This document shows positions 1-64,000 of a stretch of DNA of 64,000 nucleotides, piece after piece. A program made the translations under genes and the position numbers. Each line of letters begins with the position of its first letter. The stretch's first letter is position 1. Origin of the DNA: Gracilinema caldarium DSM 7334 (GTDB taxonomy: Bacteria; Spirochaetota; Spirochaetia; Treponematales; Breznakiellaceae). The notes below the pieces were generated by a model. It saw only the letters and a program-made list of their open reading frames with translations. It was not told the DNA's origin and made no database searches. The stretch spans positions 806,001 through 870,000 of the forward strand of contig NC_015732.1 of assembly GCF_000219725.1 (NCBI RefSeq), read 5' to 3'.

Positions 1-677
1 GTCTTGTAGATGGGATAATTCTTATGGAGGTTCATACTCACGATCCGCGGGTAGACTTCCTTCTTCATGAAAACATACCTTTCGTAATTATTGGACATTG
101 TGAAAATATTCATACCAATTGGGTTGATATTGATTTTGAAAAAACTCTCTTTTCGGGGATTCAATATTTTATCGAACAAGGTTATCGAGCTATTGCATTT
201 GTTAATCAATCTGAAGCAGTCTATACCTCTGGCTATGGACCAGTCGTTCGTTCTTTTCAGGCCATCCAACGAGCAAAGCATATTTATTCCTGTGACAGGC
301 TGGTTCATTATTTTTGCGAAGCTTACAATGAATACGGATATGAATTAACAAAAAAAATAATAAAAGAAGAACCATTTATTAATGCCTTTATTGTTATGAA
401 TGACCGAGCTTTACCAGGTATGTACCGTGCTTTCTATGAAGCACAAAAAAGGATTCCCGATGATGTGGCAATAGTGAGTATGGTTACATCAGAACAAGCT
501 GCGGAAATGCTGTATCCCCCGCTTACAACTCTTGAATTTCCCACAGAAATTCTTGCAGTGCAAGCTGTTCAGCAACTTATATCACAGATAAGGGGAAAAC
601 CGACAGTTCATTTTCAAAACACTTTACTATGCCCTTTAATAGAGCGTCACTCTACAAAAAGAAAATCCGTATTATAA
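1..677 (+). CDS. LacI/GalR-family transcriptional regulator, 5' end cut by window edge
   Basis: The reading frame is open from base 3, so the gene begins upstream of the window; the first ATG at 24 is internal. The visible 225 residues are the periplasmic-binding-protein-like effector domain of a LacI-family repressor: a DGIIL strand, IPFVIIG, a DDVAIVSM-like segment near the end and a C-terminal tail. The DNA-binding helix-turn-helix is not in view. It precedes a sugar ABC transporter and an alpha-xylosidase on the same strand, so it is probably their local regulator, binding a sugar from that pathway. Composition is AT-rich like the genes that follow. Confidence 0.85.
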   Translation, partial: LVDGIILMEVHTHDPRVDFLLHENIPFVIIGHCENIHTNWVDIDFEKTLFSGIQYFIEQGYRAIAFVNQSEAVYTSGYGPVVRSFQAIQRAKHIYSCDRLVHYFCEAYNEYGYELTKKIIKEEPFINAFIVMNDRALPGMYRAFYEAQKRIPDDVAIVSMVTSEQAAEMLYPPLTTLEFPTEILAVQAVQQLISQIRGKPTVHFQNTLLCPLIERHSTKRKSVL

Positions 678-728
678 AAATCTAATTATTATAGGTTGAT
701 GTGAAGGTTCAATTATTTAGTTAAAAGC

Positions 729-750
729 GTTGGTCTTTTATAAGACCAAC
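729..750 (+). promoter_or_regulatory. 22-bp perfect inverted repeat before the sugar-binding lipoprotein
   Basis: Arms 729-737 and 742-750 are perfectly complementary (GTTGGTCTT with AAGACCAAC) around a TTAT loop. A run of A follows, so it is not a standard terminator on the plus strand. It lies in the 102-bp gap between the regulator and the transporter gene. It may be an operator for the upstream LacI-type protein or a leader hairpin; the sequence does not decide between them. Confidence 0.5.
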
Positions 751-779
751 AAAAAACATATGGAAAGGGAGGAAATGAT

Positions 780-2066
780 ATGAAACGGATACTACTTACA
801 GGGTTGGGAATGCTGGTAACTATCGGTATTCTTAGTTTAGTTAGTTGTGGAGATAAGCAACCTAAAGAAACAAAGAGGACCTTAAAAATTTGGCATTATG
901 AATCGGAAAATGGTGCAATGGGCTTAGCTTGGAAAGTTGCAATGGATAAATTTAAGGAAAAACATCCCGATGTTACCATTATTTATGAAAATAAAGGGTT
1001 TGAACAAATAAGACAGACTGCAAGTATGGTTCTCAATTCTGATGATGCACCAGATATAATGGAATATAATAAAGGTAATGCATCAGCTGGACTTCTTTCA
1101 AAGCAAGGTTTATTAGCAGATCTAACAGATGAGGCTAATAAACGTGGATGGGATAAAATCTTAAGTCCAAGTTTGCAAACTACCTGCAAATATAATGAAC
1201 AAGGAATTATGGGTGGTGATAAATGGTATGGTGTTACAAATTACGGTGAATACGTAATGGTTTATTATAATAAAGATATGTTTAAAAAATATAATCTAGA
1301 ATTACCCAAGACGCTAGATGAATTTGAAAAGATTATGTCAGTGTTCTTAAAAGCAGGAGTCGTACCTCTTGTGGTAGCAGGAGCAGAATATCCTGCCCAA
1401 CATATATTCTATGAATTAGTTCTATCAAAGGCAGATCGTAATTTTGTCAATGCATATCAACTCTATAAAGGTAATGTTTCTTTTAAAGGACCCGAAATGA
1501 CTTTTGGTGCACAACGTCTTTTAGAGTGGGTCAGAAAAGGATATATAGGCAAGGATTCCATCAGTATGAAAGCTGAAAATATGGGAGTTGCATTTACAAA
1601 TGGTAATTATCCTATCATGATTTCTGGTAGTTGGTGGTATGGCCGTTTCATGAATGAAATTAAAAACTTTGAGTGGGGTATTTTTTCGTTCCCAGGAAAT
1701 ACCCTGCATCCTGGTTCTGGTGGTAATATTTGGGTTATATCTTCAAAATCTAAGAATAAAGATCTTGCTTATGATTTTATAGATATAACACTTTCGCCAG
1801 AAATACAAACAATATTGGCTAATGCAGGTGGAATCCCGGTAAATGCAGATATTTCTAAAATAACAGATCAAAAAATAAAAGAACTAGTAGAAGGCTTTGA
1901 TACAATTAATAAAAATGATGGGCTAGCGTTTTATCCTGATTGGCCAGCCGCTGGTTATTACGATACCCTTGTAGCTACTATTCAAGAATTAATGGGAGAA
2001 ACTAAAACAATTCCTCAATTCTTAGAAGCTCTTGAAAAGTCATATAATGAAAATAAAGCACAATAA
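780..2066 (+). CDS. Sugar ABC transporter substrate-binding lipoprotein (family 1)
   Basis: This 428-residue protein is the extracytoplasmic sugar receptor of a carbohydrate-uptake ABC transporter. It has a lipoprotein signal peptide ending in LVSC (Cys23 would be lipidated). The mature part opens with LKIWHYE and has the family-1 pattern of FKEKHPDV, a DIMEYN segment, a Tyr/Trp-rich ligand region and an alternating-lobe C-terminus. An SD (GGGAGG) sits just before ATG 780. Two inner-membrane permeases and an alpha-xylosidase follow, which suggests an alpha-xyloside or xyloglucan oligosaccharide as ligand; that is inference. No ATPase is encoded here, so a shared MsmK/UgpC-type ATPase elsewhere is likely. 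Confidence 0.93.
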   Translation: MKRILLTGLGMLVTIGILSLVSCGDKQPKETKRTLKIWHYESENGAMGLAWKVAMDKFKEKHPDVTIIYENKGFEQIRQTASMVLNSDDAPDIMEYNKGNASAGLLSKQGLLADLTDEANKRGWDKILSPSLQTTCKYNEQGIMGGDKWYGVTNYGEYVMVYYNKDMFKKYNLELPKTLDEFEKIMSVFLKAGVVPLVVAGAEYPAQHIFYELVLSKADRNFVNAYQLYKGNVSFKGPEMTFGAQRLLEWVRKGYIGKDSISMKAENMGVAFTNGNYPIMISGSWWYGRFMNEIKNFEWGIFSFPGNTLHPGSGGNIWVISSKSKNKDLAYDFIDITLSPEIQTILANAGGIPVNADISKITDQKIKELVEGFDTINKNDGLAFYPDWPAAGYYDTLVATIQELMGETKTIPQFLEALEKSYNENKAQ

Positions 2067-2120
2067 TATATTAAGAAATAAAAATAGGTGATGTTATTTT
2101 AATTGTTTGAAACACATAGG

Positions 2121-2150
2121 AATGGAGAATCTATAAAGAGATTCTCCATT
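2121..2150 (+). terminator. Intercistronic hairpin with T-rich tail (partial terminator)
   Basis: Arms 2121-2132 and 2139-2150 form a perfect 12-bp stem with a 6-base loop, followed by TTTATTATT. It lies between the binding-protein gene and the first permease. In such operons a leaky terminator or 3'-stabilising hairpin commonly keeps receptor mRNA more abundant than permease mRNA, and that is the likely role. Confidence 0.75.
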
Positions 2151-2181
2151 TTATTATTGATGCAGACGGCAAAGGCATAAT

Positions 2182-3075
2182 ATGAATTTTGGAAGAAAAG
2201 GTTATAGTTATTTCCTAATACCGGGAGTAGTTCTTCTTATCCTAGTTGTATTTTTACCGTTTGGTATGAATTTGTTTATTAGCTGTACTAAATGGAATGG
2301 TGTAGGTTTACCTCAATGGGTTGGTTTTTCAAATTATAGAAAAGCAATAACTGATACGGTATTTTGGGCTTCTTTTAAAAATAATATTATAATGATTTTA
2401 GCAGTTACAGTAATACCGACCATTCTTGGATTGCTTCTTGCGGTCTTCCTTTTTGATTTTGGGATCCCTCATTTTGGACAAAAGAATATTGCAATTATCA
2501 GAAGCGCTATATATCTACCACAGATACTACCTGTTGCGATTGCAGGTATTGTTTGGGGATGGATTCTTGATCCAACATATGGTGCACTAAATATGATTTT
2601 ACGAACAATTGGGCTCGATAATTTAACACGTAATTGGTTAGGAGATCCGACAAGCGCTTTGCCATCAGTAATGGGTATTATGGTATGGTTTCAGATTGGT
2701 TATCCACTTGTTATTTGTATGTCAGCACTACAGCGAATAGATCCTCAAATCCTGGAAGCTGCTCAAATAGATGGTGCTGGATGGTTGCGACGTTTTTTTA
2801 TATCCATATTTATTATAAGGCCAGAAATATTAGTTGTTGTACTTACAACAACAATTTATGCACTGAAGCTGTTTGCTCAAATCTATGTTTTAACGAGAGG
2901 TGGTCCAGGGACAGCCACATTAGTGCCTTCTTATTTTGCATATCAAAACTTTTTTGAAAAGGCAAATGTAGGTTATGGTGCGGCAATCTCTTCAATTATG
3001 ACTGCTATTATTTTTATATTAACAGCTATATTTATAAGTGTACAAATGAAGCATGAAGGAGTAGGTGAATACTGA
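2182..3075 (+). CDS. Sugar ABC transporter permease, MalF/UgpA type
   Basis: This 297-residue inner-membrane protein has about six hydrophobic segments and belongs to the binding-protein-dependent permease family. The cytoplasmic EAA loop (EAAQIDGAGWLRRFF, about residue 190) is the contact site for the ATPase. The N-terminus (FGRKGYSYFLIPGVVLL) is typical of MalF/UgpA-type subunits. The stop codon shares one base with the ATG of the next permease, so the two are translationally coupled and probably form a heterodimer. Composition is strongly AT-rich. Confidence 0.93.
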   Translation: MNFGRKGYSYFLIPGVVLLILVVFLPFGMNLFISCTKWNGVGLPQWVGFSNYRKAITDTVFWASFKNNIIMILAVTVIPTILGLLLAVFLFDFGIPHFGQKNIAIIRSAIYLPQILPVAIAGIVWGWILDPTYGALNMILRTIGLDNLTRNWLGDPTSALPSVMGIMVWFQIGYPLVICMSALQRIDPQILEAAQIDGAGWLRRFFISIFIIRPEILVVVLTTTIYALKLFAQIYVLTRGGPGTATLVPSYFAYQNFFEKANVGYGAAISSIMTAIIFILTAIFISVQMKHEGVGEY

Positions 3076-3917
3076 TGAATCATTCGAAACGCTTATTTGA
3101 ACAATGGGAAAAAATTGGGGCATTTATTTTAATTGCTTTTATTGTGCTCATCATGTTATTTCCTTTTTATATAGTTTTTCTAAATGCATTTAAAACCCCA
3201 GTCGATTATGCACAACGAGGCCCCCTTGTATGGCCTTCACCATTTTCATTTCAAGGAATTAGTAATTTCTGGCTACGAGTCGATTTTACAAACAAATTGA
3301 TGAATAGCTTTTCTATTAGTCTTGCAGTAGCCATTATTGCTGTAGGAATATCACTTCTTAACGCGTATGCCTTGGGAATAGGTCGTATAAAAGGTAGAAC
3401 TATATTACTTGTTTTGTTTGTAGTAGCAAATACGCTTCCTCACGAGGCTCTTGTATATCCTCTGTATTATCTTGCAAAACTTTTAAAAATATATGATCGG
3501 CAAATTGCGGTAATACTTGTATTTTCTGTTATACAAAGTGCCTTTGGAACCTATTTATTAAGTTCAGTTTATGCATCTTTTCCTCGAGAATTGCTGGAAG
3601 CAGCTGAAGTAGATGGATGTACAAAAACAACTACTCTTTTTCATATTGTTGCTCCGATAAGTATGCCAACCTTATCTGTTTTGTTTACATTCTTCTTCAT
3701 ATGGACTTGGAATGAGTTTTTCTTACCACTTATATTACTAATTTCTAATAATCGACAAACAGTTCCTATAGCTATTTCTGTAACTCAAGGGCAACATAAT
3801 ATGGACGCTACTATGGCAAGTGCGTCAGCGTTGTTAGGCATATTACCATGTCTTATTTTCTTTTTTATATTTCAACGGACCCTTACTAAGGGAATCACTG
3901 CTGGGAGCCTTAAATGA
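3075..3917 (+). CDS. Sugar ABC transporter permease, MalG/UgpE type
   Basis: This 280-residue protein is the second inner-membrane subunit of the sugar transporter. It has about six transmembrane helices and the EAA motif LLEAAEVDGCTKTTT at about residue 172. The family-typical C-terminal region includes the segment TWNEFFLPL. It overlaps the upstream permease by one base and its stop overlaps the ATG of the GH31 gene by four bases, so receptor, permeases and intracellular hydrolase are one transcriptional unit. Confidence 0.93.
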   Translation: MNHSKRLFEQWEKIGAFILIAFIVLIMLFPFYIVFLNAFKTPVDYAQRGPLVWPSPFSFQGISNFWLRVDFTNKLMNSFSISLAVAIIAVGISLLNAYALGIGRIKGRTILLVLFVVANTLPHEALVYPLYYLAKLLKIYDRQIAVILVFSVIQSAFGTYLLSSVYASFPRELLEAAEVDGCTKTTTLFHIVAPISMPTLSVLFTFFFIWTWNEFFLPLILLISNNRQTVPIAISVTQGQHNMDATMASASALLGILPCLIFFFIFQRTLTKGITAGSLK

Positions 3918-6415
3918 AATTTACCAATGGATATTGGCTGCTTCGTGATAATGTACAAGCTTCATATGCAACGGTTGCATTTGATGTAGAAGAAGGGCTT
4001 GATGAACAAGGCCGCCCATCACTTATCATATATGCCCCAACAAAACAGATAAACCACCGAGGCGATACTCTTAATGGTACTCTTCTTACCATTTCTTATT
4101 CATCACCTATGCAAGATGTAATACGAGTACGGGTAGAGCATTTTCGAGGGACCAAGGATCGGGGGCCTCATTATGAACTCTATTCAACAGGGAATCCAGA
4201 AATAGAAACCATCAATAAAACCAACGAACATGAAGCCAATACTCAGAATAACGGAAATCCCTATATCCCTCAGGTATATTGGGAAGGAACTACAGCTGCG
4301 GATCGCCTCCTTTGGCAAGGAAAGTGTATGGATTCTACTAAAGAAGAGTATGCTTTGAATGGGCAGGCTGCTTCACCCCGGGCCTACTTTGTGGCAGGTA
4401 ATCTTTCTATTATGGTCGATTTACAAGCTAAGGGATGGAAGGCTGAGGTGCTTGGGCATAGTGATGTCATTACCTCCTGGGACAGTAAATCCACAGCATA
4501 TATGTTAGTAGATACAAAATATCCCTATATGGTAGATAGCCTTCGGCTTTCTCCTGGAGAAACGATCTATGGTCTTGGAGAACGATTTGGGCCGCTCGTT
4601 AAAAATGGACAAACTATTGATATTTGGAATGAAGATGGCGGAACCGCCAGTGAACAGGCTTATAAAAACATTCCCTTCTGTCTTTCAAATCGTGGCTATG
4701 GTCTATTTATTAATGCAACCAATAAGGTCTCTTTTGAGATCGCTTCAGAAAAAACGAGTCGACTGCAATTCAGTGTTCCCGGTGAGACTATTGAATATTA
4801 TTTAATTTATGGTCCAACGCCAAAGGAAATCCTTTCTAAATATACCCTACTTACTGGAAGGCCTGCTTTACCTCCACCCTGGGCTTTCGGATTATGGCTT
4901 ACCACTTCCTTTACCACTTCCTATGATGAAAAGACCGTGCAATCTTTTATAGATGGGATGAAAGCGCGAGAAATTCCACTTCGAGTATTCCACTTTGATT
5001 GTTTCTGGATGCGAGAATACCAATGGATCGACCTGCAGTGGGATAATCGTACTTTTCCTGATCCAAAGGGTATGCTTCATCGACTTAAACAGCAGGGGCT
5101 TTCTATCTGTGTATGGATTAATCCCTATGTGGCACAACGGTCACCACTCTTTGATGAAGCAGTCCAACACAACTTTTTACTTAAAAAACCGAATGGTGAT
5201 ATTTGGCAAACCGATATGTGGCAGGCAGGAATGGGAATCATCGATTTTACTAATCCTGCTGCAACCCAATGGTTTCAGGAAAAATTGAGCAGCCTCATTG
5301 ATATGGGGGTTGATTGTTTTAAAACCGATTTTGGCGAGCGGATTCCCACGGATGTAGTATACTTTGATGGATCTGATCCTATCAAGATGCATAACTATTA
5401 TACGTTTTTATATAATAAATGTGTTTTCCAGGTACTAGAGCAAAAAAAAGGAAACGGTAAAGCGGTGCTTTTTGCCCGTTCTGCTACTGTAGGAAGTCAG
5501 CGATTCCCTGCACACTGGGGAGGTGACTGTGAATCAACCTATGAGGCCATGGCAGAAACATTACGGGGCGGTCTTTCACTCGCCCTAAGCGGCTTTGGTT
5601 TTTGGAGTCATGATATTGGTGGTTTTGAAGGGATGCCCCCATCGGACCTCTATAAACGTTGGCTTGCATTCGGTCTTTTGTCTCCCTTAAGCCGGCTTCA
5701 TGGGTCAAGTTCTTATCGTGTTCCTTGGTTGTTTGATGAAGAAGCAGTTACGGTGGCACGGGAATTTACTCGTTTAAAATGCCGGCTTATGCCCTATCTT
5801 TATCAAAAAGCGGTTGAGGCCCATACCACCGGTATTTCTATGCTTCGTCCAATGATAGTAGAATTCCCGGAGGATCCAAATTGTACCTATATTGATCTGC
5901 AGTATATGTTAGGCGATGCACTTCTGGTAGTTCCAATTTCTACTTCTTCCGGGCGAGTTACATTGTATGTTCCTGCAGGAAGATGGACTAATCGATTCAG
6001 GAACGAAGTTATAGAAGGACCTTGCTGGATTGAAACTGCCTGTACTTATCATGAGCTACCCCTTCTTGTACGACCCCATACGATATTGCCTATTGGATCA
6101 GTAGATACCCGGCCTGATTATTCATATACCGAGGATGTTGAGTTCGAAGTATACCAACTTGAAGATAACAAGGAAGCAAAGGTTATAATCCCAGATCATT
6201 CAGGAACACCTGCTGCTTCCATTACGATACATAAGAATGCTGGAATCTATAATATAAGCGCCAAAGGGGATCTACATCGTTGGTCTGTTTTATTACTAGC
6301 AGTGAGCGGTGAAGCCACAATCCTATCTGGTCATGGAACCGTGGAAATGACAGAACGAGGCCTGAGGATACAAGTCGATACACATCATCTTGTGGTAGGG
6401 GTGTCATATAACTAG
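3914..6415 (+). CDS. yicI: Glycoside hydrolase family 31 alpha-xylosidase (YicI-like)
   Basis: This 833-residue cytosolic enzyme of GH31 most likely releases alpha-1,6-linked xylose from isoprimeverose or xyloglucan oligosaccharides taken up by the preceding transporter. The nucleophile is Asp472 in CFKTDFGERIP. The following segment (IPTDVVYFDGSDP, KMHN) is the hallmark of YicI-type alpha-xylosidases rather than alpha-glucosidases. The acid/base is Asp538 in HWGGDC, 66 residues later, the same spacing as in YicI. There is no signal peptide. The start overlaps the permease stop by four bases. Composition is closer to the rest of the window than that of the transporter genes. Confidence 0.92.
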   Translation: MKFTNGYWLLRDNVQASYATVAFDVEEGLDEQGRPSLIIYAPTKQINHRGDTLNGTLLTISYSSPMQDVIRVRVEHFRGTKDRGPHYELYSTGNPEIETINKTNEHEANTQNNGNPYIPQVYWEGTTAADRLLWQGKCMDSTKEEYALNGQAASPRAYFVAGNLSIMVDLQAKGWKAEVLGHSDVITSWDSKSTAYMLVDTKYPYMVDSLRLSPGETIYGLGERFGPLVKNGQTIDIWNEDGGTASEQAYKNIPFCLSNRGYGLFINATNKVSFEIASEKTSRLQFSVPGETIEYYLIYGPTPKEILSKYTLLTGRPALPPPWAFGLWLTTSFTTSYDEKTVQSFIDGMKAREIPLRVFHFDCFWMREYQWIDLQWDNRTFPDPKGMLHRLKQQGLSICVWINPYVAQRSPLFDEAVQHNFLLKKPNGDIWQTDMWQAGMGIIDFTNPAATQWFQEKLSSLIDMGVDCFKTDFGERIPTDVVYFDGSDPIKMHNYYTFLYNKCVFQVLEQKKGNGKAVLFARSATVGSQRFPAHWGGDCESTYEAMAETLRGGLSLALSGFGFWSHDIGGFEGMPPSDLYKRWLAFGLLSPLSRLHGSSSYRVPWLFDEEAVTVAREFTRLKCRLMPYLYQKAVEAHTTGISMLRPMIVEFPEDPNCTYIDLQYMLGDALLVVPISTSSGRVTLYVPAGRWTNRFRNEVIEGPCWIETACTYHELPLLVRPHTILPIGSVDTRPDYSYTEDVEFEVYQLEDNKEAKVIIPDHSGTPAASITIHKNAGIYNISAKGDLHRWSVLLLAVSGEATILSGHGTVEMTERGLRIQVDTHHLVVGVSYN

Positions 6416-6433
6416 AAATCCCGATGCATCGAC

Positions 6434-7363
6434 CTATCTCTGGTGTTCCCATAAATTATCAGGATACAGCCCTTCTGCGATAAGGCTCCGGATCCGATCA
6501 GCGGCTTTTTCCCGGTCCTCCCGGTAGGTGACGCCGAACCACTGGGCTTGGGTTTCCAGGGCATGGACTGTCAGGTTCCGTTCCCTAATAAGGTAGTCCA
6601 TGGCTGAGGGGAGGTAACACTCCTTTTTGGGGTCCCGGCCATGGGCTTTTATAAAATCGGCAAAATAATCGGTCAGGTCCGAAAGCAATTCCGGTTTTAA
6701 GCCCCAGAAGTTCATGGAAACCCCCACATCAGGAGGCAGTATCACATCCTCTCCCGAATCCAGATGGCTCAGGATCCGTTCATCAACCTGTTCAATCTTG
6801 GTGTGCTCCGAAATGGTGCGCAGTAAGCCCTTTTCTATCGTGCAAACACCGCGGGCTACTGAACCCGCTTCGGTCAGGGTAGCCTGTAAGGGATAAACCA
6901 CCAGGGCAGCATCGCGGTACTTCTCTTGTTCCGGATCGGACAAAAAGCTCCCCATGGCGGCAAAGGCTTCGCGGCCGTAGAAGTCGTCCGCATTGATGAC
7001 CCCAAAGGGCCGGTCAAGGACCTCCCGGGCACAGAGGACCGCATGGGTAGTTCCCCAGGGCTTGGTCCGCCCTTCGGGAGCCGCAAAGGCCGCCAGGTCC
7101 GGTCGTATGAGGTTATCCAGGTCCTGAAATACAATACTGCATTCGATATGGTGGCGGAACCGGGACAGGACCTGTTCGGTAAAATCCTGTTCTATGGCTT
7201 TGCGGATAATAAAGACTACCTTCGAAAATCCCGCCAGGAGTGCATCATAAATAGAAAAATCGAGGAGGGTTTCGCCATGGGGGCCCAGGCCATCCATCTG
7301 CTTAAGTCCCCCATAACGGCTTCCCATGCCTGCGGCAAGTACCAGAAGTATCGGTCCGTTCAT
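6434..7363 (-). CDS. Sugar-phosphate nucleotidyltransferase-like protein
   Basis: This protein of about 309 residues has an NTP_transferase-type Rossmann fold. The N-terminal nucleotide-binding motif LAAGMGSRYGGLKQ (residues 9-22) is diagnostic. A second signature is GVINADDFYG, whose acidic residues would bind metal and the sugar phosphate. It probably makes an NDP-sugar from NTP and a sugar 1-phosphate, but the substrate cannot be read. I prefer ATG 7363 over the TTG at 7366 because AGGGG lies about nine bases upstream. The gene is convergent with the GH31 gene and follows the aldo/keto reductase on the same strand. Confidence 0.85.
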   Translation of the reverse strand: MNGPILLVLAAGMGSRYGGLKQMDGLGPHGETLLDFSIYDALLAGFSKVVFIIRKAIEQDFTEQVLSRFRHHIECSIVFQDLDNLIRPDLAAFAAPEGRTKPWGTTHAVLCAREVLDRPFGVINADDFYGREAFAAMGSFLSDPEQEKYRDAALVVYPLQATLTEAGSVARGVCTIEKGLLRTISEHTKIEQVDERILSHLDSGEDVILPPDVGVSMNFWGLKPELLSDLTDYFADFIKAHGRDPKKECYLPSAMDYLIRERNLTVHALETQAQWFGVTYREDREKAADRIRSLIAEGLYPDNLWEHQR

Positions 7364-7400
7364 CAAACTATACCCCTCTGCCAGTATGCCACATTTTTCT

Positions 7401-7449
7401 CAGGCTGGCCATATCTTGCGAGGTGGTATCAGGCTGGCCAGATCTTGCG
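7401..7449. repeat. 29-bp-period imperfect tandem duplication at a stop codon
   Basis: A 20-base unit at 7401-7420 recurs at 7430-7449 with one mismatch. The upstream copy (on the minus strand) contains the last codons and stop of the aldo/keto reductase. The second copy, beyond the stop, would again encode RKIWPA and a stop. This looks like a recent small tandem duplication that left a spare copy of the gene end. Confidence 0.8.
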
Positions 7450-8409
7450 GCCGCCGCCGGGGGGCACAATGTGATCGATCAGGCTCAGCTCTTCCTGGTT
7501 GAGGGGCGGCAGTTGGGCTGCCTTAAGGTTAGCCTCCATTTGGGCTACGGTCTTAATGCCGGGGATGACCGTTGAGACCGCAGGGTGTGCCAGCACAAAC
7601 TGGAGAGCCACCGTTGCCAGGGACCGGTCAGGCCGCTGGAGTTTACGGAGGGCTTCTACCTTTTCCAGATCCTTAAGGAAGACCTGATATTCTTCGGGGT
7701 TGTCATGCCAGCGGCGCCGGAAATCCCCCTCGCCAAAGCGGGTTTCAGCGGTAAATTTTCCCGCCAGGATGCCCATGGCAATGGCTCCGCGGATAATCAC
7801 CCCCAGGCCCTGCTCGCGGCAGTAGGGCAGGATCTCCTGTTCGCTCGTCCGGTTCAGGATGCTGTAATCAATCTGGATGGTGTTTGCCTTACCGTTATGG
7901 TTGAAGGCCTTCAGGTATTCAAAATTGCTCGTGCTGACCCCATAGGCGCGGATTTTCCCGGCCTGCTTCAGTTTCTGGAACCCCTCCAGGAACACCTCCA
8001 TCGTAGGGTCCCGGAAATCAATATGACTCTGCATCACATCAATATAATCGGTCTCGAGCCGCTTCAGGTTGCTTTCGACGCCGGCTATAAAACTTTCTAC
8101 GGTGGTGTAGGCGCTCTGTCCCTTTTCGCCGTCAAAACCCCGCCAGCCAATCTTGGTCGCCACAATAAACTTATCCCGCCGGCCCTTCATGGCCTTGCCC
8201 AAGAGTTCCTCGCTGTGGCCGTTCCCGTAGACGTCGGCGGTATCGAAGAAGGTGACCCCATGGTCCAGGGCATAATCGATAGCCCGCAGGACTTCATCAT
8301 CCTCTGTTTTTCCCCATGCATCTCCCCCTGCGGCCCAGAGTCCCATACCGATTTCGCTCACCGTGATCCCTGTTTTCCCCAGGGGACGGTACTTCATGGT
8401 TCCATTCAT
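7429..8409 (-). CDS. Aldo/keto reductase
   Basis: This 326-residue NADPH-dependent oxidoreductase has an AKR TIM barrel. The catalytic tetrad is visible: Asp56 (FFDTADVYG), Tyr61, Lys86 (VATKIGW) and His129 (QSHID). The C-terminal cofactor region contains VIPGIKTVAQMEANL. Length and order fit the YdhF/YhdN-like group that reduces sugar or other aldehydes; the substrate is unknown. It has a strong SD (AGGAGG) before ATG 8409 and its own promoter at 8487-8515. The nucleotidyltransferase lies 65 bases downstream and may be cotranscribed. Confidence 0.92.
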   Translation of the reverse strand: MNGTMKYRPLGKTGITVSEIGMGLWAAGGDAWGKTEDDEVLRAIDYALDHGVTFFDTADVYGNGHSEELLGKAMKGRRDKFIVATKIGWRGFDGEKGQSAYTTVESFIAGVESNLKRLETDYIDVMQSHIDFRDPTMEVFLEGFQKLKQAGKIRAYGVSTSNFEYLKAFNHNGKANTIQIDYSILNRTSEQEILPYCREQGLGVIIRGAIAMGILAGKFTAETRFGEGDFRRRWHDNPEEYQVFLKDLEKVEALRKLQRPDRSLATVALQFVLAHPAVSTVIPGIKTVAQMEANLKAAQLPPLNQEELSLIDHIVPPGGGRKIWPA

Positions 8410-8486
8410 GGCTTGCCTCCTTTGTTTAGGTTGATGAACTCCTCTGCCTCATTTGCATAGAGTCCATCTTATATAGCTTTATCTTG

Positions 8487-8515
8487 AATATAGCATAATA
8501 GTTGAAAAATATCAA
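8487..8515 (-). promoter_or_regulatory. Sigma-70-type promoter of the aldo/keto reductase
   Basis: Read on the minus strand: TTGATA (8515-8510), a 17-base spacer, then TATATT (8492-8487), with TGC directly before the -10 box (extended -10). It lies about 78 bases upstream of ATG 8409. Confidence 0.75.
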
Positions 8516-8533
8516 GCAAATCCGTATACAATT

Positions 8534-8557
8534 GCCCCAGGGTGTAGTCCCCGGGGC
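8534..8557 (-). terminator. GC-rich hairpin downstream of the lipase-like lipoprotein
   Basis: On the minus strand GCCCC (8557-8553) pairs with GGGGC (8538-8534), and the inner GGG/CCC bases extend the stem. AATTGTATAC follows, so the T-tract is poor. It lies between the lipoprotein stop and the promoter of the next minus-strand gene, which fits a terminator. Confidence 0.5.
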
Positions 8558-8622
8558 TTGTGAACGTACCGGTCTCTCAGCTCTGCACTCCGCTTTCCGG
8601 AACAGGCTTTCCTTCCCTAATG

Positions 8623-10143
8623 CTACCAGGTGCTCACTCCGGAAGCTCGGATATAACTGTCGTCGAAGGGTGTGCTGGTATTGTTGCCGCTTCCTTCGCT
8701 GTACCAGTAATAGTAGGATGTTTTTCCGTAATTCATCATCGATTTTACCGTACTGTCCGCAGCGGCGGCGCCGAGACTGCCGTTCTGGGTCTGGACCGAG
8801 CCTCCCATGGACCACATGTACCAGAGGACCGCATAGGAATGCTGTAATGCCGCGTCGGTCAGGGAAATAAAGTCGGGCCAGATCCGGAAGAAGGCGGTCA
8901 TTTTTCGCATGTCTACATTTTCATCCCCTACAAGGTAGCCTCCAATGGCGGTAGACTTAGATTGTTCCACGATGGTCCCAAAGTTGGAAATAGCATAATT
9001 GATATAGGTTCGGCACACTTCGCCGGTCCACTTGCCACCCAGATAGGTTTTTCCGTCCTTGTTCCAGAAGGGGTCCGCCAGGTACACCCGTTTAGGTACT
9101 AAGGATGAAGCAAGACTGCCGCTCTTTGCAGCTGAAGCGACCTTATAGGTAAGGACCGTAGCCATCTGGTTTCCCAGGGAATGGCCCACCAGGCGGATAT
9201 AACCCGAGGTATTGGAACTTACGGCCTGAACATAGGCATCGTAGAGGAGGTCAGCGGCACTCTTGGTGGTGCTGTAGGCAACATAGGTTCCATTGGAAAG
9301 CTTATACCGCATCTGTTTCAGGCCGTTGTTGCCCACCCATATCTTGGCTTCCGCATCCTTTACCTCGTCCTCATCGGCAAACTGATCCCAATAGAATACG
9401 CCCAGATTGTATCCCTTCTGTTTCCAATAGGTACCGGTATTTACATTGCTTGTATATTTATCGTTCCATAAATAGGGGTTCTCCCGCCAGTAGTTGTTGG
9501 TAACACTCCCTTTCTGCCAGCCATGCACATAAAGGACAACAGGTTTGGAAGCATTGTAAAACTGGTTTGGAACTCCCGGTAAATATTTTTGCGCTTCGCC
9601 ATTATCGCTGAACCACCAGATCCCAAAGTCCAGATTTGCACAGGTGTAGGTTCGGCTCTGGTTAACCGTGAGTTTGGTCCCATTTTCAGCTGTTATTGTT
9701 CCATTTATGGTAATCTGGTAGGTTCTGCCCTGTTTAGGCCCCGATATACGGATGGTTGCAGAACTGCCGCTGCCTTCGGCGGTGGTTTTAAAAATGGGAT
9801 GGTAATACACTTTGGTCTTGCTTCCATCTACAATGAGACGGCCTGCTACGGTAGTCCCGCTTGCTGTGTCCTTCAGAGTAATAAAGGAAGCAGGCACTGA
9901 TGTCGGCACAATTGTGGTATTAAAAGTGATAATGACAGGCTGACCAATGGATATATCGGTGCTATTAGCCGCTGGAGTAATCGATGTAAGTGCCAGATTG
10001 GTAACTGCCCGGGAGAGTTCTACATCTGCTTCTCCTGCTGCTGGTGCGGCCAGGTCGGTAAAGGGCGAGGTACAGGATACGAGTACCAGGGCGATACCAA
10101 AGCCCATAGCCATAAAAAGTTTTACCAGTGAACCTTGTTTCAT
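8623..10143 (-). CDS. Secreted lipoprotein with Ig-like (Big_5) domain and lipase/esterase domain
   Basis: This 506-residue protein has a lipoprotein signal ending in LVSC (Cys24). Next is a bacterial Ig-like SbsA-type domain (about residues 45-155: ITPAANSTDISIGQPVIITF). The remainder is an alpha/beta-hydrolase with the nucleophile elbow GHSLG (Ser322), an early VLYVHGW oxyanion segment, and plausible Asp in LADPFW. It is probably a surface or periplasmic lipase or esterase. ATG 10143 has AGGAGG six bases upstream, so it is chosen over TTG 10146. The long aromatic-rich C-terminal tail is not recognised. A minus-strand promoter lies at 10250-10278. Confidence 0.82.
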   Translation of the reverse strand: MKQGSLVKLFMAMGFGIALVLVSCTSPFTDLAAPAAGEADVELSRAVTNLALTSITPAANSTDISIGQPVIITFNTTIVPTSVPASFITLKDTASGTTVAGRLIVDGSKTKVYYHPIFKTTAEGSGSSATIRISGPKQGRTYQITINGTITAENGTKLTVNQSRTYTCANLDFGIWWFSDNGEAQKYLPGVPNQFYNASKPVVLYVHGWQKGSVTNNYWRENPYLWNDKYTSNVNTGTYWKQKGYNLGVFYWDQFADEDEVKDAEAKIWVGNNGLKQMRYKLSNGTYVAYSTTKSAADLLYDAYVQAVSSNTSGYIRLVGHSLGNQMATVLTYKVASAAKSGSLASSLVPKRVYLADPFWNKDGKTYLGGKWTGEVCRTYINYAISNFGTIVEQSKSTAIGGYLVGDENVDMRKMTAFFRIWPDFISLTDAALQHSYAVLWYMWSMGGSVQTQNGSLGAAAADSTVKSMMNYGKTSYYYWYSEGSGNNTSTPFDDSYIRASGVSTW

Positions 10144-10249
10144 CAAGGACCTCCTTCGTGTTTAGTACCGGTACAGGATGGGGCCAGAAGGCAGTTCTGC
10201 CAACCAGGAAAAATTTCCCGGTACCAGAGTAGTTTTACTCCCCTGGTGC

Positions 10250-10278
10250 TTTATAAAAATATCTAAAATATCCATCAA
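10250..10278 (-). promoter_or_regulatory. Promoter of the lipase-like lipoprotein
   Basis: On the minus strand: TTGATG (10278-10273), 17-base spacer, TATAAA (10255-10250). The leader of about 100 bases contains a palindrome GTACCGGTAC (about 10166-10175) and an imperfect inverted repeat around 10222-10246, which could be regulatory. It overlaps head-on with the -10 region of the divergent kinase gene. Confidence 0.7.
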
Positions 10279-10282
10279 TCTA

Positions 10283-10291
10283 TGGTACTAT
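10283..10291 (+). promoter_or_regulatory. Extended -10 element directly upstream of the hybrid kinase start
   Basis: TGG followed by TACTAT (10286-10291) ends six bases before ATG 10298. The usual -10 to start-site distance would place the first transcribed base at or next to the A of the ATG. No Shine-Dalgarno is present. No good -35 is visible, which an extended -10 can tolerate. Confidence 0.6.
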
Positions 10292-10297
10292 ATATGC

Positions 10298-12949
10298 ATG
10301 TTACGAATGCTTTCTGTTTTATTGGGTTTCTTCATTCTCTGCGGTTCACTCCAGGCAGAACCGGTACAATCCTTGCGGGATGGCTGGGCCTTTTCATTTC
10401 GGGAACATGAAACCGCACCGGCAGTGGAATTCGATTCAGTCTCGGTTCCTATGAACTGGACCTTCTATAACAAGCAGCTTGGCCATCAAAGGGAGGTAAC
10501 TTCCCTTGGGATTGGCCGCTATGAACGGATTGTAGATCTTGGTGAGGTGCAGGCAAAATCCTCTCCAGAGTCCCCGGCACCCCTGATGCTGAGGATCGGT
10601 GAAATCGGAACCGCCTGTGCTGTTTATATTGATGACAGGCTGGTCGCTCAGCGCGGCATTTTTGGTACAAGACCAGATACCCATGTACCGATGGTGGCAC
10701 CCTTGTATATCGTCCTGCCTGAGGCTATGTCCCCTCGGATAAAACTTACCATAGAGGTCTCTAACTTTGAGGATACCAATGGGGGTGGTATCTGGGGACA
10801 GGTCCTTCTCGGAAGGGCTGACCAGATACTGGGCCTTCGAGACTGGAATGTTATTCGAGATTCGTCCATTGCGGGTATTTTTATCCTTGTGTTTCTTTTT
10901 TATCTGGTCCTCTTTATGTATCGTCGGACTGATCGGGCCCTCCTGTTGTTTTCTCTCATATGCCTCGCTTTTTTCTTTCGCCAGATCACTACCAGTGAAA
11001 AAATCGCTATGCTTGTTGTTCCATCCATTTCCTGGAATATATTGGTTAGGCTGGAATATCTGAGTCTCTATGTCGTGGCTCCCCTCTATATTCTGTTTTT
11101 TTCTGTTCTTTTTGGCCCTTACCCCTGGCCGCGGTGGTTAACCTGGTGCGGTGTTGGGCTGGGAATCCTGGCAAGCCTTGGTGTACTTGGGCTGTCCATT
11201 CCCTGTTTTATCAAAACCCTTATCATAATCCAGTTTTATTGGGTTCTATTGTTTGTGCTCACCTTTTTTGTTCTGTTTCGTGCCCTTCGGTCCAAACAGG
11301 AAGATTCTGGATTATTTCTGTTTAGTTTTAGCATCTTGGTGCTTGGTTCTCTCAACGACATCCTGCTAACCCGGTTGTATATCCCGACGCTATCGCTTGT
11401 AACCCTAGCCCAGGTTGTTTTCATTCTGATTCAATCCCTTGCTCTTGCCCGCCGTTTTGCCCGAGAATTCCGGCGCAGAGAAAACTTGGAAGAATTAAAC
11501 ATGCATCTTAAGGAACTGGATGAAACCCGGTCCCGTTTTTTAGCCGCCGCTAGTCACGAGTTGAGAACTCCTGTCAGTCTCATTATCACCCCGATAGATG
11601 CCATTCTGAAAGGTTCCTATGGTGAAACCATAGCCCATGATGCCCAGGTCTTTTCTCTGATTCGCCGGAATTGTGAGCGGCTTAAACATTTGGCAGAATC
11701 ATTATTACAGGTGCTGAAAATTGATGCAGGGATGATGCAGCCAGCTTTACAACAGGTTGACCTCGAGGATTTTGTACAGAACTATGTGGCACTCTTCTCT
11801 GCAGAGGCAAGTAAAAAGCATATCCGGCTTGAGTCCCGGTACCCTGCTTGCAGAGATCACAAATTGTTTGTTAATACAGACCCAGTCATGCTTGAAACGG
11901 TCGTATTGAATCTGCTTTCTAATGCCATCAAATTCACTCCTCCCGAAGGCTATATCCTGATCCAACTAGAGGATCCTGAAACGGCTTATATTGTGTTGAG
12001 TATTCAAGATTCTGGACCGGGGATCCCGCTGGAGCAGCAGCACAAGCTATTTACTCGCTATGCTGCATCTCAGGGGAACAGAGATTCGAGAATACAAAGT
12101 TTTGGTCTGGGACTACCCCTTTCTGCGGAAATTATTAAACTGCTGGGAGGTACCATAACTGTACAGAGCGAAATCGGTCATGGAAGTTGTTTTAAGGTTC
12201 ATATCCCATGCTGGCAGGATACTCAGAGACATGAACACAAGGCCGACGAAAAAAGATCTTCCTGTGAACCCCATTGTAAATCACCGAAGGCCCAGTCCAT
12301 CCTCATTGTAGAGGATGATGAGGATATGCGGACCTTTTTGCAGGAAAACCTCTCACGGGCCCTTACGGTTCATACCGCCCGTTCTGGCCAGGAGGGCCTG
12401 AACAAAATCCATGCAGGGCTCGTGCCAGACCTTATTATTTCCGATGTCATGATGCATCCTATGGATGGCCTTGCGTTCCGTGAACAGCTCCGTTCCATAC
12501 CAGGCTTTGATGCTATTCCCTTCCTTTTCATCTCTGCTAATCCGGAACCCGAAGTTCGTTCCCGAGCTCTTGGAACTGGTGCGGTGGATTTTATACAGAA
12601 GCCCTTTTATATTGATGATCTTACATCGAAACTTTTTGCTCTTATGGCATTACGGGATTGCCAGCAAAAAGGTTTAGAAGAGCGGGTCCTTCGTGCCTTG
12701 AGAACGCATGATGTGCCATCCAGTAAGACCCAGACCAGCTTGGAAGACCGCCTGTCGTACATCAACCTGACAGAACGGGACAGGGAGGTCCTTGAGTTAC
12801 TGCTGCAGGGCTTGAGCGATAAGGAAATTGCGGTGAAATTAAACGCCTCTGTCAGGACCATTTCGAATCGAGTTTCTTCCCTTCTGAAACGGACGGGCCA
12901 GCCAAGTCGAAGCGCTCTCATTGCCTTTTTAGGTGGCCGAGAGCGTTAA
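10298..12949 (+). CDS. Hybrid sensor histidine kinase / response regulator with LuxR-type HTH (one-piece system)
   Basis: This 883-residue membrane protein carries a full signalling chain. It has a signal peptide (about 1-20), a 7TMR-DISMED2-like extracellular domain (about 25-180), and a run of membrane helices (about 190-400). The HisKA domain has phospho-acceptor His420 (ASHELRTP), followed by HATPase (about 520-640), a receiver with Asp716 (IISDVMM), and a C-terminal GerE/LuxR helix-turn-helix (about 818-880, LTERDREVLELLLQGLSDKE). Sensing and DNA binding are thus fused in a membrane-bound protein. I chose ATG 10298 over the longer upstream frame because a signal peptide starts there. A metallophosphoesterase follows two bases after the stop. 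Confidence 0.92.
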   Translation: MLRMLSVLLGFFILCGSLQAEPVQSLRDGWAFSFREHETAPAVEFDSVSVPMNWTFYNKQLGHQREVTSLGIGRYERIVDLGEVQAKSSPESPAPLMLRIGEIGTACAVYIDDRLVAQRGIFGTRPDTHVPMVAPLYIVLPEAMSPRIKLTIEVSNFEDTNGGGIWGQVLLGRADQILGLRDWNVIRDSSIAGIFILVFLFYLVLFMYRRTDRALLLFSLICLAFFFRQITTSEKIAMLVVPSISWNILVRLEYLSLYVVAPLYILFFSVLFGPYPWPRWLTWCGVGLGILASLGVLGLSIPCFIKTLIIIQFYWVLLFVLTFFVLFRALRSKQEDSGLFLFSFSILVLGSLNDILLTRLYIPTLSLVTLAQVVFILIQSLALARRFAREFRRRENLEELNMHLKELDETRSRFLAAASHELRTPVSLIITPIDAILKGSYGETIAHDAQVFSLIRRNCERLKHLAESLLQVLKIDAGMMQPALQQVDLEDFVQNYVALFSAEASKKHIRLESRYPACRDHKLFVNTDPVMLETVVLNLLSNAIKFTPPEGYILIQLEDPETAYIVLSIQDSGPGIPLEQQHKLFTRYAASQGNRDSRIQSFGLGLPLSAEIIKLLGGTITVQSEIGHGSCFKVHIPCWQDTQRHEHKADEKRSSCEPHCKSPKAQSILIVEDDEDMRTFLQENLSRALTVHTARSGQEGLNKIHAGLVPDLIISDVMMHPMDGLAFREQLRSIPGFDAIPFLFISANPEPEVRSRALGTGAVDFIQKPFYIDDLTSKLFALMALRDCQQKGLEERVLRALRTHDVPSSKTQTSLEDRLSYINLTERDREVLELLLQGLSDKEIAVKLNASVRTISNRVSSLLKRTGQPSRSALIAFLGGRER

Positions 12950-12951
12950 GC

Positions 12952-14274
12952 ATGCTTTACGATGGAACTAGATTTTTCTGGTCTAATTGGAAAAGGTATG
13001 GTATACATGTGTCTATGAACCATCATAACGATATGATTGCAGCTTCCCGCCAGCTGAGAATTACCTTTGCAACTGCTCTTATTGCGGGCTTCCTGAGTCT
13101 TGTTTTTAACCTCTACCATTTTAGCCTCCAGGGTACCGGAGGGCTCTATACCTGGCATCCACTCCCGATCCTGACGGGTATGCTTTTTATGGGGTTGGTG
13201 CCACTGGGAATAGCAATATTATATTTTTTTGTATTCCGTGTTGGCCCTGTATGGCTCAGAACCGCCCTCCATTGGCTCTCTCTGCTGATATCAGCCATGG
13301 TGAGTCTTGTGTCGGTTGCTCTGCTCGTGTATCTCATTTTTGTTCCCAGATTGGGAAAGCTTGAAATACCCCAGCTCTCGCTCATCAATCCTGAAAAGGG
13401 AATTGAGCCCATAGCTCGTATCGCTGAATCTTCCGCTGAAGAGACCGCGAGCCCCCTTTTAAGACTTTCCTTTACTTCGGATCCTCACTGGGGCGCTGAG
13501 ACTTCAAATGCAGAGGCCAGAACCAGCATTCTAAAAAATATAGCTCGACACCAAACCGATGCCTTTTTTATGCTGGGCGATACGGTAGAAACGGGAAATG
13601 TGGCTTCGATGTGGCAGGCTGCTCTGACCGATTTGGGGACCCATATCCCCCAGGTGCCCCTGCGGGTACTGCTTGGAAATCATGATGCCCTCTTTGGCGG
13701 GCAGTACCTATATACCAGGGCTTTTGCTCCCCGGGAAATCATGGACGATTCGGGTTCACCCTTTTATTGGAGTCTGAACCTTAAGGCCGCGACAATTGTG
13801 GCGATCAACCTTCCCTGGGGAACCGAGAACTTTGGAAACCGGCAGCGGCGCTGGCTCGAAAAGACCCTGGCGGCGGCAGATTCTACAAAACCCATTATCG
13901 TCCTGTCCCATAGCTATTTTTATGCCTCGGGCTACGATGATCCTGCAAATAAGAGTCCCTGGTACGACCATTATCAGAACCTGGCGAAGGTGGCCCCACT
14001 CCTGGAACAATATAAAGTAACCCTCGTTATTTCCGGACACAACCACTATCAGGAGCTTTTATTCCATAATGGGGTAACCTATGCTCTTGTTGGTTCCATG
14101 GGGGGAATTCCAGATCCAAAGCCTGCTTATGTATCCCCTGCGAGCCAGTGGATTGCTGTGGGGCAGTTCGGTTGGCTCGATGTCGATCTTTTCAAAGATC
14201 GGCTTCATCTGGTTTTTAGAAATGAAAATGGTGTACCCCAGTATATATGGGATGTGCAAACCAGAACAAATTAA
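12952..14274 (+). CDS. Membrane-anchored calcineurin-like metallophosphoesterase
   Basis: This protein of up to 440 residues has three hydrophobic N-terminal helices and an extracytoplasmic metallophosphoesterase domain. The five metal-binding motifs are present: DPHW, GDTVETG, GNHD, SHSYF and GHNHY. The substrate is unknown; relatives act on phosphodiesters or lipid-linked phosphates. ATG 12952 lies two bases after the kinase stop and suggests coupling. ATG 13015 (MNHHND) is an equally plausible start because neither has a clear SD. Cotranscription with the kinase suggests a cell-envelope stress or remodelling function, which is inference. Confidence 0.85.
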   Translation: MLYDGTRFFWSNWKRYGIHVSMNHHNDMIAASRQLRITFATALIAGFLSLVFNLYHFSLQGTGGLYTWHPLPILTGMLFMGLVPLGIAILYFFVFRVGPVWLRTALHWLSLLISAMVSLVSVALLVYLIFVPRLGKLEIPQLSLINPEKGIEPIARIAESSAEETASPLLRLSFTSDPHWGAETSNAEARTSILKNIARHQTDAFFMLGDTVETGNVASMWQAALTDLGTHIPQVPLRVLLGNHDALFGGQYLYTRAFAPREIMDDSGSPFYWSLNLKAATIVAINLPWGTENFGNRQRRWLEKTLAAADSTKPIIVLSHSYFYASGYDDPANKSPWYDHYQNLAKVAPLLEQYKVTLVISGHNHYQELLFHNGVTYALVGSMGGIPDPKPAYVSPASQWIAVGQFGWLDVDLFKDRLHLVFRNENGVPQYIWDVQTRTN

Positions 14275-14281
14275 ATTTTTC

Positions 14282-14310
14282 TTGCATGACGTATCATAGA
14301 ATGCTAGTAT
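14282..14310 (+). promoter_or_regulatory. Promoter of the TetR gene with extended -10
   Basis: TTGCAT (14282-14287), a 17-base spacer, then TAGTAT (14305-14310) preceded by TGC. The -10 box ends eight bases before ATG 14319, so the transcript would start at or about two bases before the ATG. Confidence 0.65.
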
Positions 14311-14318
14311 TACCCATT

Positions 14319-14972
14319 ATGGGAATACTAGAACGACGTATCCGAGAACGACAACGAAGGGTAGAGGAAATCCTAGAAGGAGCCAAACGGATATTTTCTA
14401 CCAAGGGTTTTACCAATACTACCATGAACGATATAGCCGATTCATCAGAGCTAAGTCGTCGAACGGTGTATTTATATTTTAACAGCAAAGAGCAGGTCTC
14501 CTTAGCAATTACCGCTGCGGCTCTTAAAGAACTGAGCCAAATATTTGGCCGTATTGCAAAGGAGGAAGGGACCGCCTTTGAACGCCTAGGCCATATTATA
14601 GAAGCTTATCAGGATATGATGGCTGAAGATCAGGCCAAGTTCCAATTTTTTGTAAGCTTTACAGAAAATGCTCGTTCTGTTCCAAAGGATTGTGAAGAAT
14701 TTGTATCCTGTGAACAGTCACTTCTTACTATTGAGCACATCATAGCGAATCTATTACAACAGGGCTTAGCGGAAGGATCATTGCAATTCTCCGAGGATCC
14801 TAAGTATCTGGCGGCTCTCTTAACCTTTATGGTCCACAGTCTTGCAGCTGCATCAATTTCCTATAAGGGGATTTTTAGCAATTTTGATGATACTTTTATC
14901 ACTTCTCTCTTTACGGGAAGCTTACAGATTATCAAGCAATATGTACAGCCCAAACAGAGACAAGAACCTTAG
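14319..14972 (+). CDS. TetR/AcrR-family transcriptional regulator
   Basis: This 217-residue cytosolic repressor has an N-terminal TetR helix-turn-helix (AKRIFSTKGFTNTTMNDIA, SELSRRTVYLYFNSKEQ). A variable C-terminal ligand domain follows. ATG 14319 (MGILERRIRERQ) is preferred because an extended -10 lies just before it and the longer frame would overlap the upstream gene. There is no Shine-Dalgarno, so the mRNA may be leaderless. Downstream lies a near-consensus promoter with inverted repeats and a convergent beta-barrel gene, either of which could be its target. Confidence 0.9.
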   Translation: MGILERRIRERQRRVEEILEGAKRIFSTKGFTNTTMNDIADSSELSRRTVYLYFNSKEQVSLAITAAALKELSQIFGRIAKEEGTAFERLGHIIEAYQDMMAEDQAKFQFFVSFTENARSVPKDCEEFVSCEQSLLTIEHIIANLLQQGLAEGSLQFSEDPKYLAALLTFMVHSLAAASISYKGIFSNFDDTFITSLFTGSLQIIKQYVQPKQRQEP

Positions 14973-14987
14973 TATTGTTGTAAAGGC

Positions 14988-15016
14988 TTGACAATCCCTA
15001 TTTTTATTATTATTAT
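14988..15016 (+). promoter_or_regulatory. Near-consensus orphan promoter after the TetR gene
   Basis: TTGACA (14988-14993), a 17-base spacer, then TATTAT (15011-15016). Predicted start is near 15023. No plus-strand gene follows before the convergent beta-barrel gene; downstream are an inverted repeat at 15029-15057 and a hairpin at 15069-15100. It may drive a short RNA of about 80 bases or antisense transcription. Confidence 0.65.
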
Positions 15017-15028
15017 GCACATAGTGTG

Positions 15029-15057
15029 TAATAATTACTCGATGAGAGTAATTATTA
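15029..15057. repeat. Perfect 12-bp inverted repeat with 5-base loop
   Basis: TAATAATTACTC (15029-15040) and GAGTAATTATTA (15046-15057) flank GATGA. Just upstream ATTATTA..CACA and TGTGTAATAAT form a second, looser inverted repeat overlapping the -10 box. Either could be an operator for the adjacent TetR protein, or the 5' stem of a small RNA. Confidence 0.7.
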
Positions 15058-15068
15058 CTGATACAAAA

Positions 15069-15100
15069 CCGGCCACCTTTGGTGGAGCAAAGGTGGCCGG
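15069..15100 (-). terminator. 13-bp GC-rich hairpin, probable terminator of the beta-barrel gene
   Basis: CCGGCCACCTTTG (15069-15081) and CAAAGGTGGCCGG (15088-15100) form a perfect stem with a six-base loop. On the minus strand it is followed by TTTTGTAT, so it best serves the beta-barrel gene, 35 bases past its stop. It could also end a plus-strand transcript from 14988. Confidence 0.8.
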
Positions 15101-15134
15101 CTAACCTCTAAAAGGTTTTATAGCAAGGAGGAAT

Positions 15135-16097
15135 TTAGAGCTTAAAATATACCTTTGCTTGTAATGTCAGAGCCTGTGTGGCGGATGTGTTTTTGCCATA
15201 GACTGGGAACGTATAACCCAATTGTAGTTCGACCGGCAGCAAAGTGTTCAGGAAGAAGATTGATGCGTTGGGACCCAGGGTCAGAGAAGCTGTTGCCGTA
15301 TCCTTTACTTTGTCACCATCGATTTTAACATCGGGAGTAGTGATATAGGTAATAGGAAGGCCTGCACTCATTTTAAGGCCCTGGTCAATAAGGGTTTCGA
15401 AGTGGGGTTCCGCTTCCAGGGTAAGTTTATAGCCGTAGTTTATTTTATCTTTTGTAGGATTATAGAGTGATAAAGACGATTCAGAAACCTTACCTTCGGT
15501 TGGGTAATAGACGAGTTCACTGTAGAGGTTGGCAAAGAACAGCTTGTTTATGATGTAGTCGAAATAGAGACGGCCCCCTACGGCAAAGAGATGTTTATCC
15601 AGGTTAGCCACGGTAACCGCATCGCCTTTCATAGCATTTTTAAATTGTTCTTCCATATCCGTGGCGGGTAGTGGAATTTTGACCCCCGGAGCAACGGCAA
15701 AACGGAAACGGGAATCCTGAACGGGAGCCTTTTCGCCGAGGATCTGGATCTTAGCGCCGACAAAGATATCGTAGACTCCGTTAATGTTTGCGTCTAATGA
15801 GGGCATATCCATGTCGGACCAAAGGTTCCAACCGGGAGCCCACTGAATTGCGGCGGAAATCCAATCGTTGACGCCGTACTCAAGGGCAAAGCCTAGGTTG
15901 TAGGCCTTAAATGCCCCCTCTCCGGATTCATAGGATTCGTACTTGCCATCCTGATCATATGCACCATTGGCAAAGGCATAGGAATTGGTGACATACACAC
16001 GGCCCACATGGGCTGGCAAAACCAGGGCATCACTGGCAAACACCATTGAGCCAGTAATAAAAAGGGCGATAATGACGAGGGTGATGATTTTTCTCAT
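15135..16097 (-). CDS. Probable outer-membrane beta-barrel protein
   Basis: This 320-residue protein has a Sec signal peptide (MRKIITLVIIALFITGSMVFA). The mature part has alternating polar/hydrophobic strands typical of a barrel and ends in LTLQAKVYFKL, a terminal strand closing with a hydrophobic residue. The sequence resembles spirochaetal transporter/porin-like proteins of unknown substrate; I do not recognise a named family. It has an AAGGAGGAG SD, a strong promoter (16142-16170) and a dedicated terminator, so it is a single-gene unit, probably well expressed. Convergent to the TetR gene. Confidence 0.8.
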   Translation of the reverse strand: MRKIITLVIIALFITGSMVFASDALVLPAHVGRVYVTNSYAFANGAYDQDGKYESYESGEGAFKAYNLGFALEYGVNDWISAAIQWAPGWNLWSDMDMPSLDANINGVYDIFVGAKIQILGEKAPVQDSRFRFAVAPGVKIPLPATDMEEQFKNAMKGDAVTVANLDKHLFAVGGRLYFDYIINKLFFANLYSELVYYPTEGKVSESSLSLYNPTKDKINYGYKLTLEAEPHFETLIDQGLKMSAGLPITYITTPDVKIDGDKVKDTATASLTLGPNASIFFLNTLLPVELQLGYTFPVYGKNTSATQALTLQAKVYFKL

Positions 16098-16141
16098 AAA
16101 ACTCCTCCTTGTTAATTATCCGATCTAGGATCGTTTCTGAA

Positions 16142-16170
16142 AGTATAGCAAGAATATTGTTTTATTTCAA
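16142..16170 (-). promoter_or_regulatory. Strong promoter of the beta-barrel gene
   Basis: On the minus strand: TTGAAA (16170-16165), 17-base spacer, TATACT (16147-16142), with GC before the -10 box. The leader is about 38 bases and ends in a good SD before ATG 16097. Confidence 0.8.
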
Positions 16171-16269
16171 CAAAAAATGTTTGTGTGTCATTTTATGTGT
16201 ATGATATGCATATTACGTAATCTATATACGCAATATGTGTAGAATAAACTATATTGTTTGGAGGTTTAT

Positions 16270-16425
16270 ATGAAACTGTATCGAAAGGTAGCGGCCTCTG
16301 TTGCCCTCATCCTTACAACGCTCGCTGTGTTAACATCCTGTTCATCTCTCAAGCCCTTTACACAGGATGAACTGGATCGTCTTGCTTTACAGAACCCGAG
16401 CATTTCTATGGGGTATGTAAAGTAA
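16270..16425 (+). CDS. Small lipoprotein, 51 residues
   Basis: A short gene with TTTGGAGG seven bases before ATG 16270. The product has a lysine-containing n-region, a hydrophobic core and the lipobox LTSC (Cys24). The mature peptide is only about 28 residues (SSLKPFTQDELDRLALQNPS...). It would be anchored in the inner or outer membrane by its lipid. No family is recognised. The upstream gap carries AT-rich inverted repeats (around 16209-16245), and a long hairpin follows. I judge it real because SD, signal peptide and lipobox all agree. Confidence 0.72.
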   Translation: MKLYRKVAASVALILTTLAVLTSCSSLKPFTQDELDRLALQNPSISMGYVK

Positions 16426-16458
16426 CCTGGCATCCCTTTGTAGGACCTGAGCGAGATC

Positions 16459-16513
16459 AACCTTATGTTGGTCTCTAAATACTCGGTGAGATGTTTAGAG
16501 GCCAACATAGGTT
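16459..16513 (+). other. Long near-perfect hairpin (20-21 bp) after the small lipoprotein
   Basis: Segment 16459-16479 pairs with 16494-16513 except for one bulged T and one G-T, leaving a 14-base loop. No T-run follows directly (CATAGAAACATTTTCTC). It may be a weak terminator, an RNase III substrate or a structured non-coding RNA. Confidence 0.7.
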
Positions 16514-16530
16514 CATAGAAACATTTTCTC

Positions 16531-16560
16531 TTGTAATATTCCCTGTTAAATTGATACAAT
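16531..16560 (+). promoter_or_regulatory. Promoter of the MFS-HEAT gene
   Basis: TTGTAA (16531-16536), 18-base spacer, TACAAT (16555-16560) preceded by TGA (extended -10). The box ends seven bases before ATG 16568 and no SD exists, so the mRNA is predicted to begin at the start codon. Confidence 0.65.
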
Positions 16561-16567
16561 ACGTAGT

Positions 16568-18835
16568 ATGCCAGGTCAATTGACTCCCTATCAGATTAAA
16601 AAATTCAGGAAATTGTACAATGTATTCAATGCATTTAACTCCTTTTCCTTTACAATTCTTTCAGGTAGTGTAATAACCCTGTACGCTCTGCGATTAGGAG
16701 CGACCTCAACGATAATTGGTATATTAAACGCCTTTGTCTTTTCTGCTTTTTTCTTTATGCCAGTGGGGAAAATGCTTGTTCATCGTTTCCCTATAGTACA
16801 GGTATTTGCCACCGCCTGGCTTATCCGTTATCTCGTTATGATACCCCTTGTGATTGCCCCCTTTTTTGATCGGCTCGGTCGAACCGATATAGCCCTCGCA
16901 CTTATGATACTTGGTGTTTTTGCCTTTCATGCAAGCCGTGGGGTAGGTATGATTGGTAATAATCCGGTACTGAACGAGCTGGCCACCGGACCTGACCGGG
17001 GGGCTTATATGACCCATATCCAGGTTATTTCTAGTGCCGTGTCTATGTTTACCAGTCTCGGTGTGGCACTCCTTTTAGGCAGAAAACCACCGCTCATGCT
17101 ATACGCCCTGCTTATGTTAATTGGAATTATTGCCGGGGGTGTTGGGAGTCTTATGCTCTACCGGATCCCTGAACCGCCAACCGAAGAAGAGGGTAAACGG
17201 GAAGAATTCCTTGCTGTTGTCCGAAGGGCTTGGCACCGAGCGCCCTTCCGAAGGTTTATCATCATTTTTTTAACCCTCAGCCTTATATCATCCGTTTCAC
17301 GGGCCTTTATTGTGGTGTACAGCCGAAACGTCTATTTCCAGGGTGATGGTATGGTGTCCCTCTATTCTGTTTTTGGAAGTCTGGGGGCCCTTGCAATAGG
17401 ACTTCTTACACGGCTGCTTGTGGATAGGGTAGGGGCGAAACCCCTCTATATTACCTATACCTTTGCCGCAGTGATTAGCCTATTGCCGGCAATCATCTCA
17501 CCCTTCGCGGATACCGCTGTTGTGGTATCTTCCTGGGTTGTACCAGGTTTTCTAGCCCTGCTTTTTTTTATGGTTAATTTTGCCTTTGCAGGCACAGAAG
17601 GAGTTGCCCAAACTTACTTTTTTGGTCTTATCCGTCCTACTGATATGCTTGATTTAGGCATTCTCTATTATATTGTGTATGGTATTGCAGGTGCCGCTGG
17701 TTCTTTTATGGCAGGTCTTTTTCTCGATGTATTGGTAGATGCGGGGCTATCGTCGGTTTTTGCTTTCCGGATTCTTTTTGCAGCTCTTACGTTGCTGCTG
17801 CTCGTGGTCCTTTTGTGGCAGCGAAAACTGATCCGTCTTGGTGCGCTTCCTTTGCGGGGTGCCTTAGGCGTTATTTTCTCTTTTAGAGATCTGCGGGCCC
17901 TTACACTGTTGGACCGGCTGGAAAAAACCCGGAGTGTTCAGGAAGAACATGAAGTTTTAGAAGCCCTGCATGATGTTCCCAGTGCAGTTGCCCTTACAGA
18001 ACTTTTGGATAGGCTCAGATCACCCCGTTTATCAGTTCGTATAGAAGCACTTAGGGCAATTGAAGCTCTTGAATCATTAAATACAGAAGCAGAAGATGCC
18101 CTTATGGAGGATGTTCAGAATAACCCCTTTACCACAGCTTATATTTCCTGCCGAATCTTAGGAAACCATGGGGTTCATCAAGCTATACCCTTGCTGAGAA
18201 CCATGTTACAAGCAGAAGATTATATGCTTGTCGGAGAGGCTATGCTTGCCCTCGCCCGTCTTGGAGACCATGAATATCGTACCCAAATAGAGGAGTGTAT
18301 AAAAACTACTAAAAATCCCCGAATCCGGATTATGGGAGCAGCATCCCTCGAAACCTTCGGTTCCTATGAGTCGATTCAGGTCCTCCTAGATCTGCTTCGG
18401 GAAGAAAATCCACCACCCTATCTGCGGGATGAGGTGGTTCTTTCCATTGCTGGTATCGTTGGCATTCTGGAACGGTTCTATCCTCTTTTAGTTCAGTACC
18501 GGGAAGATCCCGCCCTGGTAAACGCTCTCGCTTTAGATGAAATTGAGGAAATTGCTGAACAAGTTGTCAGCCGTCGATGGCTTAAGAACTCACAATATAA
18601 TAATAAAAATGTAAAACATAGTATTGAGGAACTAAAAAAAGGGGTCACTCAATTAGTTAATTCCTATGATGGGAAACCACTTTCCCAATGGATTATTACC
18701 TATTTGGGAGACACTCAAAAATTAGATGTGTACCTCTTTTCCCAGGCTATTCTTGAAGATGACCTTGTTGCCCATGACCGCTTCCGTCTGCTAGTATGTA
18801 CCTGGGCCGCAAACCGCCTTTTGTTACGTATATGA
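16568..18835 (+). CDS. MFS transporter fused to a C-terminal HEAT-repeat domain
   Basis: This 755-residue protein has an N-terminal major-facilitator-like membrane part of about 12 helices (residues 15-430). It is followed by a cytosolic tail (about 440-650) with HEAT/PBS-lyase-type helical repeats such as LLDRLRSPRLSVRIEALRAIEAL and LLRTMLQAEDYMLVGEAMLALARLG. The membrane part alone is the usual length of an MFS carrier; the tail adds some 320 residues and may bind a protein partner or the carrier's own loops. Substrate is unknown. No SD precedes ATG 16568. The SH3 lipoprotein gene follows 32 bases later. Confidence 0.85.
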   Translation: MPGQLTPYQIKKFRKLYNVFNAFNSFSFTILSGSVITLYALRLGATSTIIGILNAFVFSAFFFMPVGKMLVHRFPIVQVFATAWLIRYLVMIPLVIAPFFDRLGRTDIALALMILGVFAFHASRGVGMIGNNPVLNELATGPDRGAYMTHIQVISSAVSMFTSLGVALLLGRKPPLMLYALLMLIGIIAGGVGSLMLYRIPEPPTEEEGKREEFLAVVRRAWHRAPFRRFIIIFLTLSLISSVSRAFIVVYSRNVYFQGDGMVSLYSVFGSLGALAIGLLTRLLVDRVGAKPLYITYTFAAVISLLPAIISPFADTAVVVSSWVVPGFLALLFFMVNFAFAGTEGVAQTYFFGLIRPTDMLDLGILYYIVYGIAGAAGSFMAGLFLDVLVDAGLSSVFAFRILFAALTLLLLVVLLWQRKLIRLGALPLRGALGVIFSFRDLRALTLLDRLEKTRSVQEEHEVLEALHDVPSAVALTELLDRLRSPRLSVRIEALRAIEALESLNTEAEDALMEDVQNNPFTTAYISCRILGNHGVHQAIPLLRTMLQAEDYMLVGEAMLALARLGDHEYRTQIEECIKTTKNPRIRIMGAASLETFGSYESIQVLLDLLREENPPPYLRDEVVLSIAGIVGILERFYPLLVQYREDPALVNALALDEIEEIAEQVVSRRWLKNSQYNNKNVKHSIEELKKGVTQLVNSYDGKPLSQWIITYLGDTQKLDVYLFSQAILEDDLVAHDRFRLLVCTWAANRLLLRI

Positions 18836-18867
18836 TATAGTATAAACCTTTAAAGGTAGAAGGACCT

Positions 18868-20280
18868 ATGCAGAAACAAAAAGGAATGAGTCTTATTCCT
18901 CTCATGATGACTCTTGTAATAACCGTTCTTTGTTCTGGTTATATAAGCTCTTGCTCAAAACGTTTAGGTTGGGGTGTTGTCCTGTGGGATGTGCAAAATC
19001 CAGCAATTCCTTCAGGAACTTTGGTTCCTGTGTATATTAAATCTAAAATAGATTCAGTCTATGTTATTGGTATCCCTAAGGAATTCCAGATAAAACCAGA
19101 AAAGAAAACCGACCCTGTCATTGATAAAAAGGAAGTCCCCCTCTGGCAAATTAGTTTTTTTTCAAATAGAGGAAAAGCCCAGGCTTTTGTAAAAGAATTT
19201 GCCGATTATGCCAGCCTCTATGCAGAAACCCTTCAGGATGGGCTTCCCATCAGGGCGGAACCTGATAATGGAGCCCGTCGGGTATATCGGCTGAGACAGG
19301 GGCAGGTAGTTAAAATCCTTTCAAAAGCCGAAGGAAGTCCCGCCATGAGCGGTAATAAGCCGCTTCCCGGTGAATGGCTCCAGGTGCTCACCGATGATGG
19401 AACCATTGGCTATTGCTTTTCGTACCGGCTCAGAATCTTTGAAACAGAAGCAGGCAAAACCCTTACGAGCACCCAGGCAACGATCAGCAACCCTGAAAAT
19501 GATCCCACCCTGGAATCCATCTTCAGTAAATCCTGGGCCCCTGACTGGTATCAAGATATGTTGGATAATCAAACCATTGACCTTGATACCTTTACTGACC
19601 AGTGGGGCTTCTTCCCCAGTCAGGATACGGGGGTACTACATCTAGCGCTTCCAGATTTTGATAAGACCTATTCCTATACGGCTATCACCAAGGTTGATAC
19701 AAACAGTTGGCGATTCGAAGGGACTCCTCTTGTGGTCACCCTGCGGAATACAGACCTCCTGGGGGTCCAATATGAGATAAACGGCGGAATCCAAAGAACA
19801 GCCCTCTTTGTTGCTCTTCCCATATCGGTCAGTGATGTAATTACCCAGGAAAAGGAGCGACGGTTAAAACTTATCGAAGGTATGATAGCCCAGGGGCCCG
19901 TTTTCCAAAGTGAAACCTATGGTAAGATTACGCTCTCTCCGGATGGCAGTTTCCAATGGGAAGGTTTTGATCTTCTGGTCCCTCGTATTATCCCGCAAAC
20001 AGCAATCGGAACAGGAATCATCTCTATGAGGCTCTTTATTCGTGAAAGTATCCGGACTACCTATGATGGAGCCTTTACCATGTATTTTAATGCGCTCGGG
20101 GGTGATGGTCAGCCGGCACTTGCAGCGCCTGGAACTACAATTCCTGTTAATTTCTTGTACAAGGTCGAACCAGGGAGCCTTCGTCTAGAATATCTACCAT
20201 CCTCATCTATAACAGGAACCTCGGTTCTTCAGCGATCCAGCTCACCGATTATTCTTTACTTTACCACCCTGGAGCAGTAA
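18868..20280 (+). CDS. Lipoprotein with bacterial SH3 domain
   Basis: This 470-residue protein has a lipoprotein signal ending near SSC (Cys29). An SH3b-like domain (about residues 125-195: GLPIRAEPDNGARRVYRLRQGQVVKIL ... GEWLQVLTDDGTIGYCFSYRL) probably contacts peptidoglycan or envelope peptides. The C-terminal half is beta-rich and unrecognised. It has an SD (AGAAGGA) and lies between the MFS-HEAT gene and the ABC-F gene with three bases to the latter, so the three are probably one transcript. Confidence 0.8.
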   Translation: MQKQKGMSLIPLMMTLVITVLCSGYISSCSKRLGWGVVLWDVQNPAIPSGTLVPVYIKSKIDSVYVIGIPKEFQIKPEKKTDPVIDKKEVPLWQISFFSNRGKAQAFVKEFADYASLYAETLQDGLPIRAEPDNGARRVYRLRQGQVVKILSKAEGSPAMSGNKPLPGEWLQVLTDDGTIGYCFSYRLRIFETEAGKTLTSTQATISNPENDPTLESIFSKSWAPDWYQDMLDNQTIDLDTFTDQWGFFPSQDTGVLHLALPDFDKTYSYTAITKVDTNSWRFEGTPLVVTLRNTDLLGVQYEINGGIQRTALFVALPISVSDVITQEKERRLKLIEGMIAQGPVFQSETYGKITLSPDGSFQWEGFDLLVPRIIPQTAIGTGIISMRLFIRESIRTTYDGAFTMYFNALGGDGQPALAAPGTTIPVNFLYKVEPGSLRLEYLPSSSITGTSVLQRSSSPIILYFTTLEQ

Positions 20281-20283
20281 GGT

Positions 20284-22314
20284 ATGGCCTTTGTACAATT
20301 TACCCGAGTCTCCCTTGCTTTTGGTGATCGGGATATCCTCAAGGATGTATCTCTTAACCTGTCTGCAGGGAGCCGAGCAGCCCTTGCCGGAGCAAATGGG
20401 TCAGGAAAGTCTACATTGATGAAGGTGATTGCCGGCCAGATACAACCTGACTCTGGAGAACGGGCCGTACAACGGGAGTGCAGGCTTTCATACCTCCCCC
20501 AATCGGGTATAGTTCACTCAGGCCGAACTCTGCGAGAAGAAGCTGAGACTGCCTATGTGAGCATCCAACAGCTTATTTCCCGGATGGAAGCCCTCGGTAC
20601 TCAGCTAGAACAGGTTAAAGATGACACGAAAAAGACTACCCAGCTCCTTGAAGAATACCATGTCCTTCATGAGGCGATAGAAGCTTCTGGGTATTATCAG
20701 CGATCCCAGCGTATTGCCATGGTACTTACAGGTCTCGGCTTTTCCGAAGATGACCTGGACCGTCCGGTGGATGAATTCTCCGGGGGCTGGCAGATGCGTA
20801 TTGCTCTGGCCAAGGTCCTTCTGGAAGCACCGGATATTCTGTTACTAGACGAACCTACTAACTACCTCGATATCGAAGCCCGTACCTGGCTTGAAGAATG
20901 GCTTAAAGATTTTAAAGGTGGATACCTGCTGGTATCCCACGACCGGTATTTTCTTGATGTAACGGTAAACGAAGTCTATGAATTATTTCAGGGAAACCTG
21001 AAGCGCTATGCAGGCAACTATTCCAATTATGAACAAATCCGCAAAGTGGAACTGGAAAGCCTTCTTGCGCGTTATGAAGCCCAGCAGGAAGAGATAGCAA
21101 AAACCGAAGACTTCATCCGTCGGTTCCGTTATAATGCCTCAAAGGCCGCCATGGTCCAGGATCGGGTAAAGCGGCTTGAAAAAATGGAACGGATCGAGAT
21201 TCCGGAGTCGCTGAAACGGATACACTTCTCCTTTCCGCCGCCGCCCCATTCCGGCCGGCTTGTGCTGATCCTCCAGGGTCTCGGCAAAAAGTACGGCAGC
21301 CGCCAGGCCTTATATGGCGTAGACCTCGTTGTAGAGGCAGGGGAAAAGCTTCTCGTGGTCGGCCGGAATGGGGCCGGTAAATCGACCCTGCTCCGTATAC
21401 TTGCGGGTATTGATCAGGATTATGAGGGTCAGCTCTCTCTCGGTACCGGTGTAGCGGTGGGCTATTTTTCCCAGGATGTGGCCGAAACCTTGACCGGTTC
21501 CCAATCGGTGCTGGAAACCCTCGAAGCCGAGGCTCCCCTGGAACTTATTCCCAAACTGCGGGATATGCTGGGTGCCTTTCTTTTCCGGGGCGATGATGTT
21601 TATAAGGCCGTTTCGGTTCTTTCAGGAGGCGAAAAGAGCCGCCTCTCCCTGCTCAGGCTCCTCCTGTATCCGGTGAACCTCCTCATCCTCGACGAACCAA
21701 CCAACCACCTGGACCTCCATTCCAAGGATGTCCTCCTGGATGCACTGAAATCATACCCCGGGACGGTGGTCTTTGTTTCCCACGATCGGGCCTTTATGGA
21801 GGCCCTATCCACAAAAACCCTCGAGCTGAATCAGGGCCGGCCCCGGCTTTTCTATGGGAACTATACATACTATCTGGAACGGCTTGCAGGGGAGTCAGCG
21901 GGAGGAGCAGAAAACCCAGGAAGCTCCGCAGGTTCATCAACAGGATCATCTCCTAGAGCCGGCAATAGGGCGGGCACTGGATCTGTCGCTGGCCACGGCT
22001 CCAATACTGCCCAGAGCAGTGCTACAGGGGGAGCTGGGCTCAGTGCGGCGGACTACCGGGAGGCAGAAAAAAAGCGGCAAGCTCAAATAAGGCGCCTCGA
22101 ACGGCAGGAAGCAGATCTGCTTGCCCAGCTTGAACAATGTGAAACAGAAAAGGCTCGCCTCGAGGAAGCCCTGGCGAGCCCCGAAATTTATGCGGATGGT
22201 ACAAAAGTACGGGATATCCAGAGCAAGTTAGATGGTATACTACGAAAGATTGATGAACTGACAATCCAATGGGAACAGGTTGCCCAGGAACTGGAAACGG
22301 TTCGACAGGGCTAA
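20284..22314 (+). CDS. ABC-F family ATPase (Uup/EttA-like)
   Basis: This 676-residue soluble protein has two ABC ATPase domains and no membrane part, as in ABC-F translation factors. The first Walker A is GANGSGKST (about 38-46), with signature FSGGW and Walker B LLLDEPTNYLD. The second set is GRNGAGKST, LSGGEKS and LILDEPTNHLD. A linker between the domains has the charged ABC-F helix pair. The C-terminus carries a Gly/Ser-rich stretch (about 545-580) and a coiled coil (about 590-670) like Uup. It should act on the ribosome or nucleic acids; antibiotic resistance cannot be inferred. Confidence 0.92.
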   Translation: MAFVQFTRVSLAFGDRDILKDVSLNLSAGSRAALAGANGSGKSTLMKVIAGQIQPDSGERAVQRECRLSYLPQSGIVHSGRTLREEAETAYVSIQQLISRMEALGTQLEQVKDDTKKTTQLLEEYHVLHEAIEASGYYQRSQRIAMVLTGLGFSEDDLDRPVDEFSGGWQMRIALAKVLLEAPDILLLDEPTNYLDIEARTWLEEWLKDFKGGYLLVSHDRYFLDVTVNEVYELFQGNLKRYAGNYSNYEQIRKVELESLLARYEAQQEEIAKTEDFIRRFRYNASKAAMVQDRVKRLEKMERIEIPESLKRIHFSFPPPPHSGRLVLILQGLGKKYGSRQALYGVDLVVEAGEKLLVVGRNGAGKSTLLRILAGIDQDYEGQLSLGTGVAVGYFSQDVAETLTGSQSVLETLEAEAPLELIPKLRDMLGAFLFRGDDVYKAVSVLSGGEKSRLSLLRLLLYPVNLLILDEPTNHLDLHSKDVLLDALKSYPGTVVFVSHDRAFMEALSTKTLELNQGRPRLFYGNYTYYLERLAGESAGGAENPGSSAGSSTGSSPRAGNRAGTGSVAGHGSNTAQSSATGGAGLSAADYREAEKKRQAQIRRLERQEADLLAQLEQCETEKARLEEALASPEIYADGTKVRDIQSKLDGILRKIDELTIQWEQVAQELETVRQG

Positions 22315-22347
22315 AGATAAACGATGCAATTACAGTGAGGAGTAACC

Positions 22348-23325
22348 ATGAAGATTCTGGTTATTGGTGGTGCCGGCTATATCGGCAGTCATGTATGTCG
22401 GGAGTTTCTGGATCAGGGACACCAGGTAACGGTATTTGATAACCTTTCCAGCGGACTCGAAGAAAACCTCTTCCCCGAGGAGGATTTCATCAAGGGTGAT
22501 ATTCTGGATGCCCCAGCCCTGGAAAAGGCCATGTCCCGGGGCTTCGATGCTCTCATCCATTTAGCAGCCTTTAAGGCCGCCGGTGAGTCCATGCTTAAGC
22601 CTGAAAAGTATTCGGTTAACAATATTACCGGGACCATCAATATACTGAATGGGGCTGTTGCTACCGGCATTACGTATGTGGTGTTTTCTTCCTCTGCGGC
22701 TACCTACGGAGAGCCCAAATATCTTCCTATTGATGAGGATCACCCCACGGAGCCTGAAAATTACTATGGTTTTACGAAGCTTGAAATTGAACGGTTCCTG
22801 AAGTGGTATGATAAGCTTAAGGGTCTGAAATTTGCAGCCCTCCGGTATTTTAATGCGGCCGGTTATGATGTGAAGGGCCGGATTACGGGCCTTGAACGGA
22901 ACCCGGCAAACCTGCTCCCCGTGGTGATGGAAGCCGCTGTGGGGATGCGGAGCGAGGTTCAGGTCTTCGGTAACGATTATGACACCATCGATGGTACAGG
23001 GGTCCGGGACTACATTCATGTCAATGACCTGGCGGTGGGCCATGTGGCAGCATTGGATTACCTCGCACGAACGAACCAGAGCCTCACGGTAAACCTGGGC
23101 AGTGAAAGCGGACTTTCGGTGCTCCAGATTATCGATGCGGCCCGTAAGATTACCGGCCGGCCGATCCCGGCACGGATTGTGGGCCGCCGTCCCGGGGACC
23201 CGGCCAAGCTCACCGCCTCAGCGAAGCGAGCTAAAGAACTCTTAGGCTGGACTGCCCAGTATTCGGATGTGGAAACCCTGGTCCGAACAAGCTGGGACGT
23301 ATACCGGAACAAGGCTGGTTTATAA
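22348..23325 (+). CDS. galE: UDP-glucose 4-epimerase
   Basis: This 325-residue extended SDR enzyme interconverts UDP-glucose and UDP-galactose. The NAD-binding motif GGAGYIGSH lies at residues 7-15. The catalytic Ser/Tyr/Lys are in SSSAATYG and YYGFTKLEIE. The C-terminal motif RPGDPAKLTAS fits GalE. An SD (GAGGAG) precedes ATG 22348. It is followed after 12 bases by an M20 hydrolase, and both share the high G+C of their neighbours. Confidence 0.95.
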   Translation: MKILVIGGAGYIGSHVCREFLDQGHQVTVFDNLSSGLEENLFPEEDFIKGDILDAPALEKAMSRGFDALIHLAAFKAAGESMLKPEKYSVNNITGTINILNGAVATGITYVVFSSSAATYGEPKYLPIDEDHPTEPENYYGFTKLEIERFLKWYDKLKGLKFAALRYFNAAGYDVKGRITGLERNPANLLPVVMEAAVGMRSEVQVFGNDYDTIDGTGVRDYIHVNDLAVGHVAALDYLARTNQSLTVNLGSESGLSVLQIIDAARKITGRPIPARIVGRRPGDPAKLTASAKRAKELLGWTAQYSDVETLVRTSWDVYRNKAGL

Positions 23326-23337
23326 GGAGATCCTACT

Positions 23338-24564
23338 ATGTTAGAAAAAATATATTCCTATATTGACGGAAGCACCGCCACGTTGGTAGAGCTGGAAACC
23401 GAACTTTGTAAGCGTCCAGCCCTGTCCCCCGATTCTGGCGGGGTAGGGGAGCTTGAAAAGGTAGAGTTTCTCCAGTCCTGGCTTAAGGCCCATGGCATAC
23501 AGAATCTAGAGCGGCATGATGCGCCGGATAGCCGGGCCAAGGGCGGTATTCGCCCTAATCTGATTGCTACCATCCCCGGAAAATCCGACACCAAGCGGCT
23601 TTGGATTATGAGCCATACCGACGTGGTTCCCCCGGGGGAGCTGTCACTCTGGAATAATGATCCCTGGCAGGTGGTGGTTAAGGATGGCCGCCTCATTGGC
23701 CGCGGTGTGGAAGATAACCAGCAGGGCCTTACCTCATCGGTACTGGCCGCCCTTGCCCTGGTCAGTCAGGGGATTACACCGCCCCATACGGTAAAGCTCC
23801 TCTTTGTGGCCGATGAGGAAATGGGCAGTGAATACGGCATCCAGTGGCTTTTGGCCAACCGCAACCTGTTCAGGCCTGATGATATGGTGGTAATTCCCGA
23901 CGGAGGCGATGAAAGGGGCGAAACCATCGAAGTAGCCGAGAAGAACCTCCTCTGGCTTAAGATAAAAACCTCAGGCAAGCAGTGCCATGGCTCCCGGCCT
24001 GATCAGGGAGCTAATGCCCATCTGGCGGCCTGCGAACTGGCGGTCCGTCTCCATGACGAATTGCCGCTCCGCTTTAATGCCCATGACAGGCTGTTTGATC
24101 CCGATTATTCCACCTTTGAACCGACCAAGCATGAAGCCAATGTGCCCAATGTAAACACCATCCCCGGCGATGATGTGTTCTACATGGATATGCGGGTTCT
24201 TCCCCAGTATCCCCTTAAGGATGTTCTGGCCGAAGTGGAGCGGATTATGGCAGAGGTTTCTGCAAAACGGGGGGTTCAGATGAGCTATGAAGCACTCCAG
24301 CGGGTAGAATCCAAGGCTACCAGGCCCGATGCTCCCCTGGTACAGTTCCTGTCCCAGGCGGTTAAACAGGTCTATGGGGTGGAAACAAGACCCATCGGTA
24401 TCGGCGGCGGCACCGTTGGAGCCTATTTACGGAATGTGGGTATCGATTCTGTCGTATGGGGCCGGCTCCACGAGAGTGCCCATCAACCTAATGAATATGC
24501 ACTCATAGAAAATATCATCGGCGATGCCAAGGTTATGGCCACCCTTATGATGGAACAGCGATAA
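23338..24564 (+). CDS. M20-family metallo-hydrolase (DapE/ArgE/dipeptidase type)
   Basis: This 408-residue cytosolic zinc hydrolase of the M20 family cleaves an amide bond in a peptide or N-acyl amino acid. Metal-binding and catalytic segments are visible: SHTDVVPPGE, GRGVEDNQQG, ADEEMGSEYG (general-base Glu and metal Glu), and HESAHQPNEY at the end. The middle is a dimerisation lid domain. The exact substrate cannot be told. It starts 12 bases after galE with a good SD (AAGGAG). No terminator is obvious before the ribA leader. Confidence 0.9.
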   Translation: MLEKIYSYIDGSTATLVELETELCKRPALSPDSGGVGELEKVEFLQSWLKAHGIQNLERHDAPDSRAKGGIRPNLIATIPGKSDTKRLWIMSHTDVVPPGELSLWNNDPWQVVVKDGRLIGRGVEDNQQGLTSSVLAALALVSQGITPPHTVKLLFVADEEMGSEYGIQWLLANRNLFRPDDMVVIPDGGDERGETIEVAEKNLLWLKIKTSGKQCHGSRPDQGANAHLAACELAVRLHDELPLRFNAHDRLFDPDYSTFEPTKHEANVPNVNTIPGDDVFYMDMRVLPQYPLKDVLAEVERIMAEVSAKRGVQMSYEALQRVESKATRPDAPLVQFLSQAVKQVYGVETRPIGIGGGTVGAYLRNVGIDSVVWGRLHESAHQPNEYALIENIIGDAKVMATLMMEQR

Positions 24565-24616
24565 TAGTGTATTGATGGATTGCCCTTTCCTATACCCTTA
24601 CGTTTTAGTATCTTTG

Positions 24617-24718
24617 GATAGATGCAAGGATGTACGTTGCTTTGCATCTATCTTTAAAAGGGCGAAAGCAAGGTTGTCCTGATTTGAACTGCTTTCGCCA
24701 AGTTGTGGAGCGAAAGCT
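24617..24718 (+). promoter_or_regulatory. Structured ribA leader with mutually exclusive hairpins
   Basis: Hairpin 1 pairs 24617-24627 with 24642-24652 (11 bp, perfect). Hairpin 2 pairs GGCGAAAGCA (24661-24670) with TGCTTTCGCC (24690-24699), 10 bp. A third copy of the left arm, GCGAAAGC at 24710-24717, can instead pair with 24691-24698 (8 bp). That alternative stem includes the last G of the SD (GGAG 24707-24710) and ends one base before ATG 24719. The layout is that of an anti-sequestor/sequestor switch. The conserved FMN (RFN) aptamer core is not recognisable. Any ligand or protein effector is unknown. Confidence 0.65.
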
Positions 24719-25447
24719 ATGGATGCAGTTAATCTTGAAACACCCTGTGAAAAGGCTGTGAGCCGGGAAGAGCTTGAGAAAAAACTCAAGGGCAAACCGG
24801 ATTTTATTTTAGAAGAACATTATTGCCAGGGCCGGAACACCTATTGTGAAGATGCCGGTCCATGTTGTGTAGAATTAGTGGCCCATGCGGATCTTCCTAC
24901 CCGTTTCGGTCATTTTACTATATATGGTTTTTATGACGCCAAGAATGACAAGGAGCATACGGCTATTGTCAAAGGTTCTGTAGAGGACAAGGAACGGGTG
25001 CCTGTTCGGGTTCATTCACAATGTCATACCGGGGATGTACTCGGGAGTCTCCGCTGTGATTGCCGTGACCAACTCGAAGCAGCCCTTTCTTACATAAATA
25101 GTCAGGAGTTTGGGGCGGTTATTTATATGAAGCAGGAAGGCCGGGGTATTGGATTACTGAACAAGATTAAAGCCTACCAACTGCAGGACCTGGGGCTCGA
25201 TACGGTCGAAGCAAATCTGTATCTTGGTTACCCCGATGAAGGCAGAGAATATTCGGTGGCTGCAAAAATTATTGAACTTCTGGGGATCAAATCGGTGGCG
25301 CTCTTAACTAATAATCCTGATAAAATAGCAAAATTAACCAGTGAAGGTATTAAGGTTGTGGATCGCATTCCCATTGTGATACCGCCAAATCCCTATGACG
25401 AAGCCTATCTAAATACAAAACGGGAGCGGATGAAGCACCTGATATGA
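24719..25447 (+). CDS. ribA: GTP cyclohydrolase II
   Basis: This 242-residue enzyme opens the imidazole ring of GTP, the first step of riboflavin synthesis. The zinc site is in HSQCHTGDVLGSLRCDC (three Cys). The catalytic segment KQEGRGIGLLNKIKAYQLQD and TNNPDKIAKL are family signatures. It is a stand-alone RibA without the RibB (DHBP synthase) domain. The N-terminus has an extra Cys-rich segment (EEHYCQGRNTYCEDAGPCC, about residues 37-55) that is unusual and could bind a metal. Its stop overlaps the next ATG by four bases. A structured leader abuts the start codon. Confidence 0.93.
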   Translation: MDAVNLETPCEKAVSREELEKKLKGKPDFILEEHYCQGRNTYCEDAGPCCVELVAHADLPTRFGHFTIYGFYDAKNDKEHTAIVKGSVEDKERVPVRVHSQCHTGDVLGSLRCDCRDQLEAALSYINSQEFGAVIYMKQEGRGIGLLNKIKAYQLQDLGLDTVEANLYLGYPDEGREYSVAAKIIELLGIKSVALLTNNPDKIAKLTSEGIKVVDRIPIVIPPNPYDEAYLNTKRERMKHLI

Positions 25448-26574
25448 AGCTGATTACCCGTGTTTCAGATCTTCCGCCTGCGTTGGCCGATTCGGTTACC
25501 AAGGAGGAGTCAGATTTTGTTGATACGTTGCAGGCAAAAGGTATACTACCCTTTGCGGTTACTTCCTATTATGCTGACCTGGCAAATAAGGAAATCCAGG
25601 CTTCTCTTGTAGCGGCTCGTACCTCCGGTGCGTTGAACCCCACATCAGGGGCTCAACGTCATGGTGATGTATTACGCAGGCAGTTTTTTCCCAGTCCCGA
25701 AGAAGCGCGCATCTTGCCCTATGAGCTGGAAGATCCCCTTGGGGAAGTTCATTTTCGGGTAGCTCCCAGGCTTGTGCACCAGTATCGGGACCGGGTATTG
25801 CTTTTAGCTAATGGTACCTGCGCTGGTTACTGCCGTCATTGTTTTCGCCGTTCCTGGACATCAACCTTGCAGGGCTTTATCACCCCGGAAGAACTCGAAC
25901 CGGTAAAGGCCTACCTTTCAGCCCACCCTGAGGTGCGGGAAGTACTGGTCTCTGGCGGAGACCCCCTGATGGGGAGCGATAACCGGCTGGCGGAGCTTTT
26001 TACAGCCCTTCGGGATGCCCGGCCGGGGATACTGCTCCGAATCGGAAGTCGTATTCCAATTATGGCTCCGGAACGGATCACCGCGGATCTGGTGGCACTG
26101 TTGCGGCATTATCGGCCTCTGCGACTCATTCTGCATATCAACCATAGTAAAGAATTGGCTCTCGAAGTCCGCTCAGCCCTTAGCTGCCTTATAGAAGCTG
26201 GTATCCCTGTGCATACTCAGACGGTGCTTCTGAGAGGGGTGAATGATACCGCGCTGGAACTTGCGGAACTCTTCCGTGAACTGCTCGACCTTGGGGTGAC
26301 TCCCTATTACCTCTTCCAGGGGGATCTTGCTCCAGGAACCAGCCACTTCAGGGTAAATCTGGAACGGGCCCTTAGTATCTATCAGGAACTGACCAGGCTT
26401 ATTTCTGGTCTTGGACTGCCTGCTTTTGCGGTCGATTTACCCGGCGGCGGCGGTAAGGTTCATCTGCATCCAGGATGCATCGAAGGTGAAGATGAGGATC
26501 CTTCGGGGCAAGTCTGGTACCTTTTAAGGAGCCGGGATAACACCCTCTGGCGATACCCCAAAGAAAGTAATTAA
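25444..26574 (+). CDS. KamA/EpmB-family radical SAM aminomutase
   Basis: This 376-residue enzyme carries the radical-SAM CxxxCxxC motif (Cys126, Cys130, Cys133) inside TCAGYCRHCFRR, typical of lysine 2,3-aminomutases and EpmB. Also present are VLVSGGDPLMG and, near the C-terminus, YYLFQGDLAPGTSHFRV, which binds PLP and lysine in the family. It may make beta-lysine or modify a lysine of elongation factor P; no epmA/efp is in the window. The four-base overlap with ribA implies coupled translation. The reason for pairing with riboflavin synthesis is unclear. Confidence 0.88.
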   Translation: MKLITRVSDLPPALADSVTKEESDFVDTLQAKGILPFAVTSYYADLANKEIQASLVAARTSGALNPTSGAQRHGDVLRRQFFPSPEEARILPYELEDPLGEVHFRVAPRLVHQYRDRVLLLANGTCAGYCRHCFRRSWTSTLQGFITPEELEPVKAYLSAHPEVREVLVSGGDPLMGSDNRLAELFTALRDARPGILLRIGSRIPIMAPERITADLVALLRHYRPLRLILHINHSKELALEVRSALSCLIEAGIPVHTQTVLLRGVNDTALELAELFRELLDLGVTPYYLFQGDLAPGTSHFRVNLERALSIYQELTRLISGLGLPAFAVDLPGGGGKVHLHPGCIEGEDEDPSGQVWYLLRSRDNTLWRYPKESN

Positions 26575-26577
26575 ACT

Positions 26578-27051
26578 TTACTCATACTTTTCCAGGTCCG
26601 CCAGTACTATGGGATCAAGAAAATGGGAATAGGCTTCCCGGTTCGCCCGTATGTCCGTGGCAGATATGGGAACCCTGATACGTTCCCGGTCTACGATTCT
26701 ATGGTCGCAGTGTAATACCTTAGCCGCCCAGTCTCCGTATGGTTCACTGGAGAAAAATACATCAATTGTTCTGCCTGCCATAAAGGAGCGGAGAAAATCT
26801 TCATGCATTTTCCGTACTTCCGGGCTGTTCCCTGAGATTTCCGGAGCCTCTGGAGCCTCGAGGACTTCTACCATCGGATAGAGCCTTCTGATCCAGCCTG
26901 CACGAACCTCCAGAGGGATGGGGGTAACTGTTTTTGCCTGGTATACCACCACGATTAAATGTTCGGTTTCTTTAAGCGCTGTTTCTATTAAATGCTGATG
27001 CCCCCGATGGAGGGGTGCGAATTTACCAACCGTCAGTCCAGTTTTGTACAT
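26578..27051 (-). CDS. NadR-type nicotinamide-nucleotide adenylyltransferase-like protein
   Basis: This 157-residue nucleotidyltransferase has the HxGH motif (His15-Arg-Gly-His18 in GKFAPLHRGH) and a C-terminal ISATDIR, the counterpart of ISxTxxR. It resembles the adenylyltransferase domain of NadR, so it may join NMN and ATP to NAD, but other nucleotidyl transfers are possible. Start ATG 27051 aligns with the family N-terminus; a longer frame to 27132 lacks family similarity. TAGAAT lies eight bases before the ATG, so the mRNA may be leaderless. It is convergent with the KamA gene, with three bases between stops. Confidence 0.8.
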   Translation of the reverse strand: MYKTGLTVGKFAPLHRGHQHLIETALKETEHLIVVVYQAKTVTPIPLEVRAGWIRRLYPMVEVLEAPEAPEISGNSPEVRKMHEDFLRSFMAGRTIDVFFSSEPYGDWAAKVLHCDHRIVDRERIRVPISATDIRANREAYSHFLDPIVLADLEKYE

Positions 27052-27198
27052 ATGTTTCCATTCTAGCCAGGTAAAGGTCATAGCGTCTAGCCGGTCTAGC
27101 ACCGCAAGACTGGTCTGATTTGCATCCACCACAGATAAATGGTTTGTGGAAAATATACTTAAAGTAGGTTCAGTCTCCGAATGGTTGATGAATATGCC

Positions 27199-27227
27199 TT
27201 GACCTTTGGACTAAAGCTCACTATGGT
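27199..27227 (+). promoter_or_regulatory. Promoter of the purine-nucleoside receptor gene
   Basis: TTGACC (27199-27204), 17-base spacer, TATGGT (27222-27227). The leader is about 20 bases with AGGAGG before ATG 27254. Confidence 0.75.
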
Positions 27228-27253
27228 TAAATCACTTCATTCAGGAGGAAGAT

Positions 27254-28372
27254 ATGATGAAGAAATCTGTTATTGCCGCTTTGGTCGCTGTAGCCGCCCT
27301 GGCCTTCATTGGCTGTAATGCCAAGAAAGCCGCCCCTGCGGCCAGCGCTGAAAAGCCCGCGGTTACCGTTCGGCTCCTCACCGATGCCACCGGTATCGAT
27401 GACAAATCCTTTAATGCCGCTGCCTGGCGGGGTATCCTGGAATTCTACGGTGATACCTGGGAAAACCAGAGCCAGAAGGGCAAAGCCTACGATGTGGTTA
27501 CCGCCCAGACTCAGGACCTCTATATACCCAACTTAAAGCAGGCTTCAGACGAAAAGTATGATCTTATCGTTGTAACCGGCTTTACCTGGTCCGACGCTCT
27601 TGGGGAAGTGGCACCCAAATATCCCGATCAGAAATATATGATCGTTGATGTGGACTGGGTTAATGCTCCCAATGTCATGCAGGTAACCTTCTCCGAACAT
27701 GAAGGCTCCTACCTAGTTGGTGTTGCTGCGGCCCTTAAGGCAAAGGCCGATGGTATCAAAAATCCCAAGTTTGGCTTTATCGGCGGTATCCCCGGGCCAG
27801 TTATCACTAAATTCGAAGTTGGTTATGTCCAGGGGATTAAGTCTGTGCTTCCCGATGCCCAGATTGTGGACTATTATGCCAACGACTGGGGTAAGCCTGA
27901 ACTGGCAAAAGCCCAGGCTAAAAACTGGTACGATTCGGGGGTTTATGCCATCTTCTCTGCCGCTGGCGGTACCGGCAACGGAACCATTGCACAGGCTAAG
28001 GAATACCGCTCCCAGGGTAAAAATGTCTGGGCCATCGGTGTCGATTCGGATCAGCATGATGATGGTCTCTATGCCGAAGGAAAATCCGCTGTTCTTACCT
28101 CTATGTTAAAACGGGTTGAAACCGCAACAAAATATGGTCTTGATGCGGTCAAAAACGGCACCTTTACAGGCAATGTGGTTGTTTTGGATATCAAAGCTGG
28201 CGGTGTCGGCTTCTCTACAAAAAATGCCGAGCTGGGTGCGGATATTGTAAACCAGGTCGAAGCAGTCCGTTCTAAGATCGTCGCTGGCGAGATTAAGGTT
28301 GCCGCAACCTATGCAGAAGCCAAACAGATACCTGGCTTCCCGGCTAACCTGCAGGCTAAGGATTCCCAGTAG
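27254..28372 (+). CDS. pnrA: Purine-nucleoside-binding lipoprotein of a BMP-family ABC transporter (PnrA/TmpC-like)
   Basis: This 372-residue lipoprotein has a signal peptide ending FIGC (Cys21). The mature domain fits the BMP/Med family: TDATGIDDKSFNAAAWRG, DLIVVTGFTWSDAL, and the ligand-contacting segments FSEHEGSYLVG and GVDSDQHDDG. In Treponema pallidum the homologue (TP0319) binds purine nucleosides. Here DeoD follows the permeases, which supports nucleoside uptake and cleavage. A terminator separates it from the ATPase gene, so the receptor would be made in excess. Confidence 0.93.
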   Translation: MMKKSVIAALVAVAALAFIGCNAKKAAPAASAEKPAVTVRLLTDATGIDDKSFNAAAWRGILEFYGDTWENQSQKGKAYDVVTAQTQDLYIPNLKQASDEKYDLIVVTGFTWSDALGEVAPKYPDQKYMIVDVDWVNAPNVMQVTFSEHEGSYLVGVAAALKAKADGIKNPKFGFIGGIPGPVITKFEVGYVQGIKSVLPDAQIVDYYANDWGKPELAKAQAKNWYDSGVYAIFSAAGGTGNGTIAQAKEYRSQGKNVWAIGVDSDQHDDGLYAEGKSAVLTSMLKRVETATKYGLDAVKNGTFTGNVVVLDIKAGGVGFSTKNAELGADIVNQVEAVRSKIVAGEIKVAATYAEAKQIPGFPANLQAKDSQ

Positions 28373-28436
28373 TTCTGGGGGCTCTTAAAAACTTTTATAA
28401 AAGACCGTTCACCCTAAAGGGGGCGGTATGAAAAAT

Positions 28437-28471
28437 GGGGACCAGGCCTTTTTGGCCTAGTCCCTTTTTTT
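28437..28471 (+). terminator. Rho-independent terminator after the nucleoside receptor
   Basis: GGGAC.AGGCC pairs with GGCCT.GTCCC (one internal mismatch) around TTTTT, and a run of seven T follows at 28465-28471. A weaker GC hairpin lies just upstream near 28412-28430. With a new promoter at 28534, the receptor is split from the transporter core transcript. Confidence 0.88.
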
Positions 28472-28533
28472 ATGTACCCCGCGAAGTCGGCAAACTAAGC
28501 CGGCGATCAACGGTGGTTGTCTGTCCCTGGCTT

Positions 28534-28562
28534 TTGCATTTTTTCCTATTTCAGGGTATAGT
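28534..28562 (+). promoter_or_regulatory. Internal promoter for the nucleoside transporter ATPase and permeases
   Basis: TTGCAT (28534-28539), 17-base spacer, TATAGT (28557-28562). It lies 18 bases before ATG 28580. Confidence 0.7.
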
Positions 28563-28579
28563 GGGTGGTGAGGTCCTAC

Positions 28580-30118
28580 ATGGAAAACTATGCAATTGAA
28601 ATGACGGATATCACCAAAATTTTCCCCGGGGTTATCGCCAACGATCATGTCCATTTTCAAGTTGCCCAGGGGGAAATTCATGCCCTGCTTGGTGAAAACG
28701 GAGCGGGCAAGTCCACCCTGATGTCGATCCTCTTCGGCCTGTACGAGAGCGACAGCGGTCAGATAAAAATTCGGGGACAGGAAGTCCGGATCCGTAACCC
28801 CAATGATGCAACGGCCCTGAAAATCGGGATGGTTCATCAGCATTTTAAATTGGTACATAATTTTACGGTTACTGAAAATATAGTGCTTGGGCTAGAAAGC
28901 CGGAACATACTGGGCAACCTAGATGTCCGCAAGGCAGAAAAACGGGTCCAGGAACTCTCCGACCTCTATGGCCTCGCGGTAGACCCCCGGTCCCGGATCG
29001 AATCCATCACGGTCGGCATGCAGCAGCGGGTGGAAATACTGAAAATTCTCTATCGCGATGCGGACATCCTCATCTTCGATGAACCCACCGCGGTCCTCAC
29101 CCCCCAGGAGATTGATGAACTTATCGAAATTCTCCATCGCCTAAAAGCAGAAGGCAAAACCATTGTATTCATCACCCATAAACTTAAGGAAATAAAGGCC
29201 GCCGCCGATCGTTGTACGGTTCTGCGCCGGGGGAAATATATCGGCACCGTAGATGTTAAGGAAACCACCGAGCATCAGCTGGCGGAAATGATGGTGGGCC
29301 GTTCAGTCAGTTTTAAGATTGATAAACAGCCGCCCCGTATCGGCGAGGTGGTCTTGCAGATCGAAAACCTTACGGTGCTGGGTGCAAAGGGCGTCCCAGC
29401 GGTGCGTTCCCTGAACCTGGAAGTAAGATCCGGCGAAATTGTCGGCATCGCCGGTGTGGATGGCAACGGCCAATCCGAACTTGTATCGGCAATCGCAGGC
29501 CTTTTGCCGGTAAAGTCCGGCAGGGTGCTTCTTAAGGGCAAGGAAATTACCCACAGCCGCATCCGGGACCGAATAGAAAGCGGCCTGGGTTTAGTGCCTG
29601 AGGACCGGCACAAACATGGGCTTATTCTGGACTTCAGGATTGATGAAAACCTCATTGTGAAAAGTTTCCGTAAGCCCCCATTCTCCAACACCTATGGCTT
29701 TCTCCAGTTCGATGCCATAGGGGAACATGCCCGGCGGCTCATCACCGAGTTTGATATCCGGGCTGGCAGTGGACCCGCCACCCCAGCCAAATCCATGTCA
29801 GGGGGCAACCAGCAAAAGGCAGTCATTGCCCGGGAAATAGACCTGTCGCCGGAACTCCTCATTGTGGCCCAGCCGACCCGGGGCCTCGATGTGGGGGCCA
29901 TAGAGTACATTCATCGCCGCATTGTAGAAGAACGGGACAAGGGCCGGGCCATACTCCTGGTGTCCTTTGAGCTCGATGAGGTAATGAACCTGTGCGACCG
30001 GATTGCAGCCCTTTCGAAGGGTGAAATAGTCGGTATCGTACAGGCAGAATATGCTGATGAACGGCAAATCGGGGCTATGATGGCTGGAATGGTTATGGAG
30101 GGAAGCTCCCATGCGTAA
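28580..30118 (+). CDS. Nucleoside/simple-sugar ABC transporter ATPase with two nucleotide-binding domains
   Basis: This 512-residue ATPase is of the RbsA/YufO type. The first domain has Walker A GENGAGKST, signature ITVGMQQRVEI and Walker B ILIFDEPTAVLTP. The second has a degenerate Walker A (GVDGNGQSE) and SGGNQQKAVIARE with LLIVAQPTRGLD, as usual in this subfamily where only one site is fully active. The start at ATG 28580 has GGTGAGG upstream; a longer frame from 28565 is less likely. The C-terminus overlaps the first permease by eight bases. It energises uptake by the PnrA receptor. Confidence 0.93.
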   Translation: MENYAIEMTDITKIFPGVIANDHVHFQVAQGEIHALLGENGAGKSTLMSILFGLYESDSGQIKIRGQEVRIRNPNDATALKIGMVHQHFKLVHNFTVTENIVLGLESRNILGNLDVRKAEKRVQELSDLYGLAVDPRSRIESITVGMQQRVEILKILYRDADILIFDEPTAVLTPQEIDELIEILHRLKAEGKTIVFITHKLKEIKAAADRCTVLRRGKYIGTVDVKETTEHQLAEMMVGRSVSFKIDKQPPRIGEVVLQIENLTVLGAKGVPAVRSLNLEVRSGEIVGIAGVDGNGQSELVSAIAGLLPVKSGRVLLKGKEITHSRIRDRIESGLGLVPEDRHKHGLILDFRIDENLIVKSFRKPPFSNTYGFLQFDAIGEHARRLITEFDIRAGSGPATPAKSMSGGNQQKAVIAREIDLSPELLIVAQPTRGLDVGAIEYIHRRIVEERDKGRAILLVSFELDEVMNLCDRIAALSKGEIVGIVQAEYADERQIGAMMAGMVMEGSSHA

Positions 30119-31238
30119 CACAAAAAAAGTTACTGTTACTGACCGGTTCCTGGACTTTATTACCCGCTCAGAAGCAATGGTTTCCATTGTTGTTGTTGTA
30201 CTCGGTTTTTTTGTCGGAACTATCCTGGTGCTCCTTGTGGGCAGGAACCCCTCAGGTATGTATTCAGCCATAACTCAGGTACTTACCGGCTGGGACCTGC
30301 GGCGGGGTACCTGGAATGCCCGCTATATTGGAGAATGGCTGGTCATGTCCCTGCCTCTCATACTGTGTGGACTGTCTGTAGCCTTTGCAGGACGGACGGG
30401 ACTCTTTAACATTGGAGCAGAAGGCCAGTATGTGGCAGGGCTCACTGCGGCCCAGTTTGTGGCCCTCTTCGGCCCCCAGATTCCCTTTCTTCACTGGATT
30501 CTGGCCATACTGGCCGCCCTTGTGGTGGGAGCCCTCTGGGGCGGTATTGTGGGTATCTTAAAAGCTAAGTACAGTGTTTCCGAGGTAGTGGCCACCATAA
30601 TGCTCAACTATGTGGCCTATTTCACATCCCGGGTGCTTACCATGATGATCCCCGGGGCAAACACCTACCGGACCCCCACCTATCCCCAGACCGCCCGGCT
30701 TGCGAGCCCCTTCCTGGAACAGCTAACCAACGGCTCGCGGCTGAACTATGGGCTGTATCTGGCTCTTATTTCAGTACTTTTTTTCTGGATTGTCATCGGC
30801 AAGACCCGGCTCGGCTTCTCCCTCCGGGCAACGGGGCTTAATAAGGAAGCCGCCCGCTATGCGGGGATTAATGTAAACGCCAGCATCACCACCGCTATGG
30901 CTATTTCGGGGGCCTTCGCCGGCCTTGCAGGGGCGGTGGTTGCTCTGGGGGCCTTTAATTACGGCCGGGTTTTAGGCGGCCTGGACGGGTACGGCTTCGA
31001 CGGCATAGCGGTGGCCCTGGTGGGCAACAGTACTGCCTGGGGAACCGCCCTGTCGGGACTGCTTTTTGGCATGCTTAAATCGGCCCAGCCCCTCATGCAG
31101 TCCCGGCAAATCCCTAAAGAAATTACCGCCATCATCATGGGTCTCGTGGTTGTCTTTATCTCCCTGCGGGCAGGGGTTCGAATGCTCATGGAATGGCGGA
31201 TGAAGGAACAGGCAAAGAAAGGACGGGTAATCGAATGA
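30111..31238 (+). CDS. Nucleoside ABC transporter permease (YufP/BmpB-type)
   Basis: This 375-residue inner-membrane permease of the BPD_transp_2 family has about ten hydrophobic segments. Family segments include GLFNIGAEGQYVAGL, SEVVATIMLNYVA, and GINVNASITTAMAISGAFAGLAGA. It overlaps the ATPase gene by eight bases and the next permease by four. It forms a heterodimer with that partner to move purine nucleosides delivered by PnrA. Confidence 0.93.
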   Translation: MRNTKKVTVTDRFLDFITRSEAMVSIVVVVLGFFVGTILVLLVGRNPSGMYSAITQVLTGWDLRRGTWNARYIGEWLVMSLPLILCGLSVAFAGRTGLFNIGAEGQYVAGLTAAQFVALFGPQIPFLHWILAILAALVVGALWGGIVGILKAKYSVSEVVATIMLNYVAYFTSRVLTMMIPGANTYRTPTYPQTARLASPFLEQLTNGSRLNYGLYLALISVLFFWIVIGKTRLGFSLRATGLNKEAARYAGINVNASITTAMAISGAFAGLAGAVVALGAFNYGRVLGGLDGYGFDGIAVALVGNSTAWGTALSGLLFGMLKSAQPLMQSRQIPKEITAIIMGLVVVFISLRAGVRMLMEWRMKEQAKKGRVIE

Positions 31239-32137
31239 ATGTACTACTGCAAATGCTTCCATCCATATTGATGATTGTCTCCCCCATCCTTATCGCGGCG
31301 GTGGGCGGGCTTATCAGTGAACGGTCAGGGGTGGCAAACATTGCCCTGGAGGGCCTGATGGGCATCGGAGCCTTTATGGCCGCCACCACCCATGTACTGT
31401 TAGAGCAGTCCTTCCCCTATTCCATACCGTTGGCCCTGGTACTTGCCACCCTGGCAGGAGCCCTCTTTTCGGTCATCCATGCCTTTGCATCGATTACCCT
31501 GCGGGCGGACCAGATTGTATCCGGCACGGGTATAAATCTCCTTTCTACGGGGATCACGGTGTTCCTTTGCCAGATTATTTTTAAGCAGGAACGGACCGAA
31601 CCCTTCCGGCTGGGCATGCTGCCCGGCTGGGGCGGCATTTACCCCACCGCCTGGATTGCCCTGGTGGTACTGATTGTAGCCTGGTATATGCTCTATAAGC
31701 GACCCTTCGGGCTCAGGCTCCGCGCCTGCGGTGAACATCCCCAGGCGGCGGCCTCGGCGGGCATTAATGTAGAACGGACCCGTTATGTCGCGGTTATCCT
31801 TTCCGGGGCCCTGGCGGGCCTTGCGGGGGCCTGTCTTGTGCTCACCCAAACCATTCAGTATACGGTCTACACCATTAACGGCGCAGGTTTTATTGCCCTG
31901 GCCGCCGTTTCCTTTGGCCGTTGGCTGCCCAAAGGCGTTTTGGGGTCATCCCTTCTCTTTGGAACATCGGTCGCCCTGGCAATCTACATGGTAAATATAC
32001 CCTCTCTGCGCTTCCTGCCCAGCGAGTTTTTCAGTGTCATGCCCTACCTGATTACCCTCATAACCCTGGTAATCTTTAGCGGCAAGGAATATGCGCCCCG
32101 TGCGGTGGGCCAGCCCTATGACAAGGGCCGCAGTTAA
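31235..32137 (+). CDS. Nucleoside ABC transporter permease (YufQ-type)
   Basis: This 300-residue second permease of the BPD_transp_2 family has conserved segments GGLISERSGVANIALEGLMGIGAF and RACGEHPQAAASAGINVERTRYVAVILSGALAGLAGA. ATG 31235 overlaps the previous stop (ATGA) and AAAGGA lies upstream. It completes the purine-nucleoside transporter. deoD begins 24 bases later, so uptake and phosphorolysis are coexpressed. Confidence 0.93.
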   Translation: MNVLLQMLPSILMIVSPILIAAVGGLISERSGVANIALEGLMGIGAFMAATTHVLLEQSFPYSIPLALVLATLAGALFSVIHAFASITLRADQIVSGTGINLLSTGITVFLCQIIFKQERTEPFRLGMLPGWGGIYPTAWIALVVLIVAWYMLYKRPFGLRLRACGEHPQAAASAGINVERTRYVAVILSGALAGLAGACLVLTQTIQYTVYTINGAGFIALAAVSFGRWLPKGVLGSSLLFGTSVALAIYMVNIPSLRFLPSEFFSVMPYLITLITLVIFSGKEYAPRAVGQPYDKGRS

Positions 32138-32160
32138 CTGACGAAAAGGAAGGCCGATCT

Positions 32161-32925
32161 ATGGCACAGCACGAAATGAACCATCATCCCCATGATCTGT
32201 ATCACCAGGACCGGGGAACACCCCATAACAGTGCCCTGCCAGGGCAGATCGCTTCCACGGTTCTTATGCCGGGGGATCCCCTGCGGGCAAAATATGTGGC
32301 CGATACTTACCTCTCCGATGTGGTGCAGTTTAACCAGGTCCGGGGCATGCTGGGCTTTACCGGTACCTATAAGGGAAAACGAATTTCGATCATGGGGTCT
32401 GGTATGGGAGGCCCCTCTATGGGGATCTACTCCTATGAACTCTTTTCTCACTATGGTGTGGAACGAATCATCCGTATTGGGACCTGCGGCGGCCTTACGG
32501 CGGATGTGGAAGTGGGGGACCTGGTATTTGCCCAGTCGGCCTCTACCGATTCAAATTACGCTGCCCAATATAATCTGGGCGGCACCTTTGCCCCCTGTGC
32601 AGATTACGGACTCCTAGAGACGGCGGTGGCCGCCGCCCGCCGCCGCAATATCCCTTTCTGGGTTGGGAATATTCTCTCTTCAGATATTTTTTCCCTCTAC
32701 AATGCCCAGGGAGAAGAAGGCTGGAAGAAGTGGGCCCGGATGGGCTGTGCCGCCACCGATATGGAATGTTATGCCCTTTATTGTAACGCCGCCTATCTTC
32801 ATAAAAAAGCTCTGACCATACTTACCTGTTCAGATTCCAATGTAAGCCACCGGGAAATGTCCAGTGAGGAGCGGCAGACCAGCCTGCATAACATGTTTCA
32901 AGTTGCCCTGGAGTTTGCAGAATGA
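32161..32925 (+). CDS. deoD: Purine-nucleoside phosphorylase, DeoD type
   Basis: This 254-residue enzyme cleaves purine (deoxy)nucleosides with phosphate to base and (deoxy)ribose 1-phosphate. It matches the hexameric NP-I family: VLMPGDPLRAKYVADTYL, RGMLGFTGTYKGKRISIMGSGMGGPS, RIGTCGG, TDMECYALY and a catalytic Asp in TCSDS. An N-terminal His-rich segment (EMNHHPHDLYH) of about 20 residues is extra compared with typical DeoD. It has an SD (AAAGGAAGG). It acts on nucleosides brought in by the upstream transporter and overlaps the nitroreductase gene by four bases. Confidence 0.93.
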   Translation: MAQHEMNHHPHDLYHQDRGTPHNSALPGQIASTVLMPGDPLRAKYVADTYLSDVVQFNQVRGMLGFTGTYKGKRISIMGSGMGGPSMGIYSYELFSHYGVERIIRIGTCGGLTADVEVGDLVFAQSASTDSNYAAQYNLGGTFAPCADYGLLETAVAAARRRNIPFWVGNILSSDIFSLYNAQGEEGWKKWARMGCAATDMECYALYCNAAYLHKKALTILTCSDSNVSHREMSSEERQTSLHNMFQVALEFAE

Positions 32926-33560
32926 TGCAGGTGGACCACAAGGCTCACGTCATACTCAGTGCGATGGAACGCCGCTATGCCTGTAAACGCTTTAATCCCA
33001 CACAAAAGATCGCAGCCCAGGATTTGGATCTGATTCTTGAGGCAGGACGTCTAGCCCCATCCTCTTTTGGACTTGAGCACTGGCATTTTTTTGTTTCCCG
33101 GGAACAGGCTATGCTTAACTGCTTTTATGAAGCCTGTTTTTCCCAGGAAAATATTCGTACCTGTGCTGCCCTTATTACCATAGCAGTCAGAACTGCACCA
33201 GCGTACCACCCTGAATCAGACTTTGTCCGGTCCCGGGCAGAACGTTTCCCTGGAGGATATCCGGTATTTATTGAAGAATATCGGAGCTATTGGGAATTTC
33301 TTACTCAGAGCGGCGCCGTAGAAGCCTGGGCACGGTCTCAGGGATATATTGCAGCGGCTAATATGATGACCATGGCCGCCAGTCTTGGGATTGACTCCTG
33401 TGCTATAGAGGGCTATAAAGAAGAGGCGGTTCTTGCTATTCTGGATCTCCCGAGAAGAGATTGGCGAATATCTCTGCTACTTCCCCTTGGCTATCGAGAT
33501 GAGCCAATACGGGAAAAAATCCGTATGCCAAAAGAATCCATTATAACGGGGTACCAATGA
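32922..33560 (+). CDS. Nitroreductase-family flavoprotein
   Basis: This 212-residue protein has the nitroreductase fold, an FMN-dependent NAD(P)H oxidoreductase. Family features are the N-terminal RRYACKRFNP, LEAGRLAPSSFGLEHWHF, AAANMMTMAASLGIDSCAIEGY, and LLPLGYRDEP near the C-terminus. It may reduce nitro compounds, quinones or another electron acceptor; the natural substrate is unknown. It overlaps deoD by four bases and the Fur-family regulator by four bases, so redox control by that regulator is plausible. Confidence 0.9.
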   Translation: MMQVDHKAHVILSAMERRYACKRFNPTQKIAAQDLDLILEAGRLAPSSFGLEHWHFFVSREQAMLNCFYEACFSQENIRTCAALITIAVRTAPAYHPESDFVRSRAERFPGGYPVFIEEYRSYWEFLTQSGAVEAWARSQGYIAAANMMTMAASLGIDSCAIEGYKEEAVLAILDLPRRDWRISLLLPLGYRDEPIREKIRMPKESIITGYQ

Positions 33561-33961
33561 TGACCAGATTTAAACGGTCCCGCCAACGGGAACGGATTTT
33601 ATCACTCCTTCATAGTACGAAAAGTCATCCCACTGCGGCTTGGATTTATGAATCCTTAAAACCAGAAATGCCTGATTTAAGCCTCGGCACTGTGTACAGG
33701 AACCTGAAGATCCTTGAAATTCAAGGAAAATTGCAGGTGCTCCATTCAGGTAGCGGCTTTGACCGGTTCGATGGAGATACCAAGCCTCATTATCATCTGA
33801 TCTGTACCCAATGCGGTGCAGTGGAAGATGTGGATTTACCGGTCCAGGCCGAACTTGAACAGAAAGCTAAGGACTTACTGGGTCAGCGCATTAGCGGCCA
33901 TAGGTTGGATTTCTTTGGCCTTTGTGATCACTGTTTCCGCAAATCACTGGACAAAGTTTAG
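33557..33961 (+). CDS. Fur/PerR-family metalloregulator
   Basis: This 134-residue regulator is small and PerR-like. The winged-helix includes SHPTAAWIYESLKPEMPDLSLGTVYRNLKIL. Metal ligands are suggested by HYHLICTQCG and the C-terminal FFGLCDHC, giving two Cys pairs for structural zinc. In PerR-type proteins the second site senses peroxide through iron. It is the last gene of the transporter-deoD-nitroreductase operon (four-base overlap), so it may regulate that operon or peroxide defence genes elsewhere. Confidence 0.92.
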   Translation: MMTRFKRSRQRERILSLLHSTKSHPTAAWIYESLKPEMPDLSLGTVYRNLKILEIQGKLQVLHSGSGFDRFDGDTKPHYHLICTQCGAVEDVDLPVQAELEQKAKDLLGQRISGHRLDFFGLCDHCFRKSLDKV

Positions 33962-33988
33962 CAATTTTGGTATATTTCCTGCAGTCAG

Positions 33989-34060
33989 GGCGCCGTACCC
34001 AAGCGGTAAGGGAGAGGTCTGCAAAACCTTTATGCGACAGTTCGATTCTGTCCGGCGCCT
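33989..34060 (+). tRNA. tRNA-Cys (anticodon GCA)
   Basis: A full cloverleaf: acceptor GGCGCCG/CGGCGCC, anticodon stem GAGGT/ACCTT with loop CTGCAAA, T-arm GACAG-TTCGATT-CTGTC, discriminator T. CCA is not encoded. It lies 27 bases after the Fur-family gene and is followed by a strong terminator. Confidence 0.95.
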
Positions 34061-34070
34061 CTCTATTAGA

Positions 34071-34098
34071 CCCCGGCGACATGTCGCCGGGGTTTTTT
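34071..34098 (+). terminator. Rho-independent terminator after tRNA-Cys
   Basis: CCCCGGCGAC (34071-34080) and GTCGCCGGGG (34083-34092) form a 10-bp self-complementary stem, followed by six T. It ends the operon plus tRNA-Cys transcript. Confidence 0.92.
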
Positions 34099-34111
34099 AT
34101 TGCTTTAGGTC

Positions 34112-34140
34112 TTTATAAAATCAAATGATAAGAGTAAACT
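34112..34140 (+). promoter_or_regulatory. Promoter of the LacI-family gene at 34150
   Basis: TTTATA (34112-34117), 17-base spacer, TAAACT (34135-34140). The box ends nine bases before ATG 34150, giving a leader of two or three bases at most. Confidence 0.6.
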
Positions 34141-34149
34141 GGAATTATT

Positions 34150-35220
34150 ATGCGTCCTACGATAAAACGAATTGCGGAACTAGCTGGAGTTTCAAAAACC
34201 GCCGTATCCTTTGCTTTTAATGACCCTTCTAAAATTGCCCGATCTACCTATGAACGGATCATGGAGATTGCAGAACGGGAAGGCTATGTTCCTGATCCAA
34301 TTGCCCGTACTATGACCAGCAAACGGGTTGGTGCTATCGGTGTACTGCTTCCCCAGGCTATCCAGGATACATTTCGAAATCCCTATGTCTCAGAGGTGCT
34401 CCGGGGAATCGGCACGGTTTGCCATCAAGAAGATCTTTTTCTTACCATATTGCCACCCATCAAAGGATTCCTTTCTCAGGCAGTTCGGAATGCGGTGGTG
34501 GATGGTTTCATTTCCCTTGGAGTTGAAACTGCACCGGAGATCGCCGCTCTGATCCGCCAACGTAATGTGCCCTTTGTAACTATAGATGGAGACGCCGATT
34601 CAGGCATTACCAATGTAGGTATTGATGATACGGTCGCAGCTGAAACAATTATGAACTATGTACTCTCACTTGGGCATCGTGAAATTATTATTCTTTCTCT
34701 AAAGAGTGAGGGGCCTGGTACTGCGGAAGAACATTCCTCACGAACAGTAGACCGTCGGCTTGCCGGTTTCGAACGAGCATTACAGAATCATGGTCTCTCA
34801 TTGCATAGCCCGAATATACGTGTTGTTCCGGTAGAAGTAACGATGGAATCAGCAGAAGAAGCACTCCTTCCCCTTATGAGCTATAAGATTCCTACCGCTA
34901 TTGTCAGCATGAGCGACTCTGCTGCTTTAGGCGCCTATGTAGCTTGCAAACGGTTAGGAATTGCTATTCCAGCAGAAATCACCATAACTGGTATGGATGA
35001 TATTCCTTTTGCTTCTATAATAAATCCCGCAATGACTACGATTCGTCAACCAGGACAAAGAAAGGGATCCTATGCAGCTCGAGCCGTATTGGATATGATG
35101 CAAGGGCGGGTTGTGGCTTCTGTGATTTTGCCAACTGAACTTGTGATTCGGGAGTCCAGTAGTACTCCTCGATCGGTCCCCTTGGCTGTGAAAGCTGTAA
35201 CCCTGGGGAATAAACCATAG
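34150..35220 (+). CDS. LacI/GalR-family transcriptional regulator
   Basis: This 356-residue repressor has an N-terminal LacI helix-turn-helix (IKRIAELAGVSKTAVSFAFNDPSKIARSTYERI) and hinge. A sugar-binding-like effector domain follows, including GVLLPQ, VTIDGDAD, and ITGMDDIPFASIINPAMTTI. It is not next to an obvious transport operon; its neighbours are tRNA-Cys and a convergent nucleotidyltransferase. A perfect 22-bp LacI-type palindrome at 50194-50215 is a possible target, but other LacI proteins could bind it. The start lacks a clear SD. Confidence 0.92.
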   Translation: MRPTIKRIAELAGVSKTAVSFAFNDPSKIARSTYERIMEIAEREGYVPDPIARTMTSKRVGAIGVLLPQAIQDTFRNPYVSEVLRGIGTVCHQEDLFLTILPPIKGFLSQAVRNAVVDGFISLGVETAPEIAALIRQRNVPFVTIDGDADSGITNVGIDDTVAAETIMNYVLSLGHREIIILSLKSEGPGTAEEHSSRTVDRRLAGFERALQNHGLSLHSPNIRVVPVEVTMESAEEALLPLMSYKIPTAIVSMSDSAALGAYVACKRLGIAIPAEITITGMDDIPFASIINPAMTTIRQPGQRKGSYAARAVLDMMQGRVVASVILPTELVIRESSSTPRSVPLAVKAVTLGNKP

Positions 35221-35226
35221 GATTCG

Positions 35227-36813
35227 TTAAAACTGAATAAAATCTCGTAGCTCTGCGAGCCCCCGGGGCTTGTAGTGCCCATACTCTTGTTTAAAACCGT
35301 ATTCTTCAACTAAAAGTTTCTGAAGTCCGCTCCGCAAAAGCCTGCTCGTTTCTTTAATTGGTGCATCCACGTTGTCTGCCTGGTCAAGAATAATGCCCCG
35401 GGGGCTCGCGAGAAAGGTTTCCAGGAGCATTTTGGCCGCAATAAAACGTTTGTTTTTCTTTACCGCCATTATCTGGGGTTTTTTCATAAGACCTAATATT
35501 TCCCAGGTGGTTTGTTCTGCCTGGGCATATTTCCCAGCTTCCTTGTCCTGGTCGGAAACTCGTATGGGAAGCTTATCCGGAATAGAATCGAGATTGTCAA
35601 GAAGATAATCGAGACTGAAGAGTCCTGTGGCACAGTTAAAAAGAACATGGGCTCCCTTAGTTTCCTCTGTCTGAACCTGGTCACTACTGATCCGTTGGCC
35701 GATTTCACCTACGGTAAAGTTCCCTGTGGCGTCCTGTACTAGGATACCTCCTTTTACATCAACTGGGGTTCGCCAGGCAAACTCAAAGGCTGCTTCCGAG
35801 CCTTCACAGTGGTGTTTCAGGGCAAAATAGGCAAGTTCTATGGGATCAATGGTATATCCTGAGTTATCCACATTGCCGAGATACACAAAGCGGATGCCCT
35901 GTTCATGAAGCTGACGATAAATTGGTGCTAGGATCCGAAAATTCTCTCCATGTCCCCCTGGAAGAGCAAGCCCCCGATTCGGTATGCCATAGGCCCTGTC
36001 AAAGATGCGCCGAGGCAGTCCTTCACTTGAATGGGTAAGAGCCCCGATGAGACCTTGTTTTGCACTTAAGGCTTTGGTGGGATCCACATGGGTTTCTTGA
36101 ATGAGCTCTGCAAGGAGGGGGGCCTCACGGTATTGTTCATAGGCTTCGTAGAGTTTTTCATCGGTACTGTCGCTGGTCATCTGAAAAAAGGGCAGGATCG
36201 GTTTTGAATAATCCCCGGAGAGAAGCCGATATTCCAGGGCATGGATAAGAAGGGACCTCATTTTGAGGAGCAGAAAGGAAGGGCCTGCGGTTCCATCGGC
36301 TTCGAAATAGGCGCTGGTGATGCCCTTGGGATTATTTTTACACTGTTCTGCCTGGCTAAAAAAATCCTCTCGAAGGAGCTCATATGCTGAGGGTGAGAGG
36401 GCTTGGTTCTTTTTACTGTCCCCATAGGTAGTGGCTGATCCCCCATTCAAAACCCCGTAGGCCGTATAGGGGTATAGGAAGATTCCGATTTTGTACAGGA
36501 GTTTTCTGGTAAGCTGGTATTCGTTCCTGTGGGTCTCTATCTGTTCAAGTAACCGCACAGGGAGATGAAATCGGCTAAAAAATTCCTCTAAATCCCTCCG
36601 AGGTACCCGGAGTATTGTAAGGTTCTGTAAATCCATAATTCTGGGGTCCCCTTCCAGAGGAAGGGTAACCGAAGAAGATGCTGCAGAGCCTTCAGTGTTT
36701 GCATCTACTGCCGTGTCCAAAAGGGAAAGTATTTTAAGAGTTCGTTCAACATCGGCTCCCTGACGCACCATGTCTGCCATCAATTCCGGATGTATAGAAT
36801 GGGTTTTGTTCAT
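35227..36813 (-). CDS. UDP-sugar pyrophosphorylase-like (UDPGP-family) nucleotidyltransferase
   Basis: This 528-residue protein resembles eukaryote-type UDPGP-family UTP:sugar-1-phosphate uridylyltransferases. Key segments are LNGGSATTYGDSKKNQ (nucleotide-binding loop, like LNGGLGT), FLGN-type YLGNVDNSGYTIDP, and GGHGENFRILAPIYRQL. It probably makes UDP-glucose or a related UDP-sugar, which would feed GalE. The N-terminal 120 residues are less conserved. TATGAT lies eight bases before ATG 36813; an AGGGAA SD-like stretch overlaps the gap, so leaderless status is uncertain. The stop is six bases from the convergent LacI stop. Confidence 0.82.
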   Translation of the reverse strand: MNKTHSIHPELMADMVRQGADVERTLKILSLLDTAVDANTEGSAASSSVTLPLEGDPRIMDLQNLTILRVPRRDLEEFFSRFHLPVRLLEQIETHRNEYQLTRKLLYKIGIFLYPYTAYGVLNGGSATTYGDSKKNQALSPSAYELLREDFFSQAEQCKNNPKGITSAYFEADGTAGPSFLLLKMRSLLIHALEYRLLSGDYSKPILPFFQMTSDSTDEKLYEAYEQYREAPLLAELIQETHVDPTKALSAKQGLIGALTHSSEGLPRRIFDRAYGIPNRGLALPGGHGENFRILAPIYRQLHEQGIRFVYLGNVDNSGYTIDPIELAYFALKHHCEGSEAAFEFAWRTPVDVKGGILVQDATGNFTVGEIGQRISSDQVQTEETKGAHVLFNCATGLFSLDYLLDNLDSIPDKLPIRVSDQDKEAGKYAQAEQTTWEILGLMKKPQIMAVKKNKRFIAAKMLLETFLASPRGIILDQADNVDAPIKETSRLLRSGLQKLLVEEYGFKQEYGHYKPRGLAELRDFIQF

Positions 36814-36912
36814 AGTTCCCTATCATACATGAAACGAGATTTCTGGTCTATAAAAAGTTTTTCCTTGACAATCCTTTTCAGGCAGCAGACAATATCCCAT
36901 CTAAAGGATTAT

Positions 36913-37937
36913 GTGAAAAAAATCAAGAAATGCGCCATTCTTTTTTGTGCAGGGATTGTAATAATGATACTTCTGTCTTGCACCGGTCCGTCCCGTTCAG
37001 AGAGCCCTGTCCCTGCCAATGCTCCCTATAAAAAGACTGCACTGGCTGTAGAAAAAAGAGTAGAAGATCTGCTTTCCCGAATGACCCTGGAAGAAAAATT
37101 GGGGCAGATGACCCAGATAGAGAAGGGGAGTCTGAGATCTGGTGATATCAGCCGTTATAAGTTAGGCAGTGTATTAAGCGGCGGAGGTGGTGCTCTCACG
37201 CAAAATACGATAGTAGCCTGGAATGCCATGATTGCCCAGTACCAGGAAGAAGCCAGGGCTACCCGTCTGCAAATCCCGCTTCTTTATGGGATTGATGCAG
37301 TTCATGGGCACAATAATCTTCAGAATACCACCATGTTTCCCCATAACATCGGTTTAGGTGCAGCTGGGGATAGTGATCTGGTGCGCCGTATTGGCCAGGC
37401 ATATATCGAAGGGTTCCAGTCCGCAGTCTTACCGGTTCCCCTGCGCCCCATCGCAACGGCAAAACACTTCCTGGGTGATGGAGAGCCCCGATGGGGTTCA
37501 TCAAAAACGGATACCTACAAAATTGATCAGGGAGATACCCAGGCTGATGCAACATACCTTCAGGATGTGTTGTTTCCTCCCTATCAGCAAGCAATTAAAG
37601 CTGGGGTCCGTACCATCATGGTTTCCTTTTCCAGCCTCAACGGTATTAAGATGCATGCCCACCGGGAGCTGATTACAGATCTTCTCAAGAAAACCTGGGG
37701 CTTTACCGGCTTTGTGGTGTCCGACTGGGGTGGTATAGATCAGGTAGATCCGGATTATTCCAAGCAGCATGGATCCCCGGCACGGAAGGCGCAGGAGTCG
37801 CTGATGTGCTTACCGGTAAAGTTCCCAGCACGGGGCGGCTGCCCTGTGACTGGCTATCCTCAGTAGAACAGCTTCCACTGGATAACTTTATACAGGGAAA
37901 AGAAAAACCCCTATTCCCAAGAGGTTTTGGATTATAA
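36913..37937 (+). pseudogene. GH3 beta-glucosidase lipoprotein pseudogene with two internal deletions
   Basis: From GTG 36913 (AAAGG upstream) a lipoprotein signal ends in LLSC. A family GH3 N-terminal domain follows: MTLEEKLGQMTQIE, YGIDAVHGHNN, TIGLGAA-like IGLGAAGDSDLV, KHFLGDG, and the nucleophile Asp271 in VVSDWGG. After IGQA (near 37400) the text jumps to YIEGFQ, so the usual block with FAP...DPRWGR is missing. After DPDYSK (near 37763) it jumps to a C-terminal fragment in another frame (37767-37937: AWIPGTEGAGVADVLTGKVPSTGRL ... RGFGL). The first frame stops at 37866. Most of the second GH3 domain is gone, so the product should be inactive. Confidence 0.88.
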
Positions 37938-37997
37938 TACCCTTGTTTACCCTGCGGAGCGCCAAAGGCACAAGACGCAATGTAGAGGGGCGCGAAA

Positions 37998-39746
37998 CTA
38001 GAGGGGGAGCAGCACTGTAAAGGTGGAGCCAACCCCTTCCCGGCTTTCTACCTGAACCTGTCCGTTATGGAGGGAGACCACGTGTTTTACAATAGAAAGC
38101 CCAAGACCCGTCCCTCCAGCAGCCCGGCTGCGTCCCTTATCCACCCGATAGAACCGCTCAAAAATCCGGTCCAAATCCCGGGCAGGTATACCCCGGCCCT
38201 GGTCAATTACATCAACTCGGGCAAACTCGCCCTCCTGGGACAATTTTATCCGTACCTCGGTGCCGGGTTCGGAATATTTTAATGCATTATCCAACAGGTT
38301 GATGAATGCCTGTTCTAAGATGGCGCTATTTACCGGGCAGATCAGATCCTGTGGACCTTCCAGTAGCACCTGAATCTGTTTTTCTTCCGCTAAATATTGG
38401 CAGGCCTGTCGAGTCTGGTCTAAAAGTTCAAAGAGGTTTGCCGGTTGTTTTTCCAGATTTTGCCCTTCCTGTGCTTCCAGACGGGCTAAAGAGAGGAGGT
38501 CCTCAACAATCAGTTCAAGACGGTTGGTATGGGCCGATGCAATCTCTAAAAATCGGCGGGCCCGTTCCTGTTCTTCCAAAGCACCGTCTTGCAGGGCTTC
38601 GATATAGCCCTTTATCGCGGTAATGGGCGTTTTTAATTCATGAGAAACGTTAGCCACAAAGTCCCGTCGAACCTGTTCGAGCTTCATGAGACGGCTTATA
38701 TCGTGCAACACCAGGATACAGCCCTGCTGGTCTGGGACAGGAGCCCCATAGACTTGTAAGGTTTGTGATGGGGTTGTGAGTGGTTGAATAATGGTTTCTT
38801 CTTTGGTCCCTGTTCGGAATACCCGTTCTGCCAGGTCCCGTAGTTCTGTACTTCGGACAATCTGGAGAAGGGATTTCCCAAGGCAATAATCCCTGTCTGG
38901 AAGGCTAAAGATTCTCTGGGCGCTTTTATTTAATTGTGTTATTACGAAACTCTGGTTGAGAAATATGACCCCCTCGGTCATGCCAGAAAGAATTGCTTCC
39001 AATTCTTTCTGTTTGCCTAGACTTTCATCAATCTGATGCTGTAATTGGATAGCCATACTCGTTAAGGTTTCGCTTAGTATGGCCAGTTCCTGTGGGATTG
39101 TTACCAGAGTTCTTTTTTGCAGATTCCCCCGGCCATAGGCTTGGGCTGTATCAACTAAACTACTAATGGGTTGGCGAATACGGTTTACCACCATCACAAC
39201 AAAAATAAGCCCAATACTGCTTATAATAATAATACTGATGCCGAGTTGAATATAAAAACTTTTAAAAAAATCTTGCAAAATAAGGAGGGGCATGGCACCG
39301 CGCAGGTACAGCTCTGCATTCTCAGAAGTCCTGATTGCCCGGGCCAGGTAGACCATTTCCATATTTACAGATTGAGAAAAGCGTACTGAGGTCCCTTCTC
39401 CTGTTATGCGGGCTTGTAAAACTTCAGGCCGATTATAGTGGTTATCCAGGGATTCCCGGTCTGCCTTTGATTCGGCCACAACAGTTCCATCGGGAGCTAT
39501 GATGGTAATACGGTATCGCTGATTTGAAAAAAGAGCTTTAAGGGCCTGGTCATTCATCAATGTGGGCTGTAGACGGAGTATATTTTCCAATAACTGCAGG
39601 GTATCCGATAATTCCTGTCTGGTTTCTTTAAGGGCATAGATTCGTACTGCCCAGGAAATAACAAAAGCCAGCCCCATCTGACTCAAGAGGATCAATGCCA
39701 GTACAGGAGGAAAGAGTAACTGAAACAGACTTTTATGTTTCGTCAT
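37998..39746 (-). CDS. phoR: PhoR-type sensor histidine kinase
   Basis: This 582-residue membrane kinase is the probable partner of PhoB. It has two membrane helices flanking a periplasmic domain (about 35-160), then HAMP (about 190-240), PAS (about 250-350), HisKA with His369 (VANVSHELKTPITAIKG), and HATPase with N box (INLLDNALKYS) and G boxes (DQGRGIP, GGTGLGLSIVKH). ATG 39746 overlaps the phoB stop by four bases. Gene order phoU-phoB-phoR points to phosphate sensing, though no pst transporter is in the window. Confidence 0.92.
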   Translation of the reverse strand: MTKHKSLFQLLFPPVLALILLSQMGLAFVISWAVRIYALKETRQELSDTLQLLENILRLQPTLMNDQALKALFSNQRYRITIIAPDGTVVAESKADRESLDNHYNRPEVLQARITGEGTSVRFSQSVNMEMVYLARAIRTSENAELYLRGAMPLLILQDFFKSFYIQLGISIIIISSIGLIFVVMVVNRIRQPISSLVDTAQAYGRGNLQKRTLVTIPQELAILSETLTSMAIQLQHQIDESLGKQKELEAILSGMTEGVIFLNQSFVITQLNKSAQRIFSLPDRDYCLGKSLLQIVRSTELRDLAERVFRTGTKEETIIQPLTTPSQTLQVYGAPVPDQQGCILVLHDISRLMKLEQVRRDFVANVSHELKTPITAIKGYIEALQDGALEEQERARRFLEIASAHTNRLELIVEDLLSLARLEAQEGQNLEKQPANLFELLDQTRQACQYLAEEKQIQVLLEGPQDLICPVNSAILEQAFINLLDNALKYSEPGTEVRIKLSQEGEFARVDVIDQGRGIPARDLDRIFERFYRVDKGRSRAAGGTGLGLSIVKHVVSLHNGQVQVESREGVGSTFTVLLPL

Positions 39747-40453
39747 CGGGACTCAGCCATATCCTGGAACCGGTAACCCACACCCCTCACGGTTTCTATC
39801 ATATTTCCTGCAGAACCTAGTTTTTTTCTCAGTCCTAAAATCTGTACATCTACCGATCGCTCTGTAACTGGATAGTCCTTCCCCCTTACTGCATCGATAA
39901 TCTGATTCCGGGAGAACACCCAACCTGGGTTTCGCATCATAAATTCAAGAATTGCGAATTCGGTGGCTGAAAGTTCTATCTGTTTTCCCTCCAGTGTAAC
40001 CTCATGCCGGCCCGCATCCAAAGTGAGGGGGCCAATATGGACCAGTTCATCTAAAGCCCTCGTTTCGTTTGCTCGAGACTGGGTTCTACGAAGAAGGGAG
40101 CGAATGCGGGCTATAAGGACTTTTGGACTAAAAGGCTTGGCAATATAGTCGTCTGCTCCCAGTTCAAGCCCGGTAATAATATCTGAATCTTCACTCTTTG
40201 CAGTAGCCATTATGACCGGTATGGTGTTATGGCGTTTCCCCTGCTTGAGACTTCTCAGTACCTCAATACCATCTATACCAGGAAGCATGATGTCCAGGAC
40301 AATCAGGTCTGGATTTGCTGTTTCGATGAGTTTTACAGCCTGTTCCCCTGATTCGGCCGATACTACTGTGTATCCCTCTTTGCCCAGATTATAACTGATA
40401 AGTTCCCGGATATCCTGATCGTCTTCCACGACCATGATAGTTGCCTTTGCCAC
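39743..40453 (-). CDS. phoB: PhoB-type response regulator (OmpR/PhoB family)
   Basis: This 236-residue regulator has a receiver domain with acidic pocket EDD (10-12), phospho-acceptor Asp54 (IVLDIMLPG) and Lys in the KPFSP loop. A winged-helix DNA-binding domain ends RSVDVQILGLRKKLGSAGNMIETVRGVGYRF. The start codon is GTG 40453 with GGGGGAAG upstream. It lies between phoU and phoR on the minus strand; the four-base overlap with phoR shows translational coupling. It should activate phosphate-starvation genes. Confidence 0.94.
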   Translation of the reverse strand: MAKATIMVVEDDQDIRELISYNLGKEGYTVVSAESGEQAVKLIETANPDLIVLDIMLPGIDGIEVLRSLKQGKRHNTIPVIMATAKSEDSDIITGLELGADDYIAKPFSPKVLIARIRSLLRRTQSRANETRALDELVHIGPLTLDAGRHEVTLEGKQIELSATEFAILEFMMRNPGWVFSRNQIIDAVRGKDYPVTERSVDVQILGLRKKLGSAGNMIETVRGVGYRFQDMAESR

Positions 40454-40481
40454 ATCTTCCCCCGTATTAATACATCTGTTG

Positions 40482-41141
40482 TTATTCGTTTAACTCTACC
40501 CGGCGGCCTTCTACACAATAGACAATCATTTCGCAGATATTGGTTACATGGTCTCCCAGCCGTTCAAGGAACCCTGATGTCTGGATAATCTTTGTGCCCT
40601 GTGGTGCCTTATCAGGATTTTTTTGTACATAATCCAGAATATCCTGAACCAGAGCTTTATGATCCCGATCGATCGCATCATCCATGGTCGCCACAGACCG
40701 GGCCTTTTCCGCATCCAAAGCCATAAGAGCGCTGACAGCCCCCTGAATCATGTTTGCCCCATTGCTTGCCATCCGTTCAAGGTAATCCAAGGGTTTGATG
40801 TAGGGCTCCTTTTCCAGTTTGATAGCCGCCTTAGCCAGGTGCACCGCATGGTCTCCAATCCGTTCCAACTGGTCTGCAATCTTTATAGAAGTAATGAGCC
40901 AGCGCATATCCTGAGCCACCGGCTGTTGGGTTGCGATGATACGGGCACAGCGGTCTTCGATAGCTTCCTGCAGATGATTGATAATCTCATCATCATCCCG
41001 CACAGCCTTTGCCAGTTGCATGTCCTTATTTTTAAATGCTACTATGGCTTTGCGTAGGTCCTCTTCTACCCGGACTCCCATCGAAAGGATGTCCTCTCTG
41101 ACCAAACGCTTTTCTTCTTCAAAATGGGCCCTAATATTCAT
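40482..41141 (-). CDS. phoU: Phosphate uptake regulator PhoU
   Basis: This 219-residue all-helical protein has two PhoU repeats of about 100 residues, with metal-binding E/DxxxD motifs (for example IADQLERIGDHAVHLA and GFLERLGDHVTNICEMIVY). PhoU links the Pst transporter to PhoR and represses PhoB when phosphate is plentiful. It is the first gene of the phoU-phoB-phoR unit, with AGAGGAGG before ATG 41141. Having phoU here without pst genes suggests that pst lies elsewhere. Confidence 0.95.
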   Translation of the reverse strand: MNIRAHFEEEKRLVREDILSMGVRVEEDLRKAIVAFKNKDMQLAKAVRDDDEIINHLQEAIEDRCARIIATQQPVAQDMRWLITSIKIADQLERIGDHAVHLAKAAIKLEKEPYIKPLDYLERMASNGANMIQGAVSALMALDAEKARSVATMDDAIDRDHKALVQDILDYVQKNPDKAPQGTKIIQTSGFLERLGDHVTNICEMIVYCVEGRRVELNE

Positions 41142-41254
41142 GATACCTCCTCTGCAGGACGTGCAATCTATCAGAAATCCATGAATATACTGTAAAGAAT
41201 ATGTTAAAAATTGATTAAAATCGAGGCGGTTTCAAGCAAAAGTAACGAAGTTTT

Positions 41255-41260
41255 TAGTAC
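41255..41260 (+). promoter_or_regulatory. Possible -10 box just before the comM start
   Basis: TAGTAC (41255-41260) ends seven bases before ATG 41268. A poor -35 (TTCAAG, 41231-41236) lies 18 bases upstream. No SD is present before the ATG. Confidence 0.4.
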
Positions 41261-41267
41261 CCCTGGT

Positions 41268-42917
41268 ATGTATGTCCATGCCTATGCACCCTTCGGGCTC
41301 GAAGGAATCATTATCCGGGTCGAAGCAGATATTCGCCGGGGTATACCCGGCATTGATATTTCCGGCCTTGCTGACGGGGCTGTCCGGGAAGCCCGGGAAC
41401 GGGTCCGGGCGGCAATCCGGAATGGTGGATTCAGTTTTCCCCAGGATAGAATTCTTGTCAATCTTGCTCCGGCGGGTATCCGTAAAGATGGCCCCGAATT
41501 GGATTTACCGATTGCCATTGCCATTCTTGCCGCTGCGGGGCATATCCCACCCCCAGAGGGCCTTATGGTACTGGGGGAGCTAGAGTTGTCCGGCAATTTG
41601 CGGCCTGTGCGGGGGGTGGTAGCGGCGACCGCCGCGGGCCTTGCCCATGGACTAAAGGGCTTTATTGTGCCCCTGGAAAACCAGGCCGAAGCGGAGGTTC
41701 TGGCTCCGGATTGCAGTGCGGCGGTCGCAAGCCTCGGTGAGGCAATACAGGCCCTGAAGCATTGGTACCAATGCGGTACCTTTCTCGACTTAAGTGCAGT
41801 ACCGGCTCCTATTGCACCCAAAAAGAGCTCCTCAGCGGATACACCAACCACTACCTCCGTCGGAACGGTGGGAGACTTTGCCGATGTGTATGGCCAGGAC
41901 CGTTACAAACGGGCCCTGGAAATCGCCGCCGCCGGAGGCCATAACCTGCTGGTATTCGGTCCCCCAGGGGGCGGAAAGACTCTGCTAGCCCGGCGGATCC
42001 CTTCGATTATGCCGCCCCTGCTTCCCCAGGAAGCCCTTGAAATCCGCCGGCTCTACAGCCTGGCGGGCAGATTTGAAGCCGGTTTCTTGCAGGGTGGAGC
42101 AAATCTTGCTCCGCCTTTCAGAAGTCCCCATCATGGAGCCAGTCTTGAGGGGCTTCTCGGTGGTGGCAAAACAGTGCGGCCCGGCGAAATAAGTCTTGCC
42201 CATTTTGGGGTACTCTTTATGGATGAAGCCCCCGAATTCCGTTTGTCAATTTTAAAGGCTCTTCGGGAACCCCTGGAAGATGGGGTAATTACCATAGCAA
42301 GGGCAGAAGGGTCAGTACAGTTACCCGCTGAATTTCAATTGGTTTTGGCGGCTAATCCCTGTCCCTGTGGACGGCTAGGCCAAATAACAGGCGATGGTGG
42401 CTCCCTCTGTTTTTGTTCCGACGACGAAATACATCGTCACTGGCAGCGATTAGGATCGGCTCTGCTTGATCGTATCGAGCTCCGTGTGCCAGTGCTTCCT
42501 GCACCCCAGAATTGGGTAGGTGAGCTGACCGCTTCGTTGCCGCAGGTCAGTAAAAACAATAGTACAAGCGTTGCACTGCGGGTTCTGAGGGCGGTTGCAA
42601 TTCAACGGGAACGTTTTCAGGGTTTATCCTGCCGCAGGAATGCTAGGATGAGTCCAAGTCTGGTAGAAAAGTTCTGCAGGTTGTCCCTAGATACTGCCCA
42701 GATCCTCGAATCCGAAATTGCCCATCGGGGCCTTTCAAATCGGGCTCTTCAGGGTGTTCTAAAGGTAGCCCGAACTATTGCCGATCTGGAAGGACGAAGC
42801 GATATCCATGCTGATGATGTAGCAGAGGCTCTGAGTTTTCGTTGTGCCGGAGAAGACCCCTATGATGTACTTTCCCTGGCAAGCCAGTCTTCTGTATCGG
42901 GAATACCCCGCAGGTAG
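41268..42917 (+). CDS. comM: ComM/YifB-family Mg-chelatase-like AAA+ helicase
   Basis: This protein of about 549 residues has an N-terminal Lon-like (ChlI) domain (VEADIRRGIPGIDISGLADGAVREARERVRAAI), an AAA+ domain with Walker A GPPGGGKT and Walker B VLFMDEAPEF, and a C-terminal Mg-chelatase-like domain (AHRGLSNRALQGVLKVARTIADLEG). ComM is a hexameric helicase aiding branch migration in recombination. ATG 41268 matches the family N-terminus; the longer frame from TTG 41211 does not. Its last 58 bases overlap the end of the convergent PHP gene. Confidence 0.92.
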   Translation: MYVHAYAPFGLEGIIIRVEADIRRGIPGIDISGLADGAVREARERVRAAIRNGGFSFPQDRILVNLAPAGIRKDGPELDLPIAIAILAAAGHIPPPEGLMVLGELELSGNLRPVRGVVAATAAGLAHGLKGFIVPLENQAEAEVLAPDCSAAVASLGEAIQALKHWYQCGTFLDLSAVPAPIAPKKSSSADTPTTTSVGTVGDFADVYGQDRYKRALEIAAAGGHNLLVFGPPGGGKTLLARRIPSIMPPLLPQEALEIRRLYSLAGRFEAGFLQGGANLAPPFRSPHHGASLEGLLGGGKTVRPGEISLAHFGVLFMDEAPEFRLSILKALREPLEDGVITIARAEGSVQLPAEFQLVLAANPCPCGRLGQITGDGGSLCFCSDDEIHRHWQRLGSALLDRIELRVPVLPAPQNWVGELTASLPQVSKNNSTSVALRVLRAVAIQRERFQGLSCRRNARMSPSLVEKFCRLSLDTAQILESEIAHRGLSNRALQGVLKVARTIADLEGRSDIHADDVAEALSFRCAGEDPYDVLSLASQSSVSGIPRR

Positions 42918-43741
42918 GATCCATCGATTGGTCTGTTCCCAGCTGTATAACCCAGGCGACGATCTTGGTAACTATTTCCATGATAATCACTTCCAGCGGT
43001 TATCACCATTTTAAGACCTTTCCCGATTGCTTCGAGCCGTTCACATTCTGCAACCCGTGCAAGGGGATGCCAGGCTTCCAGTCCTACAATTCCCTGTTCA
43101 TGAAAATGTTCGATAAGCTCGGGCAATTTCCCCCAGGAAACATAAAGTGAAAGAGGATGGGCCAGGATGGGGATACCTCCTGATTCAGTGATAAGCCGGA
43201 TTGCTCTTTTCAATTCTAAAGCTCCCTTCGGTGCATAAAATGGCCGGCCTTTACCTAAATACATATCAAAGGCTGATTGTTTATTTTTCACAATTTTTCG
43301 GTTTACTAAAAACGTGGCGATATGGGGGCGGCCTATGATGGTTCCTTCTGAAAGTTTTTTAATTTCTTCATAATCGGCTTCTATACCCATCTCATTCATA
43401 CGATTAATAATTTCCCGGTTGCGTTTTTCCCGGAGCTGGGCCAATTCTTCCAATGCAGTCTGAAACTCATCAGTCGGTTGTTGTATACCTAAACCCAGCA
43501 GATGAAATTCTCCCGGTTCCCATGCAATTTCCAATTCCACTCCTGGAATAAAGAGCAGATTTCGTTTTATAGCCTGACATTTTGCAGATGCCAGGCCTGC
43601 GATAGTATCGTGGTCTGTGAGGGCAAGGGCCCGAAGACCCATATCTGCTGCCATATTGATAAGGGCTTCTGGACTCAGAATTCCGTCAGAACAGGTGGAA
43701 TGACTATGTAAATCGACAATGAAATTTGGAGATTTTACCAT
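42860..43741 (-). CDS. PHP-domain phosphoesterase (RNase AM/TrpH-like)
   Basis: This 293-residue protein has the PHP metal-binding motifs: VDLHSHSTCSDG (first His pair), ALTDHDTIAG, PGVELEI, HLLGLG, ILAHPLS, and AGSDYHG. This arrangement matches the YciV/TrpH group, which acts on 3',5'-bisphosphates or RNA 5' ends. The C-terminal coding overlaps the end of comM by 58 bases on the other strand. TATACT lies eight bases before ATG 43741 and no SD is seen, so the mRNA is probably leaderless. Confidence 0.9.
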   Translation of the reverse strand: MVKSPNFIVDLHSHSTCSDGILSPEALINMAADMGLRALALTDHDTIAGLASAKCQAIKRNLLFIPGVELEIAWEPGEFHLLGLGIQQPTDEFQTALEELAQLREKRNREIINRMNEMGIEADYEEIKKLSEGTIIGRPHIATFLVNRKIVKNKQSAFDMYLGKGRPFYAPKGALELKRAIRLITESGGIPILAHPLSLYVSWGKLPELIEHFHEQGIVGLEAWHPLARVAECERLEAIGKGLKMVITAGSDYHGNSYQDRRLGYTAGNRPIDGSYLRGIPDTEDWLARESTS

Positions 43742-43749
43742 ACTGTGCT

Positions 43750-43755
43750 AGTATA
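43750..43755 (-). promoter_or_regulatory. -10 box adjacent to the PHP gene start
   Basis: On the minus strand TATACT (43755-43750) is followed by eight bases and then ATG 43741. The upstream -35 is weak (TTTAAC, 17 bases away). Transcription would start at or next to the ATG. Confidence 0.6.
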
Positions 43756-43901
43756 GTAATACGAGACTTTAAGTTAAAGGCCTAGTAAGAGCAAATTTTA
43801 GGGGTTTATGCATCATAAAAATCCTTTTTTTTGCCGAAAATAGATAAAGAACCGATGCTGTAAGGAATCTTTTACAACAGAGTTGTTAGAGATTGCCTTT
43901 A

Positions 43902-43930
43902 TTGACGAGAGTTTTGGTCACACTTAGAAT
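43902..43930 (+). promoter_or_regulatory. Promoter of the amidohydrolase/cNMP-protein operon
   Basis: TTGACG (43902-43907), 17-base spacer, TAGAAT (43925-43930). Predicted start near 43937. AAGGA (43938-43942) then sits 10 bases before GTG 43953. An out-of-frame ATG at 43942 would give a 15-codon peptide overlapping the gene start. Confidence 0.75.
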
Positions 43931-43952
43931 ATAACGTAAGGATGGTCCCAGA

Positions 43953-45188
43953 GTGGATAGCTATTCATTACATAATGGTAGAATTATAGCAACGAGTGCT
44001 CATACCGGTGCCACTTCTTTGGCGGTATCTAGAGGAAAACTGGTTGATCAGAGTAATAAAACCAAATTGATCATAGATTTGGGGCAGGCTTCCTATGTGT
44101 ATCCTGCACTCATCAATATACATGATCATTTACGGGGTAATTATCTTCCCCGGGTTGGCCCAAAAGAGGGATCCTATTACCTCAACTGGCTCCCCTGGGA
44201 CAATGACCTAAAATCTTCATCAACCTATTCTGAACGATCCAATCTTTCTGTAGAGAATCTTTATTTTCTGAGTGCTTATAAGAATCTATTTTCTGGTGTT
44301 ACCACAGTAAACGATCATTTTCCTCATGAACTAAATAATGATTTGTTGCCTAAACTGCCAATCCGGGCGTTTAAGGAATATACTCTGGCCCATGAATGTT
44401 CCTCCTTTGATCTCAAATGGGGTGAGGGCATAGAAATTGAGCATACACGGGCTCGCCGGAATAACTGGCCCTTTATAACCCATCTCGAAGAGGGCTTTGA
44501 TCCTGAATCACAGGATGGGGTAGGGGTTCTGGAACGTCTCGGCTGTCTGGATGACTATTGTCTTTTCATTCACTGTATCGGTTTTAGTGATGCCGATATT
44601 GTAAAGGTCGCAAAGGCTGGGGCAAGTATTTCATGGTGTCCTGCCTCGAACACCTTTATGTTTAATGTAACCTGTAAGATTCGCAAAATGCTCCAGGCGG
44701 GTATTAATATTGGCATTGGGACCGATTCTACCCATACGGGGTCCATCAATTTATTGGAAGAAATCCGTTTTGCTCGAAAAGTGTATCAAGACATGTATGG
44801 TGAGGAACTGGATGCAAAAACAGTGTTCTCTATGGTTACGATAAATCCTGCTAAGGCCTTTAGAATGGCTGATCGGCTTGGTACTCTTGAAACGGGAAAA
44901 TTGGCAGATATTCTTGTGGTAAAAGCATTGTTGGATGATCCTTTTGAAAATCTTGCTCATATGTCTATGCAGGATATTGAACTTCTTGTCATGGAAGGGA
45001 AGCCCCTCTATGGAGAAATGCGTTTCTTACCGTTGCTCGGGGATAGCCTGCCTGTGGGATATTCCACTATAATGGTAGCTGGACGAGAAATGTTCGTTGT
45101 AGGAAATCCAGCAGCTCTCTATATAGAGGTTAGGAAAAAAGTGGGATTCGCAAAGGTTCTGGATTATCTACCCTTTGACCCCTCATAA
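43953..45188 (+). CDS. Amidohydrolase-superfamily metal-dependent hydrolase (SsnA/ATZ-TRZ-like)
   Basis: This 411-residue TIM-barrel hydrolase has the metal-binding motif IHDHLRG (HxH form), His in THLEEGFD, His in FIHCIGFSD, and the catalytic Asp in GIGTDSTHTGS. The C-terminal TINPAKAFRMADRLGTLETGKLADILVV is the usual end of deaminase-type amidohydrolases. It may deaminate or dechlorinate a nitrogen heterocycle or guanine-like base; substrate unknown. GTG 43953 is the start. Two cyclic-nucleotide-binding proteins follow on the same strand. Confidence 0.85.
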   Translation: MDSYSLHNGRIIATSAHTGATSLAVSRGKLVDQSNKTKLIIDLGQASYVYPALINIHDHLRGNYLPRVGPKEGSYYLNWLPWDNDLKSSSTYSERSNLSVENLYFLSAYKNLFSGVTTVNDHFPHELNNDLLPKLPIRAFKEYTLAHECSSFDLKWGEGIEIEHTRARRNNWPFITHLEEGFDPESQDGVGVLERLGCLDDYCLFIHCIGFSDADIVKVAKAGASISWCPASNTFMFNVTCKIRKMLQAGINIGIGTDSTHTGSINLLEEIRFARKVYQDMYGEELDAKTVFSMVTINPAKAFRMADRLGTLETGKLADILVVKALLDDPFENLAHMSMQDIELLVMEGKPLYGEMRFLPLLGDSLPVGYSTIMVAGREMFVVGNPAALYIEVRKKVGFAKVLDYLPFDPS

Positions 45189-45204
45189 TTAGGAAGGAAT
45201 CGGA

Positions 45205-46278
45205 ATGCCGAAAGCGTTACAGTATCGTGCAGGATCAGTTATTTACTTCCAGGGTGATGTGGCAGACAAAATTTTTATTTTGCAGTCCGGTAAAATTAGT
45301 CTTAACTATCAAGATATAGAAACGGGGCAGGATAATCATGATCCAGTTCAGCCCGGCGAATTTTTTGGTGTAAAATCTGCTATGGGCCGGTATCCCCGGG
45401 AAGAGACAGCCCTTGTTCTGCAGGATGCGGCGGTTATTGCCTTTACGGTCCCTGAATTTGAACAGCTGGCTACCACTAACATTCGTATTGTGATGAAAAT
45501 GCTTAAGGTATTTTCTAACCAGCTTCGCCGGATTCATAAACAGGTTTCTAACCTGATGGAAAAGGAAGAACAACAGAGTCCTGAAATTGGTCTTTATATG
45601 GTCGGTGAGTATTATTTAAAAAATAGACAATATGCTCAAGCTAAATATGTTTTTAGCCGGTACCTTACCTATTATCCAGCAGGTAAAATGGCTCCCCAGG
45701 CTGCGAAGAACTTGGAAATTGCTGAAACTTCGTTAGTTCGTTATGGTGATGGCAAGGGGCCAGCTCCTATCCCTGATCGGCCCTTTCTCTCTGGCTCAGC
45801 CGGTGCGGGTGTAATTGGTTCAACTGGTATCGGCTCAACTTCCATGAATGCCGCCATGGGTGATACAGGGGCAAAGCAGTCCTCAGAAGAACTTTCGGTA
45901 GTGGCAAAGGCATACTACGATGCGGTGAGTCTTTTTTCCCAGGATAAATATCCCCAGGCCTTTGCCGGTTTTAAGAAAATTGTCGAAGCCAATCAGGACC
46001 CGGAATATGTGGCGAAAAGTGTTTATGAAATTGGCCGTTGTTTGTTTCTCATGGGTAAATTTGATGAATGTCTTAAACATTTTACAACCATGATCACCAC
46101 CTATCCGAAGCACCCTGATTTGGGGAATGCCCTGTACTTTATGGCTCAATGTTATGAAAAGAAGGGCGATAAGGATAGGGCTGCAACATTCTATAAAAAG
46201 ATACTTTCGATGAATGAAGATGAGGATGATACGGTTCATCTTAAGGCCAAAAAGGCTTTGAAGGCATTGGAGGCATAA
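45205..46278 (+). CDS. Cyclic-nucleotide-binding domain protein with C-terminal TPR repeats
   Basis: This 357-residue protein has an N-terminal cNMP-binding fold (about 1-115: AGSVIYFQGDVADKIFILQSGKISLNYQD, GEFFGVKSAMG). It lacks a DNA-binding helix-turn-helix. The C-terminal half has tetratricopeptide-like units (about 140-355), such as YYLKNRQYAQAKYVFSRYLTYYP and ALYFMAQCYEKKGDKDRAATFYKKIL, after a Gly/Ala/Ser-rich linker (about 195-220). It probably binds a nucleotide and scaffolds a partner. An SD (AGGAAGGA) precedes ATG 45205. The next gene is a second cNMP protein with no gap. Confidence 0.87.
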   Translation: MPKALQYRAGSVIYFQGDVADKIFILQSGKISLNYQDIETGQDNHDPVQPGEFFGVKSAMGRYPREETALVLQDAAVIAFTVPEFEQLATTNIRIVMKMLKVFSNQLRRIHKQVSNLMEKEEQQSPEIGLYMVGEYYLKNRQYAQAKYVFSRYLTYYPAGKMAPQAAKNLEIAETSLVRYGDGKGPAPIPDRPFLSGSAGAGVIGSTGIGSTSMNAAMGDTGAKQSSEELSVVAKAYYDAVSLFSQDKYPQAFAGFKKIVEANQDPEYVAKSVYEIGRCLFLMGKFDECLKHFTTMITTYPKHPDLGNALYFMAQCYEKKGDKDRAATFYKKILSMNEDEDDTVHLKAKKALKALEA

Positions 46279-46920
46279 GTGTCCATGGATTTAGGATCAT
46301 TCAGCCGGTTTGCCCGCAGTTTTCAAAAGGGAGAAATCATTTTTTCTGAGTTTGAACCGGGAGACGCCTTTTATTTAATTCAATCTGGACGGGTTCAACT
46401 GGTTAAAATAATTGGGGATATTGAAAAGACCCTGGATATACTTCACCCTTCTGAAATGTTTGGTGAAATGGCGATTCTTGAAGATTCACCCCGATCCGCT
46501 ACTGCTCTAGCCCTTGATGATGTAAAGGTCTTGGAGTTTAACCGAGCAAATTTCGAAGTGCTTATGATGGGCAATCCCCAAATTGCTCTGAAGCTGTTAA
46601 AACTCTTTACAAAAAGAATTTATGACCAGAAACGACGATTTATGATTCTTACTCTGGAAGATCCCCAGGCAAAAATTGCAGATGTATTCCTCATGCTCGA
46701 TGAAACCCAGCCTGCCATAGATCGAACTACGGAACGACGGGAATTTAAAACCACAGTGGATGACATTGCTCACTGGGCTGGGATGTCGGGGGATCAGGCA
46801 AAAGATATTATTAATCACTTTGTAAACCAGCGTCGAGTTGAGATCTATGCAGATCGAATAATCGTTAAAAATATTAACGATTTCCAGCGTTTTGTGAATT
46901 CCCGCAGAAAAAAGGTCTGA
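46279..46920 (+). CDS. CRP/FNR-family cyclic-nucleotide-binding regulator
   Basis: This 213-residue protein has an N-terminal cNMP-binding barrel (SFQKGEIIFSEFEPGDAFYLIQSGRVQLVK, GEMFGEMAILEDSPRSATALA) and a dimerisation helix. A C-terminal winged-helix-like region (about 150-205: TTVDDIAHWAGMSGDQAKDIINHF) resembles CRP-type DNA binding. GTG 46279 follows the upstream stop directly and GGAGG fits its spacing; ATG 46285 is the alternative. Nucleotide specificity cannot be read. It is probably cotranscribed with the amidohydrolase and the cNMP-TPR gene. Confidence 0.88.
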   Translation: MSMDLGSFSRFARSFQKGEIIFSEFEPGDAFYLIQSGRVQLVKIIGDIEKTLDILHPSEMFGEMAILEDSPRSATALALDDVKVLEFNRANFEVLMMGNPQIALKLLKLFTKRIYDQKRRFMILTLEDPQAKIADVFLMLDETQPAIDRTTERREFKTTVDDIAHWAGMSGDQAKDIINHFVNQRRVEIYADRIIVKNINDFQRFVNSRRKKV

Positions 46921-46925
46921 ACCTA

Positions 46926-46967
46926 AAGGCTACTTGTAACAAGCTATTTGTTGTAGAAGCCTCTTTA
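46926..46967 (+). terminator. Imperfect hairpin after the CRP-family gene
   Basis: AGGCT near 46926 pairs with AGCCT near 46959, with further imperfect pairing of ACAA/TTGT around a short loop, followed by CTTTAAGT. The stem has mismatches and the T-tract is weak, so this is a modest terminator candidate. Confidence 0.45.
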
Positions 46968-46997
46968 AGTCTCCTAATATATAAGCCAGCGAAAATC

Positions 46998-47026
46998 TTG
47001 ACCTTTTTTCCGCTTTCAGTTAGATT
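46998..47026 (+). promoter_or_regulatory. Promoter of tRNA-Thr
   Basis: TTGACC (46998-47003), 17-base spacer, TAGATT (47021-47026). It lies 10 bases before the mature tRNA 5' end. Confidence 0.8.
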
Positions 47027-47035
47027 TGCCCCATC

Positions 47036-47108
47036 GCCAAGATGGCTCAGTCGGCAGAGCAACGCACTCGTAATGCGTAGGTCCCGGGTTCGATTCCCGG
47101 TCTTGGCT
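47036..47108 (+). tRNA. tRNA-Thr (anticodon CGT)
   Basis: Cloverleaf: acceptor GCCAAGA/TCTTGGC, D-arm GCTCAGTCGGCAGAGC, anticodon stem ACGCA/TGCGT with loop CTCGTAA, T-arm CCGGG-TTCGATT-CCCGG, discriminator T. CCA is not encoded. Confidence 0.95.
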
Positions 47109-47115
47109 TAAAAAA

Positions 47116-47143
47116 GGCTGGACGTCCTGTCCAGCCTTTTTTT
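47116..47143 (+). terminator. Rho-independent terminator after tRNA-Thr
   Basis: GGCTGGAC (47116-47123) and GTCCAGCC (47129-47136) with loop GTCCT, flanked by an A-run and seven T (47137-47143). The A/T tracts make it usable from both strands. Confidence 0.93.
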
Positions 47144-47293
47144 CAGTTTTGCCTCTGGCAAAACTGCACCGTTACCTGGCGGCATCCTGCCACCAAAACC
47201 GGGAATCGATCGCCGCAGCGCCCCGAGCTGATGTCTTGCCTTGCTATGCTGCTATTTCTCATGTATCTCTGTACGACCCCTTGCGGGCCGTTA

Positions 47294-47299
47294 TATACT
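47294..47299 (+). promoter_or_regulatory. -10 box six bases before the PAS kinase start
   Basis: TATACT (47294-47299) is followed by TTTAAT and ATG 47306. There is no SD. A good -35 is not visible at 17 bases. Confidence 0.55.
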
Positions 47300-47305
47300 T
47301 TTAAT

Positions 47306-48721
47306 ATGAGCAATGAAGAAGAATATCGTCTGATTTTCGAGAATGCCCCACTGGGATTACTTTCCTTCAATGATCAGGGAATTATTCAGACCTGTAATAC
47401 TAGGTTTATTGATATTATTGGTTCTTCCAAAGAAAAGCTGATCGGGCTTTGTATGCTTACTCTGCCGGATAAAAAATTGGTACAGGCTGTGAAAGCCGCA
47501 CTGGATGGTGACACCGGTTTTTATGAAGGACTTTATAGAGCGGTTACTTCAGAAAAGGTTATTCCGGTACGTGGGTTATTTACTGCTAAATTAACCAATG
47601 ATAAGAGGTTTGCTGGCGGGGTAGGCATTATAGAAGATATTTCAGAACAATACTATACTGCTCAAGCCCTTCGGGATAGTGAAGAAAAGTTCCGGCTTGT
47701 GTTTTCCCATTCTACCGATGGGCTTTTAATAACCGATACGGAAGGCAGAGTAACCGACTGGAACCATACCTATGAAAATCTTACGGGTATTAGTGAAACG
47801 GAAGCTAGTGGACAGTATTTGTGGGATCTTCAGTTTGAATGTATGGTTCCTGAAAAAAAATCTGCTGAGGTATTACATTCATTGCGTCAAACCATTCAGA
47901 ACGCCCTTATATCAGGAGAAGGTGCTTTTCTGAATCAGCCCAAAGAAACCATAATGGTTTCCCGAAGTGGGCGACGGATCGCTGTAGAAAATGTAGGCTT
48001 TCTCATACCGAGTTCCAAGGGGTACCTCTTTGGTGGCAGGGTGACCGATATTACAGCAAGAAAAGCTGCAGAAGCAAAAATTAAGGCCCTATTGGAAGAA
48101 AAAAGTCTTATTCTTAAAGAAGTGCACCATCGAATTAAAAATAATATGGCCATGATAGTGAGCCTTTTAACACTTCAGGCTGATGCCATACAGGATCCGG
48201 TCGACCGGGATGCCCTTTCCTCTGCGGCTGGGCGGGTTCAGAGTATGATGCTCCTCTATGAACAGCTGTATACTGGTGATCTGGTAGGCTTTGCGAAAGC
48301 AAATGAGTACATTCCTGCCCTTGTCCAGGATATTTTAGATAATACTCGTGAGGTCAAACGAATTACCCCAAACTTCTCTATTGCTAATGTGGAGATGAAT
48401 TTTAAGACACTTCAGTATTTGGGCATATTGATAAACGAACTGGTCACCAATGCCATAAAATACGCCTTTAGAGAAAGAAATGACGGATCCATTACTATCG
48501 ATCTGCACAGAGACGGGGATTTTTATGTTCTGGTTGTGGCTGATAATGGATGTGGTTTGCCTTTAGCTTCTGTAAAAACCGGTAAGTCTTCACAAAAGGA
48601 GCAAGCGCCTCACGATGGTTTTGGTATGACTCTAGTGCGGCTTCTTGTAGAACAATTACAGGGAAATGTGCACATTACATCCCACCAGGGGACTACTGTA
48701 ACCCTCCGGTTCAAGGAATAG
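47306..48721 (+). CDS. Soluble PAS-domain histidine kinase (HisKA_2 type)
   Basis: This 471-residue cytosolic kinase has two PAS domains (about 1-125 and 130-255) and a HisKA_2 dimerisation segment EVHHRIKNNMAMIVSLL. The phospho-acceptor is probably His275, the one before RIKNN. A short HATPase follows (LGILINELVTNAIKYAF, ADNGCGLPLAS, GFGMTLVRLLVEQL). Such kinases usually sense light, redox or small ligands and often signal without a linked receiver; none is adjacent. The frame extends to 47231, but ATG 47306 is preferred because PAS homology starts there and a -10 box sits six bases upstream. Confidence 0.88.
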   Translation: MSNEEEYRLIFENAPLGLLSFNDQGIIQTCNTRFIDIIGSSKEKLIGLCMLTLPDKKLVQAVKAALDGDTGFYEGLYRAVTSEKVIPVRGLFTAKLTNDKRFAGGVGIIEDISEQYYTAQALRDSEEKFRLVFSHSTDGLLITDTEGRVTDWNHTYENLTGISETEASGQYLWDLQFECMVPEKKSAEVLHSLRQTIQNALISGEGAFLNQPKETIMVSRSGRRIAVENVGFLIPSSKGYLFGGRVTDITARKAAEAKIKALLEEKSLILKEVHHRIKNNMAMIVSLLTLQADAIQDPVDRDALSSAAGRVQSMMLLYEQLYTGDLVGFAKANEYIPALVQDILDNTREVKRITPNFSIANVEMNFKTLQYLGILINELVTNAIKYAFRERNDGSITIDLHRDGDFYVLVVADNGCGLPLASVKTGKSSQKEQAPHDGFGMTLVRLLVEQLQGNVHITSHQGTTVTLRFKE

Positions 48722-48729
48722 CCGGAGGG
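48702..48729. terminator. Hairpin between convergent kinase and GH13 genes
   Basis: CCCTCCGG (48702-48709) and CCGGAGGG (48722-48729) form a perfect 8-bp stem with a 12-base loop that includes the kinase stop codon. There is no T-tract on either side, so termination is only plausible. Confidence 0.5.
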
Positions 48730-48743
48730 CATCCATCAATATA

Positions 48744-50066
48744 TTAGACTTTTAGGATAAGCACCCCTTTGGGGAGTTCTACCCGTCCTGAAAGTGAAAT
48801 AGCCTCGCCGGTGAGCATATTAGTACCCTCTAAAGTGGTGTCCAATTCTATAAACCCGCTTCGGTCATCCAGGTTGCAGAGGGCCTGATAGCGGACCTTC
48901 TCCCCCGATCGCTCAATGAGTACCACCCCTTCAGCAAGTTCTTTATAGGAGAATCGTGGAGCCTGGGCTTTGATTGTCTGGGTTATTGAGAATAATGTGG
49001 TAAAGAATGCTTTAAACAACCTGTCTCCCTGTTCCCAGGGAACAGGATTTTTTTCAAATAGGGTTGGATATTCATCAATAGCATATTCTTGGCCCATATA
49101 TGCAAAGGTACAGCCCGGTAGAAGTTGATAAAAAGCAGTCCATGCTTCAAGCCGTTTCCCTTTACCAAAGCGATATGCAGCACGGCGCTGGTCATGGTTT
49201 TCCAGATATCGTATTTTCCCTGCCCATGCAGGGTATAAAGCCCGCTGGACCTCAAGGTAATCTAAATAATAGCTCAGAGGGCGCTTTCCGGCCCATACCT
49301 GCTCAAGCCGTTGCCAGCCATCGTAGTCATAGGTGAGGTCAAAGGCATCGTGTAGTTCCGCCTCCGACCAAGCTGGAAAACCTCTGTCCCGTAGGTACAG
49401 TAAAAATGAAGGGTGTACACTCTCAGCAAGCCACAGGGTGGGGCGCTTTTCATCGCCGATGGCGGGGTCCCAGAGGTTGACTCGACTGCGAGCTTCTATC
49501 CAGAATTCCCGGGGTACGAGGGATGCCACATCACAACGAAAACCTTCAATACCCAATTCCCGCCAGTATACGAGGGTTTCAATGAGTTCATCCCACAGCT
49601 GTGGGCGTGAGCTTTCTGAAAGATAATCCAGATCGATGACATCGGACCAGTCATTGCATTTTCTTCCAGGTTTCCCCGACGGTCCTGTAAGGAACCATTC
49701 GGGATGTTCCTGTGCGAGTCGTGAATCGGGTGATGTATGGTTGTAGACCACATCTATCATTACTTTGAGGTTAAACCGCTGTGCTTCGGTTATAAACTGT
49801 TTCAGATCTTCCAGGGTCCCCAGTTCGCTATCCACTTTTCGGTAATCCGCAATAGCATAGGGACTTCCCTTGCTGCCCTTGCGGTTAACCCTTCCAATAG
49901 GATGAATCGGTGTGAGGTAGACCCAAGAAAAGCCCAGTTGTTTCACTTCTGATAATTTTTTTGTAGCCGCGGCAAAGGTGCCCTCTGGGGTATAGTTTCT
50001 TATAAAGATCTGATAGATGGAGGTTGTTTCCGGTACGGCTTTACTCATTCTTACGGAGTATGACAT
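48744..50066 (-). CDS. Glycoside hydrolase family 13 (alpha-amylase-type) enzyme
   Basis: This 440-residue intracellular TIM-barrel enzyme has the GH13 motifs: VYNH (region I), EGFRCDVASLVP (nucleophile Asp), LWLAESVHPS (acid/base Glu) and YLENHDQRR (transition-state Asp). There is no signal peptide. Without domains for a debranching or cyclising enzyme it is probably an alpha-glucan hydrolase or transferase; precise linkage cannot be told. AAGAGGCG precedes ATG 50066. It is divergent from pyk, and a LacI-type palindrome lies in the shared intergenic region. Confidence 0.9.
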   Translation of the reverse strand: MSYSVRMSKAVPETTSIYQIFIRNYTPEGTFAAATKKLSEVKQLGFSWVYLTPIHPIGRVNRKGSKGSPYAIADYRKVDSELGTLEDLKQFITEAQRFNLKVMIDVVYNHTSPDSRLAQEHPEWFLTGPSGKPGRKCNDWSDVIDLDYLSESSRPQLWDELIETLVYWRELGIEGFRCDVASLVPREFWIEARSRVNLWDPAIGDEKRPTLWLAESVHPSFLLYLRDRGFPAWSEAELHDAFDLTYDYDGWQRLEQVWAGKRPLSYYLDYLEVQRALYPAWAGKIRYLENHDQRRAAYRFGKGKRLEAWTAFYQLLPGCTFAYMGQEYAIDEYPTLFEKNPVPWEQGDRLFKAFFTTLFSITQTIKAQAPRFSYKELAEGVVLIERSGEKVRYQALCNLDDRSGFIELDTTLEGTNMLTGEAISLSGRVELPKGVLILKV

Positions 50067-50193
50067 AATTACGCCTCTTGAAAGATTTACAATTTTACGA
50101 CATGCTTTATGTGTAAAATGTAATATATAGGATTGTAACCTATGTTTTGGAGGCTATATAAGCTTCCTCGGTATTTGTAGGTGTACATCTTAC

Positions 50194-50215
50194 AATATTA
50201 AACCGGTTTAATATT
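50194..50215. promoter_or_regulatory. Perfect 22-bp palindrome of LacI-family operator type
   Basis: AATATTAAACC and GGTTTAATATT are exact inverted copies with a C|G centre. The core AAACCGGTTT resembles LacI/GalR-family operators. It lies directly upstream of TTGACA (50217-50222), between the GH13 gene and pyk, where a bound protein would block the -35 region. Two LacI-type regulators are encoded in the window. Confidence 0.72.
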
Positions 50216-50257
50216 TTTGACAAGCAGTCCTTACTATAGGACTGGGTTGATTCATTT

Positions 50258-50323
50258 TAAGGTGCCTCTAAAAACGCGGTTAGATATGTAGAGGTCCTCT
50301 TTAGGTAACACCTTAATGAGGTG
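50258..50323 (+). promoter_or_regulatory. Structured pyk leader with competing stems
   Basis: P1 pairs TAAGGTG (50258-50264) with CACCTTA (50309-50315). P2 pairs CCTCTA (50265-50270) with TAGAGG (50289-50294) directly on top of it. CACCT (50309-50313) can instead pair with AGGTG (50319-50323), breaking P1. The same CACCT arm could also pair with AAGGT near the SD (50332-50340). This is the layout of a switchable leader ending 22 bases before ATG 50346. It matches no class I know. Confidence 0.55.
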
Positions 50324-50345
50324 CTCAAGGAAAGGTAGGAGAGTA

Positions 50346-52145
50346 ATGGCATTTGAACGAAACACCAGAATTATCTGTACCATGGGACCGGCAGTTCGCA
50401 GTGTGGATATGATCCGTTCTCTGATACGCCGAGGCATGAATATGGCTCGGTTTAACTTTTCCCATGGGGATCACGAGTATCATGGGGAAGGGATCCATAT
50501 GGTTCGTGAAGCAGCTCGTTTGGAAGGGGTTCCAATAGCGCTTATTTTGGATACGAAGGGTCCCGAAATTCGAACCGGTCAGATACAAGATGGGGGAACC
50601 ATAACACTTCAGAACGGGCAGTTTATCGAGGTGATTGCTGAAGTTGAGGCAAAGAACCGCTATGGAGATCAAGGTCTTTTTACAACACCGGACCGGCTTA
50701 CAGTTTCCTATGCTGATCTTGCCCAGGATGTTAAGCCAGGCGCCCGAATATTGATTGCTGACGGCCTTTTTTCCCTCGATGTTGTTCAGGTGGATGGTCC
50801 CAGTATCCGTTGTAGGGTTACTAATGGGGGAGTCCTCGGAAGCCGAAAAAATGTGAATGTTATCGGTGTGCGAACCCGATTACCTGCCCTGTCAGAGCAA
50901 GATAAGGCGGACATTTCATTTGGGGTTGAACAGGGGATGGATTTTATTGCCGCATCTTTTGTTCGGAAAGCCGCTGATGTAACGACCATTCACAAATATT
51001 TAGCAACCCTTAATTCGGATATACCTGTCATTGCAAAGATTGAAGATGAAGAGGGTCTTGAAAATATCGAAGAAATAATACGGGTTTCTGCAGGTATTAT
51101 GGTTGCCCGAGGCGATTTAGGTGTCCAGATTCCTACCGAACGGGTGCCTCTCGAACAAAAACGTATCATCAGATTATGTAATCATGCTGGTAAGCCTGTC
51201 ATTACCGCTACCCAGATGCTTGAATCGATGATTAAAAATCCCCGCCCTACCCGTGCTGAAGCAGGAGATGTGGCTAATGCAATTCTTGATGGTACCGATT
51301 GTGTTATGTTGTCAGGAGAAACCGCTAATGGCCAATTTCCCGAAGCTGCCGTTTCTGTAATGGATCAGATTGCCCGTACGGTGGAAGCTTCTGATGAATA
51401 TATACGATCTCTTGAAGAACGGCGTAATACTATTGCTACGAACGAAGATATCGCGGATGCCATCGCCGATGCGTCTGCGCAGATTGCGGATCGTATTGGG
51501 GCGGTTGCTCTGGTAGTACCGACCCTACGGGGGAATACGGCCAAACTTATTAGTCGGCATCGTCCAAGACGCAAAATTATCGCCGCTACTCCAAGCGAGA
51601 CGGTACAGCGGCGGCTTCTACTCCATTGGGGCGTGGTTCCAGTCAAGGTAGAACAGGAATCAGATTCCGAATCCATGATACAAAAGGCTATAAGCGCAGC
51701 CATTAAAGAAGGTTTTGCAAAAAAAGCTGATAAGGTTGTGGTTGTTGCGGGTATTCCTCTTAATTCACCCCTTATGACCAACAGTATTCGGGTTCATGTA
51801 ATCGGCAATATACTCGGTCGAGGACTTAATGGATTTGGAGGTCGTTGTACCGGTAGGATTGTGAAGGCTCGGACTCTAGAGGATGCCGCCCTGGCGCTTC
51901 GGAAAAATGGCGGTGAAATTCTTCTTACCCACACTCTGGACGAAAGTTTTATTCCCATACTTAGGGTTGTAGATGGGGTAATTCTCGAGGGAGTCTCTGA
52001 AATGCCCTGGGAAATGGTTAAGATAATCAATCCCAGCATCGTCTATGTTTCCCAAGTGCCCCAGGCTCTCGATCACTTCGAAGAGCATATCACGGTTACT
52101 CTGGATGGCTATGAGAAGCTTATCTATGAAGGGGCGCTTTTATAA
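50346..52145 (+). CDS. pyk: Pyruvate kinase with C-terminal PEP-utilising-type extension
   Basis: This 599-residue enzyme converts PEP and ADP to pyruvate and ATP, the last step of glycolysis. N-terminal NTRIICTMGPAVRS, the active-site block VIAKIEDEEGLENIEEII, MVARGDLGVQIP, and KPVITATQMLESM are diagnostic. Usual length is about 475; the extra C-terminal 120 residues (GRGLNGFGGRCTGRIVKA... to the end) resemble the mobile PEP-synthase/PPDK domain found in some Gram-positive pyruvate kinases. ATG 50346 with TAGGAGAG is chosen over the upstream frame from 50316. A structured leader and an operator-like palindrome precede it. Confidence 0.93.
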   Translation: MAFERNTRIICTMGPAVRSVDMIRSLIRRGMNMARFNFSHGDHEYHGEGIHMVREAARLEGVPIALILDTKGPEIRTGQIQDGGTITLQNGQFIEVIAEVEAKNRYGDQGLFTTPDRLTVSYADLAQDVKPGARILIADGLFSLDVVQVDGPSIRCRVTNGGVLGSRKNVNVIGVRTRLPALSEQDKADISFGVEQGMDFIAASFVRKAADVTTIHKYLATLNSDIPVIAKIEDEEGLENIEEIIRVSAGIMVARGDLGVQIPTERVPLEQKRIIRLCNHAGKPVITATQMLESMIKNPRPTRAEAGDVANAILDGTDCVMLSGETANGQFPEAAVSVMDQIARTVEASDEYIRSLEERRNTIATNEDIADAIADASAQIADRIGAVALVVPTLRGNTAKLISRHRPRRKIIAATPSETVQRRLLLHWGVVPVKVEQESDSESMIQKAISAAIKEGFAKKADKVVVVAGIPLNSPLMTNSIRVHVIGNILGRGLNGFGGRCTGRIVKARTLEDAALALRKNGGEILLTHTLDESFIPILRVVDGVILEGVSEMPWEMVKIINPSIVYVSQVPQALDHFEEHITVTLDGYEKLIYEGALL

Positions 52146-52159
52146 ATCGGAGGAAAACG

Positions 52160-52188
52160 TTGACATTTATTTCCACTGCAGCTAGACT
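52160..52188 (+). promoter_or_regulatory. Consensus -35 promoter abutting the GTG start of the 52197 gene
   Basis: TTGACA (52160-52165), 17-base spacer, TAGACT (52183-52188). The box ends eight bases before GTG 52197 and predicted transcription starts at about 52195. No SD is present. Confidence 0.75.
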
Positions 52189-52196
52189 TTATCATT

Positions 52197-52607
52197 GTGA
52201 AAACTATAAGGAATGTTCTTATTTTAGTTGATGAAGCGGATACGATTAAGGAAGTTGGCAGACAATTAGCAAGCTACATGGCCCCTGTTCATGTAGCTAT
52301 CGTAGATGCGGCAGATTTTGCTGCAACGGATCTTCTCCCTGCGGATGCTTATTTTTTAGGATGCCAAGAACCACACCCTGCCCGATTCTGCGAAGTAGAA
52401 CGGGTACTTAAGGGGATCAATCTGGCAGGCAGGCCCTGTGGCCTCTTTACGCTTTCTTCAAAAAGTGCTATCGAGTATCTTCGCTCAATTAGTCAGGATG
52501 CGGAATTGGCGGTCTTTTCAGAACCCCTTTTCTTTGAATCATTAAAACCTGTAGATAGGGCCCCCAAGGTGAAAGCCTGGGTTCATGCTGTGCTAGGTCG
52601 GAGTTAA
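52197..52607 (+). CDS. Flavodoxin-like-fold conserved hypothetical protein
   Basis: This 136-residue cytosolic protein starts at GTG. It alternates beta strands and helices: NVLILVDEAD, VHVAIVDAADF, ADAYFLGCQ, AGRPCGLFTLSSKSAIEYL. This is compatible with a flavodoxin-like or receiver-like fold, but no flavin-binding or phospho-acceptor motif is clear. I do not recognise a family with confidence. Its own promoter gives a nearly leaderless mRNA. The stop lies eight bases before apt, so the two genes are cotranscribed and a purine-salvage link is possible. Confidence 0.7.
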   Translation: MKTIRNVLILVDEADTIKEVGRQLASYMAPVHVAIVDAADFAATDLLPADAYFLGCQEPHPARFCEVERVLKGINLAGRPCGLFTLSSKSAIEYLRSISQDAELAVFSEPLFFESLKPVDRAPKVKAWVHAVLGRS

Positions 52608-52615
52608 GCTGTCAA

Positions 52616-53149
52616 ATGGAAACTAACTTTAATCTTGATGCTGCGATTCGTAAAGTGCCGGATTTCCCAAAGAAAGGGATTTTGTTTTATGATATCACTA
52701 GTATTCTTGCTAATCCCGAAGCCTTTAAATACTGTCTTGATGCGATGGAAGCTTTATATCGTAATGAACAGATTGATGCAGTAGCTGCGATTGAATCACG
52801 GGGCTTTGTGTTTGCCGCACCTTTTGCAGATCGTTTGGGGATTCCACTTATCCTCATTCGAAAAAAAGGAAAGTTGCCCGGAAAAACTCTTTCTAAAAAA
52901 TATCAGCTTGAATATGGTGAGGCAGAAATAGAGGTGCATCCAGAGGATGTACCCGTAGGAAAACAAGTTCTTGTGGTGGATGATCTTATTGCTACAGGGG
53001 GGACTCTCCGTGCTGCTACGGATCTCATTGCTTCTGCAGGGGCCAAGGTTGCAGGTCTTTTTGGTGTGGTTGGACTTCCATTTCTGAACTATCGAGCTGT
53101 ACTAGGAAATATTCCGATCAAAACATTAATTGAATATCACCATGAATAA
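52616..53149 (+). CDS. apt: Adenine phosphoribosyltransferase
   Basis: This 177-residue enzyme makes AMP from adenine and PRPP. N-terminal IRKVPDFPKKGILFYDITSIL, AIESRGFVFAAPFADRLGIPLILIRKKGKLPG, and the PRPP loop VLVVDDLIATGGTLRAA are diagnostic. It is the cytosolic partner of purine salvage with the Pnr transporter and DeoD elsewhere in the window. There is no strong SD, but the upstream gene ends eight bases before, so coupling is likely. tRNA-Gln follows with its own promoter. Confidence 0.95.
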   Translation: METNFNLDAAIRKVPDFPKKGILFYDITSILANPEAFKYCLDAMEALYRNEQIDAVAAIESRGFVFAAPFADRLGIPLILIRKKGKLPGKTLSKKYQLEYGEAEIEVHPEDVPVGKQVLVVDDLIATGGTLRAATDLIASAGAKVAGLFGVVGLPFLNYRAVLGNIPIKTLIEYHHE

Positions 53150-53164
53150 AAAAAGTCATTCCTG

Positions 53165-53193
53165 TTGACAAAAAAAATGTTATATGCTAGAGT
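53165..53193 (+). promoter_or_regulatory. Promoter of tRNA-Gln
   Basis: TTGACA (53165-53170), 17-base spacer, TAGAGT (53188-53193), 25 bases before the tRNA. Confidence 0.82.
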
Positions 53194-53217
53194 CCGGTCA
53201 TATTACATGATGCTTAT

Positions 53218-53288
53218 TCCCCGGTTGTGTAAGGGTAGCACGGCAGACTCTGGATCTGCTTGTGGGGGTTCGAATCCTCCCTGGGGAA
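53218..53288 (+). tRNA. tRNA-Gln (anticodon CTG)
   Basis: Cloverleaf: acceptor TCCCCGG/CTGGGGA with the U1-A72 pair typical of tRNA-Gln, anticodon stem GCAGA/TCTGC with loop CTCTGGA, T-arm GGGGG-TTCGAAT-CCTCC (one G-U), discriminator A. CCA is not encoded. Confidence 0.93.
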
Positions 53289-53294
53289 CGTTAT

Positions 53295-53332
53295 AAGCCC
53301 TTTTAAGAGCCGTTAGCTCTGCGGGGCTTTTT
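53295..53332 (+). terminator. Terminator between tRNA-Gln and tRNA-Glu
   Basis: Outer stem AAGCCC (53295-53300)/GGGCTT (53324-53329) encloses AGAGC (53306-53310)/GCTCT (53316-53320). A T-run follows. The tRNA-Glu gene begins nine bases further, so it depends on read-through or an unseen promoter. Confidence 0.7.
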
Positions 53333-53340
53333 ATGTCTCT

Positions 53341-53412
53341 GGCCCCTTCGTCTATCGGTTAGGACATGAGATTCTCAATCTTAAAAGAGGGGTTCAACTC
53401 CCCTAGGGGCTA
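53341..53412 (+). tRNA. tRNA-Glu (anticodon CTC)
   Basis: Cloverleaf: acceptor GGCCCCT/AGGGGCT (first pair G-U), anticodon stem TGAGA/TCTTA with loop TTCTCAA, T-arm AGGGG-TTCAACT-CCCCT, discriminator A. The TTCGTCTA D-arm start is typical of tRNA-Glu. CCA is not encoded. Confidence 0.93.
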
Positions 53413-53460
53413 TTTAAACCTTTTTTGTTGATGTAACATGGTATAAAGTTTCTAAATTCA

Positions 53461-53490
53461 TTGACCATTAAGAGCCATATCTTTTATAGT
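53461..53490 (+). promoter_or_regulatory. Promoter of the DUF5312-like gene
   Basis: TTGACC (53461-53466), 18-base spacer, TATAGT (53485-53490). The box ends seven bases before ATG 53498 and there is no SD, so the mRNA would begin at the ATG. Confidence 0.72.
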
Positions 53491-53497
53491 TCACAGT

Positions 53498-55204
53498 ATG
53501 TCATCTACAGGAACAATAGATACCTTTGAAAGATTAGCATCTCGGCTTTCTATCGAGGAACGGCAGGCTCTATTAGCAAAACTGTCCAGCTATGCTGTTT
53601 TATCCAAAGAAGTCTTGTTCCGTGAAGAAGAAATTTCACCAAAGATTGATGTTGAACTTCAATATAAAGAAACACCCTGGTATATTAAGCTGTTCTTGAT
53701 TATTCTTGGCTTTTTTCGAGGGAGAACACCTCTTAATCTTTTTGAGGAGCGGCTTATTGCATCCTTAGGTGCAATGATTGAAAACAGGGCGCCTGGCCTT
53801 TTTGATCGACGAAGAAATATGCTCATTTCTGGTTTCTGGGATGAAATACAATCTCTGAAAGAAGCCGCCCGTTTTTTTTATGAAGCTCTCGATATAAGCT
53901 TGAATAAAGATAAAGGGGCTTTTTTTTCTTTTCTTGCATCTTTAGAGCTTGATTTTATTCATCGCAGAATACTAACTGAAACAGATCCTGCAGCAATTGC
54001 TGCGGGTAATCCAAGTTTTACTGATGTGGATATTAAAAATACAATAAGCAGAACCTTAGATAGTATTTTTCAGGCTATTAATGAGGATGAACGCCGCATA
54101 ATGTATCGCAATGCCCGTTCCTTACATTGTCTTAAGGAGCTCTCGTCGTTTCTTTATGACAGGCTCTTATCTGCATTTAATCAGGATCATCAAACAAAAG
54201 GTCTCTCTGCACCAACCTATCTTGTATTGGATCAGCTTTATGCCTTAAGCAACATTCTCTATTCCCTACAAGAACCACCATCCATGGCGTTATTGGAGAC
54301 CCTTTTTATATTTCAGCTTCAGGAAAGGAATGTTGAGACCTCAATTGATTTACAAGATGAATTGAAGTCTCTTTTATCTCGAGCAGAAGAATCACTTGGC
54401 CGAATCAGACAATTTAACAAACGAATCCCCCTTACTGAAATCATTCGTTGCGCAAGCCGAAACTTGTCCTATATGCCTCAGATAATTACCGGTGGCGAGG
54501 ATTGGTTTGCAGTCTATAGAGATTATTGGAAAAAACAGATTGATGAACGATATACTCATTTTATACAGGAAAAACATAGACGAGAGCTCGTTGAGGAACT
54601 GCGGGATTTTCTTAAAGGCAACAGTATTAAAAGCCTTCAATATGTAGCAGAGGGAACAGATAAGGAAGGTATCCCGGTTCGTGGAACCTTCAGTCTTGCG
54701 TTTCTTCTTACCTTCTATTCTGTTCTTTTTATCGAAGATATTAATAAGGTCCTCAAACCTATCTTGATAGATGGCGAATTCTATAAAAAAGAAAACCGCA
54801 CTGAATTTACAGAAGCCTATAATGAATTATTAAAGCTTGGTGATACTATTCGTGCTTTTGATCAAAAACTTTCCCCCACAGGTGATTTGGGTAAACGATA
54901 TGATGTAGCCCGTCAGGAAATTACTGCACTCTCGGTGAAACGGCGAAAAATTCAGACCCTTGAAATGGAAGCCTCAGATGAAGCGGCTGATATTATTGCC
55001 CGAGCAGCTAAAGCATTGAAATCTTTAACTGCGGTTCTTGGTGGAATTATTAAAGGAGAAGCGGGTGGCCGATATGACTCTTTGGTTAACCTCGGAAGCC
55101 TCGCTGGGAAAAATGCTTCTTATATAGCAATGATAAAAAACACTCAGAGCAAAATTGAACGGGCTCTATATTTGCTTACAGAAATTTCAAAAATCGAGAC
55201 ATGA
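53498..55204 (+). CDS. Large treponemal cytosolic protein, DUF5312-like
   Basis: This 568-residue hydrophilic, largely helical protein has no signal peptide and no catalytic motif I can see. An N-terminal helical segment (RLASRLSIEERQALLAKL) is followed by a short amphipathic stretch (PWYIKLFLIILGFFRGRTP, about residues 60-80) that might touch the membrane. The C-terminal part has coiled-coil character. Its likeness to treponemal DUF5312 proteins and its position before pgeF and argS are the main clues. The start codon is preceded by a -10 box without SD. Confidence 0.72.
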   Translation: MSSTGTIDTFERLASRLSIEERQALLAKLSSYAVLSKEVLFREEEISPKIDVELQYKETPWYIKLFLIILGFFRGRTPLNLFEERLIASLGAMIENRAPGLFDRRRNMLISGFWDEIQSLKEAARFFYEALDISLNKDKGAFFSFLASLELDFIHRRILTETDPAAIAAGNPSFTDVDIKNTISRTLDSIFQAINEDERRIMYRNARSLHCLKELSSFLYDRLLSAFNQDHQTKGLSAPTYLVLDQLYALSNILYSLQEPPSMALLETLFIFQLQERNVETSIDLQDELKSLLSRAEESLGRIRQFNKRIPLTEIIRCASRNLSYMPQIITGGEDWFAVYRDYWKKQIDERYTHFIQEKHRRELVEELRDFLKGNSIKSLQYVAEGTDKEGIPVRGTFSLAFLLTFYSVLFIEDINKVLKPILIDGEFYKKENRTEFTEAYNELLKLGDTIRAFDQKLSPTGDLGKRYDVARQEITALSVKRRKIQTLEMEASDEAADIIARAAKALKSLTAVLGGIIKGEAGGRYDSLVNLGSLAGKNASYIAMIKNTQSKIERALYLLTEISKIET

Positions 55205-55216
55205 TGGAGAGCCTTT

Positions 55217-56011
55217 ATGAACATCTATCCCTTTAATCTTGTACTCGATCCCGTACTAAATGGTTTTGTCTTTACATTTATAGCTGATGGGAATCCGGTA
55301 TCCGATCCAGCCTGTTTTTTATCTACCGTTGATGCAGGAGATATGAAGTTTATCCCGGGTAGTAAAAATCCTAATCGACTTCGTTTTTTTACTGCCCTTG
55401 CAAAGCGACAGGATATGGAGAAGCTTCCAGTATATGCGGTAGAGCAGATTCATTCCCGTGATGTGGTTCTTGTAAAGGATGGATCACCGTACGATGTCCT
55501 ACAGGCTGACGGTCTTGCCACCACCTTGGCAGAGGCCTGGCTTTCGATCACTGTAGCCGATTGCCTTCCTATATTTTTACGGGATCGATCAGGAACATGT
55601 CGAGCTGTTCTTCATTCTGGCTGGAAAGGTACCGGCATTGTTGAAAAGGCTCTATCAATTTTTATTGATGAATGGCGAATACACCCAAGAGATATTCTTG
55701 CGGTACTTGGCCCCTGTATTTGTAGAGACTGTTATCAGGTAGATAGTGAGCGGGCTCATAATTTTGAAATAGAATTTGGCAAGTCCCCCGGGCCCTACCC
55801 ACTTGGTCCTGTGGTGCAGATGCGGCAGACTCAGATATCGGGTGTTACATATTATCTTGATCTGCAAGCCGCGAACGCACACCTTCTTGCAAAAGCAGGA
55901 GTAGAGGAACTGGCGATCTGTCAGAACTGTACGGTTACCGATCCTCGGCTTGGGTCATTCCGAAGACAGGGTGCAGCTTCTTATACCAGGATGGTAGCCC
56001 TTATCAATTGA
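55217..56011 (+). CDS. pgeF: Peptidoglycan editing factor PgeF/YfiH (polyphenol-oxidase family)
   Basis: This 264-residue Cu/Zn-type oxidoreductase-like protein is of the DUF152 family. In E. coli it removes wrongly inserted L-Ser from peptidoglycan precursors, and other members act on nucleosides. The metal ligands are visible: HSRDVVLV, ITVADCLPIF, AVLHSGWKGT, and GPCICRDCYQVD. ATG 55217 has TGGAGAG upstream, 12 bases after the DUF5312-like stop. It is probably cotranscribed with that gene. Confidence 0.9.
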   Translation: MNIYPFNLVLDPVLNGFVFTFIADGNPVSDPACFLSTVDAGDMKFIPGSKNPNRLRFFTALAKRQDMEKLPVYAVEQIHSRDVVLVKDGSPYDVLQADGLATTLAEAWLSITVADCLPIFLRDRSGTCRAVLHSGWKGTGIVEKALSIFIDEWRIHPRDILAVLGPCICRDCYQVDSERAHNFEIEFGKSPGPYPLGPVVQMRQTQISGVTYYLDLQAANAHLLAKAGVEELAICQNCTVTDPRLGSFRRQGAASYTRMVALIN

Positions 56012-56036
56012 GTTAATTATCAAACTATGGTATGGT
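56008..56036 (+). promoter_or_regulatory. Promoter of argS
   Basis: TTGAGT (56008-56013, overlapping the pgeF stop), 17-base spacer, TATGGT (56031-56036). Predicted start near 56043 leaves a 13-base leader containing AGGA before ATG 56056. Confidence 0.68.
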
Positions 56037-56055
56037 TAGGGTTCAGGATGGCACC

Positions 56056-57816
56056 ATGCAGGATATAAAAGAAATTTGGAAACATGAAATTGCCGCGGCA
56101 TTAACTGAATTGGCAAGGCAAAATGGAATTGCTGAACAGGTACTCAAAGATCAGGTGGTAGTTGAAATTCCACCAAAACCGGAGATGGGTGATCTAGGTA
56201 TCCCCATGTTCCCCTTTGCAAAAATGCTTCGGAAGGGACCACCCCAGATTGCTCAAGCTGTCATTGCCCATCTGGAAAAAGTCGGAACAAGCACCAGATG
56301 GGGTTCCGTAAAAGCAGAAGGTCCCTATGTGAATATTCGTCTTGAAAAATCCGCCGTGGCCAAACAGGTAGTAAGCTCAATTCTGGAACAGAAGGAGACC
56401 TTCGGCCGGCCTCAAAGTCTTACAAACAGTAAAATAATGGTAGAGTTTTCCAGTCCCAATACCAATAAACCCTTACATTTAGGGCATCTGCGTAACGATG
56501 TGCTGGGAGAGAGTATTTCCCGAATTCTTGCCGCCTGCGGTGCCCAGATCCGGAAGGTGTGTATTATTAACGACCGGGGAATTCATATTTGTAAGTCCAT
56601 GTTGGCCTATAAGGAATATGGTCAGGGAAAGACCCCTGAATCGGAGGGGGTTAAAAGTGACCGCTTTGTAGGGGACTGGTATGTTAAATTTCATAAAATG
56701 AGCCAGGAAGACCCTTCGGCTGAAGAACGGGCTCAGGAACTGCTCCGGAAGTGGGAACAGGGGGACCCGGAAACGGTTGCCCTTTGGAAGCAGATGAACC
56801 AGTGGGCCGTTGAAGGTGTTAAAAAGACCTATGAACGGACCGGAGTGTCCTTTGATCAATATTATTTTGAAAGCCAGACCTATCTTAAAGGCAAGGAAGA
56901 AGTGCTCAAGGGTCTTGAACAGGGGCTCTTTTATCGCGAAGAAGATGGTTCTGTGTGGGTGGATCTTACTGCGGAGGGGCTTGATAAAAAGGTACTGCTT
57001 CGTAAGGATGGAACATCTCTGTATATTACCCAGGATATTGGCACCGCAATCTTCCGACACCATGACTGGCCCTTTGAACGGCTTGTATATGTGGTTGGTT
57101 CGGAACAGCAATACCATTTTAAGGTGCTTTTTAAAGTCCTTGAAAAACTCGGTTATGATTGGGCCAAAAATCTGTACCATCTTTCCTATGGCATGGTAAA
57201 TCTGCCTGAAGGCAAAATGAAGAGCCGGGAAGGCACCGTTGTCGATGCGGATGATCTCATCGACAATCTGAAAGAAATGGCATTGCAGGAAATCCGGGAA
57301 AAGAACCGGGAGGAAGCGGTAGGGGATGGCGAATCGGTGGCAGAAAAAATAGCTGTAGGTGCCCTGCATTACTACCTGCTTCAGGTATCTCCTACGAAGG
57401 ATATGCTTTTTAATCCTAAGGAATCTCTTTCCTTTAATGGCAATACAGGACCCTATCTCCAGTATATGGGGGCGAGAATTTCCTCCATGCTCAGGAAGAA
57501 GACTGGAACCCTGGCAGAGTCAGGACAGATTAAACCGGAACTTTTAACCGGGGAAGCCGAATGGGCTCTCATTAAAACCCTGGCTGCCTATCCTGAGACG
57601 GTACAACTGGCGGCAACCCAGATGGACCCTTCGGTCATCGCGGCCTATCTCTATGAGTTATCCAAGGCTTTCAGCCGTTTTTACCATGATTGTCCCATTC
57701 TTAACGCCGAAACAGCGGATCTGGCCGCATCCCGGCTTGCCTTATCTCAGGCTGTTTTACAGGTATTGCGATCTGCCATGACCCTGGTTTGTATTCCCTT
57801 CCTGGATGTTATGTAA
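56056..57816 (+). CDS. argS: Arginyl-tRNA synthetase
   Basis: This 586-residue class I synthetase charges tRNA-Arg. HIGH appears as SSPNTNKPLHLGHLRND and the KMSKS loop as GKMKSREGTVVD. The N-terminal additional domain (about 1-110) and C-terminal anticodon-binding domain ending ALSQAVLQVLRSAMTLVCIPFLDVM are present. ATG 56056 is chosen over ATG 56032 because AGGATGG fits as SD and 56032 falls within the promoter. The window holds a long antisense frame here, which is a shadow. Confidence 0.95.
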   Translation: MQDIKEIWKHEIAAALTELARQNGIAEQVLKDQVVVEIPPKPEMGDLGIPMFPFAKMLRKGPPQIAQAVIAHLEKVGTSTRWGSVKAEGPYVNIRLEKSAVAKQVVSSILEQKETFGRPQSLTNSKIMVEFSSPNTNKPLHLGHLRNDVLGESISRILAACGAQIRKVCIINDRGIHICKSMLAYKEYGQGKTPESEGVKSDRFVGDWYVKFHKMSQEDPSAEERAQELLRKWEQGDPETVALWKQMNQWAVEGVKKTYERTGVSFDQYYFESQTYLKGKEEVLKGLEQGLFYREEDGSVWVDLTAEGLDKKVLLRKDGTSLYITQDIGTAIFRHHDWPFERLVYVVGSEQQYHFKVLFKVLEKLGYDWAKNLYHLSYGMVNLPEGKMKSREGTVVDADDLIDNLKEMALQEIREKNREEAVGDGESVAEKIAVGALHYYLLQVSPTKDMLFNPKESLSFNGNTGPYLQYMGARISSMLRKKTGTLAESGQIKPELLTGEAEWALIKTLAAYPETVQLAATQMDPSVIAAYLYELSKAFSRFYHDCPILNAETADLAASRLALSQAVLQVLRSAMTLVCIPFLDVM

Positions 57817-57850
57817 GGCAGGAAGTGGGAACAGGGCTCGGTACAACCTA

Positions 57851-57880
57851 TTGACTTAAAGGGAATTGCTGGTGTATAAA
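57851..57880 (+). promoter_or_regulatory. Promoter of the rplU-prp-rpmA operon
   Basis: TTGACT (57851-57856), 18-base spacer, TATAAA (57875-57880). GGTGTATAAACACC forms a small palindrome across the -10 box. Leader is about 37 bases and ends GAGGG before ATG 57924. Confidence 0.72.
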
Positions 57881-57923
57881 CACCGAAGTATTATTATCCG
57901 AATAGAATCGAGGGCGATTGTTC

Positions 57924-58235
57924 ATGTACGCACTGGTAGAATTTAAAGGCAAACAGTACAAGGCTGAAAAAGGCGCCTTGTTAAAAGTGGATAGGATTGA
58001 TGCTGAAGTTGGTTCCGCTGTGGATATCGACTCGGTACTCCTTGTATCTGGCGATACGGTTTCCGTCGGGGCTCCCTATGTAAAGGGTGCTTCTGTTAAG
58101 GCGGTTGTGGAAAATCACGGCAAAGACAAGAAGATTATTGTCTTTAAGTATATGCCAAAGAAAGATTACCGCCGCAAGAAGGGCCACCGGCAGCAGTATT
58201 CCTATATCCGTATCCAGGATATTGTAGGAGCTTAA
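57924..58235 (+). CDS. rplU: 50S ribosomal protein L21
   Basis: This 103-residue ribosomal protein binds 23S rRNA. It begins MYALVEFKGKQYKAEKG and ends KKDYRRKKGHRQQYSYIRIQDI, both conserved. ATG 57924 is preferred over TTG 57918 by alignment and SD spacing (GAGGG about ten bases away). It is first in rplU-prp-rpmA, the standard bacterial order. Confidence 0.97.
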   Translation: MYALVEFKGKQYKAEKGALLKVDRIDAEVGSAVDIDSVLLVSGDTVSVGAPYVKGASVKAVVENHGKDKKIIVFKYMPKKDYRRKKGHRQQYSYIRIQDIVGA

Positions 58236-58244
58236 TTCCTTTCT

Positions 58245-58580
58245 ATGGTTGCCGTCGACGTTGTCCTTGATCCCGCAGGGCTTATAAAGTCCTGTAAAGT
58301 TTCCGGACACGCCGGCGCTGGGCCACGAAATGGCGATGTGGTATGTGCCGCCGTTTCAGTTCTTTCCCGGACGGCCCTCAGGACCCTTACAAAAACAGAT
58401 GGGGTTACTGCACGGGGAAAAGCACCCCAAAGGGGGGAATTGTTCATGGAAATCGATTATACCGAGGCTTCTAAAGATCAGGTTGCCGGAATTACGGCCT
58501 TTCTTCTGGAAGGTATGTTATCGGTGTCAGAAGAATTTCCTGAACATTGCTGTGTTCGAATACAAAGAGAGCGGAGGTAG
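58245..58580 (+). CDS. prp: Ribosomal-processing cysteine protease Prp (YsxB family)
   Basis: This 111-residue protein has the Prp catalytic pair His22 ([12 protein letters not shown]) and Cys34 (VVCAAVSVL). In Firmicutes Prp removes an N-terminal extension from L27. It sits between rplU and rpmA as usual. Here, however, L27 has no visible extension (see findings), so its target is unclear or it has another role. There is no strong SD; it starts 10 bases after rplU. Confidence 0.92.
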
Positions 58581-58584
58581 CAAT

Positions 58585-59935
<1,351 letters not shown>

Positions 59936-59943
59936 TAGGGGTC

Positions 59944-61131
59944 ATGAAGATTGCAGTATTTGGAGGCAGTTTTAACCCAGTTCATTATGGTCATCTGGCT
60001 TTAGCTGAACTAGTGTTGCAAAAATTAAAGTATGATCTGATTGTATTTATACCAGCTTATCAATCTCCACTCAAAGAAGCTACCCTTGGAGCCACTCCCC
60101 AGGATCGTCTTGATATGCTTATAGCCGCCCTTTCAGGGCATCCTCGATGTATTATAGATGACTGTGAGATTCGGCGTGGTGGTCTATCCTACACAATTGA
60201 TACAATTAACGATATAGAAGAACGATATCAAAGTGAACAAAAGCTAGGTTTAATAATTGGAGATGATCACCTCGTATCGTTTCATAAATGGAAAGATGCA
60301 ACTTTGATTGCTCAGAAAACCGAATTACTTGTAGCAAGCAGAGCGCCAAAGCAGCATTACAATTTCCCTTATCCCTTTGTTGGGATTGATAATCCAAAAT
60401 GGATGGTATCCTCCAGTGAAATTCGAGATAGAATTGCACATTCTGCAGACTGGACTCATCTTGTGCCTCCTGCAGTGGCTTCTATTATCAAGGACAGGTT
60501 TTTATATACAAGCTGGGAACAGAATTCTCGAGAAAAGTCATGTTGTGTAAGTTTTTCATCAAACTTTATTAACTTGATAGAAGATATCGCCCGCTCCTGG
60601 TTATCATCGAGTCGTTATCTTCATTCTAAAAATGTGGCAGTGCTTTCTGCCCAATTGTGCAGGCGTTTTCAGATTGATGAACAACTGGGTTATCTTGCAG
60701 GTATAGCCCATGATATATGCAAACATTGGAAATCAGAACAAATACTTAAACTCGTTCAATATGATGGGCTGCCTGTAGACTCGATAGAGAAGGAAAAACC
60801 TGAATTGATGCATGGAAGGGCAGCAGCAATGTATTTAAAGGAGTACCATGGTATTACCGATAAAGCTTTATTACAGGCCATCCAAATGCATACCTTTGGA
60901 GGTCCCCATATGGGAGATCTCGCGAAAATCGTCTATATTGCTGATAAAATTGAGCCTTCTCGATCTGATATAAATTCTGCATTGCGCATCGCTTGTAGAA
61001 CCGCACCCTTACCAGTATTATTTGCTCAGGTGGTTTGGGACACTGTGCAGTACTTACAAAAACAAGGAAAATTACTGACTCGAGAAACGGCTGCTCTTCT
61101 TAAAGAATTACAGCAGGAGGGACTCCTGTGA
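59944..61131 (+). CDS. nadD: NadD-YqeK fusion: nicotinate-nucleotide adenylyltransferase plus HD-domain hydrolase
   Basis: This 395-residue protein joins two enzymes. Residues 1-195 are NadD (GGSFNPVHYGHLALAE with HxGH, and SSSEIRDRI near its end), which makes NaAD from NaMN and ATP. Residues 205-395 are an HD-domain of the YqeK type (HSKNVAVLSAQL, AGIAHDICKHW, HGRAAAMYL, MHTFGG), known to cleave Ap4A. In most bacteria these are adjacent separate genes. An AGGGG SD lies close to ATG 59944. The lytR gene overlaps its stop by four bases. Confidence 0.92.
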   Translation: MKIAVFGGSFNPVHYGHLALAELVLQKLKYDLIVFIPAYQSPLKEATLGATPQDRLDMLIAALSGHPRCIIDDCEIRRGGLSYTIDTINDIEERYQSEQKLGLIIGDDHLVSFHKWKDATLIAQKTELLVASRAPKQHYNFPYPFVGIDNPKWMVSSSEIRDRIAHSADWTHLVPPAVASIIKDRFLYTSWEQNSREKSCCVSFSSNFINLIEDIARSWLSSSRYLHSKNVAVLSAQLCRRFQIDEQLGYLAGIAHDICKHWKSEQILKLVQYDGLPVDSIEKEKPELMHGRAAAMYLKEYHGITDKALLQAIQMHTFGGPHMGDLAKIVYIADKIEPSRSDINSALRIACRTAPLPVLFAQVVWDTVQYLQKQGKLLTRETAALLKELQQEGLL

Positions 61132-62333
61132 AACGGTTGAATTTTGACTCCAGTATTATGTTGATGATACTGATTATATTAATTGTACTTGTTGGTGGAA
61201 TAGGTATTTACATTTTTAGTAAAACAGATCCCCTTGAAGAAATATTAAGTGATGAACGGGTTATGAATATCCTGTTAAATATTGAACAGGATAAAAAAGT
61301 TATTGGATCCTATGTGGTTTTATATTATCCCCCAACAAAACGGGTTAGTGTGTTTGACATTCCTATAGAAACTGGCCTTATCATTAAATCCCTTAATCGA
61401 GTTGATCGTATAGATGTTTTATATAAAGGTCTGGAGAGCCCTGAATATATCAAAGAAATTGAAAACCTTTTAGGGATACGTATACCCTTTTCGGTAACTA
61501 TTACTATCACCAATCTGGAAAAAATTATTGATCTAATTGAAGGGATACATTTGTTCATTCCAGAGAAAGTTGAACAGTATAATCCGCAAATTCCAATGTT
61601 ATTTCCATCTGGCTTTGTAAAACTTGATGGAAACAAAGCTGTAGCATATGCTACGTATACCTTAGATAAAGATGATCCTGAAACTGAAGCTTTAATTACG
61701 AGAAAACAAAAGACGATTATCGCATTACTTACCGGTTTGAACGAGAAACGAATGTTATTAAGGGATCCGAAGGTTAGAGCCTTCTTTACTTCTTTTATTT
61801 CTACAAAATTGAATGCTGAATCTACCTTAAGAATATTTCAGGAGTTGACTCAGCTAGATGTACAAAGATTGGCTATGCAAAGGGTTGGTGGTACGATAAA
61901 GCAGGTTTCTGGTAAAACGTTGCTTTTTCCTTTTTATGATGGGGTTTTAATCAAAGAGATTGTGAAGCAGGCTATTTCGGGTTTGGTTCGTCAAGGTGAA
62001 GGCGAATTCCCTGATCGGGTGTTTACCGTTGAGGTTCTTAATGGCACGCCAAGTATTGGACTAGCAAGAAATACATCAGAATTGTTAAAGGGTTTCGGTT
62101 ATGATGTTCTTTCATATGGCAATGCTGATCGAAATGATTATGAAAAGACCATCATTATTGATCGATCGAAATATCCCGAAGTTGCACAAGCTTTAGCAGA
62201 TGTAATCAAATGTAAAAATATCACAACAAGCAATAATATCGATACACCAGAAATGTCCCAGGATTTGAATTATTCTGCGGATTTTACACTTATTATAGGG
62301 AAGGATTTTAATGGACGATATGTTACATACTAA
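61128..62333 (+). CDS. LytR-CpsA-Psr family protein with LytR_C domain
   Basis: This 401-residue protein has one N-terminal membrane helix (about 8-30) and an extracytoplasmic LCP-like domain (about 55-240), including TKRVSVFDIPIETG and GNKAVAYATYTL. A C-terminal LytR_C domain follows (about 300-365, VFTVEVLNGTPSIGLARNTSELLKGFGYDVLSYGNA). LCP proteins attach glycopolymers to the cell wall; the function in a spirochaete is uncertain. The arginine and aspartate catalytic residues are not obvious to me. It starts at GTG 61128 with GGAGG. Confidence 0.82.
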   Translation: MKRLNFDSSIMLMILIILIVLVGGIGIYIFSKTDPLEEILSDERVMNILLNIEQDKKVIGSYVVLYYPPTKRVSVFDIPIETGLIIKSLNRVDRIDVLYKGLESPEYIKEIENLLGIRIPFSVTITITNLEKIIDLIEGIHLFIPEKVEQYNPQIPMLFPSGFVKLDGNKAVAYATYTLDKDDPETEALITRKQKTIIALLTGLNEKRMLLRDPKVRAFFTSFISTKLNAESTLRIFQELTQLDVQRLAMQRVGGTIKQVSGKTLLFPFYDGVLIKEIVKQAISGLVRQGEGEFPDRVFTVEVLNGTPSIGLARNTSELLKGFGYDVLSYGNADRNDYEKTIIIDRSKYPEVAQALADVIKCKNITTSNNIDTPEMSQDLNYSADFTLIIGKDFNGRYVTY

Positions 62334-62682
62334 AGAGACAGAAATTGCCTGTAATCTCGCTAAGCTTATTTTTGAACATAAAGGCCAACGGGTAGTTGTA
62401 TTGGATTTAAGATCTTTACATACATGGACTGACTTTTTTATAATCAGTACCGTTACGAGTAGTACTCATCAGCAAGGTTTACAGCGGCATATAAAAGAAT
62501 TTGCTCAGGCAGAACATATCGATATTTTGCGACGGCAGCGAAAAGCTCCTGCAGAGGACGAATGGACCCTGATTGATATGGGCACTATTGTGGTACATCT
62601 TATGACCGAAAAGGCCCGTATGTTCTACGATTTAGAGCGGCTCTGGAGCGAAGCACCGATACTGTGGAAAGCTGAATCGTGA
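62311..62682 (+). CDS. rsfS: Ribosomal silencing factor RsfS
   Basis: This 123-residue protein binds L14 and keeps ribosomal subunits apart in poor growth. The Iojap-family core is visible: IACNLAKLIFEHKGQRVVVLDLRSL, WTDFFIISTVTSSTHQQGL, and DEWTLIDMGTIVVHLMTEKARMFYDLERLW. It overlaps lytR by 23 bases and ends the obg-nadD-lytR-rsfS unit. Confidence 0.95.
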   Translation: MDDMLHTKETEIACNLAKLIFEHKGQRVVVLDLRSLHTWTDFFIISTVTSSTHQQGLQRHIKEFAQAEHIDILRRQRKAPAEDEWTLIDMGTIVVHLMTEKARMFYDLERLWSEAPILWKAES

Positions 62683-62695
62683 AATATAAAAAATA

Positions 62696-62725
62696 AAGGA
62701 CTGCCTTGAATCTATGGCAGTCCTT
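62696..62725 (-). terminator. Terminator of the acidic-repeat gene
   Basis: AAGGACTGCC (62696-62705) and GGCAGTCCTT (62716-62725) form a 10-bp stem. On the minus strand TATTTTTTATATTT follows, a good T-tract. It may also end rsfS transcripts coming the other way. Confidence 0.85.
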
Positions 62726-62771
62726 GATAAGAGTTCAGTACCCTAAACTTTAGGCAGGAACGTACAACGCT

Positions 62772-63086
62772 TTATTCATCAAAATCGTCGTAATCGACAT
62801 CGTCGTCGTAGTCGTAATCCTCGTCTTCGTCGTCGAAGTCTTCATCTTCATCATCAAAGTCATCTTCATCATCAAAGTCGTCTTCATCGTCGAAATCATC
62901 TTCGTCGTCGAAGTCGTCTTCGTCGTCGAGGTCGTCAAAATCTTCGTCTTCACCCTCATCTTCGAAGTCATCATCAAAATCATCATCGAAGACAGCCATG
63001 GGGAAGGGAAGTCCGTCATACTGCTCACCGGTCACTGGGATCAGGTTGAGCATATCATCATTATTGATGGTCTCATAAAGAACCAT
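62772..63086 (-). CDS. Asp/Glu-rich repeat protein
   Basis: This protein of about 104 residues begins MVLYETINNDDMLNLIPVTGEQYDGLPFP. The last 70 residues are almost only Asp, Glu and Phe, as DDEDDF-like repeats ending DYDDFDE. ATG 63086 has GGAG seven bases upstream; longer starts at 63098 or TTG 63107 are less likely. It has its own promoter and terminator. The very acidic tail could bind Ca or basic proteins, but no family is known to me. The repeats (about 62800-62960) are prone to length variation. Confidence 0.75.
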   Translation of the reverse strand: MVLYETINNDDMLNLIPVTGEQYDGLPFPMAVFDDDFDDDFEDEGEDEDFDDLDDEDDFDDEDDFDDEDDFDDEDDFDDEDEDFDDEDEDYDYDDDVDYDDFDE

Positions 63087-63120
63087 AGCATACTCCATAA
63101 ATAACAAATATTACCCTTGA

Positions 63121-63150
63121 AACATAAGGGAGAGTATTACCATCTGTCAA
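63121..63150 (-). promoter_or_regulatory. Promoter of the acidic-repeat gene
   Basis: On the minus strand: TTGACA (63150-63145), 18-base spacer, TATGTT (63126-63121). It lies about 35 bases before ATG 63086. Confidence 0.68.
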
Positions 63151-63303
63151 CAGGTATTTTTCGCAATTTTAATATTTTCGCTGGAAAAATGCATGTAATA
63201 TATCAAAAATCTTTAAAACTACTAAAACTGCATGCTTCACAGCTCATTAATAAGATACGCAGTGCAGTATATTCTGTCAATATATATGAGAAAGGTCAGG
63301 GGC

Positions 63304-63331
63304 TTTACAAAAGTCTATTTTTAAGTATAAT
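63304..63331 (+). promoter_or_regulatory. Promoter of ispE
   Basis: TTTACA (63304-63309), 16-base spacer, TATAAT (63326-63331, full consensus). Predicted start near 63338 leaves a leader of only about six bases before ATG 63344, with no SD. Confidence 0.75.
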
Positions 63332-63343
63332 AAGACGCCGATC

Positions 63344-64000
63344 ATGGGAGATGGTATACGAGTTGCGGCACCTTGCAAAATCAACCTCCATCTCGGAATA
63401 TTTGATCGAAGATCCGATGGGTATCATCCGATCGAAAGTATTTTTCAAATGCTCGATTTTGGTGACACTATCTGGATTGAATCTTTGAAAAAAAGCTCTG
63501 GTATTGAACTTCATATGGAAGGTTCGGTTCCAATGAAGGATGTGGTGCCGCCTGAGCAAAATAGTATATATACAGCAGTTCGTCTGTTCCAAATGGAATC
63601 TGGCTGTGAAAGTGGATGGTATATCCGTCTCAATAAACATATTCCTCTTGGTGCGGGGTTGGGGGGCGGGTCGGCCGATGCCGCTGCAGTGTTACTAGCA
63701 CTTAATCAAATTTGTGGTAAACCATTTTCAGATATCAGTTTGGAACATTTTGCTGCTAAGCTTGGAAGTGACGTTCCCTTTTTTATAAAAGGTGGGACTG
63801 CATATGTAACCGGACGGGGTGAGCGTATTTCACCTATTTCGGTGACCACTTCTTGGGCTGTATTACTAGTAAATCCCGGAATTCATAGTAGTACTCCAGA
63901 GGCTTTTCGTTTATTGGATACAGTGCGAAGTGAAACCAGAGTATGTACTAAACCTCTGTTGGGTAGGGATGTATTAGTAAGGTTGCTGGAAAGCCATCCG
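63344..64000 (+). CDS. ispE: 4-diphosphocytidyl-2-C-methyl-D-erythritol kinase, 3' end cut by window edge
   Basis: The frame is open from ATG 63344 to the end of the window (219 codons). It starts MGDGIRVAAPCKINLHLGIFDRRSDGYHPIES, the IspE N-terminus, and has the GHMP ATP loop PLGAGLGGGSADAAAVLLAL and LGSDVPFFIKGGTAYVTGRGE. IspE phosphorylates CDP-methylerythritol in the MEP route to isoprenoids. ATG 63344 is chosen by family alignment; it is preceded by a consensus promoter but no SD. Confidence 0.95.
   Translation, partial: MGDGIRVAAPCKINLHLGIFDRRSDGYHPIESIFQMLDFGDTIWIESLKKSSGIELHMEGSVPMKDVVPPEQNSIYTAVRLFQMESGCESGWYIRLNKHIPLGAGLGGGSADAAAVLLALNQICGKPFSDISLEHFAAKLGSDVPFFIKGGTAYVTGRGERISPISVTTSWAVLLVNPGIHSSTPEAFRLLDTVRSETRVCTKPLLGRDVLVRLLESHP

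Follow-up and report, generated by a model that had tools for sequence, protein, structure and literature searches.

Maltose regulons under LacI-family control are well known. The closest described systems, those of MalR, MdxR, and MalI in Firmicutes, Actinobacteria, and Proteobacteria, combine a LacI-family protein with an even palindrome that has a central CG. Their targets are also shared: alpha-glucan hydrolases, malQ, phosphorylase, and an ABC transporter. LacI-family sites usually take the form of an even palindrome with a central CG, and a 2014 survey of LacI regulons spanned seven phyla, Spirochaetes not among them (PMC4052901). The LacI family is also known for the control of glycolytic genes, including pyk, as exemplified by CcpA, FruR/Cra, GapR, PckR, and GluR; for pyk, such control is known or predicted in several phyla (PMC4052901). 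Two LacI-type regulators of Bifidobacterium breve, AraQ and MalR1, have sites at maltodextrin genes and at pyk as well; they bind at a position 15 bp ahead of the −35 box of pyk and activate the gene, and AraQ represses malQ and glgP (PMC6882875). Neither a spirochete LacI maltose regulon nor a pyk riboswitch was met in a limited literature search, which is no proof of absence.

The locus analyzed here lies in a 64-kb window (64,000 nucleotides) of Gracilinema caldarium DSM 7334, a strain that ferments maltose and starch (PMC3739177). The window covers positions 806001 to 870000 of a 3,239,340-bp genome assembled as a single contig; coordinates below are those of the window unless given as genome positions. 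The site is a divergent intergenic region between a GH13 alpha-amylase-family gene on the minus strand (48744 to 50066; Pfam PF00128) and pyk on the plus strand (50346 to 52145), which encodes a 599-residue pyruvate kinase (PF00224 and PF02887) and is the sole PK-domain gene detected in the genome. The pyk start at 50346 matches the start in relatives (MAFERNTRII). An in-frame ATG at 50316 was rejected as the start, as relatives begin at the position equivalent to 50346.

The original prediction had described a perfect 22-bp palindrome next to TTGACA in this region and had proposed that it is an operator. The palindrome, AATATTAAACCGGTTTAATATT, is present at 50194 to 50215 and reads the same on both strands, and TTGACA follows at 50217 to 50222, one base beyond its end. 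It is even, with a central CG, as is usual for LacI-family operators, and a scan of the window found just one other perfect palindrome of more than 16 bp. Comparison of the window genome with three congeners, all of which have the divergent amylase-pyk arrangement, showed that the operator sits in this intergenic region in every species and that the block TATTAAACCGGTTTAA is identical throughout, while the length and sequence of the pyk leader diverge within the genus. An 18-bp version of the motif was ruled out as a regulon signature because it finds a good match only at the amylase/pyk site of each genome; at other sites of the motif, the outer bases are asymmetric. The probable functional core is thus the 12-bp sequence TAAACCGGTTTA (50199 to 50210), which is found again in front of alpha-glucan genes, and the full 22-bp symmetry is a local feature. 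Conservation between species, together with the recurrence of the motif across a regulon, bears out the proposal that the palindrome is most likely an operator. The other long palindrome in the window (24 bp, GC-rich, 34070 to 34093) is followed by a T run and looks like an ordinary terminator. A tRNA-like stretch precedes it (anticodon region CTGCAAA), probably tRNA-Cys as judged by eye, and the stretch and terminator, which together span 33983 to 34093, sit just upstream of a LacI paralog that begins at 34150.

The regulon was mapped by a genome pattern search and inspection of individual stretches. With at most one mismatch, TAAACCGGTTTA occurs at 13 places in the genome; eight of these are intergenic, in seven regions, and all eight adjoin alpha-glucan genes, the remaining copies lying within open reading frames. 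The copies are found at genome positions 79069 (pfkB-pullulanase), 105907 (GH13/debranching enzyme), 112948 (sugar-binding protein/cyclomaltodextrinase-like GH13), 387653 and 387667 (a double site at a CBM48-type protein), 497362 (malQ), 856199 (amylase/pyk), and 3167645 (glycogen phosphorylase). At two mismatches, the motif is far less specific (254 matches versus 137 in the control). Exact copies number 34 in 16 relatives, versus 0 for a reversed-pattern control, and at least 29 of the 34 adjoin alpha-glucan genes; four adjoin genes without an obvious alpha-glucan link. A count over 119 genomes of the order gave 68 copies versus 12 in the control. Three genomes (G049, G058, and G046) lack an exact site despite having an amylase or LacI homolog. 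Taken together, the core is conserved across species and is found repeatedly in front of a coherent group of carbohydrate genes, and on this sequence evidence TAAACCGGTTTA marks a predicted alpha-glucan (starch, maltodextrin, glycogen) regulon.

The same comparison separates the operator from pyk. Outside the genus, a perfect TAAACCGGTTTA lies close upstream of the amylase orthologs of four genomes (G020, G039, G044, and G055), where no pyk is found alongside. Conversely, the regions upstream of pyk in other genera match the core at 9 of 12 positions at best, including that of G018, which has the regulon. Because the site accompanies alpha-glucan genes and is absent from pyk outside Gracilinema, the operator would belong to the alpha-glucan genes, with pyk as a neighbor. 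The original view of it as a pyk element is therefore not upheld: its distribution across the spirochete order follows that of alpha-glucan genes and of the divergent amylase.

Some of the sites have neighbors worth recording. The 79069 site (L128:11471) has a DeoR-type regulator gene on one side and the gene for a PfkB-family sugar kinase on the other; a pullulanase-like GH13 gene comes after that of the kinase, which suggests that the kinase is tied to alpha-glucan use. Exact copies are also found in front of ABC-type ATPase and ABC-2 permease genes in two relatives (L206:2049 in G044 and L234:2039 in G039); these have no obvious alpha-glucan tie and may represent an additional branch of the regulon.

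A putative amylase promoter, identified by consensus match, lies on the minus strand at 50195 to 50223, with TTGTCA (50223 to 50218) and TAATAT (50200 to 50195) separated by a 17-nt spacer, and is among the best consensus matches of the region. Its geometry is kept among the three congeners, in which TTGTCA, TTGCCA, or TTGCAA is followed after 17 nt by TAATAT. The palindrome overlaps the spacer and −10 box of this predicted promoter, which is the classical position for repression, and the plus-strand TTGACA overlaps the complement of the amylase −35 box; the strongest candidate promoter built on this box is that of the amylase. The amylase gene is most likely the main target of the operator, with pyk a possible second one, although the operator lies farther from the amylase start in Gracilinema (110 to 160 nt) than in other genera (17 to 35 nt). 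From these computed features, we infer with considerable confidence that the palindrome is the operator of a LacI-family regulon for alpha-glucans (starch, pullulan, maltodextrin, glycogen) in Treponematales, through which the amylase promoter would be repressed. A LacI-type dimer would bind TAAACCGGTTTA and, when its inducer (probably a maltodextrin) is absent, would block the minus-strand promoter across the spacer and −10 box. In the presence of the sugar, the repressor would be released, and the amylase, CBM48 protein, pullulanase, 4-alpha-glucanotransferase, glycogen phosphorylase, and transporter genes would be switched on jointly; pyk, across the same operator, may be coregulated. What emerges is a testable starch/glycogen regulon for a spirochete order, with its operator, its targets, and a pair of candidate regulators, in a phylum outside the main LacI survey. 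Its value lies more in annotation than in surprise.

The first of the two candidate regulators is encoded at genome position 2,386,972, as the last gene of an operon comprising a binding protein, two permeases, a GH13 enzyme, and the LacI protein. The core occurs twice, in overlapping copies, 25 to 50 bp before the first gene of this operon. Congeners have a copy of the motif before the same binding-protein gene and retain the LacI ortholog, and in G038 a homolog of this LacI gene shares a stretch with a binding-protein gene that the operator precedes, so that a LacI gene is linked to the motif in both settings. The second candidate is a 356-residue LacI-family paralog encoded within the window (34150 to 35220, plus strand); it is an ortholog of a LacI protein of G020, a genome that also carries the operator. 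The two paralogs are 49% identical and form, with homologs from other families, one well-supported clade. All NCBIfam scores fall well below the cutoffs, those of known maltose regulators included (MalI, 77 to 78 bits versus 310), and the spirochete clade is not a recognized equivalog. Unlike MalR, MdxR, and MalI, it has its own core, TAAACCGGTTTA. The core differs likewise from the GTGAGC-GCTCAC operator core of B. breve AraQ and MalR1.

Because the genome has twelve LacI genes, assignment of the operator to the paralog clade rests on context, and the regulator is likely one or both of these two proteins. That another of the twelve, or the DeoR-family protein encoded beside the 79069 site, binds the palindrome instead is improbable: the number of LacI genes and the DeoR-type gene flanking one site would allow it, but only the LacI gene at 2,386,972 was found in a motif-preceded operon, the best matches upstream of the remaining LacI genes reach at most 9 of 12 positions, and the shape of the motif is typical of LacI-family sites. 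A separate question is whether the predicted LacI operator serves both divergent genes, the same protein tuning pyk along with the amylase, by repression if a TATA-like box at 50233 to 50240 is the pyk promoter or by activation from upstream. We consider such shared control conceivable, although the balance of the evidence is somewhat against it. In each of the four Gracilinema species, the operator separates the amylase gene from pyk and is 80 to 141 nt from the pyk start, a TATA-like box occurs on the pyk side in three of the four, and the LacI-type regulators of B. breve provide a precedent for binding at pyk and its activation (PMC6882875). The spacing from the operator center to the pyk ATG varies, however (141, 100, 80, and 80 nt in the four congeners), and every pyk gene examined outside the genus is without the site, including the one in the regulon-bearing G018. 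Nor did the plus strand yield a sigma-70-like promoter that uses TTGACA; the window genome has no suitable −10 box 16 to 18 nt away, which ruled out TTGACA as the pyk −35 box. Control of pyk by the operator is thus possible and is backed here by adjacency, whereas in B. breve both binding at pyk and activation have been shown. Unlike the sites of CcpA, FruR/Cra, GapR, PckR, and GluR, the motif follows alpha-glucan genes, and pyk is the sole glycolytic gene seen beside a site, as a neighbor. A stronger version, limited to Gracilinema, in which a starch-sensing LacI protein has captured the sole pyk through an operator shared by divergent amylase and pyk promoters, is doubtful; if true, polysaccharide supply would directly set the last step of glycolysis.

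The remaining alternative concerns the pyk leader RNA, which the original prediction had taken to be a switch that could sense a glycolytic metabolite, so that pyk would be under unusual double control by transcription and by leader RNA. An operator at pyk would not in itself be unusual, since LacI-family control of glycolytic genes is well known. The complementary segments do exist on the plus strand: P1 (TAAGGTG/CACCTTA, 50258 to 50264 with 50309 to 50315), P2 (CCTCTA/TAGAGG, 50265 to 50270 with 50289 to 50294), and, by reading of the sequence, the alternative hairpin CACCT-TAATG-AGGTG (50309 to 50313 with 50319 to 50323), which is mutually exclusive with P1/P2. Their function as RNA is unsupported. 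In two congeners the leader folds better than shuffled sequences (z = −2.5 and −2.7) but into unrelated structures, and the window leader folds no better than chance (z = +0.30 and +0.38), with the stem region reaching only −1.3 to −1.5 when trimmed to its best boundaries. Stems of 7 bp that enclose a nested 6-bp stem are present in 1.9% of the 123-nt stretches of the window and in 2.4% of dinucleotide shuffles, a frequency of about 2% at which the 64-kb window would hold several by chance. Paired-base conservation, the test set beforehand on which the leader claim was to stand or fall, is absent: within Gracilinema, leaders vary in both length and sequence, the leader alignment contains no P1/P2 counterparts in the three congeners, and a similar short hairpin is present in one of them (G002) and missing in the other two. 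In the predicted leader structure the SD sequence is free, and neither structure hides it; the CACCT-AGGTG hairpin stops about 13 nt short of the SD, leaving it uncovered. No terminator was found in the leader, and an Rfam scan of 48 to 53 kb gave no match up to E = 5. The leader thus displays neither a conserved, covarying structure nor an expression platform (terminator or SD sequestration), and it matches no Rfam family. The pairings are probably incidental products of chance, a leader that toggles between P1/P2 and CACCT-AGGTG in response to a metabolite is very unlikely, and the proposed double control of pyk loses its support along with it. A false lead of a glycolytic riboswitch is thereby removed.

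Two further features were noted at the locus. An AT-rich stretch at 50072 to 50125, with inverted-repeat character (ATTTTAC...GTAAAAT), lies directly upstream of the amylase SD and is kept in the four congeners. Residues ∼487 to 599 of the pyruvate kinase form a C-terminal extension past the PK_C domain that, by eye, resembles the PEP-utilizing mobile domain of some bacterial pyruvate kinases; it is matched in several Treponematales and Clostridia relatives and absent from others.
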